64,000 nucleotides of DNA. Origin: Dyella sp. RRB7. Lineage in GTDB: Bacteria; Pseudomonadota; Gammaproteobacteria; Xanthomonadales; Rhodanobacteraceae. Location of the stretch: NCBI RefSeq assembly GCF_022761115.1, contig NZ_JAKWJS010000001.1:868001-932000 (forward strand), in the 5' to 3' direction. Under the pieces are notes generated by a model. The model saw only the letters and a program-made list of their open reading frames with translations. It was not told the origin of the DNA and did no database searches. The number at the start of each line of letters is the position of its first letter. The first letter of the stretch is position 1. This document shows positions 1 through 64,000 of this stretch, piece after piece. A program made the position numbers and the translations under genes.

Positions 1-389
1 CCCGCGGGCAACGGTGGCAGCTGCGGCGCCTGGTCGGTGCCGTTGCCCGGCAGGAAACCCAGGTCGACCAGCAACAGGCGGTCGCCACCGTGCGGAAGGA
101 AAGGCGCATAGACTTCCACGCCGCCGCGCTGGTCGTGCTTCGGGTTGTCCAGCAGGTACTGCCGATCGGCGAGGTAGTGGCCCTGCACGCTTACCCGCGC
201 GATGGCGTTCGCGGGCGGCGCCATGGCCACCGCGGCGAACGCCTGCAGGGGCGCCGAATCCGCCGCGGCATACCGTCGCAGAAGTTGCTCCTTCTCGTCC
301 GCGCGATGCAGCTGCCACACGCCTAAGCGTATGAACAACAAGGCGCCGGCCACGGTAAGCAGCAGCGCGAACCATGACGGGCGGCGCAT
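1..389 (-). CDS. SURF1 family cytochrome oxidase assembly protein (5' part, runs off the window)
   Basis: The reverse strand from the ATG at 389 gives about 129 residues and continues past base 1. It opens MRRPSWFALLLTVAGALLF, a membrane segment, followed by WQLHRADEKEQLL, which matches the conserved start of SURF1 (tryptophan, Gln-Leu, Arg-Ala, Lys). Later come YLLDNPKHDQRGGVEVYAPF and LLVDLGFLPG, the usual extracytoplasmic SURF1 motifs. SURF1 is an inner-membrane protein needed for heme a insertion into subunit I of aa3 oxidase. Its position beside the ctaC-ctaD-ctaE genes fits that role. The C-terminal half, with the second membrane helix, lies outside the window. Confidence 0.85.
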   Translation of the reverse strand, partial: MRRPSWFALLLTVAGALLFIRLGVWQLHRADEKEQLLRRYAAADSAPLQAFAAVAMAPPANAIARVSVQGHYLADRQYLLDNPKHDQRGGVEVYAPFLPHGGDRLLLVDLGFLPGNGTDQAPQLPPLPA

Positions 390-457
390 CCACTTCACGC
401 GGAGGCACCGCGTACGGCCGCTATACTGCGGATGTCAAAGGCGTTCGGACCAATCAC

Positions 458-673
458 GTGGAAACCATCTACAAATATGCGCTGGTGATCCTGCTGCTGG
501 TGGTGCTGTTCAATCTCGGTCAGGCCCTGTATTTCATGATGACCGACAAGGACGGCAGCAAGCGCACGGTGTGGGCGTTGACCCGCCGCATCGGGTTGTC
601 GGTGCTGCTCATCCTGATGGTGGTATTCGGCATCTGGATGGGCTGGCTGCACCCGCACGGCGTGGGCCAGTAA
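458..673 (+). CDS. DUF2909 twin-transmembrane protein
   Basis: A 71-residue protein beginning at GTG 458 (VETIYKYALVILLLVV). It has two hydrophobic segments, about residues 7-25 and 45-62, separated by a short charged loop (MTDKDGSKRTVW). This is the size and layout of DUF2909 twin-transmembrane proteins, which sit between ctaE and SURF1 in many proteobacterial oxidase clusters. Here it lies between them, facing away from ctaE. The function is unknown; an assembly or stability role for the oxidase is only suggested by position. An in-frame ATG at 374 would give 99 residues, but the extra N-terminus is not hydrophobic and overlaps the SURF1 start, so I prefer the GTG. Confidence 0.75.
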   Translation: METIYKYALVILLLVVLFNLGQALYFMMTDKDGSKRTVWALTRRIGLSVLLILMVVFGIWMGWLHPHGVGQ

Positions 674-729
674 TTGTAGCGTTACGCTGCCGCGGGCGCC
701 TCGCTTGCGACATCCGGTTCAAGCCAAAC

Positions 730-758
730 AAAAAGCCCGCCGATAAGGCGGGCTTTTT
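730..758. terminator. Bidirectional rho-independent terminator between DUF2909 and ctaE
   Basis: Stem GCCCGCC / GGCGGGC with a 5-base loop (GATAA), flanked by an A-run on the left and a T-run on the right. It can therefore act on both strands. It lies 56 bp past the DUF2909 stop and 20 bp past the ctaE stop, which converge on it. Confidence 0.85.
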
Positions 759-777
759 GCTGCGGCGCAAGAGCGCT

Positions 778-1665
778 TCAAAGAATGTAGACGAACATGA
801 ACAGGCCCAGCCACACCACGTCGACGAAATGCCAGTACCAGGCCACGGCCTCGAAACCGAAGTGATGGTCCTTGGTGAAGTGGCCCTTGGCCACGCGCAG
901 CCAGATGATCGCCAGCATGATGGTGCCCAGCGTCACGTGCATGCCGTGGAAGCCGGTGAGCATGAAGAAGGTCGAACCGTAGACGCCGCTCTGCAGGGTC
1001 AGGTTGAGCTCCTTGTATGCCTCGATGTACTCGTGCGCCTGGAAGTACAGGAAGGTGGCGCCCAGCAGCACGGTGAAGCCCAGGAACAGCAGGATCTTGC
1101 CGCGATGACCGGCCTTCAGCGCGTGATGCGCGATGGTGATGGTCACGCTGGAGCTGAGCAGGATCAGCGTATTGAGCAGCGGCAGGCCCCACGGCGCCAC
1201 CGTCTCGAAGTTGCCGCCGATGCGGCCCGGGCCGCCACCGCCGCCAGCACCCCATGACGCGGCATAGTCGCTCCACAGGAACTGATGCGTCAGCACGCCA
1301 TGGCCCTCGCCGCCCAGCCACGGCACCGCGAACATGCGGGCGTAGAACAGCGCGCCGAAGAAGGCACCGAAGAACATCACCTCGGAGAAGATGAACCACA
1401 TCATGCCCATGCGGAACGAGCGATCCACCTGGCTGTTGTAGCTGCCGGCCAGCGACTCGCGGATCACCGAGCGGAACCAGCCGAAGAACATCAGCAGGAT
1501 GCCGATGAAGCCGATCGCCAGCACCGTCTTGCCGAAGCTCGCCTCACCCGGAGGGGCGTTGAGCCAGTGCGCGGCACCGAACACGGTGATGAACATGACG
1601 ACCGCGGCCACGATCGGCCAATAGCTCTTGCTCGGAACGAAATATGCGTCTTGCTGCTGACCCAT
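778..1665 (-). CDS. ctaE: Cytochrome c oxidase subunit III
   Basis: A 295-residue membrane protein starting MGQQQDAYFVPSKSYWPIVAA. It contains family hallmarks including GMMWFIFSEVMFFGAFFGAL (the helix with the conserved glutamate), TGFHGMHVTLGTIML and WYWHFVDVVWLGLFMFVYIL at the C-terminus. Seven hydrophobic segments are visible, the usual number for subunit III. It stabilises the aa3 terminal oxidase and lines the oxygen entry path. It is the last gene of the minus-strand oxidase operon, 112 bp downstream of a 43-aa membrane-protein gene, and ends at the shared terminator. Length and motifs are normal. Confidence 0.96.
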   Translation of the reverse strand: MGQQQDAYFVPSKSYWPIVAAVVMFITVFGAAHWLNAPPGEASFGKTVLAIGFIGILLMFFGWFRSVIRESLAGSYNSQVDRSFRMGMMWFIFSEVMFFGAFFGALFYARMFAVPWLGGEGHGVLTHQFLWSDYAASWGAGGGGGPGRIGGNFETVAPWGLPLLNTLILLSSSVTITIAHHALKAGHRGKILLFLGFTVLLGATFLYFQAHEYIEAYKELNLTLQSGVYGSTFFMLTGFHGMHVTLGTIMLAIIWLRVAKGHFTKDHHFGFEAVAWYWHFVDVVWLGLFMFVYIL

Positions 1666-1777
1666 GGCGAGATCCCCGTGGATTTCTCTTGTTTACTTCC
1701 GCCCCCGCCGTATCGCGCGGGGAACTTCAACCCGCACCGCCTCACCGGCGCCACGGAGGAATACAACCGCGGACGTG

Positions 1778-1909
1778 TCAGGAGTACTTCAGTCCCTGCA
1801 GGAGCGAGAGGAGGAAGATCGCCAGGGCGATGGCGCCAAACACCATGACGGTGCGTCGCACTCCCCTTCGGCGCGTTTCCTCGATCGTTCCCTTCGACAA
1901 CTGGTTCAT
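1778..1909 (-). CDS. Small single-pass membrane protein in the oxidase operon (43 aa)
   Basis: An ATG at 1909 opens a 43-residue frame, MNQLSKGTIEETRRRGVRRT followed by a hydrophobic helix (about residues 21-38, VMVFGAIALAIFLLSLLQ) and GLKYS. The basic N-terminus and single helix predict an N-in membrane anchor. It lies between ctaD (stop 51 bp upstream) and ctaE. In many proteobacterial clusters this interval holds a tiny oxidase-associated protein followed by ctaG (Cox11). Here no ctaG follows. I do not recognise a named family; an oxidase assembly role is inferred only from position. Confidence 0.6.
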   Translation of the reverse strand: MNQLSKGTIEETRRRGVRRTVMVFGAIALAIFLLSLLQGLKYS

Positions 1910-1960
1910 CCGACTCGTTTCCCGCCCGCCCCGGCCAACGCCCAGGCGGTGATGCGTGTA

Positions 1961-3577
1961 TCAGTCTTCGTCGTGGCCATGGGCCAGGTCTTCGGGATGG
2001 ATCACCGGCGGCACCTCGAAGGTATGGAACGGCGCCGGCGACGGCACCGTCCACTCCAGGCCCTTGGCGCCTTCCCATACACGGTCGGTGGCCTTCTTCT
2101 TGGAGAACCACACGGTGTGGATGATCACGCCGAGGAAGATCAGCTGCGAGGCGCCGAACAGGAAGCCGCCGATGGAGCTGATCATGTTGAAGTTGGCGAA
2201 CGCGACGTTGTAGTCGGGGATGCGGCGCGGCATGCCGGCCAAGCCCAGGAAGTGCTGCGGGAAGAACAGCACATTCACCCAGATCACGCTGTTCCAGAAA
2301 TGGATCTTGCCCCACGTCTCGGAATACATGTGGCCGGTCCACTTCGGCAGCCAGTAGTAGGTGGCCGCGATGACCGCGAAGATCGCGCCGGTCACCAGCA
2401 CGTAGTGGAAGTGCGCCACCACGAAGTAGGTGTCGTGATACTGGAAGTCGGCCGGCGCCAGCGCCAGCATCAGGCCGGAGAAGCCGCCGATGGTGAACAG
2501 GATCACGAAGGCGACCGCGAACAGCATCGGGGTCTCGAAGGTCATCGAGCCGCCCCACATGGTGCTGACCCAGTTGAACACCTTCACGCCGGTCGGCACC
2601 GCGATCAGCATGGTGGCGTACATGAAGAAGATCTCGCCGCCCAACGGCAAGCCCACCGCGAACATGTGGTGCGCCCACACGATGAACGACAGGAAGGCGA
2701 TCGAGGCGATCGCGAACACCATCGCCTTGTAGCCAAAGATCGGCTTGCGCGCGAAGGTCGGGATGATCTCGGACACCAGGCCAAAGGCCGGCAGGATCAT
2801 GATGTAGACCTCGGGGTGACCGAAGAACCAGAAGATGTGCTGGAACAGCACCGGGTCGCCACCGCCAGCCGCATTGAAGAAGCTGGTGCCGAAGTACTTG
2901 TCGGTAAGCAGCATGGTCACCGCACCGGCCAGCACCGGCATCACCGCGATCAGCAGGAACGCCGTGATCAGCCAGCTCCACACGAACACCGGCATCTTGA
3001 GCAGATCCATGCCCGGCGCGCGCATGTTGAGGATGGTGGCGATGATGTTGATCGCACCCATGATGGAGCTGATGCCCATCAGGTGGACCGCGAACACCAC
3101 GTAGGCGATCGAGCTGCCCTGCAGCGACAGCGGCGGGTACATGGTCCAGCCACCGGCCGGGCCGCCGCCCGGCAGGAACAGGGTGGACAGCAGCAGCGCG
3201 AACGCGAACGGCAGGATCCAGAACGACAGGTTGTTCATGCGCGGCAGCGCCATGTCCGGCGCACCGATCATCAGCGGGATCATCCAGTTGCCCAGTCCCA
3301 CGAAGGACGGCATCACCGCGCCGAAGATCATGACCAGCGCATGCATGGTGGTCATTTCGTTGAAGAAGTACGGCTGCACCAGCTGCATGCCGGGCTTGAA
3401 CAGCTCGGCGCGAATCACCATGGCGAAGCTGCCGCCGATGAAGAACATCAGCAGCGAGAACACCAGGTACAGCGTGCCGATGTCCTTATGGTTGGTGGAC
3501 ATGCACCAGCGCACGAAGAAGTTCTTGGGCGCGCCGTGATGGTCGTCGTGGTGATCGTGGGTGGCTGCGTGGGCCAT
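1961..3577 (-). CDS. ctaD: Cytochrome c oxidase subunit I (aa3 type, A-family)
   Basis: A 538-residue heme-copper oxidase catalytic subunit, starting at MAHAATHDHH. Visible signatures are MSTNHKDIGTLYLVFSL near the N-terminus, the low-spin heme ligand H79 in TTMHALVMIFG, the D-channel region GLGNWMIPLMIGAPDMALP, the CuB and cross-linked His-Tyr motif WFFGHPEVYIMILP, and HFHYVLVTGAIFA carrying the later heme ligands. The form GHPEVY places it in the A1 subfamily. It reduces oxygen to water and pumps protons in the inner membrane. The ATG at 3577 fits the family length. The frame stays open upstream, but that stretch is not oxidase-like. ctaC ends 47 bp upstream. Confidence 0.97.
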   Translation of the reverse strand: MAHAATHDHHDDHHGAPKNFFVRWCMSTNHKDIGTLYLVFSLLMFFIGGSFAMVIRAELFKPGMQLVQPYFFNEMTTMHALVMIFGAVMPSFVGLGNWMIPLMIGAPDMALPRMNNLSFWILPFAFALLLSTLFLPGGGPAGGWTMYPPLSLQGSSIAYVVFAVHLMGISSIMGAINIIATILNMRAPGMDLLKMPVFVWSWLITAFLLIAVMPVLAGAVTMLLTDKYFGTSFFNAAGGGDPVLFQHIFWFFGHPEVYIMILPAFGLVSEIIPTFARKPIFGYKAMVFAIASIAFLSFIVWAHHMFAVGLPLGGEIFFMYATMLIAVPTGVKVFNWVSTMWGGSMTFETPMLFAVAFVILFTIGGFSGLMLALAPADFQYHDTYFVVAHFHYVLVTGAIFAVIAATYYWLPKWTGHMYSETWGKIHFWNSVIWVNVLFFPQHFLGLAGMPRRIPDYNVAFANFNMISSIGGFLFGASQLIFLGVIIHTVWFSKKKATDRVWEGAKGLEWTVPSPAPFHTFEVPPVIHPEDLAHGHDED

Positions 3578-3624
3578 GCCTTGCACCTCTACCTGAATGC
3601 GGAAACTGTGGACGAGCTGATCAA

Positions 3625-4578
3625 TCAGCCCTGATGGCCCTGAGAAACGGGTGCGTCGGTAGCCTGCGCGGTGGCGGGCGCGGCAGCGGTCGAAGCGGCC
3701 GCCGGCGCAGCCGGTGCCGGCTGCGTGGCCTGCGCCTGCTGCTGCGCCAACCACTGTTCGAACTCGGCCTTGGGCACGGCCTTGACCACGATCGGCATGA
3801 AGCCGTGATCCTGGCCGCACAACTCGGCGCACTGGCCGCGGTACTCACCCGGTTCCTTGATGTTGGTCCAGGCCGCGTTGACGATGCCCGGGATGGCATC
3901 CATCTTCCAGCCCAGCTGCGGCACCCACCACGAATGGATCACGTCGCCGGCGGTGATCACGAAGCGGATCTTGGTGCCCACCGGCACCACCAGCGGCTTG
4001 TCCACGTTGATCAGGTAGGTGTTGTAGCCATCCACCTTCACCGCGCTCGGGTCCAGGCCCGAATCGAGCTGGCGCGTCTCGTCGCTCTCGCGGTCGAGCT
4101 TGGACATGAAGCCGACCTTCTCGATCGCCTTGCCCTTGTAGTCGACGTAGTCGTAGCGCCACTTCCACTGGTAGCCGGTGATCTTTACGGTCATCTCCGA
4201 GCCGGTGGTGTCGGCGAAGGTACGCAGGCCGCCGGTGGCCAGGTAGGCCAGCACGATCAGGATGACTACCGGAATGGTGGTCCAGACGATTTCAAGCGTG
4301 GTGTTGTGCGACCACTTCTCGGCCACCGCGCCGCGCGATTTGCGGAAGCGGAACATGGCGATGAACATCGCACCGAACACCAGGATGCCGATGACGACGC
4401 AGACACCCAGCGCGACGTTGTTGAGGAAGTACGGCTCCGGGGACCACTCGGATACGCCGCGCGTCATGTTCAACTGTCCTGGCTGCGGATTGGCGAACGC
4501 CACGCCGCCGAACATTGCGAGAGCGAAGAGTGCGCATGCCGCGACTGCCCGCTTGATACCGCCACCGCCAGATGTCAT
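3625..4578 (-). CDS. ctaC: Cytochrome c oxidase subunit II (CuA subunit)
   Basis: A 317-residue precursor beginning MTSGGGGIKRAVAACALFAL, with a signal peptide of about 27 residues and two membrane helices (around NNVALGVCVVIGILVFGAM and VWTTIPVVILIVLAYLA). The periplasmic cupredoxin domain carries the binuclear CuA site CAELCGQDHGFMPIVV, with both Cys, the His and the Met present, and the aromatic electron-entry segment YQWKWRYDY. The C-terminus is an Ala/Pro-rich tail with no fused cytochrome c. It accepts electrons from cytochrome c and passes them to subunit I. It is followed by ctaD after 47 bp and preceded by a DUF2244 gene 19 bp away. Confidence 0.96.
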   Translation of the reverse strand: MTSGGGGIKRAVAACALFALAMFGGVAFANPQPGQLNMTRGVSEWSPEPYFLNNVALGVCVVIGILVFGAMFIAMFRFRKSRGAVAEKWSHNTTLEIVWTTIPVVILIVLAYLATGGLRTFADTTGSEMTVKITGYQWKWRYDYVDYKGKAIEKVGFMSKLDRESDETRQLDSGLDPSAVKVDGYNTYLINVDKPLVVPVGTKIRFVITAGDVIHSWWVPQLGWKMDAIPGIVNAAWTNIKEPGEYRGQCAELCGQDHGFMPIVVKAVPKAEFEQWLAQQQAQATQPAPAAPAAASTAAAPATAQATDAPVSQGHQG

Positions 4579-4597
4579 GTCTGCACCTTTGTTGAAC

Positions 4598-5083
4598 CTA
4601 CCTGCGCTGCTGTTGATTGAACTCCGCCAGCAGCACCATGAGTTTCCTTGACAGCTCGGCACGTTCCTCTTCCCCCAGGAATGCTCCGATTTCCAGCTCC
4701 CGTCCATGCGACGTCAGCAACAAGCGCCCCCTGTCCCTGCCGGCCTGCAGCCTCACCTTCACCCAATACGGCTGAAAGCGCACGCTGCGACGACCTGGCA
4801 GGAATTGCACCTCCAGCGACGATTCGTCGAGGGTGATGCGTTCGCCGCGATCGCCGGCCCGCCAGGCCACGCCCAAGGCGAAAGCCACCGCGGAAGACTC
4901 GACCAGGGCGAACAACGGGGCAAAGACGTTGCCCTGCCATGCCCCCAACCCGGCCGTCGTCAGCGCCAACGCCGCCAGCACCCCAATCAACCGACGCAGA
5001 TCGCGGTGGCTCAGCGCACGATTGGGCTTGAGCCACATCGTTGCGCACGGCAAGCCGGCCGCTGCTGGTCGAAGCACGATCAT
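4598..5083 (-). CDS. DUF2244 membrane protein preceding ctaC
   Basis: About 161 residues from the ATG at 5083 (MIVLRPAAAGLPCATMWLKP). The segment LKPNRALSHRDLRRLIGVLA and the following two close hydrophobic helices (about residues 38-75) match the DUF2244 layout. The C-terminal half is a polar beta-rich domain including LPGRRSVRFQPYWVKVRL and GEEERAELSRKLMVLLAEF. DUF2244 proteins commonly precede oxidase subunit II genes; their function is unknown. An alternative in-frame ATG at 5116 would add 11 residues. It is probably the first gene of the oxidase operon. Confidence 0.75.
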   Translation of the reverse strand: MIVLRPAAAGLPCATMWLKPNRALSHRDLRRLIGVLAALALTTAGLGAWQGNVFAPLFALVESSAVAFALGVAWRAGDRGERITLDESSLEVQFLPGRRSVRFQPYWVKVRLQAGRDRGRLLLTSHGRELEIGAFLGEEERAELSRKLMVLLAEFNQQQRR

Positions 5084-5398
5084 GGGGATCCGGCGTGCCT
5101 GGAACGCAGGCATGATAGGCCGCGACGACGTCGATGGGCAAGAATGACGCAGGTGCTTGATTTGAAGCGAGGATGAATGCGCGGCGCGGTGATGGTGGCC
5201 CACAGGTGTGGCCATTTGTCACAGGGGTCATGGGCGAGGAACCGAACCCGGGAATGCGTCCCGCCACTCATCCCACATATAGATGCACGCCACCTCGCCA
5301 CGGCGTGCGGCATCGCAACACCCCATACGGATGCGTGCACTCCCCCCCACGCGTACAATCCGCCGATTCCCCGCCCCGCTATTGCTTCGGCTAATTCA
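5084..5398. other. Divergent intergenic region between the oxidase operon and putA
   Basis: This 315-bp stretch separates the divergent DUF2244/ctaC operon and putA and should hold both promoters. A TACAAT hexamer (5354-5359), 40 bp before the putA GTG, is a possible minus-10 element, but no good minus-35 partner is visible. The frame of putA stays open through this region without resembling a PutA DNA-binding domain. No other gene or clear repeat is visible. Confidence 0.4.
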
Positions 5399-8300
5399 GT
5401 GACCCAACCCATACTCAGCCCCGAACTCCCCACCGGTGTCGAGCCGGCCCGTGCGCGCATCACCGCCGCCTGGCTGCGCGACGAAACCGAAGCGGTCAAC
5501 GACCTGCTGGCCCAGGCCACCTTGCCGCCGGTCGAGCGCGAAAAGGTGATCGACCTGGCCGCCGACCTGGTGTCGCGCGTGCGCCTGCGCGCCAAGGACC
5601 AGAGCGCGGTCGAATCCTTCATGCGCCAGTACGACCTGTCCTCGGAAGAAGGCGTGCTGCTGATGTGCGTGGCCGAAGCCTTGCTGCGCATCCCCGACAA
5701 GGGCACCGCCGACAAGCTGATCCGCGACAAGCTGGGCGATGCCGACTGGAAGAAGCACCTTGGCCAGAGCGAGTCGCTGTTCGTCAACGTCTCCACCTGG
5801 GGCCTGATGCTTACCGGCAAGTTGGTGACGCTGTCGGAAGAAACCCGCCACGACTTCACCGGCGCGCTGCGTCGCCTGGTCGGCCGCGCGGGCGAGCCGG
5901 CCATTCGCCTGGCCGTGCGCCAGGCCATGCGCATCATGGGCCACCAGTTCGTGATGGGTCGCACCATCGGCGAAGCGCTGGACCGTTGCGCGCAGAAGGA
6001 ATACGCGGTGTACCGCTATTCCTACGACATGCTCGGCGAATCGGCGCTCACCAGCGAAACCGCCGAGCGCTACCAGCAGGATTACCGCAACGCCATCGCC
6101 GCGATCGGTTCGCGCGGTCCGTTCGCCAACCACACCGATGCGCCGTCGATCTCGGTGAAGCTGTCCGCGCTGCATCCGCGCTACGAAGTGGCCAAGCGCG
6201 AGATCGCCCGCCGCGACCTCACCGCCAAGCTGCTGGAGCTGTCGCAGCTGGCGATGAAGTACGGCATCGCGCTGTCGGTCGATGCGGAAGAAGCCGATCG
6301 CCTGGAACTGTCGCTGGACATCATCGGCGACGTGTTCGCGCATCCCTCGCTCGAAGGCTGGAATGGCCTCGGCATCGTGGTGCAGGCCTACTCCAAGCGC
6401 ACGCCGTTCGTGATCGACTGGCTGATCGAAACCGCGCGCGCCAGCCGCCGCCGCTGGTACGTGCGCCTGGTGAAGGGCGCCTACTGGGACGCCGAGGTCA
6501 AGCGCGCGCAGGAAAACGGCCTGGCCGGCTATCCGGTGTATACGCGCAAGCCGAACACCGACGTGTCCTACCTCGCCTGCGCCCGCAAGCTGTTCGATGC
6601 CGGGGTGGAACTGATCTACCCGCAGTTCGCCACGCACAACGCGCACACCATCGCCGCCGTGCATCACACCGCGCAGGGCCGTCCGTACGAGTACCAGCGC
6701 CTGCACGGCATGGGCACGGACCTCTACGCCGAAGTGATCGGCAAGCAGAACCTCAACGTGCCCTGCCGCGTGTACGCGCCGGTGGGCACGCATGAAGACC
6801 TGCTGCCCTACCTGGTGCGCCGCCTGCTGGAAAACGGCGCCAACACCAGCTTCGTCAACCGCGTGGTCGACGAAACGCTGCCGGTGCGCGAACTGGTCGC
6901 CGATCCGTGCGAAACGGTGCGCTCCTTTGCCTCCATCCCCCACCCGCGCATTCCGCTGCCGGTGAATCTCTATGGTGACAATTCTGCGCAAGCGCAGAGT
7001 TCAAATTTCGTATCCAGGAAGAATTCCATGGGCGTCAACTTCTCCAACGACAACGAACTGAAGGCCCTCGCCGAGGCCATCCAGGCCAAGTCCGGCCCGT
7101 GGACCGCCGAACCGCTGGTGCCGGGCGCCCGCAGCACCGGCGCCACCGTGCAGGTGACCAACCCGGCCGACCGCCGCCAGGTGGTGGGCAGCTACGTCAC
7201 CGCCGACAGCGCCACCGTGGACAAGGCGCTGGCCAACGCCGTCGCCGCCCAGCCCGGCTGGGATCGCCTGCCGGCCGCCAGCCGCGCCGCGATTCTTGAA
7301 CATGCGGCGGAACAACTTGAAGCGCGTCGCGGCGAGTTCATCGCCCTGTGCGTGCGCGAGGCGGGCAAGAGCCTGCCCGACGCCGTCGCCGAAATCCGCG
7401 AGGCCGCCGACTTCCTGCGTTACTACGCCGCCATGTCGCGCCGCCTGTTCGGTCATCCCGAGCAGTTGCCCGGCCCCACCGGCGAGAGCAACCAGCTGTT
7501 CCTGAACGGTCGCGGCGTGTTCGTGTGCATCAGCCCGTGGAACTTCCCGCTGGCGATCTTCCTGGGCCAGGTCAGCGCCGCGCTCGCCGCCGGCAACGCC
7601 GTGATCGCCAAGCCGGCCGAGCAGACCAGCCTGATCGGCCATGCCGCGGTGAAGCTGCTGCACGACGCCGGCGTGCCGGCCGAGGTGCTGCAGTACCTGC
7701 CGGGCGATGGCGCCACCGTCGGCGCCGCGCTCACCCGCGACCCGCGCGTGGCCGGCGTGGCCTTCACCGGCTCCACCGAAACCGCCTGGGCGATCAACCG
7801 CGCGCTGGCCGCGCGCAATGCGCCGATCGCCGCGCTGATCGCCGAGACCGGCGGCCAGAACGCGATGATCGCCGACTCCTCCGCGCTGCCCGAGCAGATC
7901 GTCAAGGACGTGATCGCCTCCGCCTTCCAGTCCGCCGGCCAGCGCTGCTCGGCCGCGCGCGTGCTGTTCGTGCAGGAAGACATCGCCGACAAGGTGTGCG
8001 ACATGCTCGCCGGCGCCATGGCCGAGCTGAAGGTGGGCGACCCGGGCCAGCTGTCCACCGACGTGGGCCCGGTGATCGACGAGGACGCCAAGAAGATCCT
8101 GGTGGACCACGCCGCGCGCATGGACCAGGAAGCGAAGAAGATCGGCGAGGTGAGGCTGGACCCCGCCGCCACCGGCAACGGCACCTTCTTCGCGCCGCGC
8201 GCCTATGAGATCCCCTCGCTGTCCACGCTCACCCGCGAAGTGTTCGGCCCGGTGCTGCACGTGATCCGCTGGAAGGGCGACGAGCTGCAGAAAGTGGTCG

Positions 8301-8587
8301 ACGAGATCAACGCCACCGGCTACGGCCTCACGCTGGGCATCCATAGCCGCATCGACGACACCGTGGAGTTCATCCAGAGCCGCGCCCGCGTGGGCAACTG
8401 CTACGTCAACCGCAACCAGATCGGCGCGGTGGTCGGCGTGCAGCCGTTCGGCGGCGAAGGCCTGTCGGGCACCGGCCCCAAGGCCGGCGGCCCGCACTAC
8501 CTGCTGCGTTTTGCCGGCGAGCGCACGCTCACCATCAACACCACCGCCGCGGGCGGCAACGCCTCGCTGCTGACCATCGGCGAATAA
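5399..8587 (+). CDS. putA: Bifunctional proline dehydrogenase / L-glutamate-gamma-semialdehyde dehydrogenase
   Basis: About 1062 residues from GTG 5399 (VTQPILSPELPTGVEPARAR). The FAD-dependent proline dehydrogenase domain spans about residues 130-480 and includes AIALSVDAEEADRLELS-like core strands and YVRLVKGAYWDAEVKRAQEN. The NAD-dependent aldehyde dehydrogenase domain spans about 590-1050, with general base E816 in ETGGQNAMI, catalytic C850 in SAGQRCSAAR, and VAFTGSTETAW. It converts proline to glutamate with substrate channelling. The length and absence of a ribbon-helix-helix N-terminus mark a non-regulatory PutA. The GTG has no strong ribosome binding site, so the start is the least certain part. 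Confidence 0.95.
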   Translation: MTQPILSPELPTGVEPARARITAAWLRDETEAVNDLLAQATLPPVEREKVIDLAADLVSRVRLRAKDQSAVESFMRQYDLSSEEGVLLMCVAEALLRIPDKGTADKLIRDKLGDADWKKHLGQSESLFVNVSTWGLMLTGKLVTLSEETRHDFTGALRRLVGRAGEPAIRLAVRQAMRIMGHQFVMGRTIGEALDRCAQKEYAVYRYSYDMLGESALTSETAERYQQDYRNAIAAIGSRGPFANHTDAPSISVKLSALHPRYEVAKREIARRDLTAKLLELSQLAMKYGIALSVDAEEADRLELSLDIIGDVFAHPSLEGWNGLGIVVQAYSKRTPFVIDWLIETARASRRRWYVRLVKGAYWDAEVKRAQENGLAGYPVYTRKPNTDVSYLACARKLFDAGVELIYPQFATHNAHTIAAVHHTAQGRPYEYQRLHGMGTDLYAEVIGKQNLNVPCRVYAPVGTHEDLLPYLVRRLLENGANTSFVNRVVDETLPVRELVADPCETVRSFASIPHPRIPLPVNLYGDNSAQAQSSNFVSRKNSMGVNFSNDNELKALAEAIQAKSGPWTAEPLVPGARSTGATVQVTNPADRRQVVGSYVTADSATVDKALANAVAAQPGWDRLPAASRAAILEHAAEQLEARRGEFIALCVREAGKSLPDAVAEIREAADFLRYYAAMSRRLFGHPEQLPGPTGESNQLFLNGRGVFVCISPWNFPLAIFLGQVSAALAAGNAVIAKPAEQTSLIGHAAVKLLHDAGVPAEVLQYLPGDGATVGAALTRDPRVAGVAFTGSTETAWAINRALAARNAPIAALIAETGGQNAMIADSSALPEQIVKDVIASAFQSAGQRCSAARVLFVQEDIADKVCDMLAGAMAELKVGDPGQLSTDVGPVIDEDAKKILVDHAARMDQEAKKIGEVRLDPAATGNGTFFAPRAYEIPSLSTLTREVFGPVLHVIRWKGDELQKVVDEINATGYGLTLGIHSRIDDTVEFIQSRARVGNCYVNRNQIGAVVGVQPFGGEGLSGTGPKAGGPHYLLRFAGERTLTINTTAAGGNASLLTIGE

Positions 8588-8597
8588 GCGCGACCAT

Positions 8598-8621
8598 GGG
8601 CCGGCGCCAACGCGCCGGCCC
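8598..8621. terminator. GC-rich hairpin after putA
   Basis: A perfect 9-bp stem, GGGCCGGCG / CGCCGGCCC, with a 6-base loop lies 11 bp past the putA stop and 15 bp before the next start. There is no T-tract, so it may be only an mRNA-stabilising or attenuating hairpin and not a full terminator. The downstream gene could be partly co-transcribed. Confidence 0.45.
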
Positions 8622-8635
8622 GATCGGGAGATGCC

Positions 8636-9379
8636 ATGCGGCGTGCCCTGCTTCACGCAATGATGCTCGTGGCGGCACTGCTCGCCGCGCCACTGCATGC
8701 CGCCCAGGCCAGTGATGACCAGCAGCGCTTCGAAGCTGCTCTTCAATTGGGCCCGTCGCCCAGCGTGCGCTACCTGGATGCCGCCGGCCGCCCATTGAGC
8801 TACACCGCGTTCGCCCAGCAACTGGGCGAGGGCAAGAACTACAGCAGCACGCGCGACAGCCAGGCCGGCACCGCGGTGCTGCGCATTGCCGGCCCTGCGC
8901 CGGGTCATCGCAACATCCGCATGGCCTTCGGATGCGGCGACGTGTTTCCGCCCTTCGAATTACCCACCATCCAGGGCAACACGCAACGCCTCAGCGCCTT
9001 GCGCGGCCGCTACACACTGGTCAGCTTTTTCTTCGCCGAATGCGCCCCCTGCATCGCCGAGGTGCCGACGCTCAACGCCTACGCGCGCCAGCACGGCGAC
9101 ATGAACTTCATCGCGATCACCTATGAAGACGCCGCCACCGCCCGCCAGTTTGCGACGAGCCGCGGCCTCAGCTGGCCGGTGCTGCACGACGGCCAGGCGC
9201 TGATCGATGTGCTGGGCATCAGCATCTATCCCACCCTGATGCTGATCGATCCTTCCGGCCGCGTCGCCGGCGCCGCGGTAGGCACCGCGATGCACGACGA
9301 CCCGGCCAAGCGACTGGCCGAGCTCACCGGCTGGATCGAGCTGTGGCGGCAATCGGGCACGGGCTCGGGTTCGCTGTAG
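8636..9379 (+). CDS. Exported TlpA/AhpC-like thioredoxin-fold protein
   Basis: A 247-residue protein with a signal peptide (MRRALLHAMMLVAALLAAPLHA). The mature part ends in a thioredoxin-fold domain from about residue 100: DVFPPFELPTIQGNTQRLSA, then FFFAECAPCIAEVPTLNAYA with the redox pair C136-x-x-C139, and the cis-proline region ISIYPTLMLIDPSGR. The first 95 mature residues do not match a domain I know. It probably acts as a periplasmic thiol-disulfide reductant or cytochrome/copper maturation helper, but the partner is unknown. A GGAG ribosome binding site lies 6-8 bases before the ATG. It converges with the downstream phosphatase-like gene. Confidence 0.75.
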   Translation: MRRALLHAMMLVAALLAAPLHAAQASDDQQRFEAALQLGPSPSVRYLDAAGRPLSYTAFAQQLGEGKNYSSTRDSQAGTAVLRIAGPAPGHRNIRMAFGCGDVFPPFELPTIQGNTQRLSALRGRYTLVSFFFAECAPCIAEVPTLNAYARQHGDMNFIAITYEDAATARQFATSRGLSWPVLHDGQALIDVLGISIYPTLMLIDPSGRVAGAAVGTAMHDDPAKRLAELTGWIELWRQSGTGSGSL

Positions 9380-9394
9380 CAACCCGGCGCTGGC

Positions 9395-10201
9395 TCAATA
9401 AGGGGCAGGTTCGATCAGCGCATGCTCGGCCGTGCACTGCGGCCCGGCGTTTGATGGCGCAACCCTGCGGTAATCGGCCAGCTCCGCGCGCGCGGCGGCC
9501 AGTTGTGACTGGAACGCGCCAGACGCATGCAGCACCGCCACCACCGCCGCGCCGTTCATGGCGCCAGCCTCGATGGCGCTGAGATTGTGCACGCCACACA
9601 CCACGCGGCTGTCGGCAAAAGCTCGCGCGCGCAGCAGCAGGTCGGTGGCGCGATCCGGCGCCAGCTCGGTCAGCACCAGGCCCACCGCCCAGCCACGCGT
9701 GGCATGGCCGGAGGGGTAGTCGAAGCTGCGCGCCAGCGGCGAGGCCGACTGGCAGGTGGCGCCGGGATCGATCAGGAACGGCCGCTGGCGCTGGTTGGCC
9801 TGCTTGGCCGGCCCGGTGGACGCATCGGCGGTACGGCTGGTCTGGTCGATCAGGGCCGCCAGCTGCGGCAGCCGGGTGGCATCGAGCGGCACGCCCATGG
9901 CGCAACTGAAATCCGCCATCAGCTTGGGCGTGGCGTAGTCCACGTCCTGCTGGGCCAGCGCCCAGCGCGGCGTGCCCTCCAACGGGCGGGTGGCGCGGAA
10001 CACTTGCCGATCGGCCTCGTAACGCGCGGAACCGGGCTTGGGTGCGGCTGGCAGCAGCACCGCGGTCTGCAGGTCGGCAATCGGTGCCGCAGCTGCCGAA
10101 ACAGGCGCCTTGGGCGAGGTCTGCACCGGCGTGCAACCCACCGCCAATGCCAGCACCAGCAACGGCATCCGCTGTAACGATCGAGCAGAAACAGGTTTCA
10201 C
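9395..10201 (-). CDS. Class A nonspecific acid phosphatase-like (PAP2 superfamily) lipoprotein
   Basis: From GTG 10201 the frame gives 268 residues with a lipoprotein signal ending LALAVGC (C23); an ATG at 10168 is an alternative. The PAP2/class A phosphatase signature is K133-x6-R140-P141, then PSGH at 163-166 (YPSGHATRGW), then SR-x5-H (S198, R199, H205). The signature normally ends with Asp four residues after the nucleophilic-site His (HxxxD). Here that position is A209 (HNLSA). The protein would be a periplasmic phosphomonoesterase or lipid phosphatase of altered activity. It converges on the thioredoxin gene and is divergent from the AraC regulator. Confidence 0.8.
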   Translation of the reverse strand: MKPVSARSLQRMPLLVLALAVGCTPVQTSPKAPVSAAAAPIADLQTAVLLPAAPKPGSARYEADRQVFRATRPLEGTPRWALAQQDVDYATPKLMADFSCAMGVPLDATRLPQLAALIDQTSRTADASTGPAKQANQRQRPFLIDPGATCQSASPLARSFDYPSGHATRGWAVGLVLTELAPDRATDLLLRARAFADSRVVCGVHNLSAIEAGAMNGAAVVAVLHASGAFQSQLAAARAELADYRRVAPSNAGPQCTAEHALIEPAPY

Positions 10202-10282
10202 CGGCGCTCTCCCTTGGTGTCCGAGGTCACGGGGCCGCCCATGCCGGTTGGTGCATTGCATGAGGCGGAGGGGCTGCCACAC

Positions 10283-10296
10283 ATGATATAGATCAA
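10283..10296. promoter_or_regulatory. Crp/FNR-type candidate box (ATGAT-N4-ATCAA)
   Basis: The sequence ATGAT-ATAG-ATCAA, read on the other strand as TTGAT-CTAT-ATCAT, differs from the FNR/Anr consensus TTGAT-N4-ATCAA at one base. It lies 47 bp before the AraC start and 82 bp before the divergent phosphatase start, so it could serve either. It is a single short motif and could occur by chance. Confidence 0.35.
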
Positions 10297-10342
10297 GCCA
10301 GCGCCGGGCTTGTCCGGCGTCCCAGGGGTGGGAGCAAGCACG

Positions 10343-11425
10343 ATGACGTCCGTCGCCGCCTTGGCCGGCCATCCAATGGATGATGCCACGGGTTCGCCGC
10401 CTGGCGCCGACCCGCGCTATACCGTGGCCGATATCCCGCCCAACATACTGGTGCACCTGACCCAGCTGGCGCTGGCCCGCGGCATCCCCTGCGACGGCTG
10501 GTTTGCCGGTACCGGCCTGCAGCGCGACCAGCTGAACGACCCGACCCTGCGCATTTCCTACCGGCAGGCCCACATGGTGATCCGCCGCGCCTTGCAGGCC
10601 ACTGGTGAAGCCGGCCTGGGGCTGGCGGTGGGCCAGATCCAGACCTTGGGCAGCTTTGGCCTGCTAGGCCTGGCGATGATGACTTCGCCGACCTTCGGCG
10701 ATGCCATGAGCGTCGGCATTGCCCATCACCGCGTCAGCGGCAGCCTGCTCGACGTGAGTTTCGAGGTGCTCGGCGCGCGCGAAGTGGCCTTGGCCGCGTG
10801 GCCGCGCTTCAACGACGCACTGCTGCTGCCCTTCCTGTGCGAGGAACTGTTCGCCAGTTCGCTGGCCATCGCGCGGCAGCTGCTGGGCGCGGCGTTTCGT
10901 CCCTCGCGGCTGGAAGTGACCTACGCGCGACCGGCCAATGCCCAGGCCTATGCCGATCATTTCCAGTGCGAGCTGGTGTTCGGCGCGCGCTTCAACCGGG
11001 TCGTGCTGGACGTGCAATGGCTGGCGCAGCCGCTGACCACGCATAACCCATTCACCGCGCAGCAGGCGCTGGCGCTGTGCACGCAGCAATACGACGCCAA
11101 CGGCATGCGGCAGGAGATCGTGGCCTCCGTCGAGCGCCTGCTGCGCAGCCACCTGCGCCAGCAGCCCAGGCTGCCGGATGTCGCGCGCATGCTCAACATG
11201 AGCGAACGCTCGCTGCGACGGCGCCTGTCCGAAAGCGGGCGGATCTTTCGCGAGATCCACGACCGCGTGCGGGCCGAGCGGGCGCTGGAATTGCTCCACG
11301 GCGGCGCCCTGAGCGTGGCCGAGATCGGCCTGGAGATCGGCTTCAGCGACCCGCGCGAATTCCGCCGCGCCTTTAAGCGCTGGACCGGCATGCCGCCGCG
11401 CAACGCACGCCAGCACGCGGCCTGA
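10343..11425 (+). CDS. AraC-family regulator with arabinose-binding-type N-domain (PF12625-like)
   Basis: A 360-residue regulator. The ATG at 10343 is preceded by GGAG at 8-base spacing. The N-terminal two thirds resembles the Arabinose_bd effector domain found in OruR/ArgR-type AraC proteins, with GLAVGQIQTLGSFGLLGLAM and LEVTYARPANAQAYADHFQC. The C-terminal AraC DNA-binding domain has LPDVARMLNMSERSLRRRLS as its first helix-turn-helix and SVAEIGLEIGFSDPREFRRA as its second, then FKRWTGMPPRNAR. It faces the beta-helix/cytochrome/TonB/aldehyde dehydrogenase genes 126 bp downstream and is the likely regulator of that group. The effector is unknown. Confidence 0.9.
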   Translation: MTSVAALAGHPMDDATGSPPGADPRYTVADIPPNILVHLTQLALARGIPCDGWFAGTGLQRDQLNDPTLRISYRQAHMVIRRALQATGEAGLGLAVGQIQTLGSFGLLGLAMMTSPTFGDAMSVGIAHHRVSGSLLDVSFEVLGAREVALAAWPRFNDALLLPFLCEELFASSLAIARQLLGAAFRPSRLEVTYARPANAQAYADHFQCELVFGARFNRVVLDVQWLAQPLTTHNPFTAQQALALCTQQYDANGMRQEIVASVERLLRSHLRQQPRLPDVARMLNMSERSLRRRLSESGRIFREIHDRVRAERALELLHGGALSVAEIGLEIGFSDPREFRRAFKRWTGMPPRNARQHAA

Positions 11426-11438
11426 GCCCCCGGCGTTC

Positions 11439-11458
11439 GGCAAACTGGCCGATTTGCC
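11439..11458. promoter_or_regulatory. Inverted repeat GGCAAA-N8-TTTGCC upstream of the beta-helix gene
   Basis: Perfect 6-bp arms separated by 8 bases lie 14 bp after the araC-type gene stop and 93 bp before the beta-helix lipoprotein start. Position suggests an operator or promoter-proximal element for the following operon. Its role is inferred, and it could instead be a weak terminator stem. Confidence 0.3.
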
Positions 11459-11551
11459 CCCCTTCGTCGCTGCTGCGCCCCTCCCCGCCGCCGTGGTATT
11501 CCGTGACAGTGAATCGTCATGCAGACAGCCGGACTGGGGAGTAAGGCGACC

Positions 11552-12790
11552 ATGCGCAAGACCGTTCTGACCATCATCGTTCCGTTGCTGCTGGCCGCCT
11601 GCGGCCACGAGGCGCCACCGGCGCAGAGCAGCACCGATGCCTCGTTCGAGGCCAAGCTCCAGCAGCAGCTGCTGGATGCCAAGCCCGGCAGCGTTATCGA
11701 GATTCCGGCCGGCCACTACCACCTGCAACGCGGCCTGAGCCTGCGCACCGATGGCGTCACCATCAAGGGTGCCGGCATGGACCAGACCGTGCTGTCGTTC
11801 AAGGGACAGGTGGTCGGCCCCGAGGGCCTGCTGGTGAACGCCAACGATTTCACCATCGAGAACCTCGCCCTGGAGGACACCAAGGGCGACGCGCTGAAGA
11901 TCAACCAGGGCAGGAACATCACCATCCGCGGCGTGCGGGTGGAATGGACCGGCGGCCCCAAGACCACCAACGGCGCCTACGGCCTGTATCCGGTGAAGAC
12001 GCAGAACGTGCTGGTGGAGGACTCGGTGGTGATCGGCGCCTCGGACGCCGGCATCTACGTGGGCCAGTCCAACAACATCGTGGTGCGGCATAACCGCGCC
12101 GAATACAACGTGGCCGGCATCGAGATCGAGAACTCGGTGAACGCCGACGTCTACGAAAACACCGCCACCCACAACACCGGCGGCATCCTGGTGTTCAACA
12201 TGCCCAACCTGTCGCAGGCAGGCCACAGCTCGCGCGTGTTCAAGAACAAGGTGTTCGACAACAACACCGACAACTTCGCCGCCAAGGGCGCGGCGGTGGC
12301 CAGCGTGCCGCGCGGCTCGGGCGTGGTGGTGAACTCCAACGACAAGGTGGAGATCTTCGACAACGACATTGCCGACAACAAGACGGCCAACGTCATCATC
12401 TCCAGCTACTTCTCCACCAACTACTACAACACCAAGGGCGTGGCGGCGGACTACAACCCCTATCCCAAGGGCATCTTCATCTACGACAACCGCTTCAAGG
12501 GCGGCGGCGATTCGCCCGACGGCCTCAAGCTGAAGACGCTCAAGACGGCGGTCTACGGATTGAACGGCAAGTTCCCGGACATCCTGTGGGACGGCTATGT
12601 GGACGAGAAGACCCTGGTGAACGGCCTGCCGCCGGCCGGCGACCGCTTCTGCATCCAGAACGGCGAGGTGGGCGTGATCAACGCCGATGGCCCGCACGAC
12701 TACAAGAACCCCAGCACCGATACCAAGCCTTACCAGTGCACGCTGCCGAAATTGCCGCCGGTGGTACTCGATCCGCAACCCAAGGCCTGA
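11552..12790 (+). CDS. Parallel beta-helix lipoprotein (TIGR03805-like)
   Basis: A 412-residue protein from ATG 11552 with a lipoprotein signal (MRKTVLTIIVPLLLAAC). The mature chain is a right-handed beta-helix with repeated short strands rich in Asn, Gly, Ile and Val, such as NITIRGVRVEWTGG, VLVEDSVVIGASDAGIYVG, NIVVRHNRAEYNVAGIEIE and VEIFDNDIADN. This matches the family of beta-helix proteins that occurs as a two-gene pair with an SO2930-type diheme cytochrome, as here (13-bp gap). The pair is exported and of unknown function. The fold could bind a polysaccharide or act as a scaffold; no lyase catalytic set is recognisable. The first ATG in frame (11519) lacks a signal-peptide start. Confidence 0.85.
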   Translation: MRKTVLTIIVPLLLAACGHEAPPAQSSTDASFEAKLQQQLLDAKPGSVIEIPAGHYHLQRGLSLRTDGVTIKGAGMDQTVLSFKGQVVGPEGLLVNANDFTIENLALEDTKGDALKINQGRNITIRGVRVEWTGGPKTTNGAYGLYPVKTQNVLVEDSVVIGASDAGIYVGQSNNIVVRHNRAEYNVAGIEIENSVNADVYENTATHNTGGILVFNMPNLSQAGHSSRVFKNKVFDNNTDNFAAKGAAVASVPRGSGVVVNSNDKVEIFDNDIADNKTANVIISSYFSTNYYNTKGVAADYNPYPKGIFIYDNRFKGGGDSPDGLKLKTLKTAVYGLNGKFPDILWDGYVDEKTLVNGLPPAGDRFCIQNGEVGVINADGPHDYKNPSTDTKPYQCTLPKLPPVVLDPQPKA

Positions 12791-12803
12791 GGTGGCATCG
12801 TCG

Positions 12804-13946
12804 ATGAAGTTCTGCCTGCGTTTTTTGCTGCTGGCTTACCTGCTGCTGGTCAGTGCCTGCCAGCGCAATCTCGATCCGGTGGCCTTCCAGGCCGATGGCA
12901 GGCCACCGAAGCTCAGTGACTGGCACGTGGTGGAAGTGCGTGGCGGCAAGCTGGTGCTCAACCAGGGCGTGGTGCCCTACGACCTCAACACGCCGCTGTT
13001 CACCGACTACGCGCACAAGCTGCGTACGATCTGGATGCCCAAGGGCACCTCGGCCAAGTACGACCCGAACGATACCTTCGACTTCCCGGTCGGCACCATC
13101 ATCAGCAAGACCTTCTACTACCCGCGTGCCGCCAGCGGAAAGTTCACCGACGTGGCGCGCACGTACGACAGCTCGCGCGACTTCGCCGGCGAAGGCCTGG
13201 ACCTGGCCAACGTGCACCTGGTGGAAACGCGCATCCTGGTGCGTCGCGAGTCGGGCTGGGCGGCGATTCCCTATGTGTGGAAGGATGACCAGAGCGATGC
13301 CGAACTGGCGCGCACCGGTGCGGTGATCCCGTTGACGCTGGTGTCCGATGGCGATGCCCGCGAGGACTTCAACTACGTGGTGCCCGACGAAAGCCAGTGC
13401 GCCAGCTGCCACGCGCAGGACTGGGTCACCCGCAAGATCCATCCGATCGGCCCCAAGGCACGGCATCTCAATCGCGACTATCGCTACGCGACCGGCGAGG
13501 AAAACCAGCTCGAACATCTGATGAAGGTGGGCTATCTCACCGGCGCACCATCACCGGCGCAGGCGCCGCGCAATGCGAACTGGATGGACGATCACGCCTC
13601 GCTGGATGCGCGCGCGCGCGCCTACCTGGACATCAACTGCGGTCACTGCCACAACCCCAAGGGTGCGGCCAATACCACCGCGCTCACGCTGGATGTCAGC
13701 GCCGCCGAGGACCGCCACCTGGGCATCTGCAAGCCGCCGGTCGCGGCCGGTCGTGGTACCGGCGACCATCTGTTCGACATCGTGCCGGGCGCGCCGGCTG
13801 ACTCTATCCTGCCGTATCGCATGGAGTCGGCCGACCCTGGCGTGATGATGCCCGAGCTGGGGCGCAGTACGGTGCACCGGGAGGGCGTTGCACTGATCAA
13901 GGCCTGGATCGCGGCGCAGTCGGGGGGCTGCGTCGCGATTCATTGA
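12804..13946 (+). CDS. SO2930-family diheme c-type cytochrome lipoprotein (TIGR03806-like)
   Basis: A 380-residue protein from ATG 12804 with lipobox LLLVSAC. It has two c-type heme sites, CASCH (C199, C202, H203) and CGHCH (C279, C282, H283). The N-terminal half includes LSDWHVVEVRGGKLVLNQGV and VPYDLNTPLFTDYAHKLRTI, typical of the SO2930/HNE_0200 family. The C-terminus has VPGAPADSILPYRMESADPG, an ending commonly seen in that family. It is a periplasmic or outer-membrane-anchored electron carrier or oxidoreductase partner. The pairing with the beta-helix lipoprotein is the known genomic signature. What it oxidises is not known; the aldehyde dehydrogenase and TonB receptor downstream suggest an organic substrate. 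Confidence 0.88.
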   Translation: MKFCLRFLLLAYLLLVSACQRNLDPVAFQADGRPPKLSDWHVVEVRGGKLVLNQGVVPYDLNTPLFTDYAHKLRTIWMPKGTSAKYDPNDTFDFPVGTIISKTFYYPRAASGKFTDVARTYDSSRDFAGEGLDLANVHLVETRILVRRESGWAAIPYVWKDDQSDAELARTGAVIPLTLVSDGDAREDFNYVVPDESQCASCHAQDWVTRKIHPIGPKARHLNRDYRYATGEENQLEHLMKVGYLTGAPSPAQAPRNANWMDDHASLDARARAYLDINCGHCHNPKGAANTTALTLDVSAAEDRHLGICKPPVAAGRGTGDHLFDIVPGAPADSILPYRMESADPGVMMPELGRSTVHREGVALIKAWIAAQSGGCVAIH

Positions 13947-14004
13947 TGCACGCGGCACGCCGCGGCCCATAGGTCGCGGCTTTTCATACCGAGGGGAGAA
14001 GCTG

Positions 14005-16476
14005 GTGATGATGATCCGTCAACGTCCGTTGTCCGTGTGCCTGCGCCACCTGCTGCTGGGCGGCACCGCATTGCTGCTGGGCAGCGTGCCCGTCGCCTTT
14101 GCCGCCGACCAGACACCCGCTTCACCGCAAGACGCCACCACCACCAACAGCAGCGCCAAGCCGGCCGACCCGGAGAAGGCCAAGTTGCTCGGCAATGTCA
14201 CGGTCACCGCGCAAAGCCGCAGCCAGGAGGTGCAGTCGGTGCCGATTCCGGTGCAGATCGTCACCGCCAAGCAGATCGACACGCTGGCGGCCACCGACCT
14301 GAGCAAGATGGACATCTTCGTGCCGGGACTGGTGATCGACGCCAGCCAGCCGACCCAGCCCACTTACGAACTGCGCGGCATCAGCACCAGCAACTTCGGC
14401 ATCGGCACCGAGTCGGCGGTAGGCGTGTATGTGGATGGCGTCTACGCGGCGCGCTCGGGCGGTTCGCTGCTGGCGTTCAACGACATCGCGCGCATCGAGG
14501 TGCTGAAGGGCCCGCAGGGTACCTTGTTCGGCCGCAATGCCGCCGCGGGCGCCATCTCCATCGTCACCAACGAACCCACCGACACGTTCGAGGGTAAGGC
14601 CCGCGTGCGCATCGGCAATGACGGCCGCCGCTACGCCGATGCGCTGCTGAACATCCCCATCAACAAGGACATGGCCCTGCGCATCAGCGTGCTCGACAAC
14701 CAGAGCAACGGCTGGATCAAGGACCAGGCCAACGGCCAGCACTACGGCAAGGACGATGACTGGGGCACCCGCATGGTGTACCGCTGGAACATCACCGACA
14801 ACACCCGCGTGCTGCTGTCGTGGGATCACGAAGAGCTCAAGCAACCGCCGGCACCGGCGATCGGCCTGGTACCGCTGACGACCGATACCAACCAGCGCGC
14901 ACCGTTCCCGCCCGATCCGTCGACCTATCTCAACCCGCTGCATGCGCCGCTTTACAACGACGCCATCGGTGCGCAGGAAAAACGCCGCTTCGACGGCGTC
15001 ACGCTATCGCTCGACCACTCCTTCGGCTGGGGCGAGCTGGTATCGACCACCGCCTGGCGCGGCTTCGACACCTTCAACCGCGGTGACTACGACGGCACCG
15101 ACCATGTGGTGACCTATCTGGACACCACCAACATCGAGCACAACAACAGCTGGTACCAGGAGTTCAAGCTGTCGGGCAACAACGACCTGATGGACTGGGT
15201 GTCCGGCGTCAGCTACTACCAGGAGCAGGCGCGCCAGACCAGCCAGACCAATATCAACACCAACAGCCTCGATACGCTGATCCAGAACGCGTATGGCCTA
15301 GGCACGCCATTGACCGACCTGAGCCAGATGCTGCCCGCGCAGTACAACCTGCTGGGCGATCCCTGGCATGAGGCGATCAGCAACGACGGCAACTTCAAGG
15401 CCTATGCCGCATTCGGTGACGTGATCTGGCATCTCAGCGAAAACTTCGATCTCACCACCGGCCTGCGCTACACGCGCGACGAGAAGGAATTCAGCTGGTA
15501 CAACATGCCGCGCAGCGCGCCGCAGTTCGACGCGACCATCGCGGCGCTCAAGCAGGCGGGCATCTATCAGACGCTGCCGCTCATCGATCAGCTGGTGCTG
15601 GGCGCGGTCAGCGGCAACGTGATCTTTCCCAACGCCGTGGGCGTCCCGGTATCGGAAAGCAACACCTGGAACAACTTCAGTCCGCGCACGGTGGCCAGCT
15701 ACAAATTCACGCCGGACGTGATGGGCTATGTCTCCATCACGCGGGGCTACAAGGCCGGCGGCTACAACAGTGTGCAGGTGGGCTCGCGTTTCGCGCCGGA
15801 GACGGTGACCAACTACGAGGGTGGCATCAAGACCCTGTTCCCCGACCAGAACCTGTTGCTCAACGCCTCGGCCTACTACTACCGCTACAACAATATCCAG
15901 ACGCTGGCGCTCGATCCGAACAGCCCGGCATCCGCGCTGCCCATCTACGTCGTCAACAGCAGCGACCAGGAAGCCAAGGGCCTGGAGCTGGAAGCGCAGT
16001 GGCAGCCGATCGACAGCTTGCGCCTGAACTTCATGGGCGCCTATATCGATTCCACCTACCGCAAGGCCATCGCGCCCGATGGCACCGACCTGACCGGACA
16101 GCCGACCGGCACGCCTTATCTTTCCGCCGCCGCCTCGCTGACCTATACATGGCATCATGTCGCCAACGGCGACCTGGAGTTCGACCTGTCGCAGGCCTAT
16201 CGTGGCAAGACGCGCTGCAACTCCGATTCGCAGGCGCAGGGTGAGTGCTACGTGAGCCCCAACTTCCAGATCGGCACCAGCCAGCAGCGTACCGACGCAC
16301 GCCTGGACTGGCACGCGCCCGGTGACCGCTGGGGTGTGGCACTGTATGGCACCAATGTCTTCAACAAGCGGTACGTCACTGGCGTGAACAACATCAGCAC
16401 CAGCGTGCTTGGCACGCCGTTCGCCACCATCACGCCGCCCCGCATGTGGGGCGTCGAACTACGCGCGAAATTCTGA
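14005..16476 (+). CDS. TonB-dependent outer-membrane receptor
   Basis: An 823-residue precursor with signal peptide (MMMIRQRPLSVCLRHLLLGG onward). The plug domain (about residues 60-180) includes VTVTAQSRSQEVQSVPIPVQ, DLSKMDIFVPGLVID, VAVYVDGVYAARSGG-like GVYVDGVYAARSGG and RIEVLKGPQGTLFGRNAAAG, followed by SIVTNEPTD. The remainder forms the 22-strand barrel and ends GVELRAKF with the C-terminal Phe used for outer-membrane assembly. It imports a substrate that is too large or too dilute for porins. The aldehyde dehydrogenase start lies 2 bp past its stop, so they are surely co-translated. The substrate is unknown; siderophore motifs are not evident. Confidence 0.93.
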   Translation: MMMIRQRPLSVCLRHLLLGGTALLLGSVPVAFAADQTPASPQDATTTNSSAKPADPEKAKLLGNVTVTAQSRSQEVQSVPIPVQIVTAKQIDTLAATDLSKMDIFVPGLVIDASQPTQPTYELRGISTSNFGIGTESAVGVYVDGVYAARSGGSLLAFNDIARIEVLKGPQGTLFGRNAAAGAISIVTNEPTDTFEGKARVRIGNDGRRYADALLNIPINKDMALRISVLDNQSNGWIKDQANGQHYGKDDDWGTRMVYRWNITDNTRVLLSWDHEELKQPPAPAIGLVPLTTDTNQRAPFPPDPSTYLNPLHAPLYNDAIGAQEKRRFDGVTLSLDHSFGWGELVSTTAWRGFDTFNRGDYDGTDHVVTYLDTTNIEHNNSWYQEFKLSGNNDLMDWVSGVSYYQEQARQTSQTNINTNSLDTLIQNAYGLGTPLTDLSQMLPAQYNLLGDPWHEAISNDGNFKAYAAFGDVIWHLSENFDLTTGLRYTRDEKEFSWYNMPRSAPQFDATIAALKQAGIYQTLPLIDQLVLGAVSGNVIFPNAVGVPVSESNTWNNFSPRTVASYKFTPDVMGYVSITRGYKAGGYNSVQVGSRFAPETVTNYEGGIKTLFPDQNLLLNASAYYYRYNNIQTLALDPNSPASALPIYVVNSSDQEAKGLELEAQWQPIDSLRLNFMGAYIDSTYRKAIAPDGTDLTGQPTGTPYLSAAASLTYTWHHVANGDLEFDLSQAYRGKTRCNSDSQAQGECYVSPNFQIGTSQQRTDARLDWHAPGDRWGVALYGTNVFNKRYVTGVNNISTSVLGTPFATITPPRMWGVELRAKF

Positions 16477-16478
16477 TC

Positions 16479-17891
16479 ATGGAAAAGCCCAACGCCTCGC
16501 TTCACTCCATCCTGCTGCGCCTGCGCGACGCCCAGGCGCGCGATCCCATGCCCGACTGGGATACCCGCGCCACGCGCCTGCGCGCGCTGCAAAGCATGCT
16601 CACCGAGCAACGCGGGGCGTTTGCCCAGGCCATCAGCGCCGATTTCGGCCACCGGCCGGTGGAGGAGACCGAGCTGCTGGAGCTCTACCCGAGCCTGTCC
16701 AACCTGCGCTATTCGTTGAGTCGCGGCCGGCGCTGGATGCGTCCAAGGCGCGGGCTGGCCAACCTGGTGTTCCTGCCGGCGCGCACCACGCTGATGCCGC
16801 AACCGCGCGGCGCGGTGGGCATCATCGTGCCGTGGAATTATCCGCTGTACCTGGCGGTGGGACCGCTGATCGATGCGCTCACCGCCGGCAATCGCGTCAT
16901 GCTGAAGATGAGCGAGTACACGCCACGCTTCTCGGCCCTGTTCGCCGAGCAGGTGGCGCGTTATTTCAAGCCGGACGAAGTCGTGGTGGTCACCGGCGAC
17001 GCCGAGGTGGCGCAGGCGTTCTCCGCGCTGCCGTTCGACCATCTGCTGTTCACCGGCTCGACCGCCGTCGGGCACCATGTGATGCGCGCGGCGGCGGCCA
17101 ACCTCACCCCCGTGACGCTGGAGCTGGGCGGCAAATCGCCCGCGATCATTGGCCCGCGCGCGCGCCTGGACAATGCCGCCGAACGCATCGTATTCGGCAA
17201 GCTGATCAACGCCGGACAGACCTGCATCGCGCCCGACTACGTGCTGGTGCCGCGCGAACGGATGGACGAGTTCGTGACGGCCGCACGCGCGACCGCCGCG
17301 CGGCTGTATCCCGACCTGGCCACGCAGGGGCAGTACGCCTCGATCGTCTCGGACCGCCAGTACCAGCGCCTGACCAAGCTGCGCGACGATGCGGTGGCGG
17401 CCGGCGCCAGGCTCGAACCGCTCAGCAATGCGCAGGACGCGCCCTCGCGGCGACTGCTGCCACCGGCCTTGCTGACCGGGGTGAATGACGACATGCAGGT
17501 GATGCAGGACGAGATTTTCGGCCCCCTGCTGCCTGTGCTGCCCTATGACACGCTGGACGCGGCGATTGCCTATGTCGCGTCGCATCCGCAACCGCTGGCG
17601 CTGTACCTGTTCGAGCAGGACGGCGCGACCATCGACAAGGTGTTGTCACGCACCCATGCCGGTGGCGTCACCGTCAACGACACCATCTACCACATCGCCC
17701 AGCACGGCCTGCCGTTCGGCGGCGTGGGCCCCTCGGGCATCGGCGGCTATCACGGCGAAGCGGGCTTTCGCACGTTCTCGCACTTCAAGCCGGTGTTCCG
17801 CCAGTCGCGCCTCAGCGGCGCGGGCATGCTCAACCCGCCGTATGGCTCGCGCTTCCGTCGCATGCTTGGGCTGCTGATGCGGCTGGGTTGA
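16479..17891 (+). CDS. Coniferyl-aldehyde-dehydrogenase-type aldehyde dehydrogenase
   Basis: A 470-residue NAD(P)-dependent aldehyde dehydrogenase, start ATG 16479 only 2 bp after the TonB receptor stop. Visible elements are the cofactor and oxyanion motif VGIIVPWNYPLYL, FTGSTAVGHHV, general base E215 in LELGGKSPAI, catalytic C249 in NAGQTCIAPDYVLV, and FGPLLPVLPYDTLDAAI. The short form, lacking the long N-terminus, with the APDYVLV context matches coniferyl aldehyde dehydrogenases (CalB-like). It would oxidise a hydrophobic or aromatic aldehyde to its acid in the cytoplasm. As last gene of the AraC-controlled set, it suggests that the cluster handles an imported alcohol or aldehyde. A terminator follows 39 bp later. 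Confidence 0.9.
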   Translation: MEKPNASLHSILLRLRDAQARDPMPDWDTRATRLRALQSMLTEQRGAFAQAISADFGHRPVEETELLELYPSLSNLRYSLSRGRRWMRPRRGLANLVFLPARTTLMPQPRGAVGIIVPWNYPLYLAVGPLIDALTAGNRVMLKMSEYTPRFSALFAEQVARYFKPDEVVVVTGDAEVAQAFSALPFDHLLFTGSTAVGHHVMRAAAANLTPVTLELGGKSPAIIGPRARLDNAAERIVFGKLINAGQTCIAPDYVLVPRERMDEFVTAARATAARLYPDLATQGQYASIVSDRQYQRLTKLRDDAVAAGARLEPLSNAQDAPSRRLLPPALLTGVNDDMQVMQDEIFGPLLPVLPYDTLDAAIAYVASHPQPLALYLFEQDGATIDKVLSRTHAGGVTVNDTIYHIAQHGLPFGGVGPSGIGGYHGEAGFRTFSHFKPVFRQSRLSGAGMLNPPYGSRFRRMLGLLMRLG

Positions 17892-17930
17892 TGGGCTTTT
17901 CTTCCCTGCGCAAGGGAAACCGGCCGGCAT

Positions 17931-17966
17931 AAAAAAACCTCCCCGCTCGCGCGGGGAGGTTTTTTT
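17931..17966. terminator. Bidirectional terminator between the aldehyde dehydrogenase and fadL genes
   Basis: A 9-bp stem CCTCCCCGC / GCGGGGAGG with a TCGC loop, preceded by seven A and followed by seven T. It is a strong symmetric rho-independent terminator for the two convergent genes. Confidence 0.9.
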
Positions 17967-17998
17967 CGCAACCGTTCCGGTTCGCGATGTGGCGCGAA

Positions 17999-19375
17999 TC
18001 AGAACTTGTACTGTGCCGAGAAGCTCAGCAGGTTGCCGTAGTCGTCCGAGCTGCCGGTGAGCGCATCGCCGGTCGGGCTGAGGGTGTTGATGCGGGCGCT
18101 GTTCACGAAGATGTGAGCAAACGACGCATTGAGCACCAGGTGCTCGCTGGCCTTGTAGCCCATGCCCACCGACACGAACTGACGGGTGCCATCGGGCACG
18201 CGCGGGTCGCGGGTGGCGGTGGTGGTCGGCGTGGTGTCGAGCGCGATACCGGCACGCAGCGTCACCTTGTCGTTGAGGTAGTAGTCGCCACCGATGGCCA
18301 CGTACCAGCTGTTACGCCAGTTGAACACTTCGTTGCTCTGCGGCTGCGCCGGGTTGGCGTAGTTCACCGTGAGGTTCTTGAACACGTCCCACTTGGTCCA
18401 GGACACGTCCATGCCGAGGCCGAACTTCTCTTCCTGGTGCCAGTAGCTGGCGGTCGCCTCGGCCGGGGTGGTGAACGGCGCGCTGCCCTCGGTGTGCTGG
18501 AACGGCGTGCCGCCCAGCAGGGCGCTGGCCACCGGCAGCAGCGCCTGTACGTTGGCAGGTACGGTGAAGTTGGCGGTGCCTTCCAGCGTATGCGAGATCT
18601 TCGAACGGTAGTTCAGGGCCAGCTTGTCGTTCGGGGTGATCTTCCAGAACGCGCCAAGCTGCCAGCCGTAGTCCCAGTCGTTGCCCTTGATGGTGGCGAT
18701 GCCGTCCGAACCCGCCGGCACCAGCGTGTTGGCCAGCGCCGGGCCGACCAGCTGCGACACCACGCCGTTGTAGTTGATGGCGCTGGTCAGCGTCGCCGAG
18801 GTCTTCTGCGCGATGCCGCTCAGGCCCAGCGCGAAGTTGTCGGTGACGTTGTAGGACACCGACAGGGTGCCGTCGAGCGACTCGAACTTGGACTTGATGG
18901 CGCTATAGCGACCGGCCCAGTTCTGGTCGTACTCGGTCTGGAAGCCGAACGGCACGGTGAAGGCCGCACCCACGTGCCATTTCTCGTTGAGCTGCGTCTC
19001 GAAGAAGAACGCCGGGACCGGCATGGTGGTGCCGGCGTTGCCGCCGTTGCCGCCGGTGATGGCGCGACCCTGGGCGTCCGTGGCCGAGCCGCTGAAGGTG
19101 GTGCCGAAATTGATGGCGGTGACGTCCGCCTGGAAGTAGGTGCCCTGCAGGTCGCTCATCGCGGCCGGGTTGTTGGCCACCACCGAAACGTCGCCGCCCG
19201 CGGTGGTGGAACCGGCATAGGCGCGGCCCATGGCCGCTGCGCTGTCTTCATGCAGCTGGAAAGCACTGGCGTGGGCACGCTGGGGAGCGGCCAAGGCGCC
19301 CAGGACGGCCAGGCTCAACGCAGCGAGCGTGAGCGGACGACCCGCGCGTGAAAATTGACGGAAAGACATCTGCAT
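17999..19375 (-). CDS. fadL: FadL/OmpP1/TodX outer-membrane transport protein
   Basis: A 458-residue precursor with signal peptide (MQMSFRQFSRAGRPLTLAAL, cleavage near AHA-SAFQLHEDS). The mature N-terminus SAFQLHEDSAAAMGRAYAGS forms the plug-like hatch. NNPAAMSDLQG carries the family NPA motif. The rest is an alternating-strand barrel ending SFSAQYKF. FadL proteins admit long-chain fatty acids or aromatic hydrocarbons across the outer membrane. An AGGAG precedes MQM by about 11 bases; the ATG at 19369 is an alternative. It converges on the TonB receptor / aldehyde dehydrogenase operon, so it is not in the same transcript but may share a hydrophobic substrate theme. Confidence 0.92.
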   Translation of the reverse strand: MQMSFRQFSRAGRPLTLAALSLAVLGALAAPQRAHASAFQLHEDSAAAMGRAYAGSTTAGGDVSVVANNPAAMSDLQGTYFQADVTAINFGTTFSGSATDAQGRAITGGNGGNAGTTMPVPAFFFETQLNEKWHVGAAFTVPFGFQTEYDQNWAGRYSAIKSKFESLDGTLSVSYNVTDNFALGLSGIAQKTSATLTSAINYNGVVSQLVGPALANTLVPAGSDGIATIKGNDWDYGWQLGAFWKITPNDKLALNYRSKISHTLEGTANFTVPANVQALLPVASALLGGTPFQHTEGSAPFTTPAEATASYWHQEEKFGLGMDVSWTKWDVFKNLTVNYANPAQPQSNEVFNWRNSWYVAIGGDYYLNDKVTLRAGIALDTTPTTTATRDPRVPDGTRQFVSVGMGYKASEHLVLNASFAHIFVNSARINTLSPTGDALTGSSDDYGNLLSFSAQYKF

Positions 19376-19681
19376 CAGATTTGCTGCTCCTGCTTATAAG
19401 TTCTGGCTCGGGTCAATAGCGAGGAGCCTGACGTCCGCCCTATTTTCATACGTGCGTTTGACACCCCGACCCGGCACTGTGCCGGCTCGGTGCAGGCCTT
19501 GCAAGTGCAGTTGCAGCAAAGTTTCTCGGGGATGTAGGCGCATTCCTTGGCGTTCGTCGGCGTTGGGCGAAGATGCCTGCATACAACGATGCGCGGGACG
19601 ATGGCGCCATGGGCTGTTACCCTTGCCACTTGCGCCCACCAGTGCGCCCATCCTCCTGATTTCACGCCGACGGGTGTCGCC
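19376..19681. other. Divergent intergenic region between fadL and the ycgL-type gene
   Basis: About 306 bp holding both divergent promoters. A 7-bp stem CCGGCAC-T-GTGCCGG (19472-19486) is visible. I see no FadR/PsrA-type operator, no small gene with a convincing start and no repeat shared elsewhere in the window. Confidence 0.3.
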
Positions 19682-19984
19682 ATGCACTGTTTTGTCTACG
19701 CCAGCCTGCGCAAGCCCGATACCTATCTGTGGCTGAGCCGCCGCGACGACTTCGCCTGCATCCCCGCCTCGCTGGCGCTGATGCTGGGCGAGCTGCGCTT
19801 TGCGCTCGAGGTGGAGCTCAGTGGCGAGCGCAAGCTTCCCCAAGAAGATGCCGCGCTGGTGCTGGCGCATCTGCGCGAGCAGGGCTGGCACCTGCAGATG
19901 CCACCGCAACAGACGCTGGCGGCCGCCAATCATCCCGCCTACAAGAGCGCGCCGCGCGACCCCGATCGTGACCGCGACCGGTAA
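19682..19984 (+). CDS. YcgL domain-containing protein
   Basis: A 100-residue cytosolic protein from ATG 19682 (MHCFVYASLRKPDTYLWLSR). It has the YcgL hallmarks: the VYxSxRKxDTYL start, RDDFACIPASLALMLGELRF in the middle, LEVELSGERKLPQEDAALVL, and HLREQGWHLQMPPQ. Length is normal for the family. Its C-terminus is an Asp/Arg-rich tail (DPDRDRDR). YcgL proteins are small gammaproteobacterial proteins of unclear biochemical function. The longer open frame from 19547 lacks the family N-terminus, so it is not used. Confidence 0.85.
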   Translation: MHCFVYASLRKPDTYLWLSRRDDFACIPASLALMLGELRFALEVELSGERKLPQEDAALVLAHLREQGWHLQMPPQQTLAAANHPAYKSAPRDPDRDRDR

Positions 19985-20055
19985 AGCAAGCGCCGGGCGT
20001 CGCCGTTAACACCCGATTACCGTCTCGATTTGTCACGATTCCTATACTCGCGCCC

Positions 20056-23000
20056 ATGGCCTATTCAAAAACGCGTCGCCCGCCCCCGCTGCTGCAAGCC
20101 CTCGCCTGGTTCGTGCCCGGTCTGATCGCCACCGCGATCGCCGCGCTCGGCGCGCATCCGCTTGCCCTGATTCCCTTGCTGGTCGCCAACGCGCTGACCA
20201 TGGCGGCGGTGTGCCACGCGATCGGTTTTGATCCCGAGCCGCGCTTTGGGCGCACCGTGCTGCGCCGCGGCGCGGCCTACCTGGTGATGTTCACCGGCTA
20301 TGTGGTGCTGGTGTTCCTGCTGGTGGCCTGGCCCATGCTCAAGCTCAACCAGTCGCCGAGCCTGGGCGCCGCGCTGATGCTTGCCGGAGCCCTGGTGATC
20401 GCCTTGGCGGCGCTATGGCGCGGCTGGCCGGCGTTTGGCCTGGTGTACGTGTGGGACGACGCCTATCCGGCGCAGAGCGATGGTTCGTGGATATTCACCG
20501 CCACCGCGCGCAGCCTGGCATTTGGCCGCCACCTGTCGCGCGAGGAACGCTTCTTCACGCATTTCCTGCCGGCCGCGTTCTCGCTGCTGGCGCTGGCCTT
20601 TATCGCGATTGCGCTCACCGGCCTCTACGGCGTGCTGCCATCGGAGCTGCGCACGGCGGCGCTGGCCCTCTACGGCGTCGTGCTGATGCCGGTGGGTTGT
20701 CTGGTGATCGCCAACCGCACGCTGCGTGCGCTGCTGTGCGAAGGGCGCAGCCAGACCCGCCAACCCGCCACCGGCGTCATCAACGCCGCGCCCGTGGTGA
20801 CGCCCGCTCCCAAACCGGCGCCGCAGCTCAGCGAGGAAGAACGCACCGCCGGCACGCCCGAGCAGGCCCAGGCCCTGCTGGCGGCCACGCGCGATGGCGA
20901 TATCGAGCGCGCGCTCGCGTTGGTGGAAGCCGGGGCCGATCCGAATACGGCACCGGCCACCGGCGAGCGTGACCAGCGACCGGTGCTGATGCTGGCCGCG
21001 TTGCTGCCCGACACCCGCCTGCTGCGGGCGCTGATCGCCAAGGGCGCCAACGTGAACCGCGCCAGCGGCGGCCTGACGCCGCTGCTCGCCGCCACGCGCG
21101 ACAGCTGGCACGGTCGCGCCGAGGCGGTGATGACCTTGCTCGCCAACGGCGCCAGCCCGCTCGTCACCGACGCGGAGGGCAACACGCCGCTGCACGGTGC
21201 GGTACTCAGCGGCGAGCCGATCGTGGCGGCCATGCTGCTGGACGCCGGCGCGCCCATCAACGCCCTCAACAAGGCGGGCCTGAGCCCGCTGGCCGTCGCC
21301 TGCCGCGCCGCCAACTGGACGGTGGCGAAGTTCCTGCTCGAACGCAGCGCCAAGCCGGCGCCGCCCGATGGCGAGCCCGCACTGGTCGCCGCGGCGGGTG
21401 TCGCGGACGACGACGTCGAGGGCGTCAAGCTGCTGCTCAAGCACCGCGCCGCGGTCAATGCCGTGGATGCGCGCCATCGCAGTGCGCTGATGGCCGCCGC
21501 CGCCGAAGGCCATGAGCAGATCGCCCGTGCCCTGCGCGCGGCCGGTGCCGACGTGGCACTGGTCGACCGCCACGGCAGCACCGCGCTGATGGAAGCGGCC
21601 CGCGCCGGCGCCGTCGGTATCGTGAAGCTGCTGGCCGAGGCGCAGCCCGATGCCCGCGTGCGCGACAGCCATGGCCGCGATGCGCTGACCCTGGCCTGCC
21701 AGTCGCCGCACGCCCATGCCGAGATGGTGCGCGCCTTGCTGGCACTGGGCGCCGAGCCCAAGGCCGTGGGCGGCGATGGCCGTAGCGCGCTCGATCACGC
21801 CGCCGCCGCCGGGCGCTGGGATCTGGTCACCCTGCTCGATCCGGATACCCCGCTGCCCGCCACGCTGAGCCTGGACGCGCTGCCCGAGGGTGCCGACACG
21901 CCAGCGCACCTGCTCGACGCCCTGCGCTTCGGTCACTGGGCCATCGTGTCCACCTTTGCCGCCCGCGTACGCGAGTGGCCCCAGTCGCAGCTGGCCCAGC
22001 TCTATCTGGACCTGGCCGCCCCCGGCCAGGGCGCCGCACGCCGCTGGCTGCTCGATCACGCGCTGGATCCCGAGGCCCGCCTGCAACCGCAGCTGGTGGA
22101 TGACGCCGATACCGCCGAAGGCCACGAGGCGCAGCTGCCGCCGCTGGGCCGGCGCCTGTTCGATGCACTGCTGCAGCAGCTGCCGGCGGCCACCGAAGCC
22201 ATCGACGATCTATTGCAAGCCGGCGCCACGCCGGCCGGCGCGGGCCTGCTGGCGCAGACCCTGCAACGGCTGGAAGACAGCGCGCAGGGCGCCGCATTGC
22301 CGCTGGCCATGCTGGAGCGCGGCGCCGATCCGTTCGGCCCGGATGCGCGCGATCGCACCCCCGTGCACCTGGCGGCCACCTATGGCCACAGCGTGCTGCT
22401 GCAGGCCCTGCTGGCGCGTGGTTGCGATCCCAACACGCGCGACAGCAGCGGCCGCACGCCGCTGTTCGCCGCACTGGAACATGGCGAGCGCGCGCTGCCG
22501 CTGGTGCGCGCGCTGGTCGCCCATGGCGCCGACCCCGAGGCGATCGACGCCAACGGCGAAACACCGCTGGGCCTGGCGCTCGAACACGGTGCAGTCGAGC
22601 GCTGGATGAACTGGGGCGACTGGACCCGCCCGGCCCGCCCGCTGCGCGCCGACGACCTGCCGCTGGCCGCCGCCGCCGGCGCGCTGGCCGCAGTGGATCG
22701 ATTGCTGGAGCTCGGCTTTGCAGTCGACACGCGCGACCACCAGGGCGCCACCGCGCTGCTACACGCCTGCGGCGCCGGCCAGCGCGAGGTCGCGGCGTTG
22801 CTGCTGGACCAGGGCGCCGACGCCACCCTGGCCGCCACCAATGGCATGACGCCGCTGGCCGCTGCGGTCAGCGCGCGGCGCGAAGCGCTGGTGGCCCTGC
22901 TGTTGCAACACGGCGTGGCCGTGGACCAGCGCCTGCCGGGTGACGCCACGCCCTTGATGATCGCCGCGGCGATGGGTTATCCCGAGATTGCCGAGCAGTT

Positions 23001-23526
23001 GCTCGAAGGCGGCGCCGACGTGAACGCGGTGGATGCACGCGGACACGCCGCGCTGCACGCCGCCGCCCAGTACGGCTTCGAGCACAACGACAGCCTGCGT
23101 GCGCGCCGTCTGTTCGATGCCTTGCTCAAGCGCGGTGCCGACGTCAGCCTCGCCGACAAGGAAGGCAAGACGCCACTGCTATTGCTGCTGGGCGCGCACC
23201 TGCGTCCGGGCAGCGACTGCGACCCTACGCATATCGGCGCGCTGGTGCCGGTGCTGCTGGATGCCGGCGCCACGCTGGAACATGCCGACCAGCGCGGCGT
23301 CACCGCGCTGCATGCCTGTGCCATGCATGCACTGCTGGCCCCCGCGCGCGTGCTGCTGGCGCGCGGCGCCGATCGCCAGGCCGTCGACGCCTTCGGCCGC
23401 AACGCCGCCGACGTGGCACGCGCCATTGGCTACATCGATATCGCCCACGAGCTGGCCGCGCGCAGCAGCGGCGCGGTTCCCAGTGTGCGGCAGATGCTGC
23501 GGCAGCCGGCGCAACCGGCGGACTAA
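20056..23526 (+). CDS. Large membrane-anchored ankyrin-repeat protein
   Basis: A 1156-residue protein. Residues 1-235 hold about six hydrophobic helices (for example ALAWFVPGLIATAIAALGAH, YLVMFTGYVVLVFLLVAWPM and LLALAFIAIALTGLYGVL). A short Pro/Ala linker follows, then from about residue 275 to the C-terminus there are some twenty ankyrin units of the form GxTPLxxAxxxGxxxxVxxLLxxGA, such as NTPLHGAVLSGEPIVAAMLL and TPLMIAAAMGYPEIAEQLLE. The ankyrin array probably sits in the cytoplasm as a protein-binding scaffold fixed to the inner membrane; this is inference. A less regular block near residues 590-740 interrupts the array. No secretion or enzymatic domain is seen. The gene converges with the glycosyltransferase gene, only 8 bp apart. 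Confidence 0.9.
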   Translation: MAYSKTRRPPPLLQALAWFVPGLIATAIAALGAHPLALIPLLVANALTMAAVCHAIGFDPEPRFGRTVLRRGAAYLVMFTGYVVLVFLLVAWPMLKLNQSPSLGAALMLAGALVIALAALWRGWPAFGLVYVWDDAYPAQSDGSWIFTATARSLAFGRHLSREERFFTHFLPAAFSLLALAFIAIALTGLYGVLPSELRTAALALYGVVLMPVGCLVIANRTLRALLCEGRSQTRQPATGVINAAPVVTPAPKPAPQLSEEERTAGTPEQAQALLAATRDGDIERALALVEAGADPNTAPATGERDQRPVLMLAALLPDTRLLRALIAKGANVNRASGGLTPLLAATRDSWHGRAEAVMTLLANGASPLVTDAEGNTPLHGAVLSGEPIVAAMLLDAGAPINALNKAGLSPLAVACRAANWTVAKFLLERSAKPAPPDGEPALVAAAGVADDDVEGVKLLLKHRAAVNAVDARHRSALMAAAAEGHEQIARALRAAGADVALVDRHGSTALMEAARAGAVGIVKLLAEAQPDARVRDSHGRDALTLACQSPHAHAEMVRALLALGAEPKAVGGDGRSALDHAAAAGRWDLVTLLDPDTPLPATLSLDALPEGADTPAHLLDALRFGHWAIVSTFAARVREWPQSQLAQLYLDLAAPGQGAARRWLLDHALDPEARLQPQLVDDADTAEGHEAQLPPLGRRLFDALLQQLPAATEAIDDLLQAGATPAGAGLLAQTLQRLEDSAQGAALPLAMLERGADPFGPDARDRTPVHLAATYGHSVLLQALLARGCDPNTRDSSGRTPLFAALEHGERALPLVRALVAHGADPEAIDANGETPLGLALEHGAVERWMNWGDWTRPARPLRADDLPLAAAAGALAAVDRLLELGFAVDTRDHQGATALLHACGAGQREVAALLLDQGADATLAATNGMTPLAAAVSARREALVALLLQHGVAVDQRLPGDATPLMIAAAMGYPEIAEQLLEGGADVNAVDARGHAALHAAAQYGFEHNDSLRARRLFDALLKRGADVSLADKEGKTPLLLLLGAHLRPGSDCDPTHIGALVPVLLDAGATLEHADQRGVTALHACAMHALLAPARVLLARGADRQAVDAFGRNAADVARAIGYIDIAHELAARSSGAVPSVRQMLRQPAQPAD

Positions 23527-23534
23527 GCGCCGGC

Positions 23535-24710
23535 TCAGTGTCGCCGAGCCTGCTTGCGCCGGCCGAGCCTGTGTGCAAACAGGCCCCGGCGCGGCTCGCG
23601 CGGCATGCTTGCCGCCGCAATGGCGGCGCTTTCCATCAGTTGCCTGGCGGCGGGTTCCGGGCGTGACGGCAGTTGCCGCCATGCCTGCACCACCGATGGC
23701 AAGGCAATCTGGTCCACCCGCGGCACATGTGGCAAGCCACCCAGCACGCTCACGGCGCTGCCGGTGGCGCTGCGCGGTGTCCACATCGACGGCCAGCGAT
23801 TGCCAAACAACACCACCAGCGGACAGCCCACGGCCGCCGCAAGATGCGCCGGCCCGGTATCGACCGACACCATGCTGTGCGCCACATGCAGCAACGCGCG
23901 CAGATGACCCAGCGGCAAGCCGCCCCTGGGCGCGATCACCTGGGGATGCGCGGCAGCGCTGCTGATCGAGGCGAGATAAGCAGCCTCCTCCGATGAGCCG
24001 CATAGCAGCACGTGCGCATCAGGCATCGCCTCGAGAATGAAACGCGACAGCGCCGCCCAGCGCTCCACCGGCCACGACTTGTCGTCGTCATGCGCCTGGC
24101 GCACGCCGTTCCAGCGCATCGTGCGCTTGTTGGCAGGCTGCAGCAGCACCAGCGGGCGTTCCTGCAGACCGCGCGCGGCGAGCCACGCCTGCGCCTCGCA
24201 CTGCTCGGCCATGGTCGGCACCAGCCGTGGAGCGGCGGACAAGCCTTCACCCGTCGCCGCGATGCCAGCGAACGCGGCCGGCGTCTGGTCGGCGAAACGC
24301 ATCAACCAGTCGGCCCAGTGTTCATCCGCCAACAGCGGCATGTCTTCGATAAAGACGCAGCGCTCCGGCTCGATGCCGGCCAGCGCGAGCATGGGGCGCA
24401 CCTTGGTGCGCGTGCGCACATCCGGCTCGCAGATATAGAACGGCGATTCGCGCATGCCACGCAAGGCCAGCGCGGTGCGCAAGCGACGCGGATTCAGCCA
24501 CAACGAACCGTACTGGCTGGTGAAGTGCCTGACCTCGGCGACATCCTCGCAGCCCTCATACAGCACGCGCGAGCAATCCCCCAGCGATACCAGCCGGCAG
24601 GCACCGCCGTAGCGACGGTGCAGCTTGTGCAACAACGGCTGCAGCAGGATGGTGTCGCCCAGCCGTCCAAAACGGATGACGACCGGGTGGATGACGGCAC
24701 GCTGATTCAT
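23535..24710 (-). CDS. Glycosyltransferase family 9 (heptosyltransferase-like)
   Basis: A 391-residue protein beginning MNQRAVIHPVVIRFGRLGDT. The N-terminal RFGRLGDTILLQPLLHKLHR is the GT9 acceptor-side motif. The C-terminal Rossmann domain has VLLQPANKRTMRWNG, KSWPVERWAALSRFI and the nucleotide-sugar site SMVSVDTGPAHLAAAVGCPL, followed by VVLFGNRWPSMWTP. GT9 enzymes add heptose or a related sugar to lipopolysaccharide core on the inner-membrane inner face. The exact donor cannot be told from sequence. It stands alone, 207 bp downstream of the antiporter gene in the same direction. Its basic C-terminal tail (GRRKQARRH) is short and unremarkable. Confidence 0.88.
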   Translation of the reverse strand: MNQRAVIHPVVIRFGRLGDTILLQPLLHKLHRRYGGACRLVSLGDCSRVLYEGCEDVAEVRHFTSQYGSLWLNPRRLRTALALRGMRESPFYICEPDVRTRTKVRPMLALAGIEPERCVFIEDMPLLADEHWADWLMRFADQTPAAFAGIAATGEGLSAAPRLVPTMAEQCEAQAWLAARGLQERPLVLLQPANKRTMRWNGVRQAHDDDKSWPVERWAALSRFILEAMPDAHVLLCGSSEEAAYLASISSAAAHPQVIAPRGGLPLGHLRALLHVAHSMVSVDTGPAHLAAAVGCPLVVLFGNRWPSMWTPRSATGSAVSVLGGLPHVPRVDQIALPSVVQAWRQLPSRPEPAARQLMESAAIAAASMPREPRRGLFAHRLGRRKQARRH

Positions 24711-24917
24711 GCACGCAAGGACTGGCGTCGGGAAAACCCGATCCCGCAGATGATCCGCCCCTCGACGGCACGACCTGCGAGCGTGGCCATCTTTCCTTAT
24801 TCGCGGCGAAATGAGTTACGCCTGCAACGTAAGTTGCAGCACGGCTTTCTTGCGATGTCACGCACGCAAGGATAGGCACGCATGCCTGAAACAATCGCCT
24901 GCTAGGCGCAAACCGAC

Positions 24918-26759
24918 TCAGCGGGTCACGTCCTCATCGCCAGGCGTGACGCCCGTGGGCTTGGTCCGCACGCGCTTGGGCTCCGGCTCGGCATCGGCCT
25001 GGAACAGCTGATCGAGATCGGCCAGGGCCTCGCGAGTGGTCTGCACGATGCGCGCGTCGTCGTCGTAAACCAGATACTGGCGCTTGAGCAGTTCCGCGTC
25101 GTGACGGCGGAAACGTTCCACCCGATCGGCCGCCTGCTCGGCCGGCATGCCCAGGGCCTCCAGCGTCATGCGCGTCATCTTGAGGCTGGAGTAGAGCGTC
25201 TCGCGAACGGGCAGCTCCACGCCAAGATCCATCAACCGCCATGCGTGCTGGCGATTGCGCGCCCGCGCGACGATCTTCATGGTGGGATACATCCGGCGCA
25301 CCACCCGCGCCGTGCGCAGGCTCGCTTCCGGGTCATCGCTGGCCAGCACGAACACATCGGCCTGATCCGCCTGCGCCGCGCGCAACAGCTCTGGGCGCGA
25401 AGGGTCGCCGTAGAAAATATTGTTGTTGCTGCCAAAGCGCTGGACCAGATCGATCTGCTCTACCGAATGATCCAGCGCCACGAACGAAATACCCTGCGCG
25501 CGCAACACGCGCGCCACGATCTGGCCCATGCGTCCATAGCCGGCGATGATCACGCGCGGCGAGTCGGCCACGATGGTGTCGAACGCGCGCGCCGCCTTCG
25601 GCTTGGCCTGGAACACTTTGCCGAACAGCGCCACCAGCAACGGCGTGATCGCCATCGACAGCGTGATGGCCAGTACCTGCAAGCCGTGCTGCTCGGCGGT
25701 AATGAGGCTCTGCTCGCGTGCCAGCTTGAGCACCACGAAGGCAAACTCGCCGCCGCAGGCCAACAGCACCGCCAGGCGCATCGCGTCCCGTCGATCGAGT
25801 CCGCCCACCACACGCCCCAGCGGCCACAGCAACGCCCCTTTGATCAGCAGCAGGCACGCCACCAGCATCGCCACGCGCAGCGGTTGATGCAGCAGCAGCG
25901 TGACATCCATCGACATGCCGACGCTGATGAAGAACAGGCCGAGCAGCAAGCCCTTGAAGGGTTCGAGATGCGATTCCAGTTCGTGGCGGTACTCCGAGTC
26001 GGCCAACAGCACGCCGGCCAGGAACGCACCCAGCGTTGCGGATACGCCGACGACTTCCATCAACCATGCCGTGCCCATCACCACCAGCAGCGCGGTGGCG
26101 GTGGATACTTCCACCGTGTCGGCCTTGGCCACGAAACGAAACACCGGGCGCAGCAGATAACGACCGCCCACCATCACCGCCACGATGATGCCCACCGTGC
26201 GGCCCACCGCCATCAGGTCGAAGCCATGCTTGGTCGAGGCACTGGCCAGCAAGGGCACGGCGGCGATCAGCGGAATGGCGGCCAGATCCTGGAACAGCAG
26301 GATGGCAAAGGCCTGGCGCCCGTAAGGGGTGCCTGCTTCCTTGCGTTCGGCGAGAATCTGCAAGCCAAACGCCGTGGACGACAGGGCCAGGCTGCCGCCG
26401 ACGATGGCTGCCGCGTTCACGGTGAGCCCGAACAGGTAGTAAGCCGCCGCGCCGATCACCAGGCTGGTCGCCAGCACTTGCAGCAGGCCCGTGCCGAACA
26501 CCTGCCGCCGCATCACCCACAGTCGCTGTGGCGACAGCTCCAGGCCGATCACGAACAGCATCAGCACCACGCCGAATTCGGAGATGGTCGCCACACCCGC
26601 GGTGTCATTGATAAGGCGGAGCTCCTGCGGCCCGATCACGATGCCGGCCATCAGATAGCCCAGCACCGAGCCCAGCTTGAAACGCTTGGTCAACGGCACC
26701 GCGATGACCGTCGCCACCAGGAATACCAGCGCCGTCTCCAGAAAATGGTGGCTATCCAC
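24918..26759 (-). CDS. CPA2-type cation:proton antiporter with TrkA-N domain (KefB/KefC/YbaL-like)
   Basis: A 613-residue inner-membrane protein. Residues 1-380 form about 12 membrane helices typical of Na/H exchangers, including LGYLMAGIVIGPQELRLI, SSTAFGLQILAERKEAGTPY, FQDLAAIPLIAAVPLL and GGEFAFVVLKLAREQSL. Residues 415-540 form a Rossmann RCK/TrkA-N domain (VIIAGYGRMGQIVARVLRAQ, then NNNIFYGDPSRPELLRAAQA and ADVFVLASDDPEASLRTARV). It would exchange K+ or Na+ for protons under nucleotide or glutathione control. A KefF/KefG-type ancillary oxidoreductase is not adjacent. The C-terminus is charged and probably cytosolic. Confidence 0.93.
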   Translation of the reverse strand: MDSHHFLETALVFLVATVIAVPLTKRFKLGSVLGYLMAGIVIGPQELRLINDTAGVATISEFGVVLMLFVIGLELSPQRLWVMRRQVFGTGLLQVLATSLVIGAAAYYLFGLTVNAAAIVGGSLALSSTAFGLQILAERKEAGTPYGRQAFAILLFQDLAAIPLIAAVPLLASASTKHGFDLMAVGRTVGIIVAVMVGGRYLLRPVFRFVAKADTVEVSTATALLVVMGTAWLMEVVGVSATLGAFLAGVLLADSEYRHELESHLEPFKGLLLGLFFISVGMSMDVTLLLHQPLRVAMLVACLLLIKGALLWPLGRVVGGLDRRDAMRLAVLLACGGEFAFVVLKLAREQSLITAEQHGLQVLAITLSMAITPLLVALFGKVFQAKPKAARAFDTIVADSPRVIIAGYGRMGQIVARVLRAQGISFVALDHSVEQIDLVQRFGSNNNIFYGDPSRPELLRAAQADQADVFVLASDDPEASLRTARVVRRMYPTMKIVARARNRQHAWRLMDLGVELPVRETLYSSLKMTRMTLEALGMPAEQAADRVERFRRHDAELLKRQYLVYDDDARIVQTTREALADLDQLFQADAEPEPKRVRTKPTGVTPGDEDVTR

Positions 26760-26854
26760 TCGCGCGCTCCATTCAGGGGATTCGCATTATTTCACGCTGC
26801 GGCCTGTATCGGCTTGATCCTTTCGAGGATGGGCGTTGCGCGATGGAACGCGCA

Positions 26855-27745
26855 TCACGCCGCCAACGGCAGGCTCTGCCACTGCTGCGCGAGAATGACG
26901 GCCAGACGCTCGACCGCCGCCGAGGATTCGGCATCGGCGCGATGCAGGCAAAGTCCCAGTGAGCCCAGCGGCGGCAGGCTGCTCTCGTGAGGCGCCATGG
27001 CACGCACACTCGGCGGCAGGCCGAACGATGTGCGCAGCGACACGCCAAGGCCCGCCGCCACCGCCGCCCAGATACCCGCCAGGCTCGCGCTGGTGAAAGC
27101 GATGCGCCAGGGAATATGCGCGCGGTCGAGCGCCGTGGTGGCCGCCGTGCGCATAAGGCACGGCGCCTCCAGCATCACCAGCGGCAGCGGCTCGTCATCA
27201 TCCAAGGGTTTCGTCAGTGCGTTGTCGGCGGCTGCGATCCAGCGCAGCGGCACCTGACTCAGGCGCTCGGCATGGGGCGTGGTCACGCCGGCGTCCCATG
27301 CCAGGGCGAGATCGAGACGACCCGAGCAGACGCGGTCGAGCAACTCGACATTGCGTGCGATGCGCGCCTCGATACGCACACGGGGATGGGCACGCGCAAA
27401 GCGACCCAGCACATCAGGCAACAGCGCTTCGCCGAAATCTTCCGGCACCCCCAAGCGCACCCAGCCTTCCAGTTCGCTGCCATGCAGGGCTGCGGCCGCC
27501 TCGTCGTTGAGGTCGAGCAGGCGGCGCGCATAGGCCAGCATGGTTTCGCCGGCTTCGGTCAGCGCCATGCCCCGCCCGGATTTGCGCAGCACCGGCGTGC
27601 CGGCCTGTTCCTCCAGCTTCTTGAGCTGCGCACTCACCGCCGAAGTGGAGCGGCCGAGTCGATCCGCCGCCCGCGCGAAGCTGCCCAGTTCCACGCCGGT
27701 GACGAAGCTGCGCAGGACATCCAGATCGAAAGTGATGCGACGCAT
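26855..27745 (-). CDS. LysR-family regulator, divergent from the DUF4865/tautomerase genes
   Basis: A 296-residue LysR regulator. The N-terminal winged helix reads LDVLRSFVTGVELGSFARAA and then ADRLGRSTSAVSAQLKKLEE. The effector domain follows from about residue 90 (WVRLGVPEDFGEALLPDVLG, LDLALAWDAGVTTPHAERLS). It is divergent from the DUF4865 gene with 112 bp between starts, the classic arrangement for a LysR regulator that controls its neighbour. Two perfect palindromes lie in that space. The likely targets are the DUF4865 and tautomerase genes. The inducer is unknown. Confidence 0.92.
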   Translation of the reverse strand: MRRITFDLDVLRSFVTGVELGSFARAADRLGRSTSAVSAQLKKLEEQAGTPVLRKSGRGMALTEAGETMLAYARRLLDLNDEAAAALHGSELEGWVRLGVPEDFGEALLPDVLGRFARAHPRVRIEARIARNVELLDRVCSGRLDLALAWDAGVTTPHAERLSQVPLRWIAAADNALTKPLDDDEPLPLVMLEAPCLMRTAATTALDRAHIPWRIAFTSASLAGIWAAVAAGLGVSLRTSFGLPPSVRAMAPHESSLPPLGSLGLCLHRADAESSAAVERLAVILAQQWQSLPLAA

Positions 27746-27764
27746 GCAGATAGTCCCGTTTTTG

Positions 27765-27779
27765 TGGACTTTCAGTCCA
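27765..27779. promoter_or_regulatory. Palindrome 1, candidate LysR operator (TGGACT-TTC-AGTCCA)
   Basis: A perfect 6-bp inverted repeat with a 3-base spacer lies 20 bp upstream of the LysR start (ATG at 27745) in the divergent promoter region. A second palindrome of identical geometry is centred 20 bp away. The geometry, two sites on one DNA face, fits a LysR-type dimer-of-dimers. The function is inferred. Confidence 0.55.
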
Positions 27780-27784
27780 TTATT

Positions 27785-27799
27785 TTCTGATTTTCAGAA
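27785..27799. promoter_or_regulatory. Palindrome 2, candidate LysR operator (TTCTGA-TTT-TCAGAA)
   Basis: A perfect 6-bp inverted repeat with a 3-base spacer, centre 27792, exactly 20 bp (about two helical turns) from the centre of palindrome 1 at 27772. It lies 58 bp before the GTG of the DUF4865 gene. It may be the activation site, with palindrome 1 the autorepression site; that assignment is inference. Confidence 0.5.
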
Positions 27800-27857
27800 C
27801 GATACTGTCCGCCTTAGCCTAGGTATCGTCAAGCGCCGACCTGGGAAGAGGCCTACC

Positions 27858-28445
27858 GTGATCGCCATGCAATACAGCTTCGCGTTGCCTGCCGACTACG
27901 ACATGGCCATCGTGCGCCAGCGCATCGCCAGCAAGGGACATTTGCTGGACGATTTCGACGGACTGCACTTCAAGGCCTACCTGCACGCCAGCCGCGACCG
28001 TGACGCGCTGGCCACGCGCGAAAACCTGTATGCGCCGTTCTATCTGTGGCGTGACAGCGCAGCGATGCAACGCTTTCTCGGCAGCGCCGGGTTTGCCCAG
28101 CTCGCCCAGGCGTTCGGCTGGCCAGTGATCCGTTGCTGGCCGGTGTGGGATGCCTACCTTTCGCCCGAGGCACGCCATGCCACGCTGGCCTCACGCGAGT
28201 TCGACACCATCGCGCCCTACAGTGCGCTGGACGTGCTGCGCCAGGACGATCGCGACGCGCTGCAGCGCGATATCGAACGCGGCGCGCTGGCCGCGCTGAA
28301 TGCCTTTGAACCCACCACCTGGACACGCGTGCGCTTTCGCCTGTGGGGCGAGCCACACCCGGCACTGGCCGCCGGGCATCGGCAGCTCTACGACGTCGGC
28401 CACGTGTCGCAGCCCAAGGCGCATAGCGCCATGCCGTCCCTCTAG
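27858..28445 (+). CDS. DUF4865 family protein
   Basis: A 195-residue protein. GTG 27858 (VIAMQYSFALPADYDMAIVR) is preceded by GAAGAGG at about 7 bases and fits family N-termini; the ATG at 27867 is the alternative. The family pattern includes ASKGHLLDDFDGLHFKAYLH, LYAPFYLWRDSAAMQRFLG and FGWPVIRCWPVWDAY, with a C-terminal arm VDPTTWT-like FEPTTWTRVRFRLWGEP. The fold is probably a dimeric alpha/beta barrel related to monooxygenase/ABM proteins; catalytic residues are not known. It is followed 15 bp later by a tautomerase gene and is divergent from a LysR regulator. This three-gene set is a recurrent proteobacterial arrangement of unknown substrate. Confidence 0.82.
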   Translation: MIAMQYSFALPADYDMAIVRQRIASKGHLLDDFDGLHFKAYLHASRDRDALATRENLYAPFYLWRDSAAMQRFLGSAGFAQLAQAFGWPVIRCWPVWDAYLSPEARHATLASREFDTIAPYSALDVLRQDDRDALQRDIERGALAALNAFEPTTWTRVRFRLWGEPHPALAAGHRQLYDVGHVSQPKAHSAMPSL

Positions 28446-28460
28446 CCACGGAGCATCGCC

Positions 28461-28841
28461 ATGCCACTCGTACGAGTCGCCCTTCGCCGAGGCAAGTCGC
28501 CGCAACACATCGCGGCCATCCGCAACAGCATCTACCGCGCCATGACCGAGGCGTTCAACGTGCCGCCGAACGATCGCTTCATCCTCGTGCAACAGCACGA
28601 GGCGGAGGAGTTCGACTACGACCCCAACTATCTGGACATCGCACGCACGGACGATCTGGTGATCATCCAGATCGCGTGCAACAACACCCGCACGGTGGAG
28701 CAGAAGAAGGCGTTCTACAAGCGGGTCGCCGAGTTGCTCAGTGTTGAACCGGGGTTGCGGCCGCAGGATGTGTTTATCAACCTGCTGGAGACGTCGAAGG
28801 AGAACTGGTCGTTTGGGAATGGGATGGCGCAGTATGCGTAG
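28461..28841 (+). CDS. Tautomerase family protein
   Basis: A 126-residue protein, MPLVRVALRRGKSPQHIAAI. Proline 2 is the catalytic base once Met is removed, as in the tautomerase superfamily. The rest (TEAFNVPPNDRFILVQQHEA, DDLVIIQIACNNTRTVEQKK and LEETSKENWSFGNGMAQY-like LLETSKENWSFGNGMAQYA) matches the longer Tautomerase_2 type, often called cis-CaaD/MSAD-like or 4-oxalocrotonate tautomerase-like. It probably isomerises an enol or dehalogenates an acrylate. It is co-transcribed with DUF4865 (15-bp gap), likely under the divergent LysR. An inverted-repeat element begins about 18 bp past the stop. Confidence 0.88.
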   Translation: MPLVRVALRRGKSPQHIAAIRNSIYRAMTEAFNVPPNDRFILVQQHEAEEFDYDPNYLDIARTDDLVIIQIACNNTRTVEQKKAFYKRVAELLSVEPGLRPQDVFINLLETSKENWSFGNGMAQYA

Positions 28842-28858
28842 GTGTTGAGCGTTTTCGC

Positions 28859-29163
28859 CAAGGTGCCGCCTACGCGGCGAGCGTTTCGACCTCCTGCCGG
28901 AGGCCGAGTCACTTCTCTTTGCTAGCCCACGCATGCGCAGGAGCGCATGCGAACGGCGAAGCCGGCCCGAAGGGCGAAGGGCAGGATGCCCGGAGTAAAG
29001 AGAAGTAACCCAGAGAAATGGCCTTCAAAGCCAAGGCTCGTAGCGATGCGAGGAATACCAGCCGGAACGGTCTCTGGGGCCTCGTTACAGAACGCCTTCG
29101 CCGCTACACAGCGGTGACACCGTAGCGCTGCGCAACACGCCGCAGCCAAGAGGGCTTAAAGCA
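28859..29163 (+). repeat. Intergenic repeat, copy A (plus orientation), left boundary of the immunity islet
   Basis: About 300 bp that recurs in inverted orientation at 30268-30575. The best conserved block, 28890-29010, is almost identical. It includes a 9-bp palindrome arm pair CGCATGCGC / GCGCATGCG (28930-28951) and the CCTGCCGGAGGC stretch. A second conserved block is at 29098-29138 (CGCTACACAGCGGTGACA and following). In between, the copies diverge. It encodes no credible protein; the translations read from it are repeat artefacts. Confidence 0.85.
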
Positions 29164-29179
29164 GATGTGGCAACGATAA

Positions 29180-29431
29180 TGGATTGCTATAGCTCCTGAA
29201 GGTGGCGGTACCCTTGGTTCTGATCACCACTGGGGCAAGATTGACCCCTCCCTCCAACCCTCTCCCCGAAAGGGCAGATCCGATGTGAACTCTTCAATGA
29301 GCAGCAGTTGGAACCAAGAAGGGCGAATTGCTCGAATGGATGCTGCCGCGGATGATGCAATCAAGAACGGTAGAGGAGACGAGAAAATGGACGTTGAGCT
29401 CGAGCCATGCCGTGGAAAGGGATTGAAATGA
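29180..29431 (+). pseudogene. Possible 3' remnant of a toxin/effector gene overlapping the immunity gene
   Basis: An open frame runs from after a TAA at 29177 to the TGA at 29429-29431. That TGA overlaps the ATG of the immunity gene (ATGA), as toxin-immunity pairs often do. The 3' part from the ATG at 29297 translates as MSSSWNQEGRIARMDAAADD, then AIKNGRGDEKMDVELEPCRG and KGLK. The ending MDVELEPC resembles the conserved tails of DUF4150/Rhs-type toxin C-termini that I remember, but this is pattern memory, not a search. No N-terminal delivery domain or catalytic region is present, so any toxin has been lost. Confidence 0.35.
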
Positions 29432-30093
29432 GAGACGACGATTTCCAGGTTTTCATTGACGAGTTTGGCGAATCGACCAGTCGGATTGTCATACCGCAGT
29501 CAACGATCAGCCGCTGGACTGGAAAATTGCCTGCACGCCTCCTGGGTCAATGGGCTGCCGAGGGTTGGAGCAGCCATGCTGACGGTCTATTCTGGACCGT
29601 CAATCCCAACGAGTACGAGGATCTGGTCGATGAATGGCTGGATGGTACTTCGCTCGAAGAAATCGATGCCTTTCATGCGATCGCGAGGACGGCGTTTGGA
29701 AAGCTTTTCTTGTGTGGCGAAACTACCGGACAGAGCGTGATGATCAACTGTGCGACGAATTCGATTTTCGCATTGCCGAAGAACCTGAAAAAAAAGGATG
29801 ATCGCAGGCTGGACATTTCGATCCGCTCCTTTTTCTGTCTATCCAAGGATTCTTGTGATCTGGATGACGAGGACGGCAAGCCGCTTTTCGGGCGTACCTT
29901 GAAAAAGTTGGGGCCACTAGCGTCTGACGAAATGTACGGATTTGAGCCGGCGATTGTTCTGGGTGGAAAAATGCGGCTAGAAAATCTGCACAAGGTGAAG
30001 CTCGATCAGCATCTGTCGATGCTCCGACAATTGGCCGCACCAGTTCTGCCACTTTCACGTATCGACATCGATACCTTGATTGGCAAGGAATAG
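29428..30093 (+). CDS. GAD-like / DUF1851 T6SS immunity protein (Tdi1-like), orphan
   Basis: A 221-residue protein from ATG 29428, which overlaps the upstream TGA; an in-frame ATG at 29407 adds seven residues. The N-terminal GAD-like domain (about 1-100) has TGKLPARLLGQWAAEGWSSH, ADGLFWTVNPNEYEDLVDEW and AFGKLFLCGETTGQ. The C-terminal DUF1851 (Tdi1 C-terminal) has DGKPLFGRTLKKLGPLASDE, then MYGFEPAIVLGGKMRLENLH and KVKLDQHLSML. In Agrobacterium this architecture (Tdi1) neutralises the Tde1 DNase effector. No intact effector, VgrG or PAAR gene is nearby. Base composition is clearly lower in G+C than its neighbours, a sign of transfer. Confidence 0.85.
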   Translation: MRDDDFQVFIDEFGESTSRIVIPQSTISRWTGKLPARLLGQWAAEGWSSHADGLFWTVNPNEYEDLVDEWLDGTSLEEIDAFHAIARTAFGKLFLCGETTGQSVMINCATNSIFALPKNLKKKDDRRLDISIRSFFCLSKDSCDLDDEDGKPLFGRTLKKLGPLASDEMYGFEPAIVLGGKMRLENLHKVKLDQHLSMLRQLAAPVLPLSRIDIDTLIGKE

Positions 30094-30267
30094 ACTTGCA
30101 TTCTTGCGGTCGTTTAATTCACAACGGGGTACAGAGATAGGATCGGATCGTCAGCAGATTCCTAATCTCTCTCGTAGTTGCCTTACAAGAGAAGCTGAGC
30201 TCCTATTGTATGGGGATGAAATGCAATCCTCTCGGGATTTGGGGGAGCGGGGGCCAAGGCACGAAGT
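30094..30267. other. Low-G+C spacer between the immunity gene and repeat copy B
   Basis: About 170 bp of lower-G+C sequence with no convincing open frame or terminator stem. It belongs compositionally to the immunity islet and not to the core genome. Confidence 0.4.
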
Positions 30268-30575
30268 GCTCCGCTTTAAGTCCTCAGCGGCGCGTTGCGC
30301 AGCGCTACGCTGTCACCGCCGTGTAGCGGCGGAGGTTGTCACCTAGCAGATCACCTCAAGCGTTCGGGCTTTTCCCCGCGCAATGCGGCCAGCTCTTTAG
30401 GCCATTTTCTTTGGGTCACTTTTCTTTGACTCCGGGCATCCTGCCCTTCGCCCTTCGGGCCGGCTTCGCCGTTCGCATGCGCTCCTGCGCATGCGTGGGC
30501 CAGCAAAGAGAAGTGACTCGGCCTCCGGCAGGAGGGCGAAACGCCAGCCGCGCAGGCGGCACCCTGGCGGAATCG
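30268..30575 (-). repeat. Intergenic repeat, copy B (inverted), right boundary of the immunity islet
   Basis: The reverse complement of copy A at 28859-29163. Matching parts include the CGCCTGCGCGG-type end near 30550-30570, the near-identical block at about 30410-30540 with the same GCATGCGC palindrome, and the CGCTACGCTGTCACCGCC block at 30303-30335. The copies differ by scattered substitutions and by the sequence between blocks. The 55 bp from here to the hemB stop holds nothing recognisable. Confidence 0.85.
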
Positions 30576-30631
30576 ACACAACCCGAAGGCGGTTCATCGC
30601 CATCCTGGCCAAGGCGAGGACGAAGCGAACC

Positions 30632-33374
<2,743 letters not shown>

Positions 33375-33481
33375 TGCGCCGTTGACGCCCGAGGATCCCT
33401 TCGGGCGCCACGCGCCGGGCCAGAACGGGTTTGCCGCCGCGCAACGCATACAATGGCCACCCTGCTTGCCTGGCCGCCCCG

Positions 33482-34192
33482 ATGACCGAACCCGTACGCC
33501 TCGCCAAACGTATCGCCGCCCTGGCGCAGTGCTCGCGGCGCGAGGCCGAGATGTATATCGAAGGCGGCTGGGTGCGCGTCGACGGCGAGACGGTGGAAGA
33601 GCCGCAATTCAAGGTGCTCGAGCAGCACATCGAGATCGACCCTCACGCGCAGCTCGAGCCGCCCGAGCCAGCCACGCTGGTGCTGCACAAGCCCGCAGGC
33701 GTCACCGCCGAACAGGCCCGCGCCCTCATCACCGTCGAGAGCCATGTGGCCGACGATGCGTCCGGCGTGCGCGTGCTGAAGCGTCACTTCGCCCGGCTTG
33801 AATCACCCGCGCCCTTGCCCGACAGCGCCAGCGGCCTGCTGGTATTCACGCAGGACTGGCGCGTGAAGCGACGGCTGGAAGAAGACTTCGATCGCATCGA
33901 ACAGGAGATCGTGGTCGAGGTGGCCGGCAAGCTGGCGCCCAACGGACTGGCGTTGCTCAATCATGGGCTGAAGTTCGACCACTACGCGCTCCCGCCGATC
34001 AAGGTGAGCTGGCAGAACGAAACCCATCTGCGCTTTGCCCTGAAGCGCATTGCACCGAGCATGATCGAGAGCATGTGCAACGCGGTGGGGCTGAAGGTCC
34101 TGGCGATCAAGCGCATCCGCCTGGGCCGCATTCCCATGTCACGCCTGCCGCCAGGCCAGTGGCGTTACCTGACCAGCACCGATCGGTTTTGA
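33482..34192 (+). CDS. RluF/RsuA-like pseudouridine synthase family protein with altered catalytic motif
   Basis: A 236-residue protein from ATG 33482. It has an N-terminal S4-type RNA-binding start (LAKRIAALAQCSRREAEMYI, EGGWVRVDGETVEEP) and the RluF-like body VLHKPAGVTAEQARALI, then KVSWQNETHLRFALKRIAPS and CNAVGLKVLAIKRIRLGRIP. In active RsuA/RluF enzymes the catalytic motif is GRLDxxSSGL. Here residues 111-120 are PLPDSASGLL. Counted back from the Ser-Gly, the canonical Asp position is Pro113, and D114 sits one place off. It may be a catalytically dead or rRNA-binding relative. It stands between the S53 peptidase and the hydrolase, all in one direction. Confidence 0.82.
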   Translation: MTEPVRLAKRIAALAQCSRREAEMYIEGGWVRVDGETVEEPQFKVLEQHIEIDPHAQLEPPEPATLVLHKPAGVTAEQARALITVESHVADDASGVRVLKRHFARLESPAPLPDSASGLLVFTQDWRVKRRLEEDFDRIEQEIVVEVAGKLAPNGLALLNHGLKFDHYALPPIKVSWQNETHLRFALKRIAPSMIESMCNAVGLKVLAIKRIRLGRIPMSRLPPGQWRYLTSTDRF

Positions 34193-34255
34193 TGTCTCAT
34201 CCATGCAGGCGCGCCACGCCGGTGCCCTGCCTGCGCAACGAGGCCTGCTGACGCC

Positions 34256-35056
34256 ATGGCTACACCAATCCCGGAATGGTCTGCCTGTCGCTTCATCACC
34301 CTCGACGGGGTGCGCATCGCCTACCGCACCGCCGGTCGCGCGGACGGTGAACCCGTGCTGCTGATTCACGCCTTCGCCAGCCAGTCCGGCAGCTGGGAAA
34401 CGACCGCGGCGGCATTGGTGGCCAACGGCTACCGGGTAGTGGCGCCCGATCTTCGTGGTCATGGTCGCAGCCAGCGGACAGCCACCTACGCGCTGGACGA
34501 TTTCGAGCGGGACCTAACCGCCTTGCTCGATGCGCTCGGACTCGCCCGGGTGCGACTGGTCGGCCATTCGCTGGGCGGGCATCTGGCCTTGCGCCTGGCC
34601 ATGCGCATGCCCGAGCGGGTCAGCCACCTGGTGATCGAGGCCGCGCCGGTACCACCGCGTGACGAGGATGAAGCCGCGACGCTCGCGGCCAGCCAGCCGA
34701 CGCCATCGTGGCGACGATCGCTGCGCCTGCTCGGCATCAGGCGACTGTTCCGGCTGATGCTGCTGAGACAATTCGACGTGCGCGCATCGCGCAGCGTATT
34801 GCGGGAGTTGAAGGCGCCAATGCCGGACTGGTGGCAGCGCCTCGACATGATCGCCTGTCCATGCCTGCTGCTGGCCAGCCACGACGATGGCGCCTTCAGT
34901 GAACGGCTGGACTTACTTGCAACGCATATCCGCCACGCAAGCCCAGGCCGACTCGGCAGCGGTCATCATCTGCATACGCAGCACACGACGGCGTTTGTCG
35001 AGGCGGTGGTGCCTTTCCTGTCGCGACCGGCCCTGACACGGCGCGTGGTTGCTTAG
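34256..35056 (+). CDS. Alpha/beta-hydrolase
   Basis: A 266-residue alpha/beta-hydrolase. The oxyanion loop is VLLIHAFASQSGSW, the nucleophile elbow is VGHSLGGHLALRLA, and the late His lies in GSGHHLHTQHTTAFVEAVVP. The likely Asp is in LLASHDDGAFSE. There is a cap region around residues 130-190 (LLGIRRLFRLMLLRQFDVRA). No signal peptide is seen, so it is cytosolic. The substrate cannot be inferred; esterase, lactonase or peptidase-like activities all fit. The start ATG 34256 lies 63 bp after the pseudouridine-synthase stop. Confidence 0.85.
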   Translation: MATPIPEWSACRFITLDGVRIAYRTAGRADGEPVLLIHAFASQSGSWETTAAALVANGYRVVAPDLRGHGRSQRTATYALDDFERDLTALLDALGLARVRLVGHSLGGHLALRLAMRMPERVSHLVIEAAPVPPRDEDEAATLAASQPTPSWRRSLRLLGIRRLFRLMLLRQFDVRASRSVLRELKAPMPDWWQRLDMIACPCLLLASHDDGAFSERLDLLATHIRHASPGRLGSGHHLHTQHTTAFVEAVVPFLSRPALTRRVVA

Positions 35057-35143
35057 CCTGCGTGATCGCAATGCGCGGTGGTCCGCTCGTTACCGATCTG
35101 GGGCCGGGGTCGTTATGCCTCTCTGGTCGCTGCCACCCGCTAA

Positions 35144-35287
35144 TCTGGCGGAAATGATCTTGATCCCATCAAGGTGCTCGACTGCAAGTCGGCTGACCAT
35201 GGCTACGAATGCGACGTGCAGGGCAGCGGCGGCGTACAGCGCCAGCGGTTCGTGAAGACCGACGACGGCTGGGTGCTGGCGCAGTAA
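35144..35287 (+). pseudogene. 3' remnant of an unidentified gene
   Basis: The frame ending at TAA 35285-35287 reads SGGNDLDPIKVLDCKSADHG, then YECDVQGSGGVQRQRFVKTD and DGWVLAQ. The sharp, well-formed protein end followed at once by a strong hairpin looks like the true 3' end of a small periplasmic-protein gene. A TAA closes the frame at 35141-35143, and no credible start exists between it and the alpha/beta-hydrolase stop at 35056. The upstream part has been deleted or replaced. The parent family is not recognised. Confidence 0.5.
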
Positions 35288-35295
35288 TTGCCGTA

Positions 35296-35331
35296 CCAGG
35301 TGTCGCCAGGCGCCGGCCCGGCGACACCTGG
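35296..35331. terminator. Strong hairpin after the gene remnant
   Basis: A perfect 12-bp stem CCAGGTGTCGCC / GGCGACACCTGG with a 12-base loop, 8 bp past the remnant stop. It lacks a T-tract. It probably ends transcription or protects mRNA of the former gene and insulates the following methyltransferase gene. Confidence 0.6.
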
Positions 35332-35453
35332 CCCGCTGGCATCGCGCTAGCGGTCGCCAACGCGCTCCCTTTATGCTCCCGTGAAGAATGGCTTCGAAAC
35401 AGCCAGCGGGCGGACGCATCCTGCGGCCGCTCCGGGGATCAGGGGGCAAGATA

Positions 35454-36287
35454 TTGAGCGCAACATCTTCGACCGGCAGCCTTGCCTGCGTCGGTATTGG
35501 CATCATGCTGGGTTCGCATATCACGCCGCTGGCGCGTAGCCATATCCAGACCGCTGACGTGGTGTTCGTTGCCGTCTCCGATGGCATCGTGGAGCTGTGG
35601 CTCAAGGAGATGCACGCGGACGTGCGCAGCCTCCAGCCGTTCTATGCCGAGGGCAAGCGACGCACCCAGACCTATCGCGAGATGGTCGACGCCATCCTGA
35701 CCGAAGTGCGTGCCGGCAAGCGGGTGTGTGCGGTGTTCTACGGCCATCCTGGCGTATTCGCCTGGGCGCCGCACCAGGCCATCAAGATGGCGCGCGCGGA
35801 GGGCTACCAGGCGCATATGGAGCCCGGCATCTCCTCCGAGGACTGTCTCTACGCCGACCTTGGCATCGACCCGGGCAGCATCGGCTGCCAGCATTTCGAT
35901 ACTACCCAGTTCATGCTTTACCGACGGCAGGTCGATCCCAGCGCGTGGCTGATCCTGTGGCAGGTTGGCCTGGCCGGCGAACAGACTGGCCATCGCTTTG
36001 CCACCGGCCCCGCCCACCGTCAGGTACTGGTGGATGTGCTGGCCCGCAACTATCCAGGGGACCATGAGGTCATCGTCTACCGGGCGGCCACGCTGCCCAC
36101 ACAGGCGCCACGCATGGAGCACATGCCGCTGGCGCGGCTGGTCGGGGCCGATCTCGACGGCGCCGATACGCTGGCGGTGCCCCCATCCCGCCCGCTGCAG
36201 GACGACCCCGAGATCCAGGCCCGGCTGGCGGCGCTGGACGACGCAACAGGGGTAGCCAGCGGTGCGCCAGGGCCGATTCCGGCGTAG
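35454..36287 (+). CDS. Borosin-type peptide backbone N-methyltransferase (split, SonM-like; tetrapyrrole-methylase fold)
   Basis: About 277 residues from TTG 35454, with AGGGGG eight bases upstream; the next upstream in-frame starts have no ribosome site. The fold opens LACVGIGIMLGSHITPLARS and continues with the SAM-binding loop YGHPGVFA (96-103), MEPGISSEDCLYADLGIDPG, FDTTQFMLYRRQVDPSAWLI and HEVIVYRAATLPTQAPRMEH. These features, especially EPGISxE, FxxTQFM and LPxQAPRxE, match the proteobacterial SonM and fungal OphMA borosin enzymes, not siroheme or cobalamin methylases. Y64, R70 and Y74 fall where the family has its catalytic Tyr-Arg-Tyr set. It should methylate backbone amides of the precursor encoded 116 bp downstream. 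Confidence 0.88.
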   Translation: MSATSSTGSLACVGIGIMLGSHITPLARSHIQTADVVFVAVSDGIVELWLKEMHADVRSLQPFYAEGKRRTQTYREMVDAILTEVRAGKRVCAVFYGHPGVFAWAPHQAIKMARAEGYQAHMEPGISSEDCLYADLGIDPGSIGCQHFDTTQFMLYRRQVDPSAWLILWQVGLAGEQTGHRFATGPAHRQVLVDVLARNYPGDHEVIVYRAATLPTQAPRMEHMPLARLVGADLDGADTLAVPPSRPLQDDPEIQARLAALDDATGVASGAPGPIPA

Positions 36288-36403
36288 ACATTCTTCGCTT
36301 CATTCAAGGTTATGATCGCCTTCTCCCGGTACTCCCCTGGGGAGAGGGGAAAGGCAAGGCGGGGGGGTGTCGTCTTTTTCAGACCATCAGGGGATTACAA
36401 GCC

Positions 36404-36742
36404 ATGTCGAGCATCATTGAGTTTCTGGAGCGGATGGGCGCGGACGCGCAATTGCGTCACGCCTCGCGGGAAGAGATTGCGGCGGCACTGGAGGAGACGC
36501 AGGTCGACTCCGCCCTGGGCGCTGCCATCATCGCCCGAAGCACTACCGATCTTTACTCCTTGCTGGATCTGAAGCCCATGTTCTGCACCCTCGAGAACCC
36601 GGGCCGCGATAAGGAGAAAGAGAAGGAAAAGGAAAAGGAGAAGGAGGGCGAGGACGGCGGTGGCAAGGACAAAGGCGACAAGAAAAAGAGCGCGCTTACT
36701 TTTTCCGTCGTTGGCCGCTCCACACTTAACGCACTAGCTTGA
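36404..36742 (+). CDS. Candidate split-borosin precursor peptide (112 aa)
   Basis: An ATG at 36404 is preceded by AGGGGA at 9-base spacing. Residues 1-65 (MSSIIEFLERMGADAQLRHA, then SREEIAAALEETQVDSALGA) are helical. Their size and pattern (FLExxGxDAQLRxA...) match borosin-binding leader domains of split precursors. A Cys-containing stretch (SLLDLKPMFCTLENPG) follows, then residues 69-95 form a Lys/Glu/Gly/Asp-only linker, and residues 96-112 (SALTFSVVGRSTLNALA) form a hydrophobic tail that could be the core to be N-methylated. Which segment is the core is inference. The gene lies directly downstream of the methyltransferase. No peptidase or transporter gene is nearby. Confidence 0.75.
   Translation: MSSIIEFLERMGADAQLRHASREEIAAALEETQVDSALGAAIIARSTTDLYSLLDLKPMFCTLENPGRDKEKEKEKEKEKEGEDGGGKDKGDKKKSALTFSVVGRSTLNALA
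36609..36645 (+). repeat. Hexanucleotide microrepeat encoding the Lys-Glu run
   Basis: A pure purine tract of AAGGAG/AAAGAG/AAGGAA units encodes alternating Lys-Glu within the precursor. Because the unit is six bases, slippage would lengthen or shorten the linker in steps of two residues without breaking the frame. Confidence 0.7.
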
Positions 36743-36749
36743 TTAGCTC

Positions 36750-38600
36750 ATGCTCCGGCTTGGCAAAACGGGTCGGAGGTTGCTAGGGGGCATCATCGCT
36801 CTCACGGGCATCTGCGTGGGCATGGCCGCACAGGCCATGCCCGCTTCCGATCCACCGGAGCAGCTTCTGCAGCGCGCCTTCAACATCAAGACGTCGAATC
36901 ACGATGAATTTCTCCGGATACTCGCGAAACTCCGCCTGGTAGCCGATAGCCTGCCACTCGACGAGCAGTGGTCACTGCGCTATCTCGAAGCCTGGCAGGC
37001 GGTTTTTGAAGGGAACGTATCCCGGGCCATCACTTCATTGCGGGCGATTTCCGAGCAGGCCCCCAGTCCTGCGCTGCGCCTGCGTGCCATGGCCACGATG
37101 GTCAATATCTTCGGCTTTGCCCATCGCTACGAAGAAGCATTCATCCAGCTCAATCGCCTGACCGAACTGCTACCCCAGGTTTCAGACCAGGGGGCACGCT
37201 ATGCCGCTATGGGTGAAGCCGCGCAATTCCTTATCGGCTCGCACCATTTCAAGCAGGCCATCGAATACGCCGACCAGATGCTGCAAAACATTCCGCCGGG
37301 CAAGAGTGCTTGCCACGCGGTTCGCTACAGGCTTCAGGCGCTCCTCCATGGCGGCAGCGCGCAGCTGACGCCTGCCGAGTTCCAGCAGGGCATCGACCTG
37401 TGCACGAAAGACAACGATTCCGTCTACGTGAACGCCATTCGTGCCGACATGGCGGCGCTCCTCCTGCAGAAAGGTCGTGCCACTGAGGCCATCCATGAGT
37501 TGGAGGAGCATTATGCCGAAGTGGCGGCTTACAAGTACGCCGCCCAGATGCAGTATTCCGACATGCTGCTGGCAAAAGGCTATTTCAGCCTGGGTGATCT
37601 TTCCAAGGCGCGCCAGTACGCGCTCGCCGTAGTCGATGGCAATGTGGAGAACGCTTACAGCGAAGCGCTGAGCCAGGCCTATGAGCTGCTGTATCAGATC
37701 GATAACCGGCTCGGTCACACCAGAGAAGCGCTTGCCTACCATGAAAAGTACATGGAGGCGGACAAGGGCTACCTCAGCGACGTCACCGCTGGTGCGCTGG
37801 CCTATGAAACCATCAAACAGCAGGTGCAAAGCCAGAAGAACCAGGTTGACGTACTCAACCGCCAGAACCAGATCCTGCAGCTGCAGCGCAAACTGGATCA
37901 CAAGGCCATGGAAACCAGCAGGCTGTACATCGCCCTACTGCTCAGCGTGATGGCCTACATCGCATTCTGGCTGTTGCGCACCAAGCGCTCGCAGCTGCGT
38001 TTCAAGCGGCTGGCCACGCGTGACAGCCTTACCAATATTTCCAGCAGGCAGCATTTCGTCGATGAGACGGAGTCCTCGCTGCGCCAGGCGGCGAAATCCA
38101 CGCGCAGTGCGTGCCTGATCCTGATGGACCTGGATCATTTCAAGCAGGTCAACGACACGCATGGTCACGTGATCGGCGACCTTGTGCTCAAGCGCGCGGT
38201 CGCCGCCTGCCAGCACCACCTGGGCCGCCATGACATTTTTGGCCGGTTTGGCGGCGAAGAGTTCGCCATCCTGATGCCCAACTGCGGTGCGACGCAGGCA
38301 CGCGAGCGCGCCGAACGCCTGCGCCAGGCCATTGCCGCCACGCCACTGTGGGGCGAGACGCGAAGCGTGGTGATTACCGCCAGCTTCGGCGTGGCCTCGA
38401 CCGATCGCAGCGGCTACGAACTGCGCCAGCTGATGATCGATGCCGACAACGCGCTGTATCAGGCCAAGCGCGAGGGCCGCAATCGCGTGGTCTACGAGGA
38501 CGGCAACGATCCCGTCGCGCCCACGCCGACCAACGTACAAGAGCAGGCCGTCGCCGTGCAGCCGGCCGACCTGCCGCGCCGGCACCAGCCCGCGGTCTGA
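36750..38600 (+). CDS. TPR-containing membrane diguanylate cyclase (GGEEF)
   Basis: A 616-residue protein. It has a signal/anchor (MLRLGKTGRRLLGGIIALTG onward, cleaved near AQA), a periplasmic helical-repeat sensor of TPR type (about residues 35-370, e.g. AYEELFIQL-like RYEEAFIQLNRLTELLP and ALAYHEKYMEADKGYL), a coiled coil (QSQKNQVDVLNRQNQILQLQ), one membrane helix (LYIALLLSVMAYIAFWLL), and a GGDEF domain. The active site is FGRFGGEEFAILMP, and LILMDLDHFKQVNDTHGHV carries the GTP and metal residues, so it should make cyclic di-GMP. The RxxD product-inhibition site is absent (GRHD). It starts 7 bp after the precursor stop, so coupling is likely. Its role in the borosin locus is unknown. Confidence 0.9.
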   Translation: MLRLGKTGRRLLGGIIALTGICVGMAAQAMPASDPPEQLLQRAFNIKTSNHDEFLRILAKLRLVADSLPLDEQWSLRYLEAWQAVFEGNVSRAITSLRAISEQAPSPALRLRAMATMVNIFGFAHRYEEAFIQLNRLTELLPQVSDQGARYAAMGEAAQFLIGSHHFKQAIEYADQMLQNIPPGKSACHAVRYRLQALLHGGSAQLTPAEFQQGIDLCTKDNDSVYVNAIRADMAALLLQKGRATEAIHELEEHYAEVAAYKYAAQMQYSDMLLAKGYFSLGDLSKARQYALAVVDGNVENAYSEALSQAYELLYQIDNRLGHTREALAYHEKYMEADKGYLSDVTAGALAYETIKQQVQSQKNQVDVLNRQNQILQLQRKLDHKAMETSRLYIALLLSVMAYIAFWLLRTKRSQLRFKRLATRDSLTNISSRQHFVDETESSLRQAAKSTRSACLILMDLDHFKQVNDTHGHVIGDLVLKRAVAACQHHLGRHDIFGRFGGEEFAILMPNCGATQARERAERLRQAIAATPLWGETRSVVITASFGVASTDRSGYELRQLMIDADNALYQAKREGRNRVVYEDGNDPVAPTPTNVQEQAVAVQPADLPRRHQPAV

Positions 38601-38638
38601 TCGCCGGCCGAACCGCGCATCGGCACGCCCTTGCCCGC

Positions 38639-41600
38639 TCAGCGGCGCGCGATGCCTGGCTGCCCGCGCAGCCCAAGCCCGATCAAGCTCGGCATCACCA
38701 GCAGCACCAGCGGATACTGCAGCGCAAGGCCGGCGATGATGGCGATGGCCAGCGGTTGCTGGATACCCGCGCCCTGCCCCAGCGCCAGGGCGAGCGGCAG
38801 CAGGGTAAGAATCGCGGCCAGCGTGGTCATGCTGATCGGGCGCAGGCGGTCGCGGCTGGCCGCGCGCAATGCCTCGTCCGGCGCCATCACGCGCGCCAGC
38901 GCGACGTATTCGGACACATAGAAAATCGCCATCTCGGTGCCCATGCCGATGATCATGGTCATGCCCATCATCGCCGTGATGTTGAGGTCCACCCCGCATA
39001 GCCATAGCGCGATGAAAACGGCAGTGGCCGAAAAGAGCGAGCAGCCCATGACGATCAGCGCCAGCCCCGGGCGTCCATACAGGAACAGCAGCAGCACGAG
39101 TTCGGCGACCAGCGCCAGCAGGAAGACCTTGCCCAGGCCGATAAAGGCGATCTGCTGTTGCTGGTACAGACCGCCGAGCTCATAACGCATGCCGGCGTCG
39201 AGCATGCCCGGCTCGGCCAGCCGTTTCTTGACGTCGCTGACGGCCGCGCCCATGCCGCGCCCCTCGATACGCGCGGTCACCGCCACCATCTGCTGCAGGT
39301 TCTCGCGCGAGATCTGCGGCTGGCCGTTTTCCGTGGCGATGGTGGCCACTCGACTGAGCGGAAACACGTGTCCATCCGGCGCGCGGATCGGCAATGCCAG
39401 CAACTGCGGGAGCCGCCATTCACCGGCATGGGGCATGCGCACGCGCACACCCACGCTCTTGGTGGCCTGCGGCAGCTGCGTGGCCACGACACCGGTAAGC
39501 GCGTTGTTCACCGCCTGGGTGACCGCTTCCACCGTCATGCCTTCGAAGGTGGCCTTGTCGGCATCGACCTTCACGTTGAGCGCATCGCCGGCCAGTTGCA
39601 CGCCGTCCTTGATCTCCACCACGCCGGGAATATCGGCGATGGCCTTGGCCACCTTCTGCGCCTGCGGCACCAGCCGGCTGGGATCGGCCGCGTAGAGCTT
39701 GATCTCGATGGGCTGGGGCACCGCGGTAAGGTCGCCGATCAAGTCCTCCATCAGCTGGGCCAGCTCCACCTCCACGCCGGGAATCTCGTGCTCGACGCGT
39801 TCGCGCACGGCGTTCATGACGTCCTCGGTGGGACGCGCGTGGTCCGGCTTCAGGCGCACGAAGAAATCACCGTGATACGACTGCCCCAGGTCACCGCCGA
39901 GGCCCGTGCCCAACCGGCGCGAGAAGGTGTCGACCTCGGGCATCTCGCGCAGGATGGCTTCGACCTGCGCCACTTGCCGTGCCGTCTCGGGCAACGACGT
40001 GCCCGGTCTGGTGTAGTAATCCATCACGAAGCCGCTTTCATCGGCCGACGGCATAAAGCCGGTAGACACGTGCGTGTAGGCCACGCCGCCCAACACCAGC
40101 AGCGGCACGATGGCGACGAGGAGCCAGGCCGGTCGCTTGAACAAGCCGTCGTACAGGCGCGCATGCAGGCGTGCGAGCCAGCTTTCATGGTCCAGGCCAG
40201 GGTCATGCCAACGCGTGAAATCCACCAGGCGCCGCAACAGCGGCGGCACGACCCACGCGGTGACCAGCCACGACACGGTGAGCGCGCAGGCCATGGTGAC
40301 CGACAGCGCCTTGGAGAACGCACCGGTGACACCACTGAGCAAGCCCAGTGGAATAAAGACGATCAGCGTGGCCAGGCTCGAACCGGTGAGCGGCGGCAGA
40401 AATTCGCGCGCGGCCGGCAATACCGCATCCGGCCCACCGGTAACGGGCGCGCCGGCACGACGCGCCACGTGCTCGACCATCACGATCACATCATCGATCA
40501 CCAGGCCCACCGCCGCCGCGATGCCGCCGAGGGTCATGATGTTGAAGCTCATGCCGAGGACTTGCAGCAGCAGCACAGTGACCGCCAGCGTGATCGGCAC
40601 TACCAGCAGGGCGATCAGCGTCACGCGCAGGTTGCGCAGAAACAGCAGCAGCACCGCCGCCGCCAGCAGCAGGCCGATCACCACGGCATCGCGCACGCTG
40701 TGGGCGGACTCCACCACCAGCTCGCTCTGGTCATACCAGGGCTTGAGCTTGACCCCGGCCGGCAGACGGAAGCCGGCGAGCTTTTCGCGCACCTGGCTGG
40801 CGATCTGCACCGCATTGCCATCGGGTTGTTCGTAGACGTTGAACAGCACGGCGGGGCGGCCGTCTTCGCTCACCTTGATCCATTGCGGCACATAGCCATC
40901 GTGCACCGTGGCGACGTCGGACAGGCGCACCCAACCGTGCGCATCGTTCTTCACCACGATCTGCCGGATGGCGTCGATGCGGCTCAACGAGTGATCCGCC
41001 ACGACCAGATAGAGCTGGTTGCGATCCTGCAGGCGGCCAACGGCCTGCAACTGGTTGGCACCCGCCAATGCGGTGGACAGGTCGTCCAGGCTGAGGCCGT
41101 ACTGGGCGAGCCTGCGTGGATCGGCTTCCACCTGCAGCTCCGCCGTTTCGCCGCCCTGCACGTCGACGCGCGCCAGGCCCTGCACCGATGCCAGCAACGG
41201 CACGATCTGGTATTGCGCCAGGTCACGCAGCGCCACGGGCGACAACGTGTCCGACTGCAACGCATAGGAGATGATCGGATAGACCGTGGGGTCCATGCGC
41301 CGCACGTTATAGGTGGCGCCCGGCGGCAAGCTGGGCAGCACGCGGGCGATGGCCGAGTCCACCTGCAGGGTCGACGCGATCATGTCGCGGCCCCAGCCGA
41401 AGTCGATGGAGATCTGCGCGGAACCCCGGGTGGTTTCCGAACGCAGGCCTTCCACGCCGGGAACGATGCGGATGGCTTCTTCCACCGGCCGGGTGAGCAG
41501 CAGCGAAGTCTGATCGGCGGGACGATCGCCCGCATCCAGGTCGACCACCACGCGCGGGAAGGACACTTGCGGAAACAGCCCCACCGGCAGCGTCAACGCG

Positions 41601-41683
41601 CTGGCCAACCCGGCCAGGGCCAGCGCAAACGCCACGATCACGATGGCACGCGCGTGCCTGGCGAGAAACACCGGCGCACTCAT
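38639..41683 (-). CDS. RND-family efflux transporter, inner-membrane pump
   Basis: A 1014-residue RND transporter with twelve membrane helices and two periplasmic porter halves. Typical segments are LARHARAIVIVAFALALAGL at the N-terminus, VLLLFLRNLRVTLIALLVVP, helix 4 with GLVIDDVIVMVEHVARR (the Asp-Asp proton relay), SLATLIVFIPLGLLSGVTGA and MTMIIGMGTEMAIFYVSEYV. It resembles HAE1/heavy-metal-like RND pumps of the shorter type. Its start overlaps the adaptor stop by 4 bp (ATGA), giving the operon TolC, adaptor, pump. The substrate could be drugs, solvents or metals; methionine clusters diagnostic of CusA are not evident. Confidence 0.94.
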   Translation of the reverse strand: MSAPVFLARHARAIVIVAFALALAGLASALTLPVGLFPQVSFPRVVVDLDAGDRPADQTSLLLTRPVEEAIRIVPGVEGLRSETTRGSAQISIDFGWGRDMIASTLQVDSAIARVLPSLPPGATYNVRRMDPTVYPIISYALQSDTLSPVALRDLAQYQIVPLLASVQGLARVDVQGGETAELQVEADPRRLAQYGLSLDDLSTALAGANQLQAVGRLQDRNQLYLVVADHSLSRIDAIRQIVVKNDAHGWVRLSDVATVHDGYVPQWIKVSEDGRPAVLFNVYEQPDGNAVQIASQVREKLAGFRLPAGVKLKPWYDQSELVVESAHSVRDAVVIGLLLAAAVLLLFLRNLRVTLIALLVVPITLAVTVLLLQVLGMSFNIMTLGGIAAAVGLVIDDVIVMVEHVARRAGAPVTGGPDAVLPAAREFLPPLTGSSLATLIVFIPLGLLSGVTGAFSKALSVTMACALTVSWLVTAWVVPPLLRRLVDFTRWHDPGLDHESWLARLHARLYDGLFKRPAWLLVAIVPLLVLGGVAYTHVSTGFMPSADESGFVMDYYTRPGTSLPETARQVAQVEAILREMPEVDTFSRRLGTGLGGDLGQSYHGDFFVRLKPDHARPTEDVMNAVRERVEHEIPGVEVELAQLMEDLIGDLTAVPQPIEIKLYAADPSRLVPQAQKVAKAIADIPGVVEIKDGVQLAGDALNVKVDADKATFEGMTVEAVTQAVNNALTGVVATQLPQATKSVGVRVRMPHAGEWRLPQLLALPIRAPDGHVFPLSRVATIATENGQPQISRENLQQMVAVTARIEGRGMGAAVSDVKKRLAEPGMLDAGMRYELGGLYQQQQIAFIGLGKVFLLALVAELVLLLFLYGRPGLALIVMGCSLFSATAVFIALWLCGVDLNITAMMGMTMIIGMGTEMAIFYVSEYVALARVMAPDEALRAASRDRLRPISMTTLAAILTLLPLALALGQGAGIQQPLAIAIIAGLALQYPLVLLVMPSLIGLGLRGQPGIARR

Positions 41684-42726
41684 GGATGCTTGTCCGCTGC
41701 CATGCTGCGCACCGCCATGCCGTCGTCGAGCTGGGTGGCGCCTACCGTCACCAGCGGACGCTTCGCATCCAGCGCGCCGGTGGCCACGCTCACGCTGTCG
41801 CTTTCACCCAGGATGCGAACCGGCACCCGCATGGCCTTGTTGTCGGCCACCTGGAACACATAGCGATCGCCCTCGTCGCCCTGCACCGCGTCGCGCGGCA
41901 ACAGCCAGCCCTGCCACTGGCCCACCACGATCTCGGCACGGAAACCCTCGCCCGCCAACAGCGGGCCATCAGGCACCACTTCCACGTCGAGCTGGTGCGT
42001 GCGCGGATTCAGGGCGTGGGCCACGCGACGGACCGTGCCATGCAGCGGCGTGGCGGCATCCAGCGGCGCGAGCTCGACCTTGTCCCCCACCTGCACGCGA
42101 TCCACCGCCGCGCGCTCGATGCCCACCGTCACCACCAGCCCATCGCCACGCTGCACGGAAAGCAACGGGGCGCCGGGCGGCAACACATCACCCTGCGCGG
42201 CCACGATGCTGGCCACGGTGCCATCGAAGGGCACCGTCAGCTCCATCGTCGCGCCGCGGCCCTGCTGCCGCACCAGCGCATCGAGACTGGCTTGCGCGTC
42301 CCGCAGGGCCTTGTCGGCCTGTTCCCACTGGTCGCGCGTGGCCAGTTGCTGGGCCAGCAATTGCCCGGTGTGGATGCGTTGCGCCTGCGCCAGCTGCAGC
42401 GCGCTCACGCCCTGCTGGTACGCCGCCACCGCGGAAGGCGCCAGCGCGAAGGTAAGCAAGGGCTGTCCGCGCTTCACCGGCGCACCCGCCGTCACCAACC
42501 AGCGCGCCACCTGCCCCGCGGCCTGCACGCTGATGACCTGCGCGGCATCTGCGGCGGGTTCGGCGGTGCCGTACGCGGTGACCCGTTCGGGCAGGCTGCC
42601 CTGTTGCAGCGGCACGGTGGACACGGCCGCGCTGACGGCACCATCGTCCGCCGCCTCTTCGCCGGAACATGCGGCCAGGGCCAGCACGGCGCTCGCCGCA
42701 AACAAGCATCGCAGTAGGGACATCAT
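41680..42726 (-). CDS. RND efflux periplasmic adaptor subunit (lipoprotein)
   Basis: A 348-residue membrane-fusion protein with lipobox VLALAAC (MMSLLRCLFAASAVLALAAC). It has a barrel-sandwich start AAGQVARWLVTAGAPVKRGQ, a coiled-coil hairpin (AVAAYQQGVSALQLAQAQRI, LATRDQWEQADKALRDAQAS), TVPFDGTVASIVAAQGDVLP closing the lipoyl domain, and a beta-barrel/MP domain ending GATQLDDGMAVRSM. It bridges the RND pump and the TolC channel. It overlaps both neighbours by 4 bp, so the three subunits are translated together. Confidence 0.93.
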   Translation of the reverse strand: MMSLLRCLFAASAVLALAACSGEEAADDGAVSAAVSTVPLQQGSLPERVTAYGTAEPAADAAQVISVQAAGQVARWLVTAGAPVKRGQPLLTFALAPSAVAAYQQGVSALQLAQAQRIHTGQLLAQQLATRDQWEQADKALRDAQASLDALVRQQGRGATMELTVPFDGTVASIVAAQGDVLPPGAPLLSVQRGDGLVVTVGIERAAVDRVQVGDKVELAPLDAATPLHGTVRRVAHALNPRTHQLDVEVVPDGPLLAGEGFRAEIVVGQWQGWLLPRDAVQGDEGDRYVFQVADNKAMRVPVRILGESDSVSVATGALDAKRPLVTVGATQLDDGMAVRSMAADKHP

Positions 42727-44084
42727 GGGGCGGTCGGATCCTGTTGCAGTGAAGTGGGCATGCCGCTGCCAACCAGCAGCTCCAGCGCGGCCTGCTGTTC
42801 CAGCAAGGCTTGCTCGGTGGCGATCACGGCCATCTGGCGATTGATCGCGGCGACCTTGAGGTCGACCTGATTGCGCAGGTCGAGCAGGCCCGAGCGCGAG
42901 GCCTGATCGGCCTGGGCCGCCGCCTGCGCGGCGTCATGGGCGGCCGGCAGCAACGCCAGCCATTGCTCGTGGCATTGCGCGTACTGCGCCAGCAGTGCAT
43001 CGACTTCGTCGCGCGACGTGGCCAGGCGCGTGGTGTATTCGACATGCAGCTGCTCGCGCGTGGCGCGGGCGATGGCGACATTGCCCTGGTTTTGATCGAA
43101 CACCGGCAGCGCAAACGTCACCGCGGGCCCGCCATTGCGCACGCGGCTGTTGTCCTGCGAGGCGGCATAACCGAACGACAGCGGCGGAAACTGCGCGAGC
43201 ACGGCGGCGCGCAGCGTGGCTTCCTGCGCCCGATAACCCAGCTGCAGTGCCACCAGGTCGGGACGCCGATGGCTGATGCTGTCGGCCTGCTCGCGAATCG
43301 ATGCGACGTCCACGTTGGCCGGAGGCAGCGGCGAAGCCAGCGGCACGACCACCTCGGGCCTGAGCCCAAGCAGGGCCGCCAGTTGCTGTTGCTGATCGAG
43401 GCGACGGCGCTGCAGGTCATCCAGCGTGGCGCGCGCATCGGCCGCCGCGGCGAGATCGGACGCGGTGGCCACCCGTTCCATGTTGCCCGCATCCACGGCA
43501 TGGATGATGCGCGACTCGCGCTGCGCCAGCGCATCCAGTGCCTGTTGCTGCAGCTGGATCAGGCGATCGCCTTCGACCAGGTCGATCACCAGCAACCGGG
43601 CCTTGCCCAGCGTCTGCCACTGCTCCCACAGCAGGCTCGCATCCACCGCGTCGGCGCTGGCCCTGGCGGCCTCGCGACGGGGCCTGAGAGTGATGAGCGC
43701 GGTGACGTCCTCGCTGATCGACGCCGTCCATGCGGTGGCATCCCCCACGCCCGACAGCAGGTAACCGGCGCTGCCGCCGAGCACCGGATTGGGCATTACG
43801 CTGTCCTGGCGGCGCTGGGCTTGCGCGGCATCGTGGCGCGCCTGCACGCTGCGCAGGTCGGGGTTGTTGAGCAGCACCAACCGCTGCACCGCCTGGCTGT
43901 CCAGCGGCTGTCCGCCTGCCGTGTAGCCGCGCAGCTGCGATAGCGACGACGCCGACGACGCCTGTACGGGCAGCGGCTTGGCCCGATAGCTGGCGCAGCC
44001 GGCAAGGCAAGCGCCGATCAGGACGATGGCAACCCGCCCCGTCCACGCGGATACCTTCTGGATGGGCAAAGACGACAGTCGCAC
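42723..44084 (-). CDS. TolC-family outer-membrane efflux lipoprotein
   Basis: A 453-residue outer-membrane factor with a lipoprotein signal (VAIVLIGACLAGC). It shows the two repeated OEP halves: VLLNNPDLRSVQARHDAAQA and RRPDLVALQLGYRAQEATLR, each with long alpha-helical hairpins, and LPVFDQNQGNVAIARATREQ before the second barrel strands. It forms the exit channel of the tripartite efflux system. It is the first gene of the pump operon. The 169 bp upstream, to the sensor kinase stop, contain a GTCATCCC-type hairpin repeat and probably the promoter. Confidence 0.93.
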   Translation of the reverse strand: MRLSSLPIQKVSAWTGRVAIVLIGACLAGCASYRAKPLPVQASSASSLSQLRGYTAGGQPLDSQAVQRLVLLNNPDLRSVQARHDAAQAQRRQDSVMPNPVLGGSAGYLLSGVGDATAWTASISEDVTALITLRPRREAARASADAVDASLLWEQWQTLGKARLLVIDLVEGDRLIQLQQQALDALAQRESRIIHAVDAGNMERVATASDLAAAADARATLDDLQRRRLDQQQQLAALLGLRPEVVVPLASPLPPANVDVASIREQADSISHRRPDLVALQLGYRAQEATLRAAVLAQFPPLSFGYAASQDNSRVRNGGPAVTFALPVFDQNQGNVAIARATREQLHVEYTTRLATSRDEVDALLAQYAQCHEQWLALLPAAHDAAQAAAQADQASRSGLLDLRNQVDLKVAAINRQMAVIATEQALLEQQAALELLVGSGMPTSLQQDPTAP

Positions 44085-44211
44085 CGGCGATCCCTAAACG
44101 ATGGGGAACCAACACCCTAACCGGGCTGGCTTAGCGTTGACTTTGTGGCGGACGGCTTTGCACGCTTGGGTGATCGAGGTGCGCCTAACCAAGTCGCCAC
44201 CGTCAACCTCG

Positions 44212-44235
44212 TCATCCCTGCGAAAGCGGGGATGA
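44212..44235. repeat. Short hairpin repeat TCATCCC-N10-GGGATGA
   Basis: A perfect 7-bp inverted repeat around a CGAAAG-containing loop between the TolC-family gene and the sensor kinase. It resembles the GTCATtCC-CGAAAG-GGaATGAC dispersed elements seen in many proteobacterial genomes. No second copy was seen in this window. Confidence 0.55.
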
Positions 44236-44253
44236 GGGGTACCTGTATGGCTG

Positions 44254-45657
44254 CTAGCCGTTTGTGTTCCGCAGCAAGGGAATACCCACCCGCACGCGCA
44301 GGCCCTGCCCATGCGGCGAGTCGAGCAGCTCGACGCTTGCGTCGTGCAATTGCGCAGCGCGCTGCACGATGGAAAGGCCAAGCCCATAGCCTTCGCCGCG
44401 ACTACCCGCCTCACGGTGAAAGCGCGCAAATACGGCGGCGCGACGCTCCGGCGGTATGCCCTCGCCGTTGTCGATAACGTCGACCAGCGCATGATCTTGC
44501 CCCTGCTGTATCGACAGCTGCACCAGTCCGCCGTCGGGTACGTGGCGCAGCGCGTTCTCCAGCAGATTGCGCAGCAACGCGGCCAGCGCTACCTCGTGGC
44601 CGCGCACCCGCAGCTGCCCCGGCGGTAGCTCGACGTCCAGCTCCACATTGCTGTCGGCGATCAACGGCGACAGTTCTTCGATCACCGTGCGGGCCACCGC
44701 CAGCAGGTCGATGTCGGTGCGCTGCCCTGCGCGTGAGCTGGTCTCCAGTCGGGCCAGCGACAGCAGCTGTTCCACCCGTCGCGCCAGCGCGGCCAGGCTT
44801 TCGCGCGCGCCGGCCAGCGCCACATCGGCTTCGTGGGTGTCGCGGCTGGCTTCGGCGTTCTCAAGATTGATCATGGTGGAAGCCAGCGGCGTGCGCAGCT
44901 CGTGCGCCACGTCGGCACTGAAGCGGCGTTCGCGCTCCAGCGCGTCTTCCAGCTGGTTGAACTGGTCGTTGAGCGCGGCAAGCACCGGCTCCAGTTCGCG
45001 CGGCGCGTGGTCGAGCACCAGCGCGTCATGCGTGCCCGGCTTGCGCGCGGCCAACCTGGCCGCCAGCGCGTCCAGCGGCTTGAGTCCGCGCCGCACCGCC
45101 CAGCCGACCAGCAACGCCAGCACGGGAAGCGCGATCAAGGGCGGCAGGGCGTGCTCCAGCCACAGGGCCTGCGTGATATCGCTGCGACTGTCGTAGCGCT
45201 CGGCGGCGCGCACCACGAGGCCATCCGGCGTGGGCGGCAGGGTGAACAGGCGCCAGCGATAGTCCCCCAGGCGCAGGTCTTCGTAGCCTACGTGCTGCGG
45301 CAGCGGCGGCGGCAGTTGCTGCAGGTTGCCGGTGGCCAGCAACGCGTGCCCGTCACGGTCGAATACCTGGAAGCCCACTTCGGATTCATAGGTATGCCCA
45401 TGCAGCACCAGCTTCTGCGTCGACCTGGCGACAATCGGCACCACCACGACGGCGCTATGTCCCCGCAGCGCGGGCAGGCCGATGTTTTCCATCAGCGCCT
45501 GGATGGTGCGCGCCGATTGCGCAAGCCGGCCATCGGACAGCTCGCCCACCTCATTGAGGGTGCGCCGGAAGCTGTAGATGCCCAACGGCAGCAGCACCAG
45601 TGCGATCACGCCAAGGATCAGCCAGCGCAAGCGCCCCCGCAGGCTGGCGGCGCTCAC
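44254..45657 (-). CDS. Sensor histidine kinase (QseC-like)
   Basis: A 467-residue kinase starting at GTG 45657, which overlaps the response-regulator stop (GTGA). Two membrane helices (about 11-28 and 170-188) bracket a periplasmic domain of about 140 residues. The HisKA phospho-acceptor H252 is in SADVAHELRTPLAS. The ATPase domain has LLRNLLENALRHVPDGGLVQ, DNGEGIPPERRAAVFARFHR and SRGEGYGLGLSIVQRAAQL. It pairs with the OmpR-family regulator upstream and is adjacent to the efflux operon, so it probably senses a compound exported by it. The HAMP region is short and divergent (RRGLKPLDALAARLAAR). Confidence 0.92.
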   Translation of the reverse strand: MSAASLRGRLRWLILGVIALVLLPLGIYSFRRTLNEVGELSDGRLAQSARTIQALMENIGLPALRGHSAVVVVPIVARSTQKLVLHGHTYESEVGFQVFDRDGHALLATGNLQQLPPPLPQHVGYEDLRLGDYRWRLFTLPPTPDGLVVRAAERYDSRSDITQALWLEHALPPLIALPVLALLVGWAVRRGLKPLDALAARLAARKPGTHDALVLDHAPRELEPVLAALNDQFNQLEDALERERRFSADVAHELRTPLASTMINLENAEASRDTHEADVALAGARESLAALARRVEQLLSLARLETSSRAGQRTDIDLLAVARTVIEELSPLIADSNVELDVELPPGQLRVRGHEVALAALLRNLLENALRHVPDGGLVQLSIQQGQDHALVDVIDNGEGIPPERRAAVFARFHREAGSRGEGYGLGLSIVQRAAQLHDASVELLDSPHGQGLRVRVGIPLLRNTNG

Positions 45658-46319
45658 TTCGGGTCCCGCGGGATCATGTAGCCGAAGCCGCGCACATTGC
45701 GGATCGTCTCGAAGCTCAGCTTGCGGCGCAACGCATGCACCAGCACTTCGAGCGCGTTGTTGCCCACGATATGGTCCAGGCCATAGAGCGAGTTCTCCAG
45801 GCTCTCGCGACGCACCAGGCGACCGGCGTTTTCCATCAGCGCCTGCAGCAGCGCGAACTCGCGCCGCGTCAGCTCCACCGGTTGGCCGCGAAAGCTCACT
45901 TCGGACGTGCCCAGGTCCAGGCTGAGCGCGCCCACGTCGATGCGATTGACCGTCAGTCCGCGCATGCGGCGGCCAAGCGAGCGGATGCGCGCGGCCAGCT
46001 CTTCCACGTGGAAGGGCTTGACCAGGTAGTCGTCCGCACCGGCATCGAGCCCATCGACGCGGGCAGCAAGGCCGTCGCGCGCCGTCATCACCAGTACCGG
46101 CGTTTCCACATGCGCACGACGCGCCTCCACCAGCACCTCGATGCCGTCGCGACCGGGCAGGCCCAGGTCGAGCAGGATGAGATCGGCCGTGCGATCGCGG
46201 ATCGCATTGAGCGCCGAGCGGCCGTCGCGCAGCCACGACACCGTATAGCTCAGGCGCTCCAGCGCGCGCTGGATGGCGGCACCGAGCTGGGCGTCGTCTT
46301 CGACCAGAAGGATATGCAC
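45654..46319 (-). CDS. OmpR-family response regulator
   Basis: A 221-residue regulator. The receiver domain has the acidic pair in LLVEDDAQLGAAI, phospho-acceptor D51 in LILLDLGLPGRDG, and K near 101 in DDYLVKPFHVEELAAR. The winged-helix output domain includes LTRREFALLQALMENAGRLV and VLVHALRRKLSFETIRNVRG. It is the QseB/PmrA-like partner of the overlapping kinase gene. Likely targets are its own operon and the RND efflux genes downstream on the same strand. Confidence 0.94.
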   Translation of the reverse strand: MHILLVEDDAQLGAAIQRALERLSYTVSWLRDGRSALNAIRDRTADLILLDLGLPGRDGIEVLVEARRAHVETPVLVMTARDGLAARVDGLDAGADDYLVKPFHVEELAARIRSLGRRMRGLTVNRIDVGALSLDLGTSEVSFRGQPVELTRREFALLQALMENAGRLVRRESLENSLYGLDHIVGNNALEVLVHALRRKLSFETIRNVRGFGYMIPRDPK

Positions 46320-46488
46320 GAACCGCAGGCTCCCGTTGCCCTGGCAGGGGCGATAGTGCGGGGATTATCGGTCACGTGGCTTATGAAACACTTAAATCGC
46401 ACGCGCCGGCGTCCTGCCACCCCGCCCCAGTCTCAACACCTGAGACAAGCCCCCGCTGCAATGCCCGTCCCCCGGACGGAGCACGCCG

Positions 46489-48909
46489 ATGAATGCCTTG
46501 CCCAATCCCCTGGCCCAGCGCGCGGTGCGGCAGGACGGCTCGCTCGCGGCGCCCGTCAGCGGCGGCGACCAGTTGGCCCGGCGGCTCGCCAAACGCTATG
46601 GCGACCGCATCACCGGCAGCTTCGTGCTGCCCGGCAGGGAAGGCCAGTTCGCCCCGCTGCCCGGCGACATGGCTCCCGCACTGGCACAGGCGCTACGCGC
46701 GCGCGGCATTACGCAGCTTTACGCCCACCAGGCGCAGGCCTGGAATGCCACGGCCGCCGGCGAGCACGTGGTCATCGCCACGCCCACCGCATCGGGCAAA
46801 TCGCTGTGCTACACGCTGCCGGTGATCAGCGCGGCCATTCGCCAGCAGGCCAAGGCACTGTTCCTGTTTCCCACCAAGGCCCTGGCGCAGGACCAGGTGG
46901 CCGAGTTGCTGGAGTTGAACAACGCCGGCGCACTGGGCGTGAAGGCCTTCACCTTCGATGGCGACACGCCCGGCGATGCACGCCAGGCCATCCGCCTGCA
47001 TGGCGACATCGTGGTGAGCAACCCGGACATGCTGCACCAGGCCATCCTGCCGCATCACACCAAGTGGGCGCAGTTCTTCGAGAACCTGCGCTACGTGGTG
47101 ATCGACGAGGTACACACTTATCGCGGCGTGTTCGGCTCGCACGTGGCCAACGTGCTGCGGCGGCTGCAGCGCATCTGCGCGTTCTATGGCGTGTCGCCGC
47201 AATTCATCCTGTGCTCGGCCACCATCGGCAACCCGGCCGAGCATGCCAGCGCCTTGATCGAGCAACCCGTCACCGCCATTACCGAAAGCGGCGCGCCGGT
47301 GGGCGAGAAGCATGTGCTGCTGTGGAACCCGCCAGTAGTAAACCCTGACCTGGGCCTGCGCGCCTCGGCCCGTTCGCAGTCCAACCGCATCGCGCGCACC
47401 GCCATACGCGCCGGCCTGAAGACGCTGGTGTTCGCGCAGTCGCGGCTGATGGTGGAAGTGCTGACGAAATACCTCAAGGACGTGTTCGACAGCGACCCGC
47501 GCAAACCGCCGCGCATCCGCGCCTATCGCGGCGGCTACCTGCCCACCGAACGCCGCGCCGCCGAACGCGAGATGCGCGCGGGCCAGGTCGACGGCATCGT
47601 CAGCACGTCGGCGCTCGAACTGGGCGTGGATATCGGCGCGCTCGACGTGGTGGTGCTCAACGGCTATCCCGGCAGCGTCGCCGCCACCTGGCAGCGCTTC
47701 GGCCGCGCCGGCCGGCGGCAACAGGCGTCGCTCGGCGTGCTGGTGGCCAGCAGCGATCCGCTCGACCAGTACCTGGTGCGCCATCCCGAATTCTTCCAGG
47801 GCGCGCCGCCGGAACATGCGCGCATTGCGCAGGACCAGCCGCTGATCCTGCTCGACCATATCCGCTGCGCCGCCTTCGAGCTGCCGTTCAAGCACGGCGA
47901 ACTGTTCGGCGCGCAGGACGCTACCCCGTGGCTGCAAGTGCTGGCCGAGGAAGGCGTGCTGCACCAGGAGGGCGAACGCTTCGAATGGATCGCCGACAGC
48001 TATCCGGCCAATGCGGTGTCGCTGCGTTCGGTGGCCGATGGCAATTTCGTGGTGGTGGATCGCACCCACGGGCGGCAGACCATCGTGGCCGAGGTGGATT
48101 TCAGCGCCGCCGCGCTCACGCTGTACGAAGGCGCCATCCACATGATCCAGTCCGTGCCCTATCAGGTGGAACGGCTGGACTGGAGCGGACGCAAGGCCTA
48201 TGTCACGCGCACCCACGTCGACTACTACACCGACGCCATCGACTACACCAGGCTCAAGGTGCTCGAAGCCTTCGATGGCTCGCCGGCCGGCGCCGGCAGT
48301 GCGCACCACGGCGAAGTGCATGTCGCCCGGCGCGTGGCCGGTTACAAGAAGATTCGCTACTACACGCACGAAAACATCGGCTACGGCCCGGTCAACCTGC
48401 CCGACCTGGAGCTGCATACCACGGCGGTCTGGTGGCAACTGCCGCAACGCGCGCTGGAGCAGGCGTTCGATCACCGCCAGCAGGCGCTCGACGGTTTTCT
48501 CGCGGCAGCCCATGCGCTGCATATCGTGGCCACGGTGGCGGTGATGGCCGAAGCGCGCGACTTGCAGAAGGCCGTGGGCAGTGGCGATGGCGCGTGGTTC
48601 GCCACGCCCGATGCCAACGGCCGCGCACAGCTGCGTTCCAGCTTCGGTGAAGCAGCACTGGTCACGCAGGGCCCCTTCATACCCACGCTGTATCTCTACG
48701 ATGCGTTCCCCGGTGGCGTGGGCCTGAGCGCGCCGCTGTACGAACGTCGCGAAGACCTGGTGCGCCTGGCGCGCGACCTCGTGCATCGCTGCGATTGCCG
48801 CGCCGGCTGCCCCGCCTGCGTGGGCCCGGTGCTCGCCGCCGACGAACACAGCGAAACACCGCTGAAGGCACTCGCCACGCGCGTGCTCGACCTGATCGTA
48901 GCCCTGTGA
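46489..48909 (+). CDS. mrfA: MrfA-type DEAD/DEAH helicase with C-terminal zinc-binding domain (YprA homologue)
   Basis: An 806-residue SF2 helicase. RecA1 has the Q-like LYAHQAQAWNATAAGEHVVI, Walker A TASGKS (100-105), D206-EVH (VIDEVHTYRGVFGSHVANVL) and CSATIGNP. RecA2 has STSALELGVDIGALDVVVLN and QRFGRAGRRQQASLGVLVAS. The C-terminal DUF1998-type region holds C768, C770, C774 and C777 (CDCRAGCPAC), the four-cysteine zinc site typical of MrfA. In Bacillus subtilis MrfA and the nuclease MrfB excise mitomycin C adducts independently of UvrABC. The mrfB gene overlaps its stop here, so that function is likely. Confidence 0.9.
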   Translation: MNALPNPLAQRAVRQDGSLAAPVSGGDQLARRLAKRYGDRITGSFVLPGREGQFAPLPGDMAPALAQALRARGITQLYAHQAQAWNATAAGEHVVIATPTASGKSLCYTLPVISAAIRQQAKALFLFPTKALAQDQVAELLELNNAGALGVKAFTFDGDTPGDARQAIRLHGDIVVSNPDMLHQAILPHHTKWAQFFENLRYVVIDEVHTYRGVFGSHVANVLRRLQRICAFYGVSPQFILCSATIGNPAEHASALIEQPVTAITESGAPVGEKHVLLWNPPVVNPDLGLRASARSQSNRIARTAIRAGLKTLVFAQSRLMVEVLTKYLKDVFDSDPRKPPRIRAYRGGYLPTERRAAEREMRAGQVDGIVSTSALELGVDIGALDVVVLNGYPGSVAATWQRFGRAGRRQQASLGVLVASSDPLDQYLVRHPEFFQGAPPEHARIAQDQPLILLDHIRCAAFELPFKHGELFGAQDATPWLQVLAEEGVLHQEGERFEWIADSYPANAVSLRSVADGNFVVVDRTHGRQTIVAEVDFSAAALTLYEGAIHMIQSVPYQVERLDWSGRKAYVTRTHVDYYTDAIDYTRLKVLEAFDGSPAGAGSAHHGEVHVARRVAGYKKIRYYTHENIGYGPVNLPDLELHTTAVWWQLPQRALEQAFDHRQQALDGFLAAAHALHIVATVAVMAEARDLQKAVGSGDGAWFATPDANGRAQLRSSFGEAALVTQGPFIPTLYLYDAFPGGVGLSAPLYERREDLVRLARDLVHRCDCRAGCPACVGPVLAADEHSETPLKALATRVLDLIVAL

Positions 48910-49817
48910 ACGCGCTGGCCGACAAATTGCGCGGACTGCGCCGCCAGGCTGGCGTGATGCCGGCGCCAGCGCGACGCCCCGAGCCACTCGCCGGCAATCT
49001 CAGCCAGTTGCTGGGCGTCCGCCAGCGAGTGTCGGGAATACCGCGGCGCACGACGGAACCAGGCGCGCTCCCCGGACGCACCATCGCGCCGGGCCTGCAG
49101 CTCATCGAAACCACCGGCATCTGGCCACCCGCGCCGACGGACTTTCATGCCGGCTTCGCGCGCATCGACGAAATGATCGCCAGCGATCGCCTGCTGTTGT
49201 TCGATACCGAAACCACGGGACTGGCCGGCGGCACCGGCACCCGCGCCTTCATGATCGGCGTGGCCGACTGGCACGAAGGGCAGTTTCGCGAGCGGCAGCT
49301 GCTTATCTCCACCCTGGCCGCCGAAGCGGCCATGCTCGATTGCTTTGCGTCGTGGCTGCGACCCGATAGCGTGCTCGTGAGCTACAACGGCAAGTCCTAC
49401 GACGCGCCGCTGCTCAAGACGCGCTTTCGCCTGCATCACCGCGCCTGCCCGCTGGGTGGCCTGACCCATCTGGACCTGCTGCATCCCGTTCGCCGCCGCT
49501 GGCGTGGCGTATGGGAAAACTGTCGCCTGGCCACCGTCGAGCACCAGCTGCTGCGCGTCGTGCGCGAAGACGACCTGCCCGGCTCCGAGGCGCCCGCCGC
49601 CTGGCTCGGCTACCTGCGCGGCGGCTCCGCAACTCCGCTGCATCGCGTGGCGCACCACAACAGCCAGGATCTGCGCAGCCTCGGCGGCATCCTCGGCCAC
49701 CTCGCTGCCAACACGGCGCCTCTATCGGCGGGCGCCCCCGGTGACGGGAGCGGCGGTTTCTCCGGCGTGGCTCCCGCTTGCGTGCATCCCGTACTTGGGA
49801 AACCATCCCACCCATGA
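48906..49817 (+). CDS. mrfB: MrfB-type RNase H-like exonuclease (YprB homologue)
   Basis: A 303-residue protein from GTG 48906, which overlaps the mrfA stop by 3 bp. The exonuclease core has LLLFDTETTGLAGGTGTRAF (D and E of motif I), SYNGKSYDAPLLKTRF (motif II) and HHNSQDLRSLGGIL (motif III H..D), so it is a DEDD-type 3'-5' exonuclease fold. The N-terminal 80 residues are basic and Pro/Arg-rich. The C-terminal tail after residue 275 is Gly/Ala-rich and not conserved in my memory of the family. It is expected to act with MrfA on DNA adducts. Confidence 0.9.
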   Translation: MNALADKLRGLRRQAGVMPAPARRPEPLAGNLSQLLGVRQRVSGIPRRTTEPGALPGRTIAPGLQLIETTGIWPPAPTDFHAGFARIDEMIASDRLLLFDTETTGLAGGTGTRAFMIGVADWHEGQFRERQLLISTLAAEAAMLDCFASWLRPDSVLVSYNGKSYDAPLLKTRFRLHHRACPLGGLTHLDLLHPVRRRWRGVWENCRLATVEHQLLRVVREDDLPGSEAPAAWLGYLRGGSATPLHRVAHHNSQDLRSLGGILGHLAANTAPLSAGAPGDGSGGFSGVAPACVHPVLGKPSHP

Positions 49818-50311
49818 CCCTAGGCGATAGCCATACCAGGCAACCCGTTGCGCCCTTCACGATACGCGAGGACGATTTGTCCGGTGAAGCGACGCGGTCG
49901 TTGCTGGCATTCCATCTGCAGCAGATGCACGCCCATTCGCCGGCGGGCAGCGTGTTCGCGCTCGATCTATCCGGCCTGCAGGCTCCGCAGGTATCGGTCT
50001 GGACCGCATGGCAGGGAACCCGCATCGTCGCGGTCGGCGCACTCAAGGATCTGGGCGATGCCACCGGCGAGCTGAAGTCGATGCGCACCCATCCCGATCA
50101 CCTGCGCCAGGGTGCCGCGTCCGCCATGCTCGATCATCTCATCGCGGTGGCCAGATCACGCGGCATGCATCGACTGAGCCTGGAGACGGGAAGCGGCCCG
50201 GCTTTCGAGGCCGCCCTGGCGCTCTATCGCAAGCGTGGCTTTGTCCAGGGCGAGGCATTCGCCGGTTACGCGCCAAGCCCCTTCAACCAGTTCTTTCATC
50301 TCGCGCTTTAG
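49814..50311 (+). CDS. GNAT N-acetyltransferase, third gene of the mrf operon
   Basis: A 165-residue acetyltransferase whose ATG 49814 overlaps the mrfB stop (ATGA). The acetyl-CoA motif is ELKSMRTHPDHLRQGAASAM, followed by HLIAVARSRGMHRLSLETGS and FEAALALYRKRGFVQGEAFA. This is the common PhnO/YjaB-like small GNAT type; ending with FHLAL. The substrate is not predictable. Coupled translation with mrfAB suggests a shared stress setting, for example modification of a DNA-damaging compound, but this is only context. Confidence 0.85.
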   Translation: MTLGDSHTRQPVAPFTIREDDLSGEATRSLLAFHLQQMHAHSPAGSVFALDLSGLQAPQVSVWTAWQGTRIVAVGALKDLGDATGELKSMRTHPDHLRQGAASAMLDHLIAVARSRGMHRLSLETGSGPAFEAALALYRKRGFVQGEAFAGYAPSPFNQFFHLAL

Positions 50312-50349
50312 GCGACGCCGGATGCGCCACCAACTGGCGAGTGATTGCA

Positions 50350-50672
50350 TCATGGCTGGATGCGATCAGCCAGGCGCGGAACCTTCGCCGGGGAGAACCA
50401 GGAGCCGCCCGGCGGGAATCCCTTCAACTCACTGAAGATCGCATAGCCGTGCTGCCGATAGAAAGGCAATGCCTGGAAATCGAATGTCTCCAGAAACGCA
50501 TGGGTGCAAGCGCGCTCGATGACGGTTTCCCCGGTCAGCTCCAGAAGAGCGCTGCCAGGTTCTTGACCGCGCCTGCCCGAGCAGGCGTAGCGTGTGGATA
50601 TATGGCCAGCCAAGGTAGGTGGCACCGACCACCCGCTGGCGGCGTGTGACGGAACTTGTAAGGACGATTCGC
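50350..50672 (-). pseudogene. Frameshifted, N-truncated GNAT acetyltransferase
   Basis: On the minus strand one frame reads VVGATYLGWPYIHTL. A second frame then continues GRRGQEPGSALLELTGETVI, ERACTHAFLETFDFQALPFY and RQHGYAIFSELKGFPPGGSW. Together these make the second half of a small GNAT enzyme, with the RRGQGxGSALLE acetyl-CoA loop lying just after the frame change near 50575-50590. The N-terminal 50 or so residues are missing, so the copy is inactive. It lies between two plus-strand genes. Confidence 0.65.
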
Positions 50673-50707
50673 AGTCGATCCACGGGACATGGCAAGGACA
50701 CGCCAGC

Positions 50708-51376
50708 GTGAGGAACATGTTTGGAGTATCGATCCAACGGGCATCAGGTCGCCGGGTGGCGATCCACGTGGTGCTGATCTGTTTTCATCTCGGCCTGCTG
50801 ATGATCCTGCTCCGCGTACCCGACCCGCCCAGGCAGCGATCCATTCAGGAAAGTGGACACGCTCGTGATGCCCTCCGCGTTCGACTTATCGCGATGAAGG
50901 CACCCCATGCCGTTAGCGCGATCCGCCCTCCATCGCAACCCCTCAACCAGGCGCGCAGGGCATCGCGTTCTTACTCACATCCGCGCCCGGCAGCGCAAAG
51001 CACGCCCCCCGTCAAACCGACGCCTGCCGTCCCAGTAGAACCTACGTCAACAACCGAAGAACAGGCGCCAGACATCACTCATGGCGTGGGCTATATATCG
51101 GGAGGCACTCTTCTTGGCGGCCAGCCACCGGAAAACATGCGTCGTCCCAACCTGCCCGGATCGGATCGCGTGATTGCCCAGGACGTCCACTTTGTCGATC
51201 CCGAAAAACAGGGTGTGAAGCATGTCGTTCGAACGCTTCAGCATTACTTCGGCATCCCCGATCATCATTGCGTGGATGTCGACTCGTGGCGAACCTTGTC
51301 CAAACAGGAACTGGTGGATCGCCACTTGTCACCCGAGCAGGTCGGGCAGATTGCTGAAAAATACCATTGCAATTGA
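50708..51376 (+). CDS. Hypothetical single-pass membrane protein with proline-rich linker
   Basis: About 222 residues from GTG 50708 (an AAGG lies about 10 bases before; ATG 50717 is the alternative). A membrane helix (VAIHVVLICFHLGLLMILLR) is followed by a basic stretch, a Pro/Ser-rich linker (HPRPAAQSTPPVKPTPAVPV) and a compact C-terminal domain: VIAQDVHFVDPEKQGVKHVV, RTLQHYFGIPDHHCVDVDSW, and RHLSPEQVGQIAEKYHCN. The layout recalls a TonB-like energy or scaffold protein, but there is no TonB C-terminal motif. I do not recognise the family. Confidence 0.6.
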   Translation: MRNMFGVSIQRASGRRVAIHVVLICFHLGLLMILLRVPDPPRQRSIQESGHARDALRVRLIAMKAPHAVSAIRPPSQPLNQARRASRSYSHPRPAAQSTPPVKPTPAVPVEPTSTTEEQAPDITHGVGYISGGTLLGGQPPENMRRPNLPGSDRVIAQDVHFVDPEKQGVKHVVRTLQHYFGIPDHHCVDVDSWRTLSKQELVDRHLSPEQVGQIAEKYHCN

Positions 51377-51471
51377 CACAGTCCGCCATGCGGCGAGGTT
51401 CGTAACAATCAGGGCGTCCAAGGAACGTGCGATTACGGTTGCTTCGCATGAAATGAACTGCTTAGTAGGCA

Positions 51472-52908
51472 TCAGCGCCGCTTGGCAAACTCCGCAGCTC
51501 GCAGGATCGCGCCGCGATATCCCTCTGACATGGAGCGTCCTCCAAACACATCCAAGGGTATCGTCGGCGACAAGCCGACACCCTCATAGTTGTTTCCACG
51601 GGGATCCCGATAGATCTCGGTGGACAGCGACAGGGTCCATCCATTGGGCAAACCCTTGTCCGTTGAGTCGGAGAATATGCCCTGGGTAGACTCACCCACC
51701 TGGGTGACCTGAGGCAAGTTGCGCATGCGCAGCGTGAAAACTTCTGCGGCGCTGGAAGTGAGCTCGCTCGTCAGCAAGTAGACCGGCTTCAGGTAACGCG
51801 TCCCCGCGTACGGCGACATCTCAAACGGCTGGTCCACACCACCCCGATAGGCACGCTTGCTATAGGCCTCACGCAACTTGTCGGTGAAACGCGCCGCTAT
51901 ATCTGCGGCTACTTCATCCTCGCCACCGAGATTGTGGGATACATCGATCACTAGCGCGCGGGTATCTTCCAGATCATGCATGGCGCGATCCAGCACTGGC
52001 TTGAGCAAGGCACGATCGGCTGCCAGATCGGCGTCATCCCTGAATCCAGCCATGGCATTGATGGATAGAAATCCAACATTCCCACCCAAGCGTCCCCAGA
52101 TCAATCCACCGTCCAAGGCTCTCTGTCGTGTCGCTGGATCAAGCAGTGCGTAAGCCTGGTTGAATTCGTTTGGCATCCACGATTTTTTTACCCAGTCCAG
52201 GAAATTGTTGTACTGGCTTTGATGCTCGAACAGTTGCCACAGTCGCTGGAAATCTTGGCCACGAAAGGCTCGTATCCTGAACGGCCTCCCATCCAGCGTG
52301 CCGCTGATGCTGGTGTGTGGATCCGCAACGTTTCGAAACAACTCGGCCAGAAGTGCCTGCAGCTCACGATCGGTTTTCATTGTGGCGAGGCGAGGACGCA
52401 GTGCTTTCGCTCGCGCCGCCCAATCAACGTCATGCTCACGTTGAAATGGATAGAGCTCAATTAGTGACGCGGCGATGGCTTCGAAGATGAATCCTGGCGC
52501 TTTGCGATCAAGCTCCTTCGTACAGGCCACGGGCAATGCCGAGAGCGACTCGGTGCGATATTGGGTGCCATCGGGCGCCGTGGCGAAAACGGCCGTGGAT
52601 GGCGGCGCTCCAACCGCGTAATAGGGAACCAGATCGTTCACCGATGCCGCGTCCCCCACCTCCGGATCATGCCAACACAAGCCGCCAGCCTGGTGATAGA
52701 CACCGATGGCACGACCACTAAAGTCGAACAGCATGCCGTAGCTCGGCAGGCCCCAAACGCCTCGGGCAGCGTGTGCGATCGAGTCGCCCTCGACGGTCGA
52801 CTGGAAGCTTTGTGGCGGCAATATCTGGGCCGATGCTTGCGCGAATGACCCGAACAAGGCGACAACCCCGGATATACCGATCTTGCGCAGGAAAGCACTC
52901 GCTGCCAC
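51472..52908 (-). CDS. S41 family (C-terminal processing-type) peptidase
   Basis: A 478-residue exported protein from GTG 52908, preceded by GGAGAAGAG at good spacing; the N-terminus VAASAFLRKIGISGVVALFG is a signal peptide ending near SFAQASA. The TSPc/S41 core has GGNVGFLSINAMAGF, ALVIDVSHNLGGEDEVAADI and PVYLLTSELTSSAAEVFTLR, the last carrying the nucleophilic Ser. There is no PDZ domain. The N-terminal 170 residues form a separate domain with several cysteines. It may process or degrade cell-envelope proteins. Upstream in-frame ATGs exist but lack a signal peptide start and ribosome site. Confidence 0.85.
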   Translation of the reverse strand: MAASAFLRKIGISGVVALFGSFAQASAQILPPQSFQSTVEGDSIAHAARGVWGLPSYGMLFDFSGRAIGVYHQAGGLCWHDPEVGDAASVNDLVPYYAVGAPPSTAVFATAPDGTQYRTESLSALPVACTKELDRKAPGFIFEAIAASLIELYPFQREHDVDWAARAKALRPRLATMKTDRELQALLAELFRNVADPHTSISGTLDGRPFRIRAFRGQDFQRLWQLFEHQSQYNNFLDWVKKSWMPNEFNQAYALLDPATRQRALDGGLIWGRLGGNVGFLSINAMAGFRDDADLAADRALLKPVLDRAMHDLEDTRALVIDVSHNLGGEDEVAADIAARFTDKLREAYSKRAYRGGVDQPFEMSPYAGTRYLKPVYLLTSELTSSAAEVFTLRMRNLPQVTQVGESTQGIFSDSTDKGLPNGWTLSLSTEIYRDPRGNNYEGVGLSPTIPLDVFGGRSMSEGYRGAILRAAEFAKRR

Positions 52909-53108
52909 TTTCTCTTCTCCCAAGCTGTCGGACGACGTGAGGTTGGCGGGCCGGCCTCGGCCCAGCCCATATCCTTGCATGACACCTGCTTCGGTTGAAG
53001 GCAGGCATATACGCAGACCATCCATATGCTATGGGCATGACAGTCGTCACTGATGTTCGTCACGGGCGCAGACTACCGTTTGGTGATCTACCGGAGAGGA
53101 TAGGCGCG

Positions 53109-54521
53109 ATGCGCGCACCGAGGAGTTGGGTCCGACGACTTGCTTTCATGCTGCCGGCGCTGCTACTGGCAGGCGCACTGTTGTGGAGCGTGATCTATCG
53201 ACCGGACCATGCCATCGAAGTGGGCACCGCATCGGTGAGCCAGGTGTTGTGCGAGGAAGTCTTTATCGCGGGACTCGATCCGCAGCGGGTATTCGATGAG
53301 GAAGTGCTACCACGCCCCGGTTTGCGCCCCTTGCTCAAGCGCCTTCGCTACGCCGTCGATGACGAGCGACAGCAGGTCGTCACTACCTGGGCGGGACATT
53401 TCGCCAGCGTGGCACGTTACCGCGAAGGCTATGGTTGCCTTGCCCCTGCCAGCAATGTCGCCAGTGCCACCGTGAAAGGCATCGGCAACGAATCCCAACC
53501 ATCAACAGCCTCCAATGCCCCGCTTGCGGCCATACCGGACGGCGTCGCCAACGCGGACCTGGACAAGGCGCTGGATCGTGCATTCGCCGAACCGCCTAGG
53601 CCACCTTACCGTCGCGTGCGCGCCATTGTCGTGATGCGCGAAGGAAAGATCATCGCCGAACGATATGCGCAGGGACTTTCCCCGGATACCCCGCTGTTGG
53701 GCTATTCGGCCAGCAAATCGGTGATCAATGCATTGGTCGGCATCCTGGTGCGTGAAGGAAAGCTGCGGACGGATGCCCCGGCTCCGGTGAGGTCATGGAA
53801 CGATCCCGCCGATCCACGCCACGGCATTACGCTCGATCAGCTGCTGCGCATGACCAGCGGCCTCGACCTCACCGAAGGTGATAGCGGCTTCGATCCGGTA
53901 TCGAAAATGCTGTTCCAGCACAGCGACGACATGGCGGCCTACGCCGAGCAGGCCGCGCTCAAGGCCAAGCCCGGCAACGAGTGGGAGTACACCAGCGGCA
54001 ACACGCTGATTGTCTCGGCGATCGTGCGGGACGCCGTTGGCGGTCGTGCCGCGGACGTGCAGCGCTTTGCCCATGACGAACTCTTTGGACCGCTGGGCAT
54101 GCAGCACGCCACCATCGAGCTCGATGGTGCCGGTACGCCGGTAGGTTCGACGCGCGTGCTGGCCAGCGCGAGGGACTGGGCGCGCTTCGGCCAGCTCTAT
54201 CTGGATGATGGCGTCGTCCATGGCAAGCACCTGCTGCCGGAAGGCTGGGTGCGCTACTCGACCACGCCCACGCTCAACAGTGATTATGGCGCAGGCTTCT
54301 GGGTGAACGCCGGCCACGCTCCCAATGCCTTGGGACGGGTCAGCAGCGGCATGCCGGCCGACACGTTCTATGCCTCGGGTCTGTATGGGCAGCGCGTGGT
54401 CGTCATGCCTTCCCGGCACCTGGTCATCGTGCGTTTCGGCGCCACCATCGATCCGCCGGATTTCGACATCGCCGGCCTTGAGCGACTGGTCGCCGACGTG
54501 ATCGCTGCCGATCGTCGCTGA
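53109..54521 (+). CDS. Class C beta-lactamase-fold serine hydrolase
   Basis: A 470-residue protein from ATG 53109, with GAGAGGA eight bases upstream. It has an N-terminal anchor (LAFMLPALLLAGALLWSVIY), an additional domain of about 100 residues with Cys pairs (SQVLCEEVF and GYGCLAP), and a beta-lactamase domain. The active site has S200-x-x-K203 (GYSASKSVINALVG), YTSGN supplying the Tyr, and a C-terminal ASGLYGQRVVVMPSRHLVIV. The family includes esterases and D-Ala-D-Ala peptidases; substrate unknown. It is divergent from the S41 peptidase gene and convergent with a LysR gene. Confidence 0.88.
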   Translation: MRAPRSWVRRLAFMLPALLLAGALLWSVIYRPDHAIEVGTASVSQVLCEEVFIAGLDPQRVFDEEVLPRPGLRPLLKRLRYAVDDERQQVVTTWAGHFASVARYREGYGCLAPASNVASATVKGIGNESQPSTASNAPLAAIPDGVANADLDKALDRAFAEPPRPPYRRVRAIVVMREGKIIAERYAQGLSPDTPLLGYSASKSVINALVGILVREGKLRTDAPAPVRSWNDPADPRHGITLDQLLRMTSGLDLTEGDSGFDPVSKMLFQHSDDMAAYAEQAALKAKPGNEWEYTSGNTLIVSAIVRDAVGGRAADVQRFAHDELFGPLGMQHATIELDGAGTPVGSTRVLASARDWARFGQLYLDDGVVHGKHLLPEGWVRYSTTPTLNSDYGAGFWVNAGHAPNALGRVSSGMPADTFYASGLYGQRVVVMPSRHLVIVRFGATIDPPDFDIAGLERLVADVIAADRR

Positions 54522-54525
54522 TGGT

Positions 54526-55470
54526 TTACCTGCGGCGCTTGGGTCCACCGGCCTTGCCGGTATCCACAAACCGCGCCTCCATATGCGCCTTGAGGAAATC
54601 GATAAACAAGCGGGTTCTGGCGGGCAGCAGGCGCGTCTCGGTGATGGCGTGCACCGGTACGGGCGAGAGGCTCCAATCAGGCAGCACACGACGCAATCGA
54701 CCCATGGCCATGTCCTCGCGGGTCAATTCGCCGTCGAGCGCGGCGATGCCTACGCCGAGTAGCGCCAGCGAGCGACTCAGGCCCACGCTGTTTATGGCAA
54801 AGCGCGTATCAACCGTCACCTCGACTTGCTCTTCGCCGCGATGAAACGTTCTCGATACGCCATGTTGCTTCATGGCCCCCTGCGCCACGCACAACACGTG
54901 ATGGACTAGATCGCTGGGATGCTTCAGCGGCGGTGCCTGTTTCAGATAGCCAGGAGCGGCGTACAGGTGCCGCGGCACCAGCGCGATCTGCCGCGCGACT
55001 AGCATCGATGGTGCCGTCGGCGGCGGCCCCATGCGAATGGCCAGATCGAACGGCTCGGCCTGCAGGTCGACGCGGCGCGGCGTCAGGTCGAATTCAAAAC
55101 TGATCAGCGGGTAGGTCGCCGCAAAATCCCTCAGGATCGGTGCGAGATAACCAGTGGCCAAATCCACCGGCATCGACACGCGCAGGGTGCCGCTTGGCCG
55201 CTCTACCACATCGAGCAGTGACTCATGCGCCATACGCGCCTCTTCCACAATGCTCTGGCAACGCTTGAAGTACACCTCACCGGCCTCGGTGAGCTCCACC
55301 TTGCGGGTGGACCGATGCAGTAACCGCAGGCCTATCGTTTTCTCCAGCTCCGCAATGTGCCGGGACAGAGTCGAATTGGGCATATCCAGGGCATCGGCCG
55401 CCCTGCGAAAGCTCTTGGTTCGCGCGACCTCCACAAACAGCCGCATATAGCTAAGCAGCTCCATCGCCAT
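54526..55470 (-). CDS. LysR-family regulator, divergent from an Old-Yellow-Enzyme gene
   Basis: A 314-residue LysR protein. The helix-turn-helix lies in LFVEVARTKSFRRAADALDM, PNSTLSRHIAELEKTIGLRL, and the effector domain has GTLRVSMPVDLATGYLAPIL, LTPRRVDLQAEPFDLAIRMG. This is the common subgroup that represses or activates adjacent oxidoreductase genes in response to electrophiles. Starts of the two divergent genes are 98 bp apart. No perfect palindrome like that at 27765 is evident in the intergenic region. Confidence 0.92.
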   Translation of the reverse strand: MAMELLSYMRLFVEVARTKSFRRAADALDMPNSTLSRHIAELEKTIGLRLLHRSTRKVELTEAGEVYFKRCQSIVEEARMAHESLLDVVERPSGTLRVSMPVDLATGYLAPILRDFAATYPLISFEFDLTPRRVDLQAEPFDLAIRMGPPPTAPSMLVARQIALVPRHLYAAPGYLKQAPPLKHPSDLVHHVLCVAQGAMKQHGVSRTFHRGEEQVEVTVDTRFAINSVGLSRSLALLGVGIAALDGELTREDMAMGRLRRVLPDWSLSPVPVHAITETRLLPARTRLFIDFLKAHMEARFVDTGKAGGPKRRR

Positions 55471-55568
55471 TGCCCCGTCAGTGGATCAGTGTTTTCAAAT
55501 ATAGCCATTTATCCCCTTGGCGGAACAATGCAGCATGACGGCTCCCCATCCTCTATCAGGATTTCAAC

Positions 55569-56636
55569 GTGGACACGCTCTTCAGCACCATCCCCATCGG
55601 CCGCTACACCCTGCGCAATCGCCTCGTGATGGCGCCGATGACCCGCTCGCGTGCCGATGACGCCACCGGCGTGCCATCCGCCTTGGCAGCGACTTATTAC
55701 CGCCAGTGTGCGAATGCGGGCCTGATCATTACCGAAGGTACCTACCCCTCGCCCACCGGCAAGGGATATGTACGTACCCCGGGCATTCATTCCCAGGCGC
55801 AGATCGAGGGCTGGCGGACCATCACCAACGCCGTGCATGCGGAAGGCGGACGCATCTTTCTTCAGCTGATGCATACCGGGCGCATCTCCCACCCGAGCTT
55901 GCAGCCCGATGGCGCCATCCCGGTGGCTCCCTCTGCGGTGCAGCCGGCAGGCAAGGTGTATACCGCGACCGGCCCGCAGGATTTCGTGATGCCTCGCGCA
56001 CTCACCACCGATGAAGTGAGCGACGTGGTGAATGAGTACCGGCTCGCCACCCACAACGCGCTGAAGGCAGGCTTCGACGGTGTCGAGTTGCATGCGGCGT
56101 CGGGTTATCTGCCCGAGCAGTTCCTTTCTTCCAGCACCAATCAACGTACTGACCGTTATGGCGGTTCGCGGGCCAACCGTGCGCGCTTCATTCTGGACGT
56201 GCTCGAGGCCATGACCGCCGAAGCCGGCAGCGATCGCGTAGGTATCAAGATCGCGCCGGAAATGGGCTTCAACGACATCAGCGACGCCACGCCGCAGGAA
56301 ACCTATCGCTACCTCGTGGAACAACTCGCTACGCTCAAGCTGGCCTACCTGCACGTGGCCCGTACCAAGAGCGAGTTCGATTATCGCGCATGGCTCCGCC
56401 CACTATTCCATGGCCCATATCTTCAGGGTGGCGGCTTGACCAGGGAGTCGGCGGCGGCACTTGTCGAGCAGGGTCAGGCCGATGCCGTAGTGTTCGGCAG
56501 CCTGTATCTGGCCAATCCGGATCTGGTGCAGCGGTTCCGCGCCAATGCAACCCTCAACGCCCCGGACCGCGACACCTTCTACACGCCCGGTCCGCATGGC
56601 TACATCGACTATCCCACGCTGGAGGCCGCCGTATGA
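55569..56636 (+). CDS. Old Yellow Enzyme family alkene reductase (NemA-like)
   Basis: A 355-residue FMN enzyme, MDTLFSTIPIGRYTLRNRLV, then MAPMTRSRADDATGVPSALA. It shows YPSPTGKGYVRTPGIHSQAQ, QLMHTGRISHP and VELHAASGYLPEQFLSSSTN, QRTDRYGGSRANRARFILDV. In most family members the substrate anion site is HxxN or HxxH; here it is H-A-A-S, so the second residue is Ser. It would reduce activated C=C bonds or nitro-compounds with NAD(P)H. Its stop overlaps the start of the next gene (ATGA) and the pair is probably controlled by the divergent LysR. Confidence 0.93.
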   Translation: MDTLFSTIPIGRYTLRNRLVMAPMTRSRADDATGVPSALAATYYRQCANAGLIITEGTYPSPTGKGYVRTPGIHSQAQIEGWRTITNAVHAEGGRIFLQLMHTGRISHPSLQPDGAIPVAPSAVQPAGKVYTATGPQDFVMPRALTTDEVSDVVNEYRLATHNALKAGFDGVELHAASGYLPEQFLSSSTNQRTDRYGGSRANRARFILDVLEAMTAEAGSDRVGIKIAPEMGFNDISDATPQETYRYLVEQLATLKLAYLHVARTKSEFDYRAWLRPLFHGPYLQGGGLTRESAAALVEQGQADAVVFGSLYLANPDLVQRFRANATLNAPDRDTFYTPGPHGYIDYPTLEAAV

Positions 56637-57556
56637 ACCGCGCACTCCGCATTCATGGCTATGGCGGCGCCGAGGTGGTGCAGCTCGATCAGGTACTCGT
56701 GCCGCCAGCCGCGCCGAGCGAGGTGGTGGTGCGCGTGCGGGCGGCGGGCGTCAATCCGCTGGACTGGAAGATCCGCGACGGGTTGATGCGCGATGCCTTC
56801 CCATTGGCGCTACCCGCCGCGCTGGGCATTGAGCTTGCCGGCGAGGTGAGCACCATCGGTGCCGGCGTCACCGCCTTCTCACCCGGCGATCGCGTGATGG
56901 GCCCCCTCCCAGGACTGGGGGCCTATGCCGATCATGTCGCCGTTGCCGCCAGCATGCTCACGCGAACACCGGCGGAGCTGGATGATGTGCGTGCTGCCGC
57001 CATGCCGGTCGCCTCGCTCACCGCGTGGCAGGCCTTGTTCGACGCCGGCGAATTGCAACGCGGGCAAACCGTGCTGATTCATGGTGCCGCCGGCGGCGTC
57101 GGCAGCTTTGCGGTGCAATTCGCACGACGTGCCGGCGCGCGTGTCGTATGCACGGCGCAAAGTGTCAACGCCGGCTACCTGCATGCACTGGGTGCACACG
57201 AGGTGATCGACTATCGAACCCAGTCTTTCTGGACATCGACCGGTCCTGTCGACCTGGTGATAGACCTGGTGGGCGGTGCCACGCTCGAACACTCCTGGCA
57301 GGTGCTTGGCGAGCGCGGCAGGATCGTCAGCACCGCCGCGCCGGAGATCACCGCCAACACCCCCAGCGGCAAGCGTGGCGTGTGGTTTCAAATGCGCCCC
57401 GATGCCGCAAAACTCGGGGAGCTGGCAGCGCTGGCGGCACGCGGCGATCTATCCGTGCAAGTTTCAGAGATCGCCGATCTCGCGGAGGCCGGCGCGGTCA
57501 TCGAGCGAAGCAAGACCGGGCACGGTCCGGGCAAGGCGATCATCACATTGACATAG
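56633..57556 (+). CDS. MDR-family NADP-dependent oxidoreductase (quinone-reductase-like)
   Basis: A 307-residue medium-chain dehydrogenase without zinc-site cysteines. It has GVNPLDWKIRDGLMRDAFPL, the nucleotide-binding loop VLIHGAAGGVGSFAVQFARR, and a Rossmann core continuing ALGAHEVIDYRTQSFWTSTG. The C-terminus carries HGPGKAIITL. It probably reduces quinones or enones with NADPH. It overlaps the alkene-reductase stop by 4 bp, making a two-gene electrophile-reduction operon. Confidence 0.92.
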   Translation: MNRALRIHGYGGAEVVQLDQVLVPPAAPSEVVVRVRAAGVNPLDWKIRDGLMRDAFPLALPAALGIELAGEVSTIGAGVTAFSPGDRVMGPLPGLGAYADHVAVAASMLTRTPAELDDVRAAAMPVASLTAWQALFDAGELQRGQTVLIHGAAGGVGSFAVQFARRAGARVVCTAQSVNAGYLHALGAHEVIDYRTQSFWTSTGPVDLVIDLVGGATLEHSWQVLGERGRIVSTAAPEITANTPSGKRGVWFQMRPDAAKLGELAALAARGDLSVQVSEIADLAEAGAVIERSKTGHGPGKAIITLT

Positions 57557-57597
57557 TCGGCGCCACGCGCATTGAACCCGCGAGCAGGCAATCGTGT

Positions 57598-58218
57598 TCA
57601 AGCGCGCGGCCGATACATCCGGAAGCGCTGGTCGGGCCCGATGGTGAAGTAATCCGCCGGTCCGCCGCCGCGCAGAATGGGCTCGGCAGCGGCGGTGTCG
57701 TAGATGCCATCCTTCAGCAAAGCCTGGTCGATATGCACGGCGACGACTTCGCCGAGCACCAGCCAGGTCGTGATGGCGTTGCCCGCCAGGTCGTGCAGTT
57801 GGATGAGCTGGGTCAGCTTGCACTCGAAAGACACCGGACTTTCCAGCACGCGCGGTGGCGCAATGAGGCGCGAGGGCGCATGCGTAAGGCCCGCGAGCTC
57901 GAACTCGTCCACGCCTGGACCCACGGGCGCCGAGGTGGCGTTCACTGCCTCGGCCAGCGGGCGAGTCGCGAGGTTCCAGGCGAATTCGCCGGTCGCCTCG
58001 ATGTTGCTTACGCTGTCCTTCCAGCCGGTGCTGGCAAAGCCGATGATCGGAGGCGTGTAGTTGAACGCGTTGAAGAAACTGTAGGGCGCCAGGTTCACCT
58101 GCCCCGTCGGCGATTGCGTGGAGATCCAGCCGATCGGGCGCGGGCCGACGATGGCGTTGAGCGGATCGTGTGGCAGGCCATGACCATGGCGCGGCTCGTA
58201 GTAATGGATTTGACGCAT
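57598..58218 (-). CDS. Flavin reductase family protein (FMN-binding split barrel)
   Basis: A 206-residue protein from ATG 58218, MRQIHYYEPRHGHGLPHDPL then NAIVGPRPIGWISTQSPTGQ and VNLAPYSFFNAFNYTPPIIG. The GPRPIGWIST and NLAPYSFFN patterns mark the flavin-reductase-like domain that binds FMN. The C-terminal part AVHIDQALLKDGIYDTAAAE and PILRGGGPADYF is typical of this subgroup. It may supply reduced flavin or be a ferric/oxidoreductase. It stands convergent with the quinone reductase and 25 bp downstream of the next gene in its own direction. Confidence 0.88.
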   Translation of the reverse strand: MRQIHYYEPRHGHGLPHDPLNAIVGPRPIGWISTQSPTGQVNLAPYSFFNAFNYTPPIIGFASTGWKDSVSNIEATGEFAWNLATRPLAEAVNATSAPVGPGVDEFELAGLTHAPSRLIAPPRVLESPVSFECKLTQLIQLHDLAGNAITTWLVLGEVVAVHIDQALLKDGIYDTAAAEPILRGGGPADYFTIGPDQRFRMYRPRA

Positions 58219-58243
58219 GGCTGTTCCGCTCGCTGACGGCGAC

Positions 58244-58762
58244 TCAACCCGGCGGGCGGGTGGAAGCATCCACCACCTCGATGGTGGCGACATTGCGCAC
58301 CCAGCGAGCGGCGCGTTTGTCACCCGGCACCACCAGTCGATAGGGACCGTTCTTGGACAGCGGTTGGCCGTCCTTCTGTTCGGCCAGGATCACCTGCGTG
58401 TTGCCGAAAGCCGGATCCAGTTCGCCCGCACTGAACACCACCTGGTAACCGTCGGACGCCGTGATGCGGACCAGGCGCGCCATGGCGCGTCCGCGCATGG
58501 CGGTGCCTTCCGGCACACCGGCCCGATGCACGATCTCCTCCAGCGCGACACCCTGCCATTCACCCGGCTTCTCGTCGTGGGTGGCCGCGGTGACGCTGGC
58601 GCGCGGCATGGCCGCGAGGGCCGCGTGATCGAGCGTGGTGGTTGCCTTGCCATCGACCAGCACGGCGATGGCCTGGGGCCCGACAGGCGCCGACGCAGGC
58701 TCGGCGGCCAGCACAGGCAGGGCGGCCAACAACAGGCCACTGGCGAGAACTCGAAAGCGCAT
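58244..58762 (-). CDS. Exported SUOX-like molybdopterin-binding domain protein
   Basis: A 172-residue precursor from ATG 58762 with signal peptide (MRFRVLASGLLLAALPVLAA). The mature part is a single oxidoreductase molybdopterin-binding-like (sulfite-oxidase) domain: TTTLDHAALAAMPRASVTAA, THDEKPGEWQGVALEEIVHR, RITASDGYQVVFSAGELDPA and NGPYRLVVPGDKRAARWVRN. The conserved cysteine that binds molybdenum in full SUOX enzymes is not visible, so it may be a pseudo-enzyme or cofactor/ligand binding. It is alone, between a flavin reductase and a lysozyme-inhibitor gene, both on the same strand. Confidence 0.75.
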   Translation of the reverse strand: MRFRVLASGLLLAALPVLAAEPASAPVGPQAIAVLVDGKATTTLDHAALAAMPRASVTAATHDEKPGEWQGVALEEIVHRAGVPEGTAMRGRAMARLVRITASDGYQVVFSAGELDPAFGNTQVILAEQKDGQPLSKNGPYRLVVPGDKRAARWVRNVATIEVVDASTRPPG

Positions 58763-58824
58763 GATTCGTCGTGCTCCAGGAATGAATGAAAGAACCCCCG
58801 CGGCGTGCAGGCAAACGGCGCCGC

Positions 58825-59193
58825 CTACGTCGATGGGGTGCTCGCGCAACCGGCGATGATCGGCGGCGCATTCGGGCCCGCCATCATGTCGTACAAGTCG
58901 CCATGATTGCCCTTGGTCCACCAGGTGTAGCGGCCGGCATCGTATTTGACGCCAGAGGCTGCCAACGTATCAACGAACAGCAGCGGCTTGCCCTCCACCG
59001 GCACCAGGGCAAAGCTCTGGCCGTTGCTGCCATTCCAATAGGTGACCTGTAGCGACTTGCCGCCCTCGCACTGGTAGGTGTGCGTGATGGGCGTACTGGT
59101 CTCGATCTGTGGCACCTGCAAGCTGCCCGCCTCCGCCGGCACGGCGACCAGCAGGGCCGCGATACCCGGCAGAACACGACTGAAGGCTTTCAT
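58825..59193 (-). CDS. mliC: MliC family membrane-bound lysozyme inhibitor of c-type lysozyme
   Basis: A 122-residue exported protein (MKAFSRVLPGIAALLVAVPA). The mature domain matches MliC: HTYQCEGGKSLQVTYWNG, FVDTLAASGVKYDAGRYTWW and TKGNHGDLYDM. The Ser/Lys-containing inhibitory loop SGVKYDAGRYTW is present. The protein would protect the cell wall from host or competitor lysozyme. There is no lipobox Cys, so this copy is periplasmic and not lipid-anchored. Confidence 0.85.
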   Translation of the reverse strand: MKAFSRVLPGIAALLVAVPAEAGSLQVPQIETSTPITHTYQCEGGKSLQVTYWNGSNGQSFALVPVEGKPLLFVDTLAASGVKYDAGRYTWWTKGNHGDLYDMMAGPNAPPIIAGCASTPST

Positions 59194-59219
59194 CGGTTCA
59201 TCCTCGACATGACCGCGGC

Positions 59220-61202
59220 CTATTCCACCGCGTCGTAGACATACTCGTGCTGGCCATCACGCAACACCAGCTTGCGCTTGTCGGCAGTGCCGGCCACCAC
59301 GAACTCTAAACCATCGGCTCCGGGCGAAATGGTGACGAAGGAGATGGAGCCATCCCCGTTCTTGCGCGAGGCGACATCGCTTCGCCACGCGCCGAAGTTG
59401 AACACGGTGGCCTTGCCGTCATGGTCCACCTGGATGGTGCCAAGTGCGGCGTTGCGATAGTTGTCCGCGAGCCTGGCCACCATGGCGGGATCGGCCGGTA
59501 CCGTCAGCCGCTTGCGCTCGGCCGCGACCTCCGCCTTGAAACGCGCCACGCCGGTATCGATCTCGCCCTGCGCCAGCGGCTTGCCGTCGAACAACACTTC
59601 CAGCAGGCGTCGCTGGAACGGTCCACGGATAAACACGCCGGCATCCGCGTTGGTAAGAATCACCGCCCCCACGCCCTGCTCCGGCAACCACATCATGTCC
59701 GAATGGAACCCGGCCAGGTCGCCGCCATGGTGAACCACCGGCACGCCCCAGGTCTTGTCGACCATCAGGCCCATGCCATAGGTGGCGGTGGTGCCGATGG
59801 CCACATTGGGCTTGCGCCGCTCCAGCAGGGCGTCCTTCGACAGATAACGCTGGCCATCGGGCAGCAGGCCGTTGGCCAGTTCCATCTGCACATAGCGCAG
59901 CATGTCGCTCACGGCACTCCATGCCGCGCCGGCCGGACGCGCGGCACGAATGGAATCGTTGATGCCCATGCCGGCTACCGCAGTATGCCCATCCACATCC
60001 AGCCCGTGGGGCGTGGCATGGTCGGCGAGCAGCGCGCGGTCGTAATCGAAGGTGGTCAGATGCATGCCAAGCGGGTCGAATACCTGCTTCTGCATGGCCA
60101 GGTCGTAGGCGGCGCCAAGTTCCATGTTCGGATAGAGCACGTGCGCGCCGATGTAACCGGCAGCTGCCGCCATCAGGTTGGAGTATTGGAACAGCTCGCC
60201 GAACTTGCTGGTGGGCTGCATGCCGCCCAGGGCCTTCAGCACGCTTTCGGGCGTGGCATCGCGGCTGTTGAGCAGCCACTCCAAGTCCTGCCGCGGCATG
60301 CCGGTGCAGGCGCAGATGAGGTGACGGATCTTCACCTCGCGGGTGGTCTCGGCATCACCGAGCTTGAACGAAGGCATCACCTCGACGACTGGCGTGTCCC
60401 AGCCAAACTTTCCCTGGTCGACCAGGCGCGCAAGCATCAGCGTGGTGAGCGCCTTGGTGTTGGACGCGATCATGAACAGCGTATCGGCATCGATCGGCTC
60501 GGGCTTGCCGATCTCTTTCACGCCAAGGCCACCGGCAAACACCACCTTGCCGTGATCGATCAGGCCAATGGCCACGCCGGGCACGTCGTAGGCCTTGCGT
60601 GCGTCATCGACAAAGCTCTTGAGCTGTTCGATGCGCTGGGCATCGAGAGCATGCGCTTTCTTGCCGGCGAAGCTCTCGCGCTTGTAACCCTTGGGCAGCA
60701 GGCGGTCGGAGATGGCGCGCAACTGCGAGCCGCGCTTTTCGCCCACTGCGTTGGTGACGTCGTAGATGAGCACGGTGAACTGGTTGCCGTGCCGGAAGGC
60801 CACGGCGGAAACGTCGCGCTTGTCGTTGGCCGACGTTTCGTAGTTGTAGACGCGGATCTGGTCCCAGTTGTCACGCGGTGCGCTATCGGTAGCCACCTGC
60901 AGGGGCCAGCTCTTGGCGGGCGCGTACAGCTTCCACGCCTGCGCGACGGCGGCATCCGCATCGGCCGCTTTCACATCGGCCAACACCACCTGCGAGCCGG
61001 CCTCCGGAGGATCGAGCGTCACCTTGGGACCACTGACCCGAATCGACCAGTCGGCAGGCACCGTGAACTGGGTGCCCGTCGACGTCACCCTTGGCGTATC
61101 GGCCTTGACCGTGACGGCGGCGGCGCCGGGCGGCTCCTTGAACGCCAGCGTCGGCATCGACAGGGCAAGCAGGCCAACAAAAGCTACGCAACGCATCAAC
61201 AT
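59220..61202 (-). CDS. Beta-lactamase-fold serine hydrolase with extra N- and C-domains
   Basis: A 660-residue exported protein (MLMRCVAFVGLLALSMPTLA). An N-terminal domain (about 30-175) precedes the beta-lactamase domain. The active site is S247-x-x-K250 (FMIASNTKALTTLMLARLVD), YSN near 343 (FQYSNLMAAAAGYIG) and HGG in VVHHGGDLAGFHSDM. A C-terminal lipocalin-like or DUF3471-type domain follows (about 560-660). It could be an esterase or peptidase acting on cell-wall or exported peptides. It shares direction with mliC (26-bp gap) and may form an envelope-related transcript. Confidence 0.88.
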   Translation of the reverse strand: MLMRCVAFVGLLALSMPTLAFKEPPGAAAVTVKADTPRVTSTGTQFTVPADWSIRVSGPKVTLDPPEAGSQVVLADVKAADADAAVAQAWKLYAPAKSWPLQVATDSAPRDNWDQIRVYNYETSANDKRDVSAVAFRHGNQFTVLIYDVTNAVGEKRGSQLRAISDRLLPKGYKRESFAGKKAHALDAQRIEQLKSFVDDARKAYDVPGVAIGLIDHGKVVFAGGLGVKEIGKPEPIDADTLFMIASNTKALTTLMLARLVDQGKFGWDTPVVEVMPSFKLGDAETTREVKIRHLICACTGMPRQDLEWLLNSRDATPESVLKALGGMQPTSKFGELFQYSNLMAAAAGYIGAHVLYPNMELGAAYDLAMQKQVFDPLGMHLTTFDYDRALLADHATPHGLDVDGHTAVAGMGINDSIRAARPAGAAWSAVSDMLRYVQMELANGLLPDGQRYLSKDALLERRKPNVAIGTTATYGMGLMVDKTWGVPVVHHGGDLAGFHSDMMWLPEQGVGAVILTNADAGVFIRGPFQRRLLEVLFDGKPLAQGEIDTGVARFKAEVAAERKRLTVPADPAMVARLADNYRNAALGTIQVDHDGKATVFNFGAWRSDVASRKNGDGSISFVTISPGADGLEFVVAGTADKRKLVLRDGQHEYVYDAVE

Positions 61203-61356
61203 GGAGGTACCTCGTCAGTGGAGGGAACGCTCTGCTGGCAGTCGTGCGCCGGATCGATCGATCCATGCGCGGCATGGCGGGTGACGCTAGTGGTCCCGGG
61301 GGAGTCTACACGCGTTGGTTCGGGTTTCCAGTGCGGTGCCGGAGGCCTCGACGCAA

Positions 61357-63888
61357 TCAGGTACCGCGCGGCTTGGCCCGATGCGTGGGTACCGCGGTCC
61401 ACGGATCGTCGGGCCATGGGTGGCGCGGGTAGCGGCCCTTGAGTTCCTTCTTCACTTCCGGATAGGTGCGTTCCCAGAAACCTTTCAGATCCTGGGTGAC
61501 CTGGATGGGGCGGCCGGCGGGCGAGAGCAGGTGCAGGGTGACGGGAATGCGGCCGTTGGCGACGCGGGGGGTGTCGGCCAGGCCGAACAGTTCCTGCAGC
61601 TTTACCGCAAGCACGGGCGGCTCGTCCCGGGCGTATTCGAGGCGGCGACTCATGCCGCTGGGCACGGTGAGGCTTTCGGGCACCTGGGCGTCGAGCTGGC
61701 GGCGTTGCTCGTAGTCGAACAGCGTGCCGAGTGCCTGCGAGAGTTCTTCCGCGCTCAGTGCATCCAGGCGACGCTTGCCGTTGAGATACGGCGCCAGCCA
61801 GTCCTCCAGCGTGTCGAGCAGCGCCGCGTCGGAAACATCGGGCAGGCCCAGCTCGGGCATCCACGCGCGCAGCGCCTGCATGCGCGCGCGCAGGCGACGG
61901 GCGTTGTCGCTCCACGGCAACGCGTCGATGCCCTTGGCGCGCACGGCGGCGAGCAAGGCCGGCAAGGCGTCCTCGGCGTTCACCGGTACGCTGCGGCGAT
62001 CGAGCACGATCGCGGCGAAGCGATGTTCCTCGAACGCTTCGACGGCGTTGCGCTCGTCGTTCCAGCGCAGCACGCGCTCACGCCGGAACTGGGCGGGATA
62101 ATCATGTTCCAGCACACGCGGATCGAGTGGCGCGGCGGCAAGGATCAGGCTGTCGCGGGCTTCGAAGCGCAGATCGAGCGCGACCAGCCAGGGCTCGCCG
62201 TGCAAGGCCGTGTTCTCGTGCAAGCGCGCGCCACGGCCGTTGGCGAGCGTGTAGCGCAGCGGATTATGGTCGTCGCGACGTGCCACGCGATCGGGAAACG
62301 CATGCAGCAGCAGATCGCCCACGGCGTGGCTGTCGGGCACGCCACTGGCGGCGCTGCGTACATCGAGGCGGCGGCGCCAGCCCTTGCTGGCCTGCTCGAT
62401 GGCCGCCAAGGCGCCCGTATCGGCACCGCCACGCGCACCCGCGGTGCGGCGATCGCGCCATGCATGCAAGGCATGGACGCGCGCACGGAAGTCATCGCTG
62501 CGCGCCTGTTCGCCGCGCAATGGCGAGCGTGCCTCCATCAGCGCCAGCAGGTCGGCCACCAGGGCGCGCCACTCCGGCGCCGCACGCAGCGCGGCGGCGC
62601 CGAGGCGTGGCGTGGCGCCGAGTTCGAGCATGTCGCGACCAAGCGCGGTGATGCGCCCATCGGCACCCAGTGCACCGAGTTGCGCCAGCAGTTCGCGCGC
62701 TTGCGCCAGCGCGCCGGACGGCGGGGCATCCAGCCATGGCAGGTCATGGCCGCTGTGCGCGGTGATGCCCCACGCCGCCAGTTCCAGCGCGAGGCCGGAC
62801 AGTTCGGCCTGCGCGATTTCCGCAGTGCGCGAGGCGTCGAGCCGCTTGCTTTGCGGCCACAGCCGATAAGCGGTGCCTTCGGCGACGCGACCGGCGCGGC
62901 CGGCGCGCTGGTCGGCCGAGGCCTGGGAAATGTTGACCGTTTCCAGCCGGGTGAAGCCGGAGTTGGGATCGAAGCGCGGCTCGCGCGCCAGGCCGCTGTC
63001 GACCACGGCGCGGATGCCCGGCAGGGTCACGCTCGATTCGGCCACGTTGGTGGCCAGTACGATGCGACGCATGCCGGGTTCGGCGGGACTCAACGCGGCT
63101 TGCTGTTCGGCCAGCGACAGTTCGCCATGCAACGCCACGACCTCGACGTCTCCCCTCGCCAGCTGGGAGAAGCTTTCTTCCAGCACCGCCTGCACCCGCG
63201 CAATCTCGCGGCGCCCCGGCAGGAACGCCAGCACATCGCCCTCATTTTCCTGCAGCGCCTGGCGGGCGATGCGTGCGAGGTGATGCTCCACGCTCTCCTG
63301 CACGCGAGCCGGCGGATACTCCACGCGCACCGGAAAACTGCGCCCCGGGCTGCTGATGCGCGGCGCGTCCAGCCATTGCGCGATGCGCTCGCCGTCGAGC
63401 GTGGCCGACATCACCAACAGGCGAAGCTCCGGCCGCAAAGTGCCCTGCACGTCCAGCGCCAACGCGGCGCCGAGATCACCGGCGAGATGCCGCTCGTGGA
63501 ATTCGTCGAACAGGATGACGCCGATGCCGCTGAGCTCGGGGTCGTCCTGGATCAGCCGCGTAAGGATGCCCTCGGTCACCACTTCGATGCGCGTGGCGGC
63601 GCCCACCTTCGACTCGAAGCGGATGCGGTAGCCGACGGTCTGCCCCACCTCCTCGCCCAGCTGCCGGGCCATGAACTGCGCGGCGGCGCGGGCGGCGATG
63701 CGGCGTGGTTCCAGCATCAGCACCTTGCCGCCGCCGAGCCATGGCTGGCCGAGCAAGGCCAGCGGCACCTGGGTGGTTTTGCCGGCGCCGGGCGGCGCTT
63801 CCAGCACCAGGCGCGGGCGGACTGCCAGCGAGGCGCAGATCTCGGGCAGCAGGGGCGTGATGGGGAAGGACAGCGGGGTACTCATCAT
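61357..63888 (-). CDS. hrpB: ATP-dependent helicase HrpB
   Basis: About 843 residues from ATG 63888 (MMSTPLSFPITPLLPEICAS). It is a DEAH/RHA helicase: Walker A LEAPPGAGKTTQVPLALL, DEFH in VILFDEFHERHLAGDLGAAL, MSATLDGERIAQWL, and motif VI SADQRAGRAGRVAEGTAYRL. The C-terminal HrpB-specific region has LPVNAEDALPALL-like VPVNAEDALPALLAAVRAKG and GRPIQVTQDLKGFWERTYPE, ending with KGRYPRHPWPDDP. HrpB is a putative RNA helicase of unclear target, not essential in E. coli. A frame extension to 63930 lacks a better start. No partner gene is adjacent. Confidence 0.95.
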   Translation of the reverse strand: MMSTPLSFPITPLLPEICASLAVRPRLVLEAPPGAGKTTQVPLALLGQPWLGGGKVLMLEPRRIAARAAAQFMARQLGEEVGQTVGYRIRFESKVGAATRIEVVTEGILTRLIQDDPELSGIGVILFDEFHERHLAGDLGAALALDVQGTLRPELRLLVMSATLDGERIAQWLDAPRISSPGRSFPVRVEYPPARVQESVEHHLARIARQALQENEGDVLAFLPGRREIARVQAVLEESFSQLARGDVEVVALHGELSLAEQQAALSPAEPGMRRIVLATNVAESSVTLPGIRAVVDSGLAREPRFDPNSGFTRLETVNISQASADQRAGRAGRVAEGTAYRLWPQSKRLDASRTAEIAQAELSGLALELAAWGITAHSGHDLPWLDAPPSGALAQARELLAQLGALGADGRITALGRDMLELGATPRLGAAALRAAPEWRALVADLLALMEARSPLRGEQARSDDFRARVHALHAWRDRRTAGARGGADTGALAAIEQASKGWRRRLDVRSAASGVPDSHAVGDLLLHAFPDRVARRDDHNPLRYTLANGRGARLHENTALHGEPWLVALDLRFEARDSLILAAAPLDPRVLEHDYPAQFRRERVLRWNDERNAVEAFEEHRFAAIVLDRRSVPVNAEDALPALLAAVRAKGIDALPWSDNARRLRARMQALRAWMPELGLPDVSDAALLDTLEDWLAPYLNGKRRLDALSAEELSQALGTLFDYEQRRQLDAQVPESLTVPSGMSRRLEYARDEPPVLAVKLQELFGLADTPRVANGRIPVTLHLLSPAGRPIQVTQDLKGFWERTYPEVKKELKGRYPRHPWPDDPWTAVPTHRAKPRGT

Positions 63889-63932
63889 GCAGATGATAGC
63901 CGCGGCGTGCGTGCACCCTGTAGGCACCATAT

Positions 63933-63954
63933 CCCTCTCCCCGGAGGGAGAGGG
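63933..63954. repeat. Nine-bp inverted repeat CCCTCTCCC-CGGA-GGGAGAGGG
   Basis: A perfect stem with a 4-base loop between hrpB and the window edge. Related CCCTCTCCCC strings appear at 29260-29277. It may be a dispersed intergenic hairpin or a terminator for a gene entering from the right edge. Confidence 0.5.
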
Positions 63955-64000
63955 AGCAAGGCATCAGGGATGCGCGGGCGTGGTCGTGGCCCCGCTGCTT

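Follow-up and report, generated by a model that had tools for sequence, protein, structure and literature searches.

The window, a stretch of 64,000 nucleotides from the genome of Dyella sp. RRB7 (4.08 Mb in 19 contigs), contains a cassette of three genes at 35454-38600, all on the + strand and in the order enzyme, precursor, sensor. The first gene (35454..36287; 277 aa) is predicted to encode a borosin backbone alpha-N-methyltransferase, the second (36404..36742; 112 aa) a split-borosin precursor and the third (36750..38600; 616 aa), which starts 7 bases past the precursor stop, a TPR-GGDEF membrane sensor. A first-pass annotation of this DNA had described the first two reading frames as a split-borosin locus, and both were found as claimed; the third gene and a second cassette of the same genome were absent from it. 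We are highly confident that the locus holds a genuine split-borosin pair, of a kind that is already known.

The 277-aa reading of the enzyme begins at TTG, and an ATG at 35388 would make a protein of 299 aa. The gap between the enzyme and precursor genes did not fold above background in an RNA structure test (z 0.39), and a palindromic stretch within it occurs only once in the genome. A scan of the + strand for promoters and terminators found nothing, which is compatible with a single transcript but is no proof of one. At 31773-33374 lies what we take to be an S53-type (sedolisin-like) peptidase gene, a common neighbour in Dyella that is also found at places without the enzyme, and we saw no evidence for it as a processor of the precursor.

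The second complete borosin cassette of this genome (L032, G000:C12:2001-22000) has its enzyme near 9333-10148, its precursor at 8930-9280 and its sensor from about 7155. The enzyme and sensor are 61% and 41% identical to those of the window, respectively, and the core region of the precursor, KLMQHPQSSQTGHEDE, is unlike that of the window precursor.

The methyltransferase

The four motifs quoted for the enzyme in the first-pass annotation (YGHPGVFA, EPGISSED, FDTTQFM and LPTQAPRMEH) are all present in the translation, and the borosin assignment itself was borne out. In phmmer comparisons with PDB sequences the enzyme matched SonM with an E-value of 1.1e-76 and the fungal borosin (OphMA-type) chains with 3e-47 to 1e-43, making it a SonM/OphMA homologue inside the tetrapyrrole-methylase fold. 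In SonM, Y58, R67 and Y71 are catalytic and F99 is part of the cofactor site. These residues correspond to Y64, R70, Y74 and F102 of the window enzyme, and the catalytic residues together with the cofactor-site Phe are identical in 81 of 81 rows (the window and 80 named loci).

The Pfam family of the enzyme, TP_methylase, is also that of the cobalamin- and siroheme-type methylases, and a reading as one of these would agree with that membership. Against it stand the retained borosin catalytic residues, an E-value of 0.002 for the best cobalamin enzyme (CobI-type) in the same search that gave 1e-76 for SonM, and the NCBIfam tetrapyrrole-enzyme matches, all of which, among those listed, fall far below their own cut-offs. 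The first-pass annotation had also named clustering with cobalamin or siroheme methylases as an observation that would overturn its claim. In a tree of 28 rows, whose outgroup branches are long (9-10 changes per column) and whose exact root is unsure, the window enzyme lies with SonM and other borosin-type enzymes, apart from the CysG and RsmI of its own genome. We consider a cobalamin- or siroheme-type enzyme extremely improbable; as judged from its sequence, the 277-aa protein is a borosin alpha-N-methyltransferase.

The precursor and its core

Residues 1-54 of the precursor (36404..36565, +) make up a borosin-binding domain (BBD), as indicated by the predicted structure and its SonA matches. 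Five helices are predicted at residues 3-13, 15-18, 22-31, 36-43 and 47-53, the blocks covering residues 1-50 have a pLDDT of 91-96, and the best structural matches are SonA chains, with weak Foldseek E-values. The separate precursor with a helical leader domain proposed earlier is therefore recovered, and by this model its BBD should dock on the methyltransferase; the partners of SonM/SonA-like borosins assemble as a dimer of heterodimers. No signal peptide was recognised by eye in the window precursor. A BBD-type ORF was present in 106 of the 114 related stretches searched; a lack of co-occurrence between precursor and enzyme had been offered as a refutation, and relatives do carry both.

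In the portions of PMC8429565 and PMC11285071 used here, SonA comprises a BBD (1-53), a linker (54-61) and a core (62-71) and is methylated at residues 63 and 65. From the position relative to these methylated residues and from a conserved Pro66, we place the proposed core of the window precursor at about residues 56-68 (LKPMFCTLENPGR; 36569..36607, +), so that the segment directly after the BBD is a likelier core than the tail. In an alignment of 78 precursors that precede a sensor, Pro occupies column 66 in 66 rows, and Gly occupies the following column in 40. The short post-BBD segment ending in Pro is kept among relatives and the C-terminal tail is variable, although the tails of close Dyella relatives are still loosely alike.

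The first-pass annotation had instead looked to a Lys-Glu linker and a hydrophobic tail for a new core and product. Both can be read in the translation, but the linker comes from a repeat at this locus: a hexanucleotide tandem repeat (AAGGAG x6; 36611..36646, +) encodes the stretch. In most relatives an acidic tract stands where the window precursor has its mixed Lys-Glu tract, and the net charge of the tail is +2 in the window against a median of -8, with a charge at or above +2 in 3 of 77 other precursors. Given the 6-bp repeat, the acidic tract of most relatives and the varying letters of the tail, we rejected the linker and tail as the likelier core site, and the proposal of a new core drawn from them is not supported; a methylation site may still lie within the tail. 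As the AAGGAG repeat is inside the coding region, the length of the Lys-Glu tract may differ among strains.

Some relatives have more elaborate precursors. One locus (L201, within 7862-9331, - strand) encodes a precursor in which some ten DAAIIKGYA-like units follow the BBD directly in tandem; by its look this would be a multi-core borosin precursor, and the position of the units fits cores sited there. Four others (L076:8393-8713, L073:7965-8228, L102:7956-8288 and L090:8387-8761) apparently have either two or more segments resembling a core or a BBD that is duplicated in part.

The sensor

The product of the third gene has an N-terminal hydrophobic, signal-peptide-like start, followed by a TPR superhelix (residues 33-321; 36846..37712, +; predicted structure), a membrane helix (residues 391-409; 37920..37976, +; hydropathy prediction) and a GGDEF domain (about residues 425-585; 38022..38504, +; domain match at residues 422-579 with E 2.7e-41). 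The Pfam TPR matches are weak; the structural model (mean pLDDT 88) shows helical repeats to about residue 321 and then a long stalk. The GG(D/E)EF signature of diguanylate cyclases is intact as GGEEF (G501-F505) and is invariant in 56 rows, as are cysteines C188 and C218 of the TPR part. At the inhibitory site of the GGDEF domain (38223-38234, residues 492-495) the window sensor has GRHD where the consensus of its relatives is RSxD, the Arg being replaced by Gly. By hydropathy, an N-terminal hydrophobic stretch was found in 74 of 78 sensors and a membrane helix in 78 of 78. Since the start is signal-peptide-like and the cysteines are invariant, the TPR part is probably periplasmic. In structure comparison the TPR fold matched unrelated proteins as well as it matched Rap, an APPBP2 chain (26.8) and an APC/C chain (23.8) scoring equal to Rap or better.

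Linkage of enzyme, precursor and sensor

A sensor homologue lies downstream of the enzyme in 76 of the 80 named loci (same strand, homologue over 300 aa, start within 4.5 kb past the enzyme), and the remaining four lie at contig edges with at most 1236 bases of contig beyond the enzyme. In a set of 61 genomes, 40 carry both the enzyme (matches with E to 1e-20) and the TPR part, searched by itself (E to 1e-6), and the other 21 carry neither; 54 of 59 enzyme genes have a TPR gene on their own strand no more than 5 kb away; these counts are not independent, because the genomes are taxonomically related. Four of the five exceptions are extra enzyme copies in Dyella genomes (L224-L227), in all of which a profile search found an intact short precursor, devoid of the acidic tail, adjoining the enzyme, and no sensor match was found nearby. 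The fifth (L149, G045:C16) has a SonA-like ORF just upstream and, further upstream, a GGDEF-domain ORF that gave no TPR match.

The precursor and sensor also occur together away from the enzyme. We examined 14 sensor genes distant from any enzyme (L204-L217), leaving out a fifteenth that is a contig-edge fragment, and a BBD precursor lies directly upstream in 12 of them; in L206 the start of the BBD is broken and in L217 no BBD precursor was found upstream of the sensor. Seven of these loci (L204-L206 and L209-L212) keep neighbours of the window locus, drawn from the hemB, S53-type peptidase, hydrolase and RND pump genes, which indicates the same genomic place minus the enzyme, and in the sensor tree they group with the enzyme-bearing locus L063. 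All genomes with such enzyme-free pairs carry an enzyme elsewhere.

By script, the sensor follows a precursor for 77 of the 81 sensors of the named loci; in L104, L109 and L110 the precursor overlaps the chosen sensor start, and in L067 a second sensor comes after the first. Two precursor-sensor pairs stand behind a single enzyme at eight loci (L070, L080, L082-L085, L088 and L096), and the two enzymes of L118 and of L120 represent two full cassettes. The gene order is precursor, sensor, enzyme in L150, L152, L155 and L188-L190, and in L198 the precursor-sensor pair is divergent from the enzyme. Among the loci viewed, without a systematic search, no constant exporter or protease neighbour was recognised. 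In Dyella, an RND pump and the S53-type peptidase lie at the flanks of the locus whether or not the enzyme is present; among the 80 named loci, 6 have the pump and 9 the peptidase.

Wider distribution

In the order of G405 we examined 26 stretches, which include 27 of the 45 places where an enzyme occurs, and a sensor-type protein was adjacent in 25. Nineteen of these are GGDEF homologues aligned over 275-590 residues, five are TPR-histidine kinases (L194, L202, L220, L222 and L223) and one has the TPR part only (L197); the locus with the tandem-unit precursor, L201, has enzyme and precursor with no sensor in view. A profile search found a BBD ORF in 23 of the 26 stretches, with a weak match in L198 and L218 and none in L222. 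In L184-L187, enzymes 67-77% identical to SonM are followed by a SonA-like gene and then by a TPR-GGDEF gene; in L185 (6859-8589) the sensor gene is split in two frames, one with the TPR part and one with the GGDEF part. L166 and L167 have TPR-histidine-kinase hybrids, L166 together with a TPR-GGDEF protein, and some of the histidine-kinase sensors, in these two loci and in the five above, have receiver and Hpt domains.

With six more distant enzymes (L142-L145, L168 and L169), tblastn and inspection by eye revealed no sensor among the ORFs nearby. In two of them (L143:4535-5767 and L168:9928-10996) a small ORF before the enzyme and an MFS-transporter-like ORF after it were recognised by eye, and the latter may mean export. 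Rhodanobacteraceae-like cassettes were also seen on contigs labelled Candidatus Eremiobacteraeota and Bordetella (L071, L112 and L130), which are perhaps mis-binned.

Discussion

To our knowledge, no cellular role has been assigned to the bacterial split borosins, and the frequent presence of a TPR sensor beside the precursor offers a direct candidate for one. Since the precursor lies beside a membrane sensor of the c-di-GMP-making type in most of the relatives examined, it is suggested that the modified peptide is a signal. We tentatively propose, at a little under an even chance, that the three-gene cassette is a peptide-signalling unit with the TPR protein as the receptor. The SonM-type enzyme would methylate backbone amides just after the BBD, at about residues 60-65 and from N to C as in SonA, and a protease would release the methylated segment. 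Resistant to proteases and perhaps able to cross membranes, the methylated peptide would get to the periplasm or to neighbouring cells, where it would bind the cognate TPR domain and alter c-di-GMP synthesis. The outcome would be a ribosomal peptide signal encoded with its own receptor.

This proposal can be widened to bacterial borosins of this kind in general, which would then be backbone-methylated peptide pheromones, each precursor being encoded with a Rap-like TPR receptor in the periplasm for the control of c-di-GMP synthesis (in other lineages a histidine kinase), one methyltransferase serving several pairs in trans, and N-methylation replacing an exporter through membrane permeance. 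We think it doubtful that they work in this way. Several observations count against signalling. After the distances for the BBD, GGDEF domain and enzyme are taken into account, those of the core and the TPR part are uncorrelated (partial r 0.02, permutation p 0.33) and show no co-divergence above background, and an enzyme and precursor lacking a sensor occur in four or more Dyella loci. The other enzymes for which no nearby TPR sensor was found (L149, L201 and the six more distant ones), the lack of a recognised constant exporter or protease among the neighbours viewed, and a TPR fold that resembles unrelated proteins as closely as Rap point the same way. The sensor-less Dyella pairs lower slightly our confidence in both the signalling and the pheromone readings.

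The absent co-divergence and the sensor-less Dyella pairs, together with L201, would be expected if the cassette makes an ordinary borosin product with another target and the TPR-GGDEF protein merely governs the making of that product, or the biofilm state in which the product is put to use, and a cluster-linked regulator would co-occur with the enzyme and precursor too. However, the pairing of precursor and sensor persists where the enzyme gene is gone (12 of 14) and such pairs duplicate behind one enzyme, a closer tie than expected of a general regulator, and we hold this explanation to be somewhat unlikely. A different contact is suggested by the BBD distances, which after the controls track the TPR part (r 0.54) above the enzyme (r 0.35), as if the sensor recognised the BBD or the entire precursor and not a released core, with methylation tuning or ending the contact. 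The absence of a recognisable signal peptide on the window precursor sits poorly with a TPR domain predicted to be periplasmic, and the BBD fold matches that of SonA, which docks on the enzyme, so that we give this possibility a low probability. It is more improbable still that the GGDEF gene is a neighbour in the operon by history, with no functional link. Common descent can keep genes linked within a family and the sensor is missing at some loci, but the linkage has outlasted new gene orders, the divergent orientation of L198, loss of the enzyme and a swap of the output domain, and a gene of this genome would lie within 5 kb of one or other TPR match by chance in roughly 0.5% of cases.

The proposed receptor invites comparison with the Rap/RRNPP peptide-pheromone receptors, which are soluble cytoplasmic proteins. 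The window sensor differs in having a signal-peptide-like start, a membrane helix (both by hydropathy) and a GGDEF output, and its relatives, with GGDEF or histidine-kinase outputs, are likewise unlike the Rap/RRNPP proteins. Since the sensor is thus not a soluble cytoplasmic receptor, it could be said to work like an RRNPP receptor but not to be a member of that family.

Under the 2021 definition in the portions of PMC8429565 used here, type IV borosins have separately encoded enzyme and precursor, and the window pair fits this definition, types V-X having been defined later. Besides SonM/SonA, borosin types V-X, 0 and XI (PMC11395268, PMC11285071) are among its nearest known counterparts. 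As far as the portions of PMC11395268 used here extend, the pair also fits class 3 of its Figure 1, in which the BBD and core form one protein and the enzyme is separate. The legend of that figure defines the abbreviation GGDEF (two occurrences, none elsewhere in the main text), which implies that a GGDEF protein belongs to a drawn borosin architecture and that some link is already in print, although the legend does not say which type has it. Neither GGDEF nor diguanylate occurs in the main text of PMC8429565. A literature search, whose scope did not extend to the papers defining types V-X, found nothing for borosin with diguanylate and only this legend abbreviation for borosin with GGDEF; the pairing may already be described in those papers.

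The locus is a known kind of borosin with an unusual repeat-derived tail, inside a widely conserved precursor-sensor cassette. Like the type IV system SonM/SonA of Shewanella oneidensis, it has a separate methyltransferase and BBD precursor; the enzyme is about 50% identical to SonM with the catalytic residues kept, and the predicted five-helix BBD covers the residues that it covers in SonA. It differs in the letters of the core and in the 112-aa precursor, which continues past the proposed core for about 45 residues as a charged tail, whereas the SonA core runs to residue 71. Since the SonM-like loci (67-77% identical) share the TPR-GGDEF gene with the window locus, an established biochemical model could be used to study the cassette.
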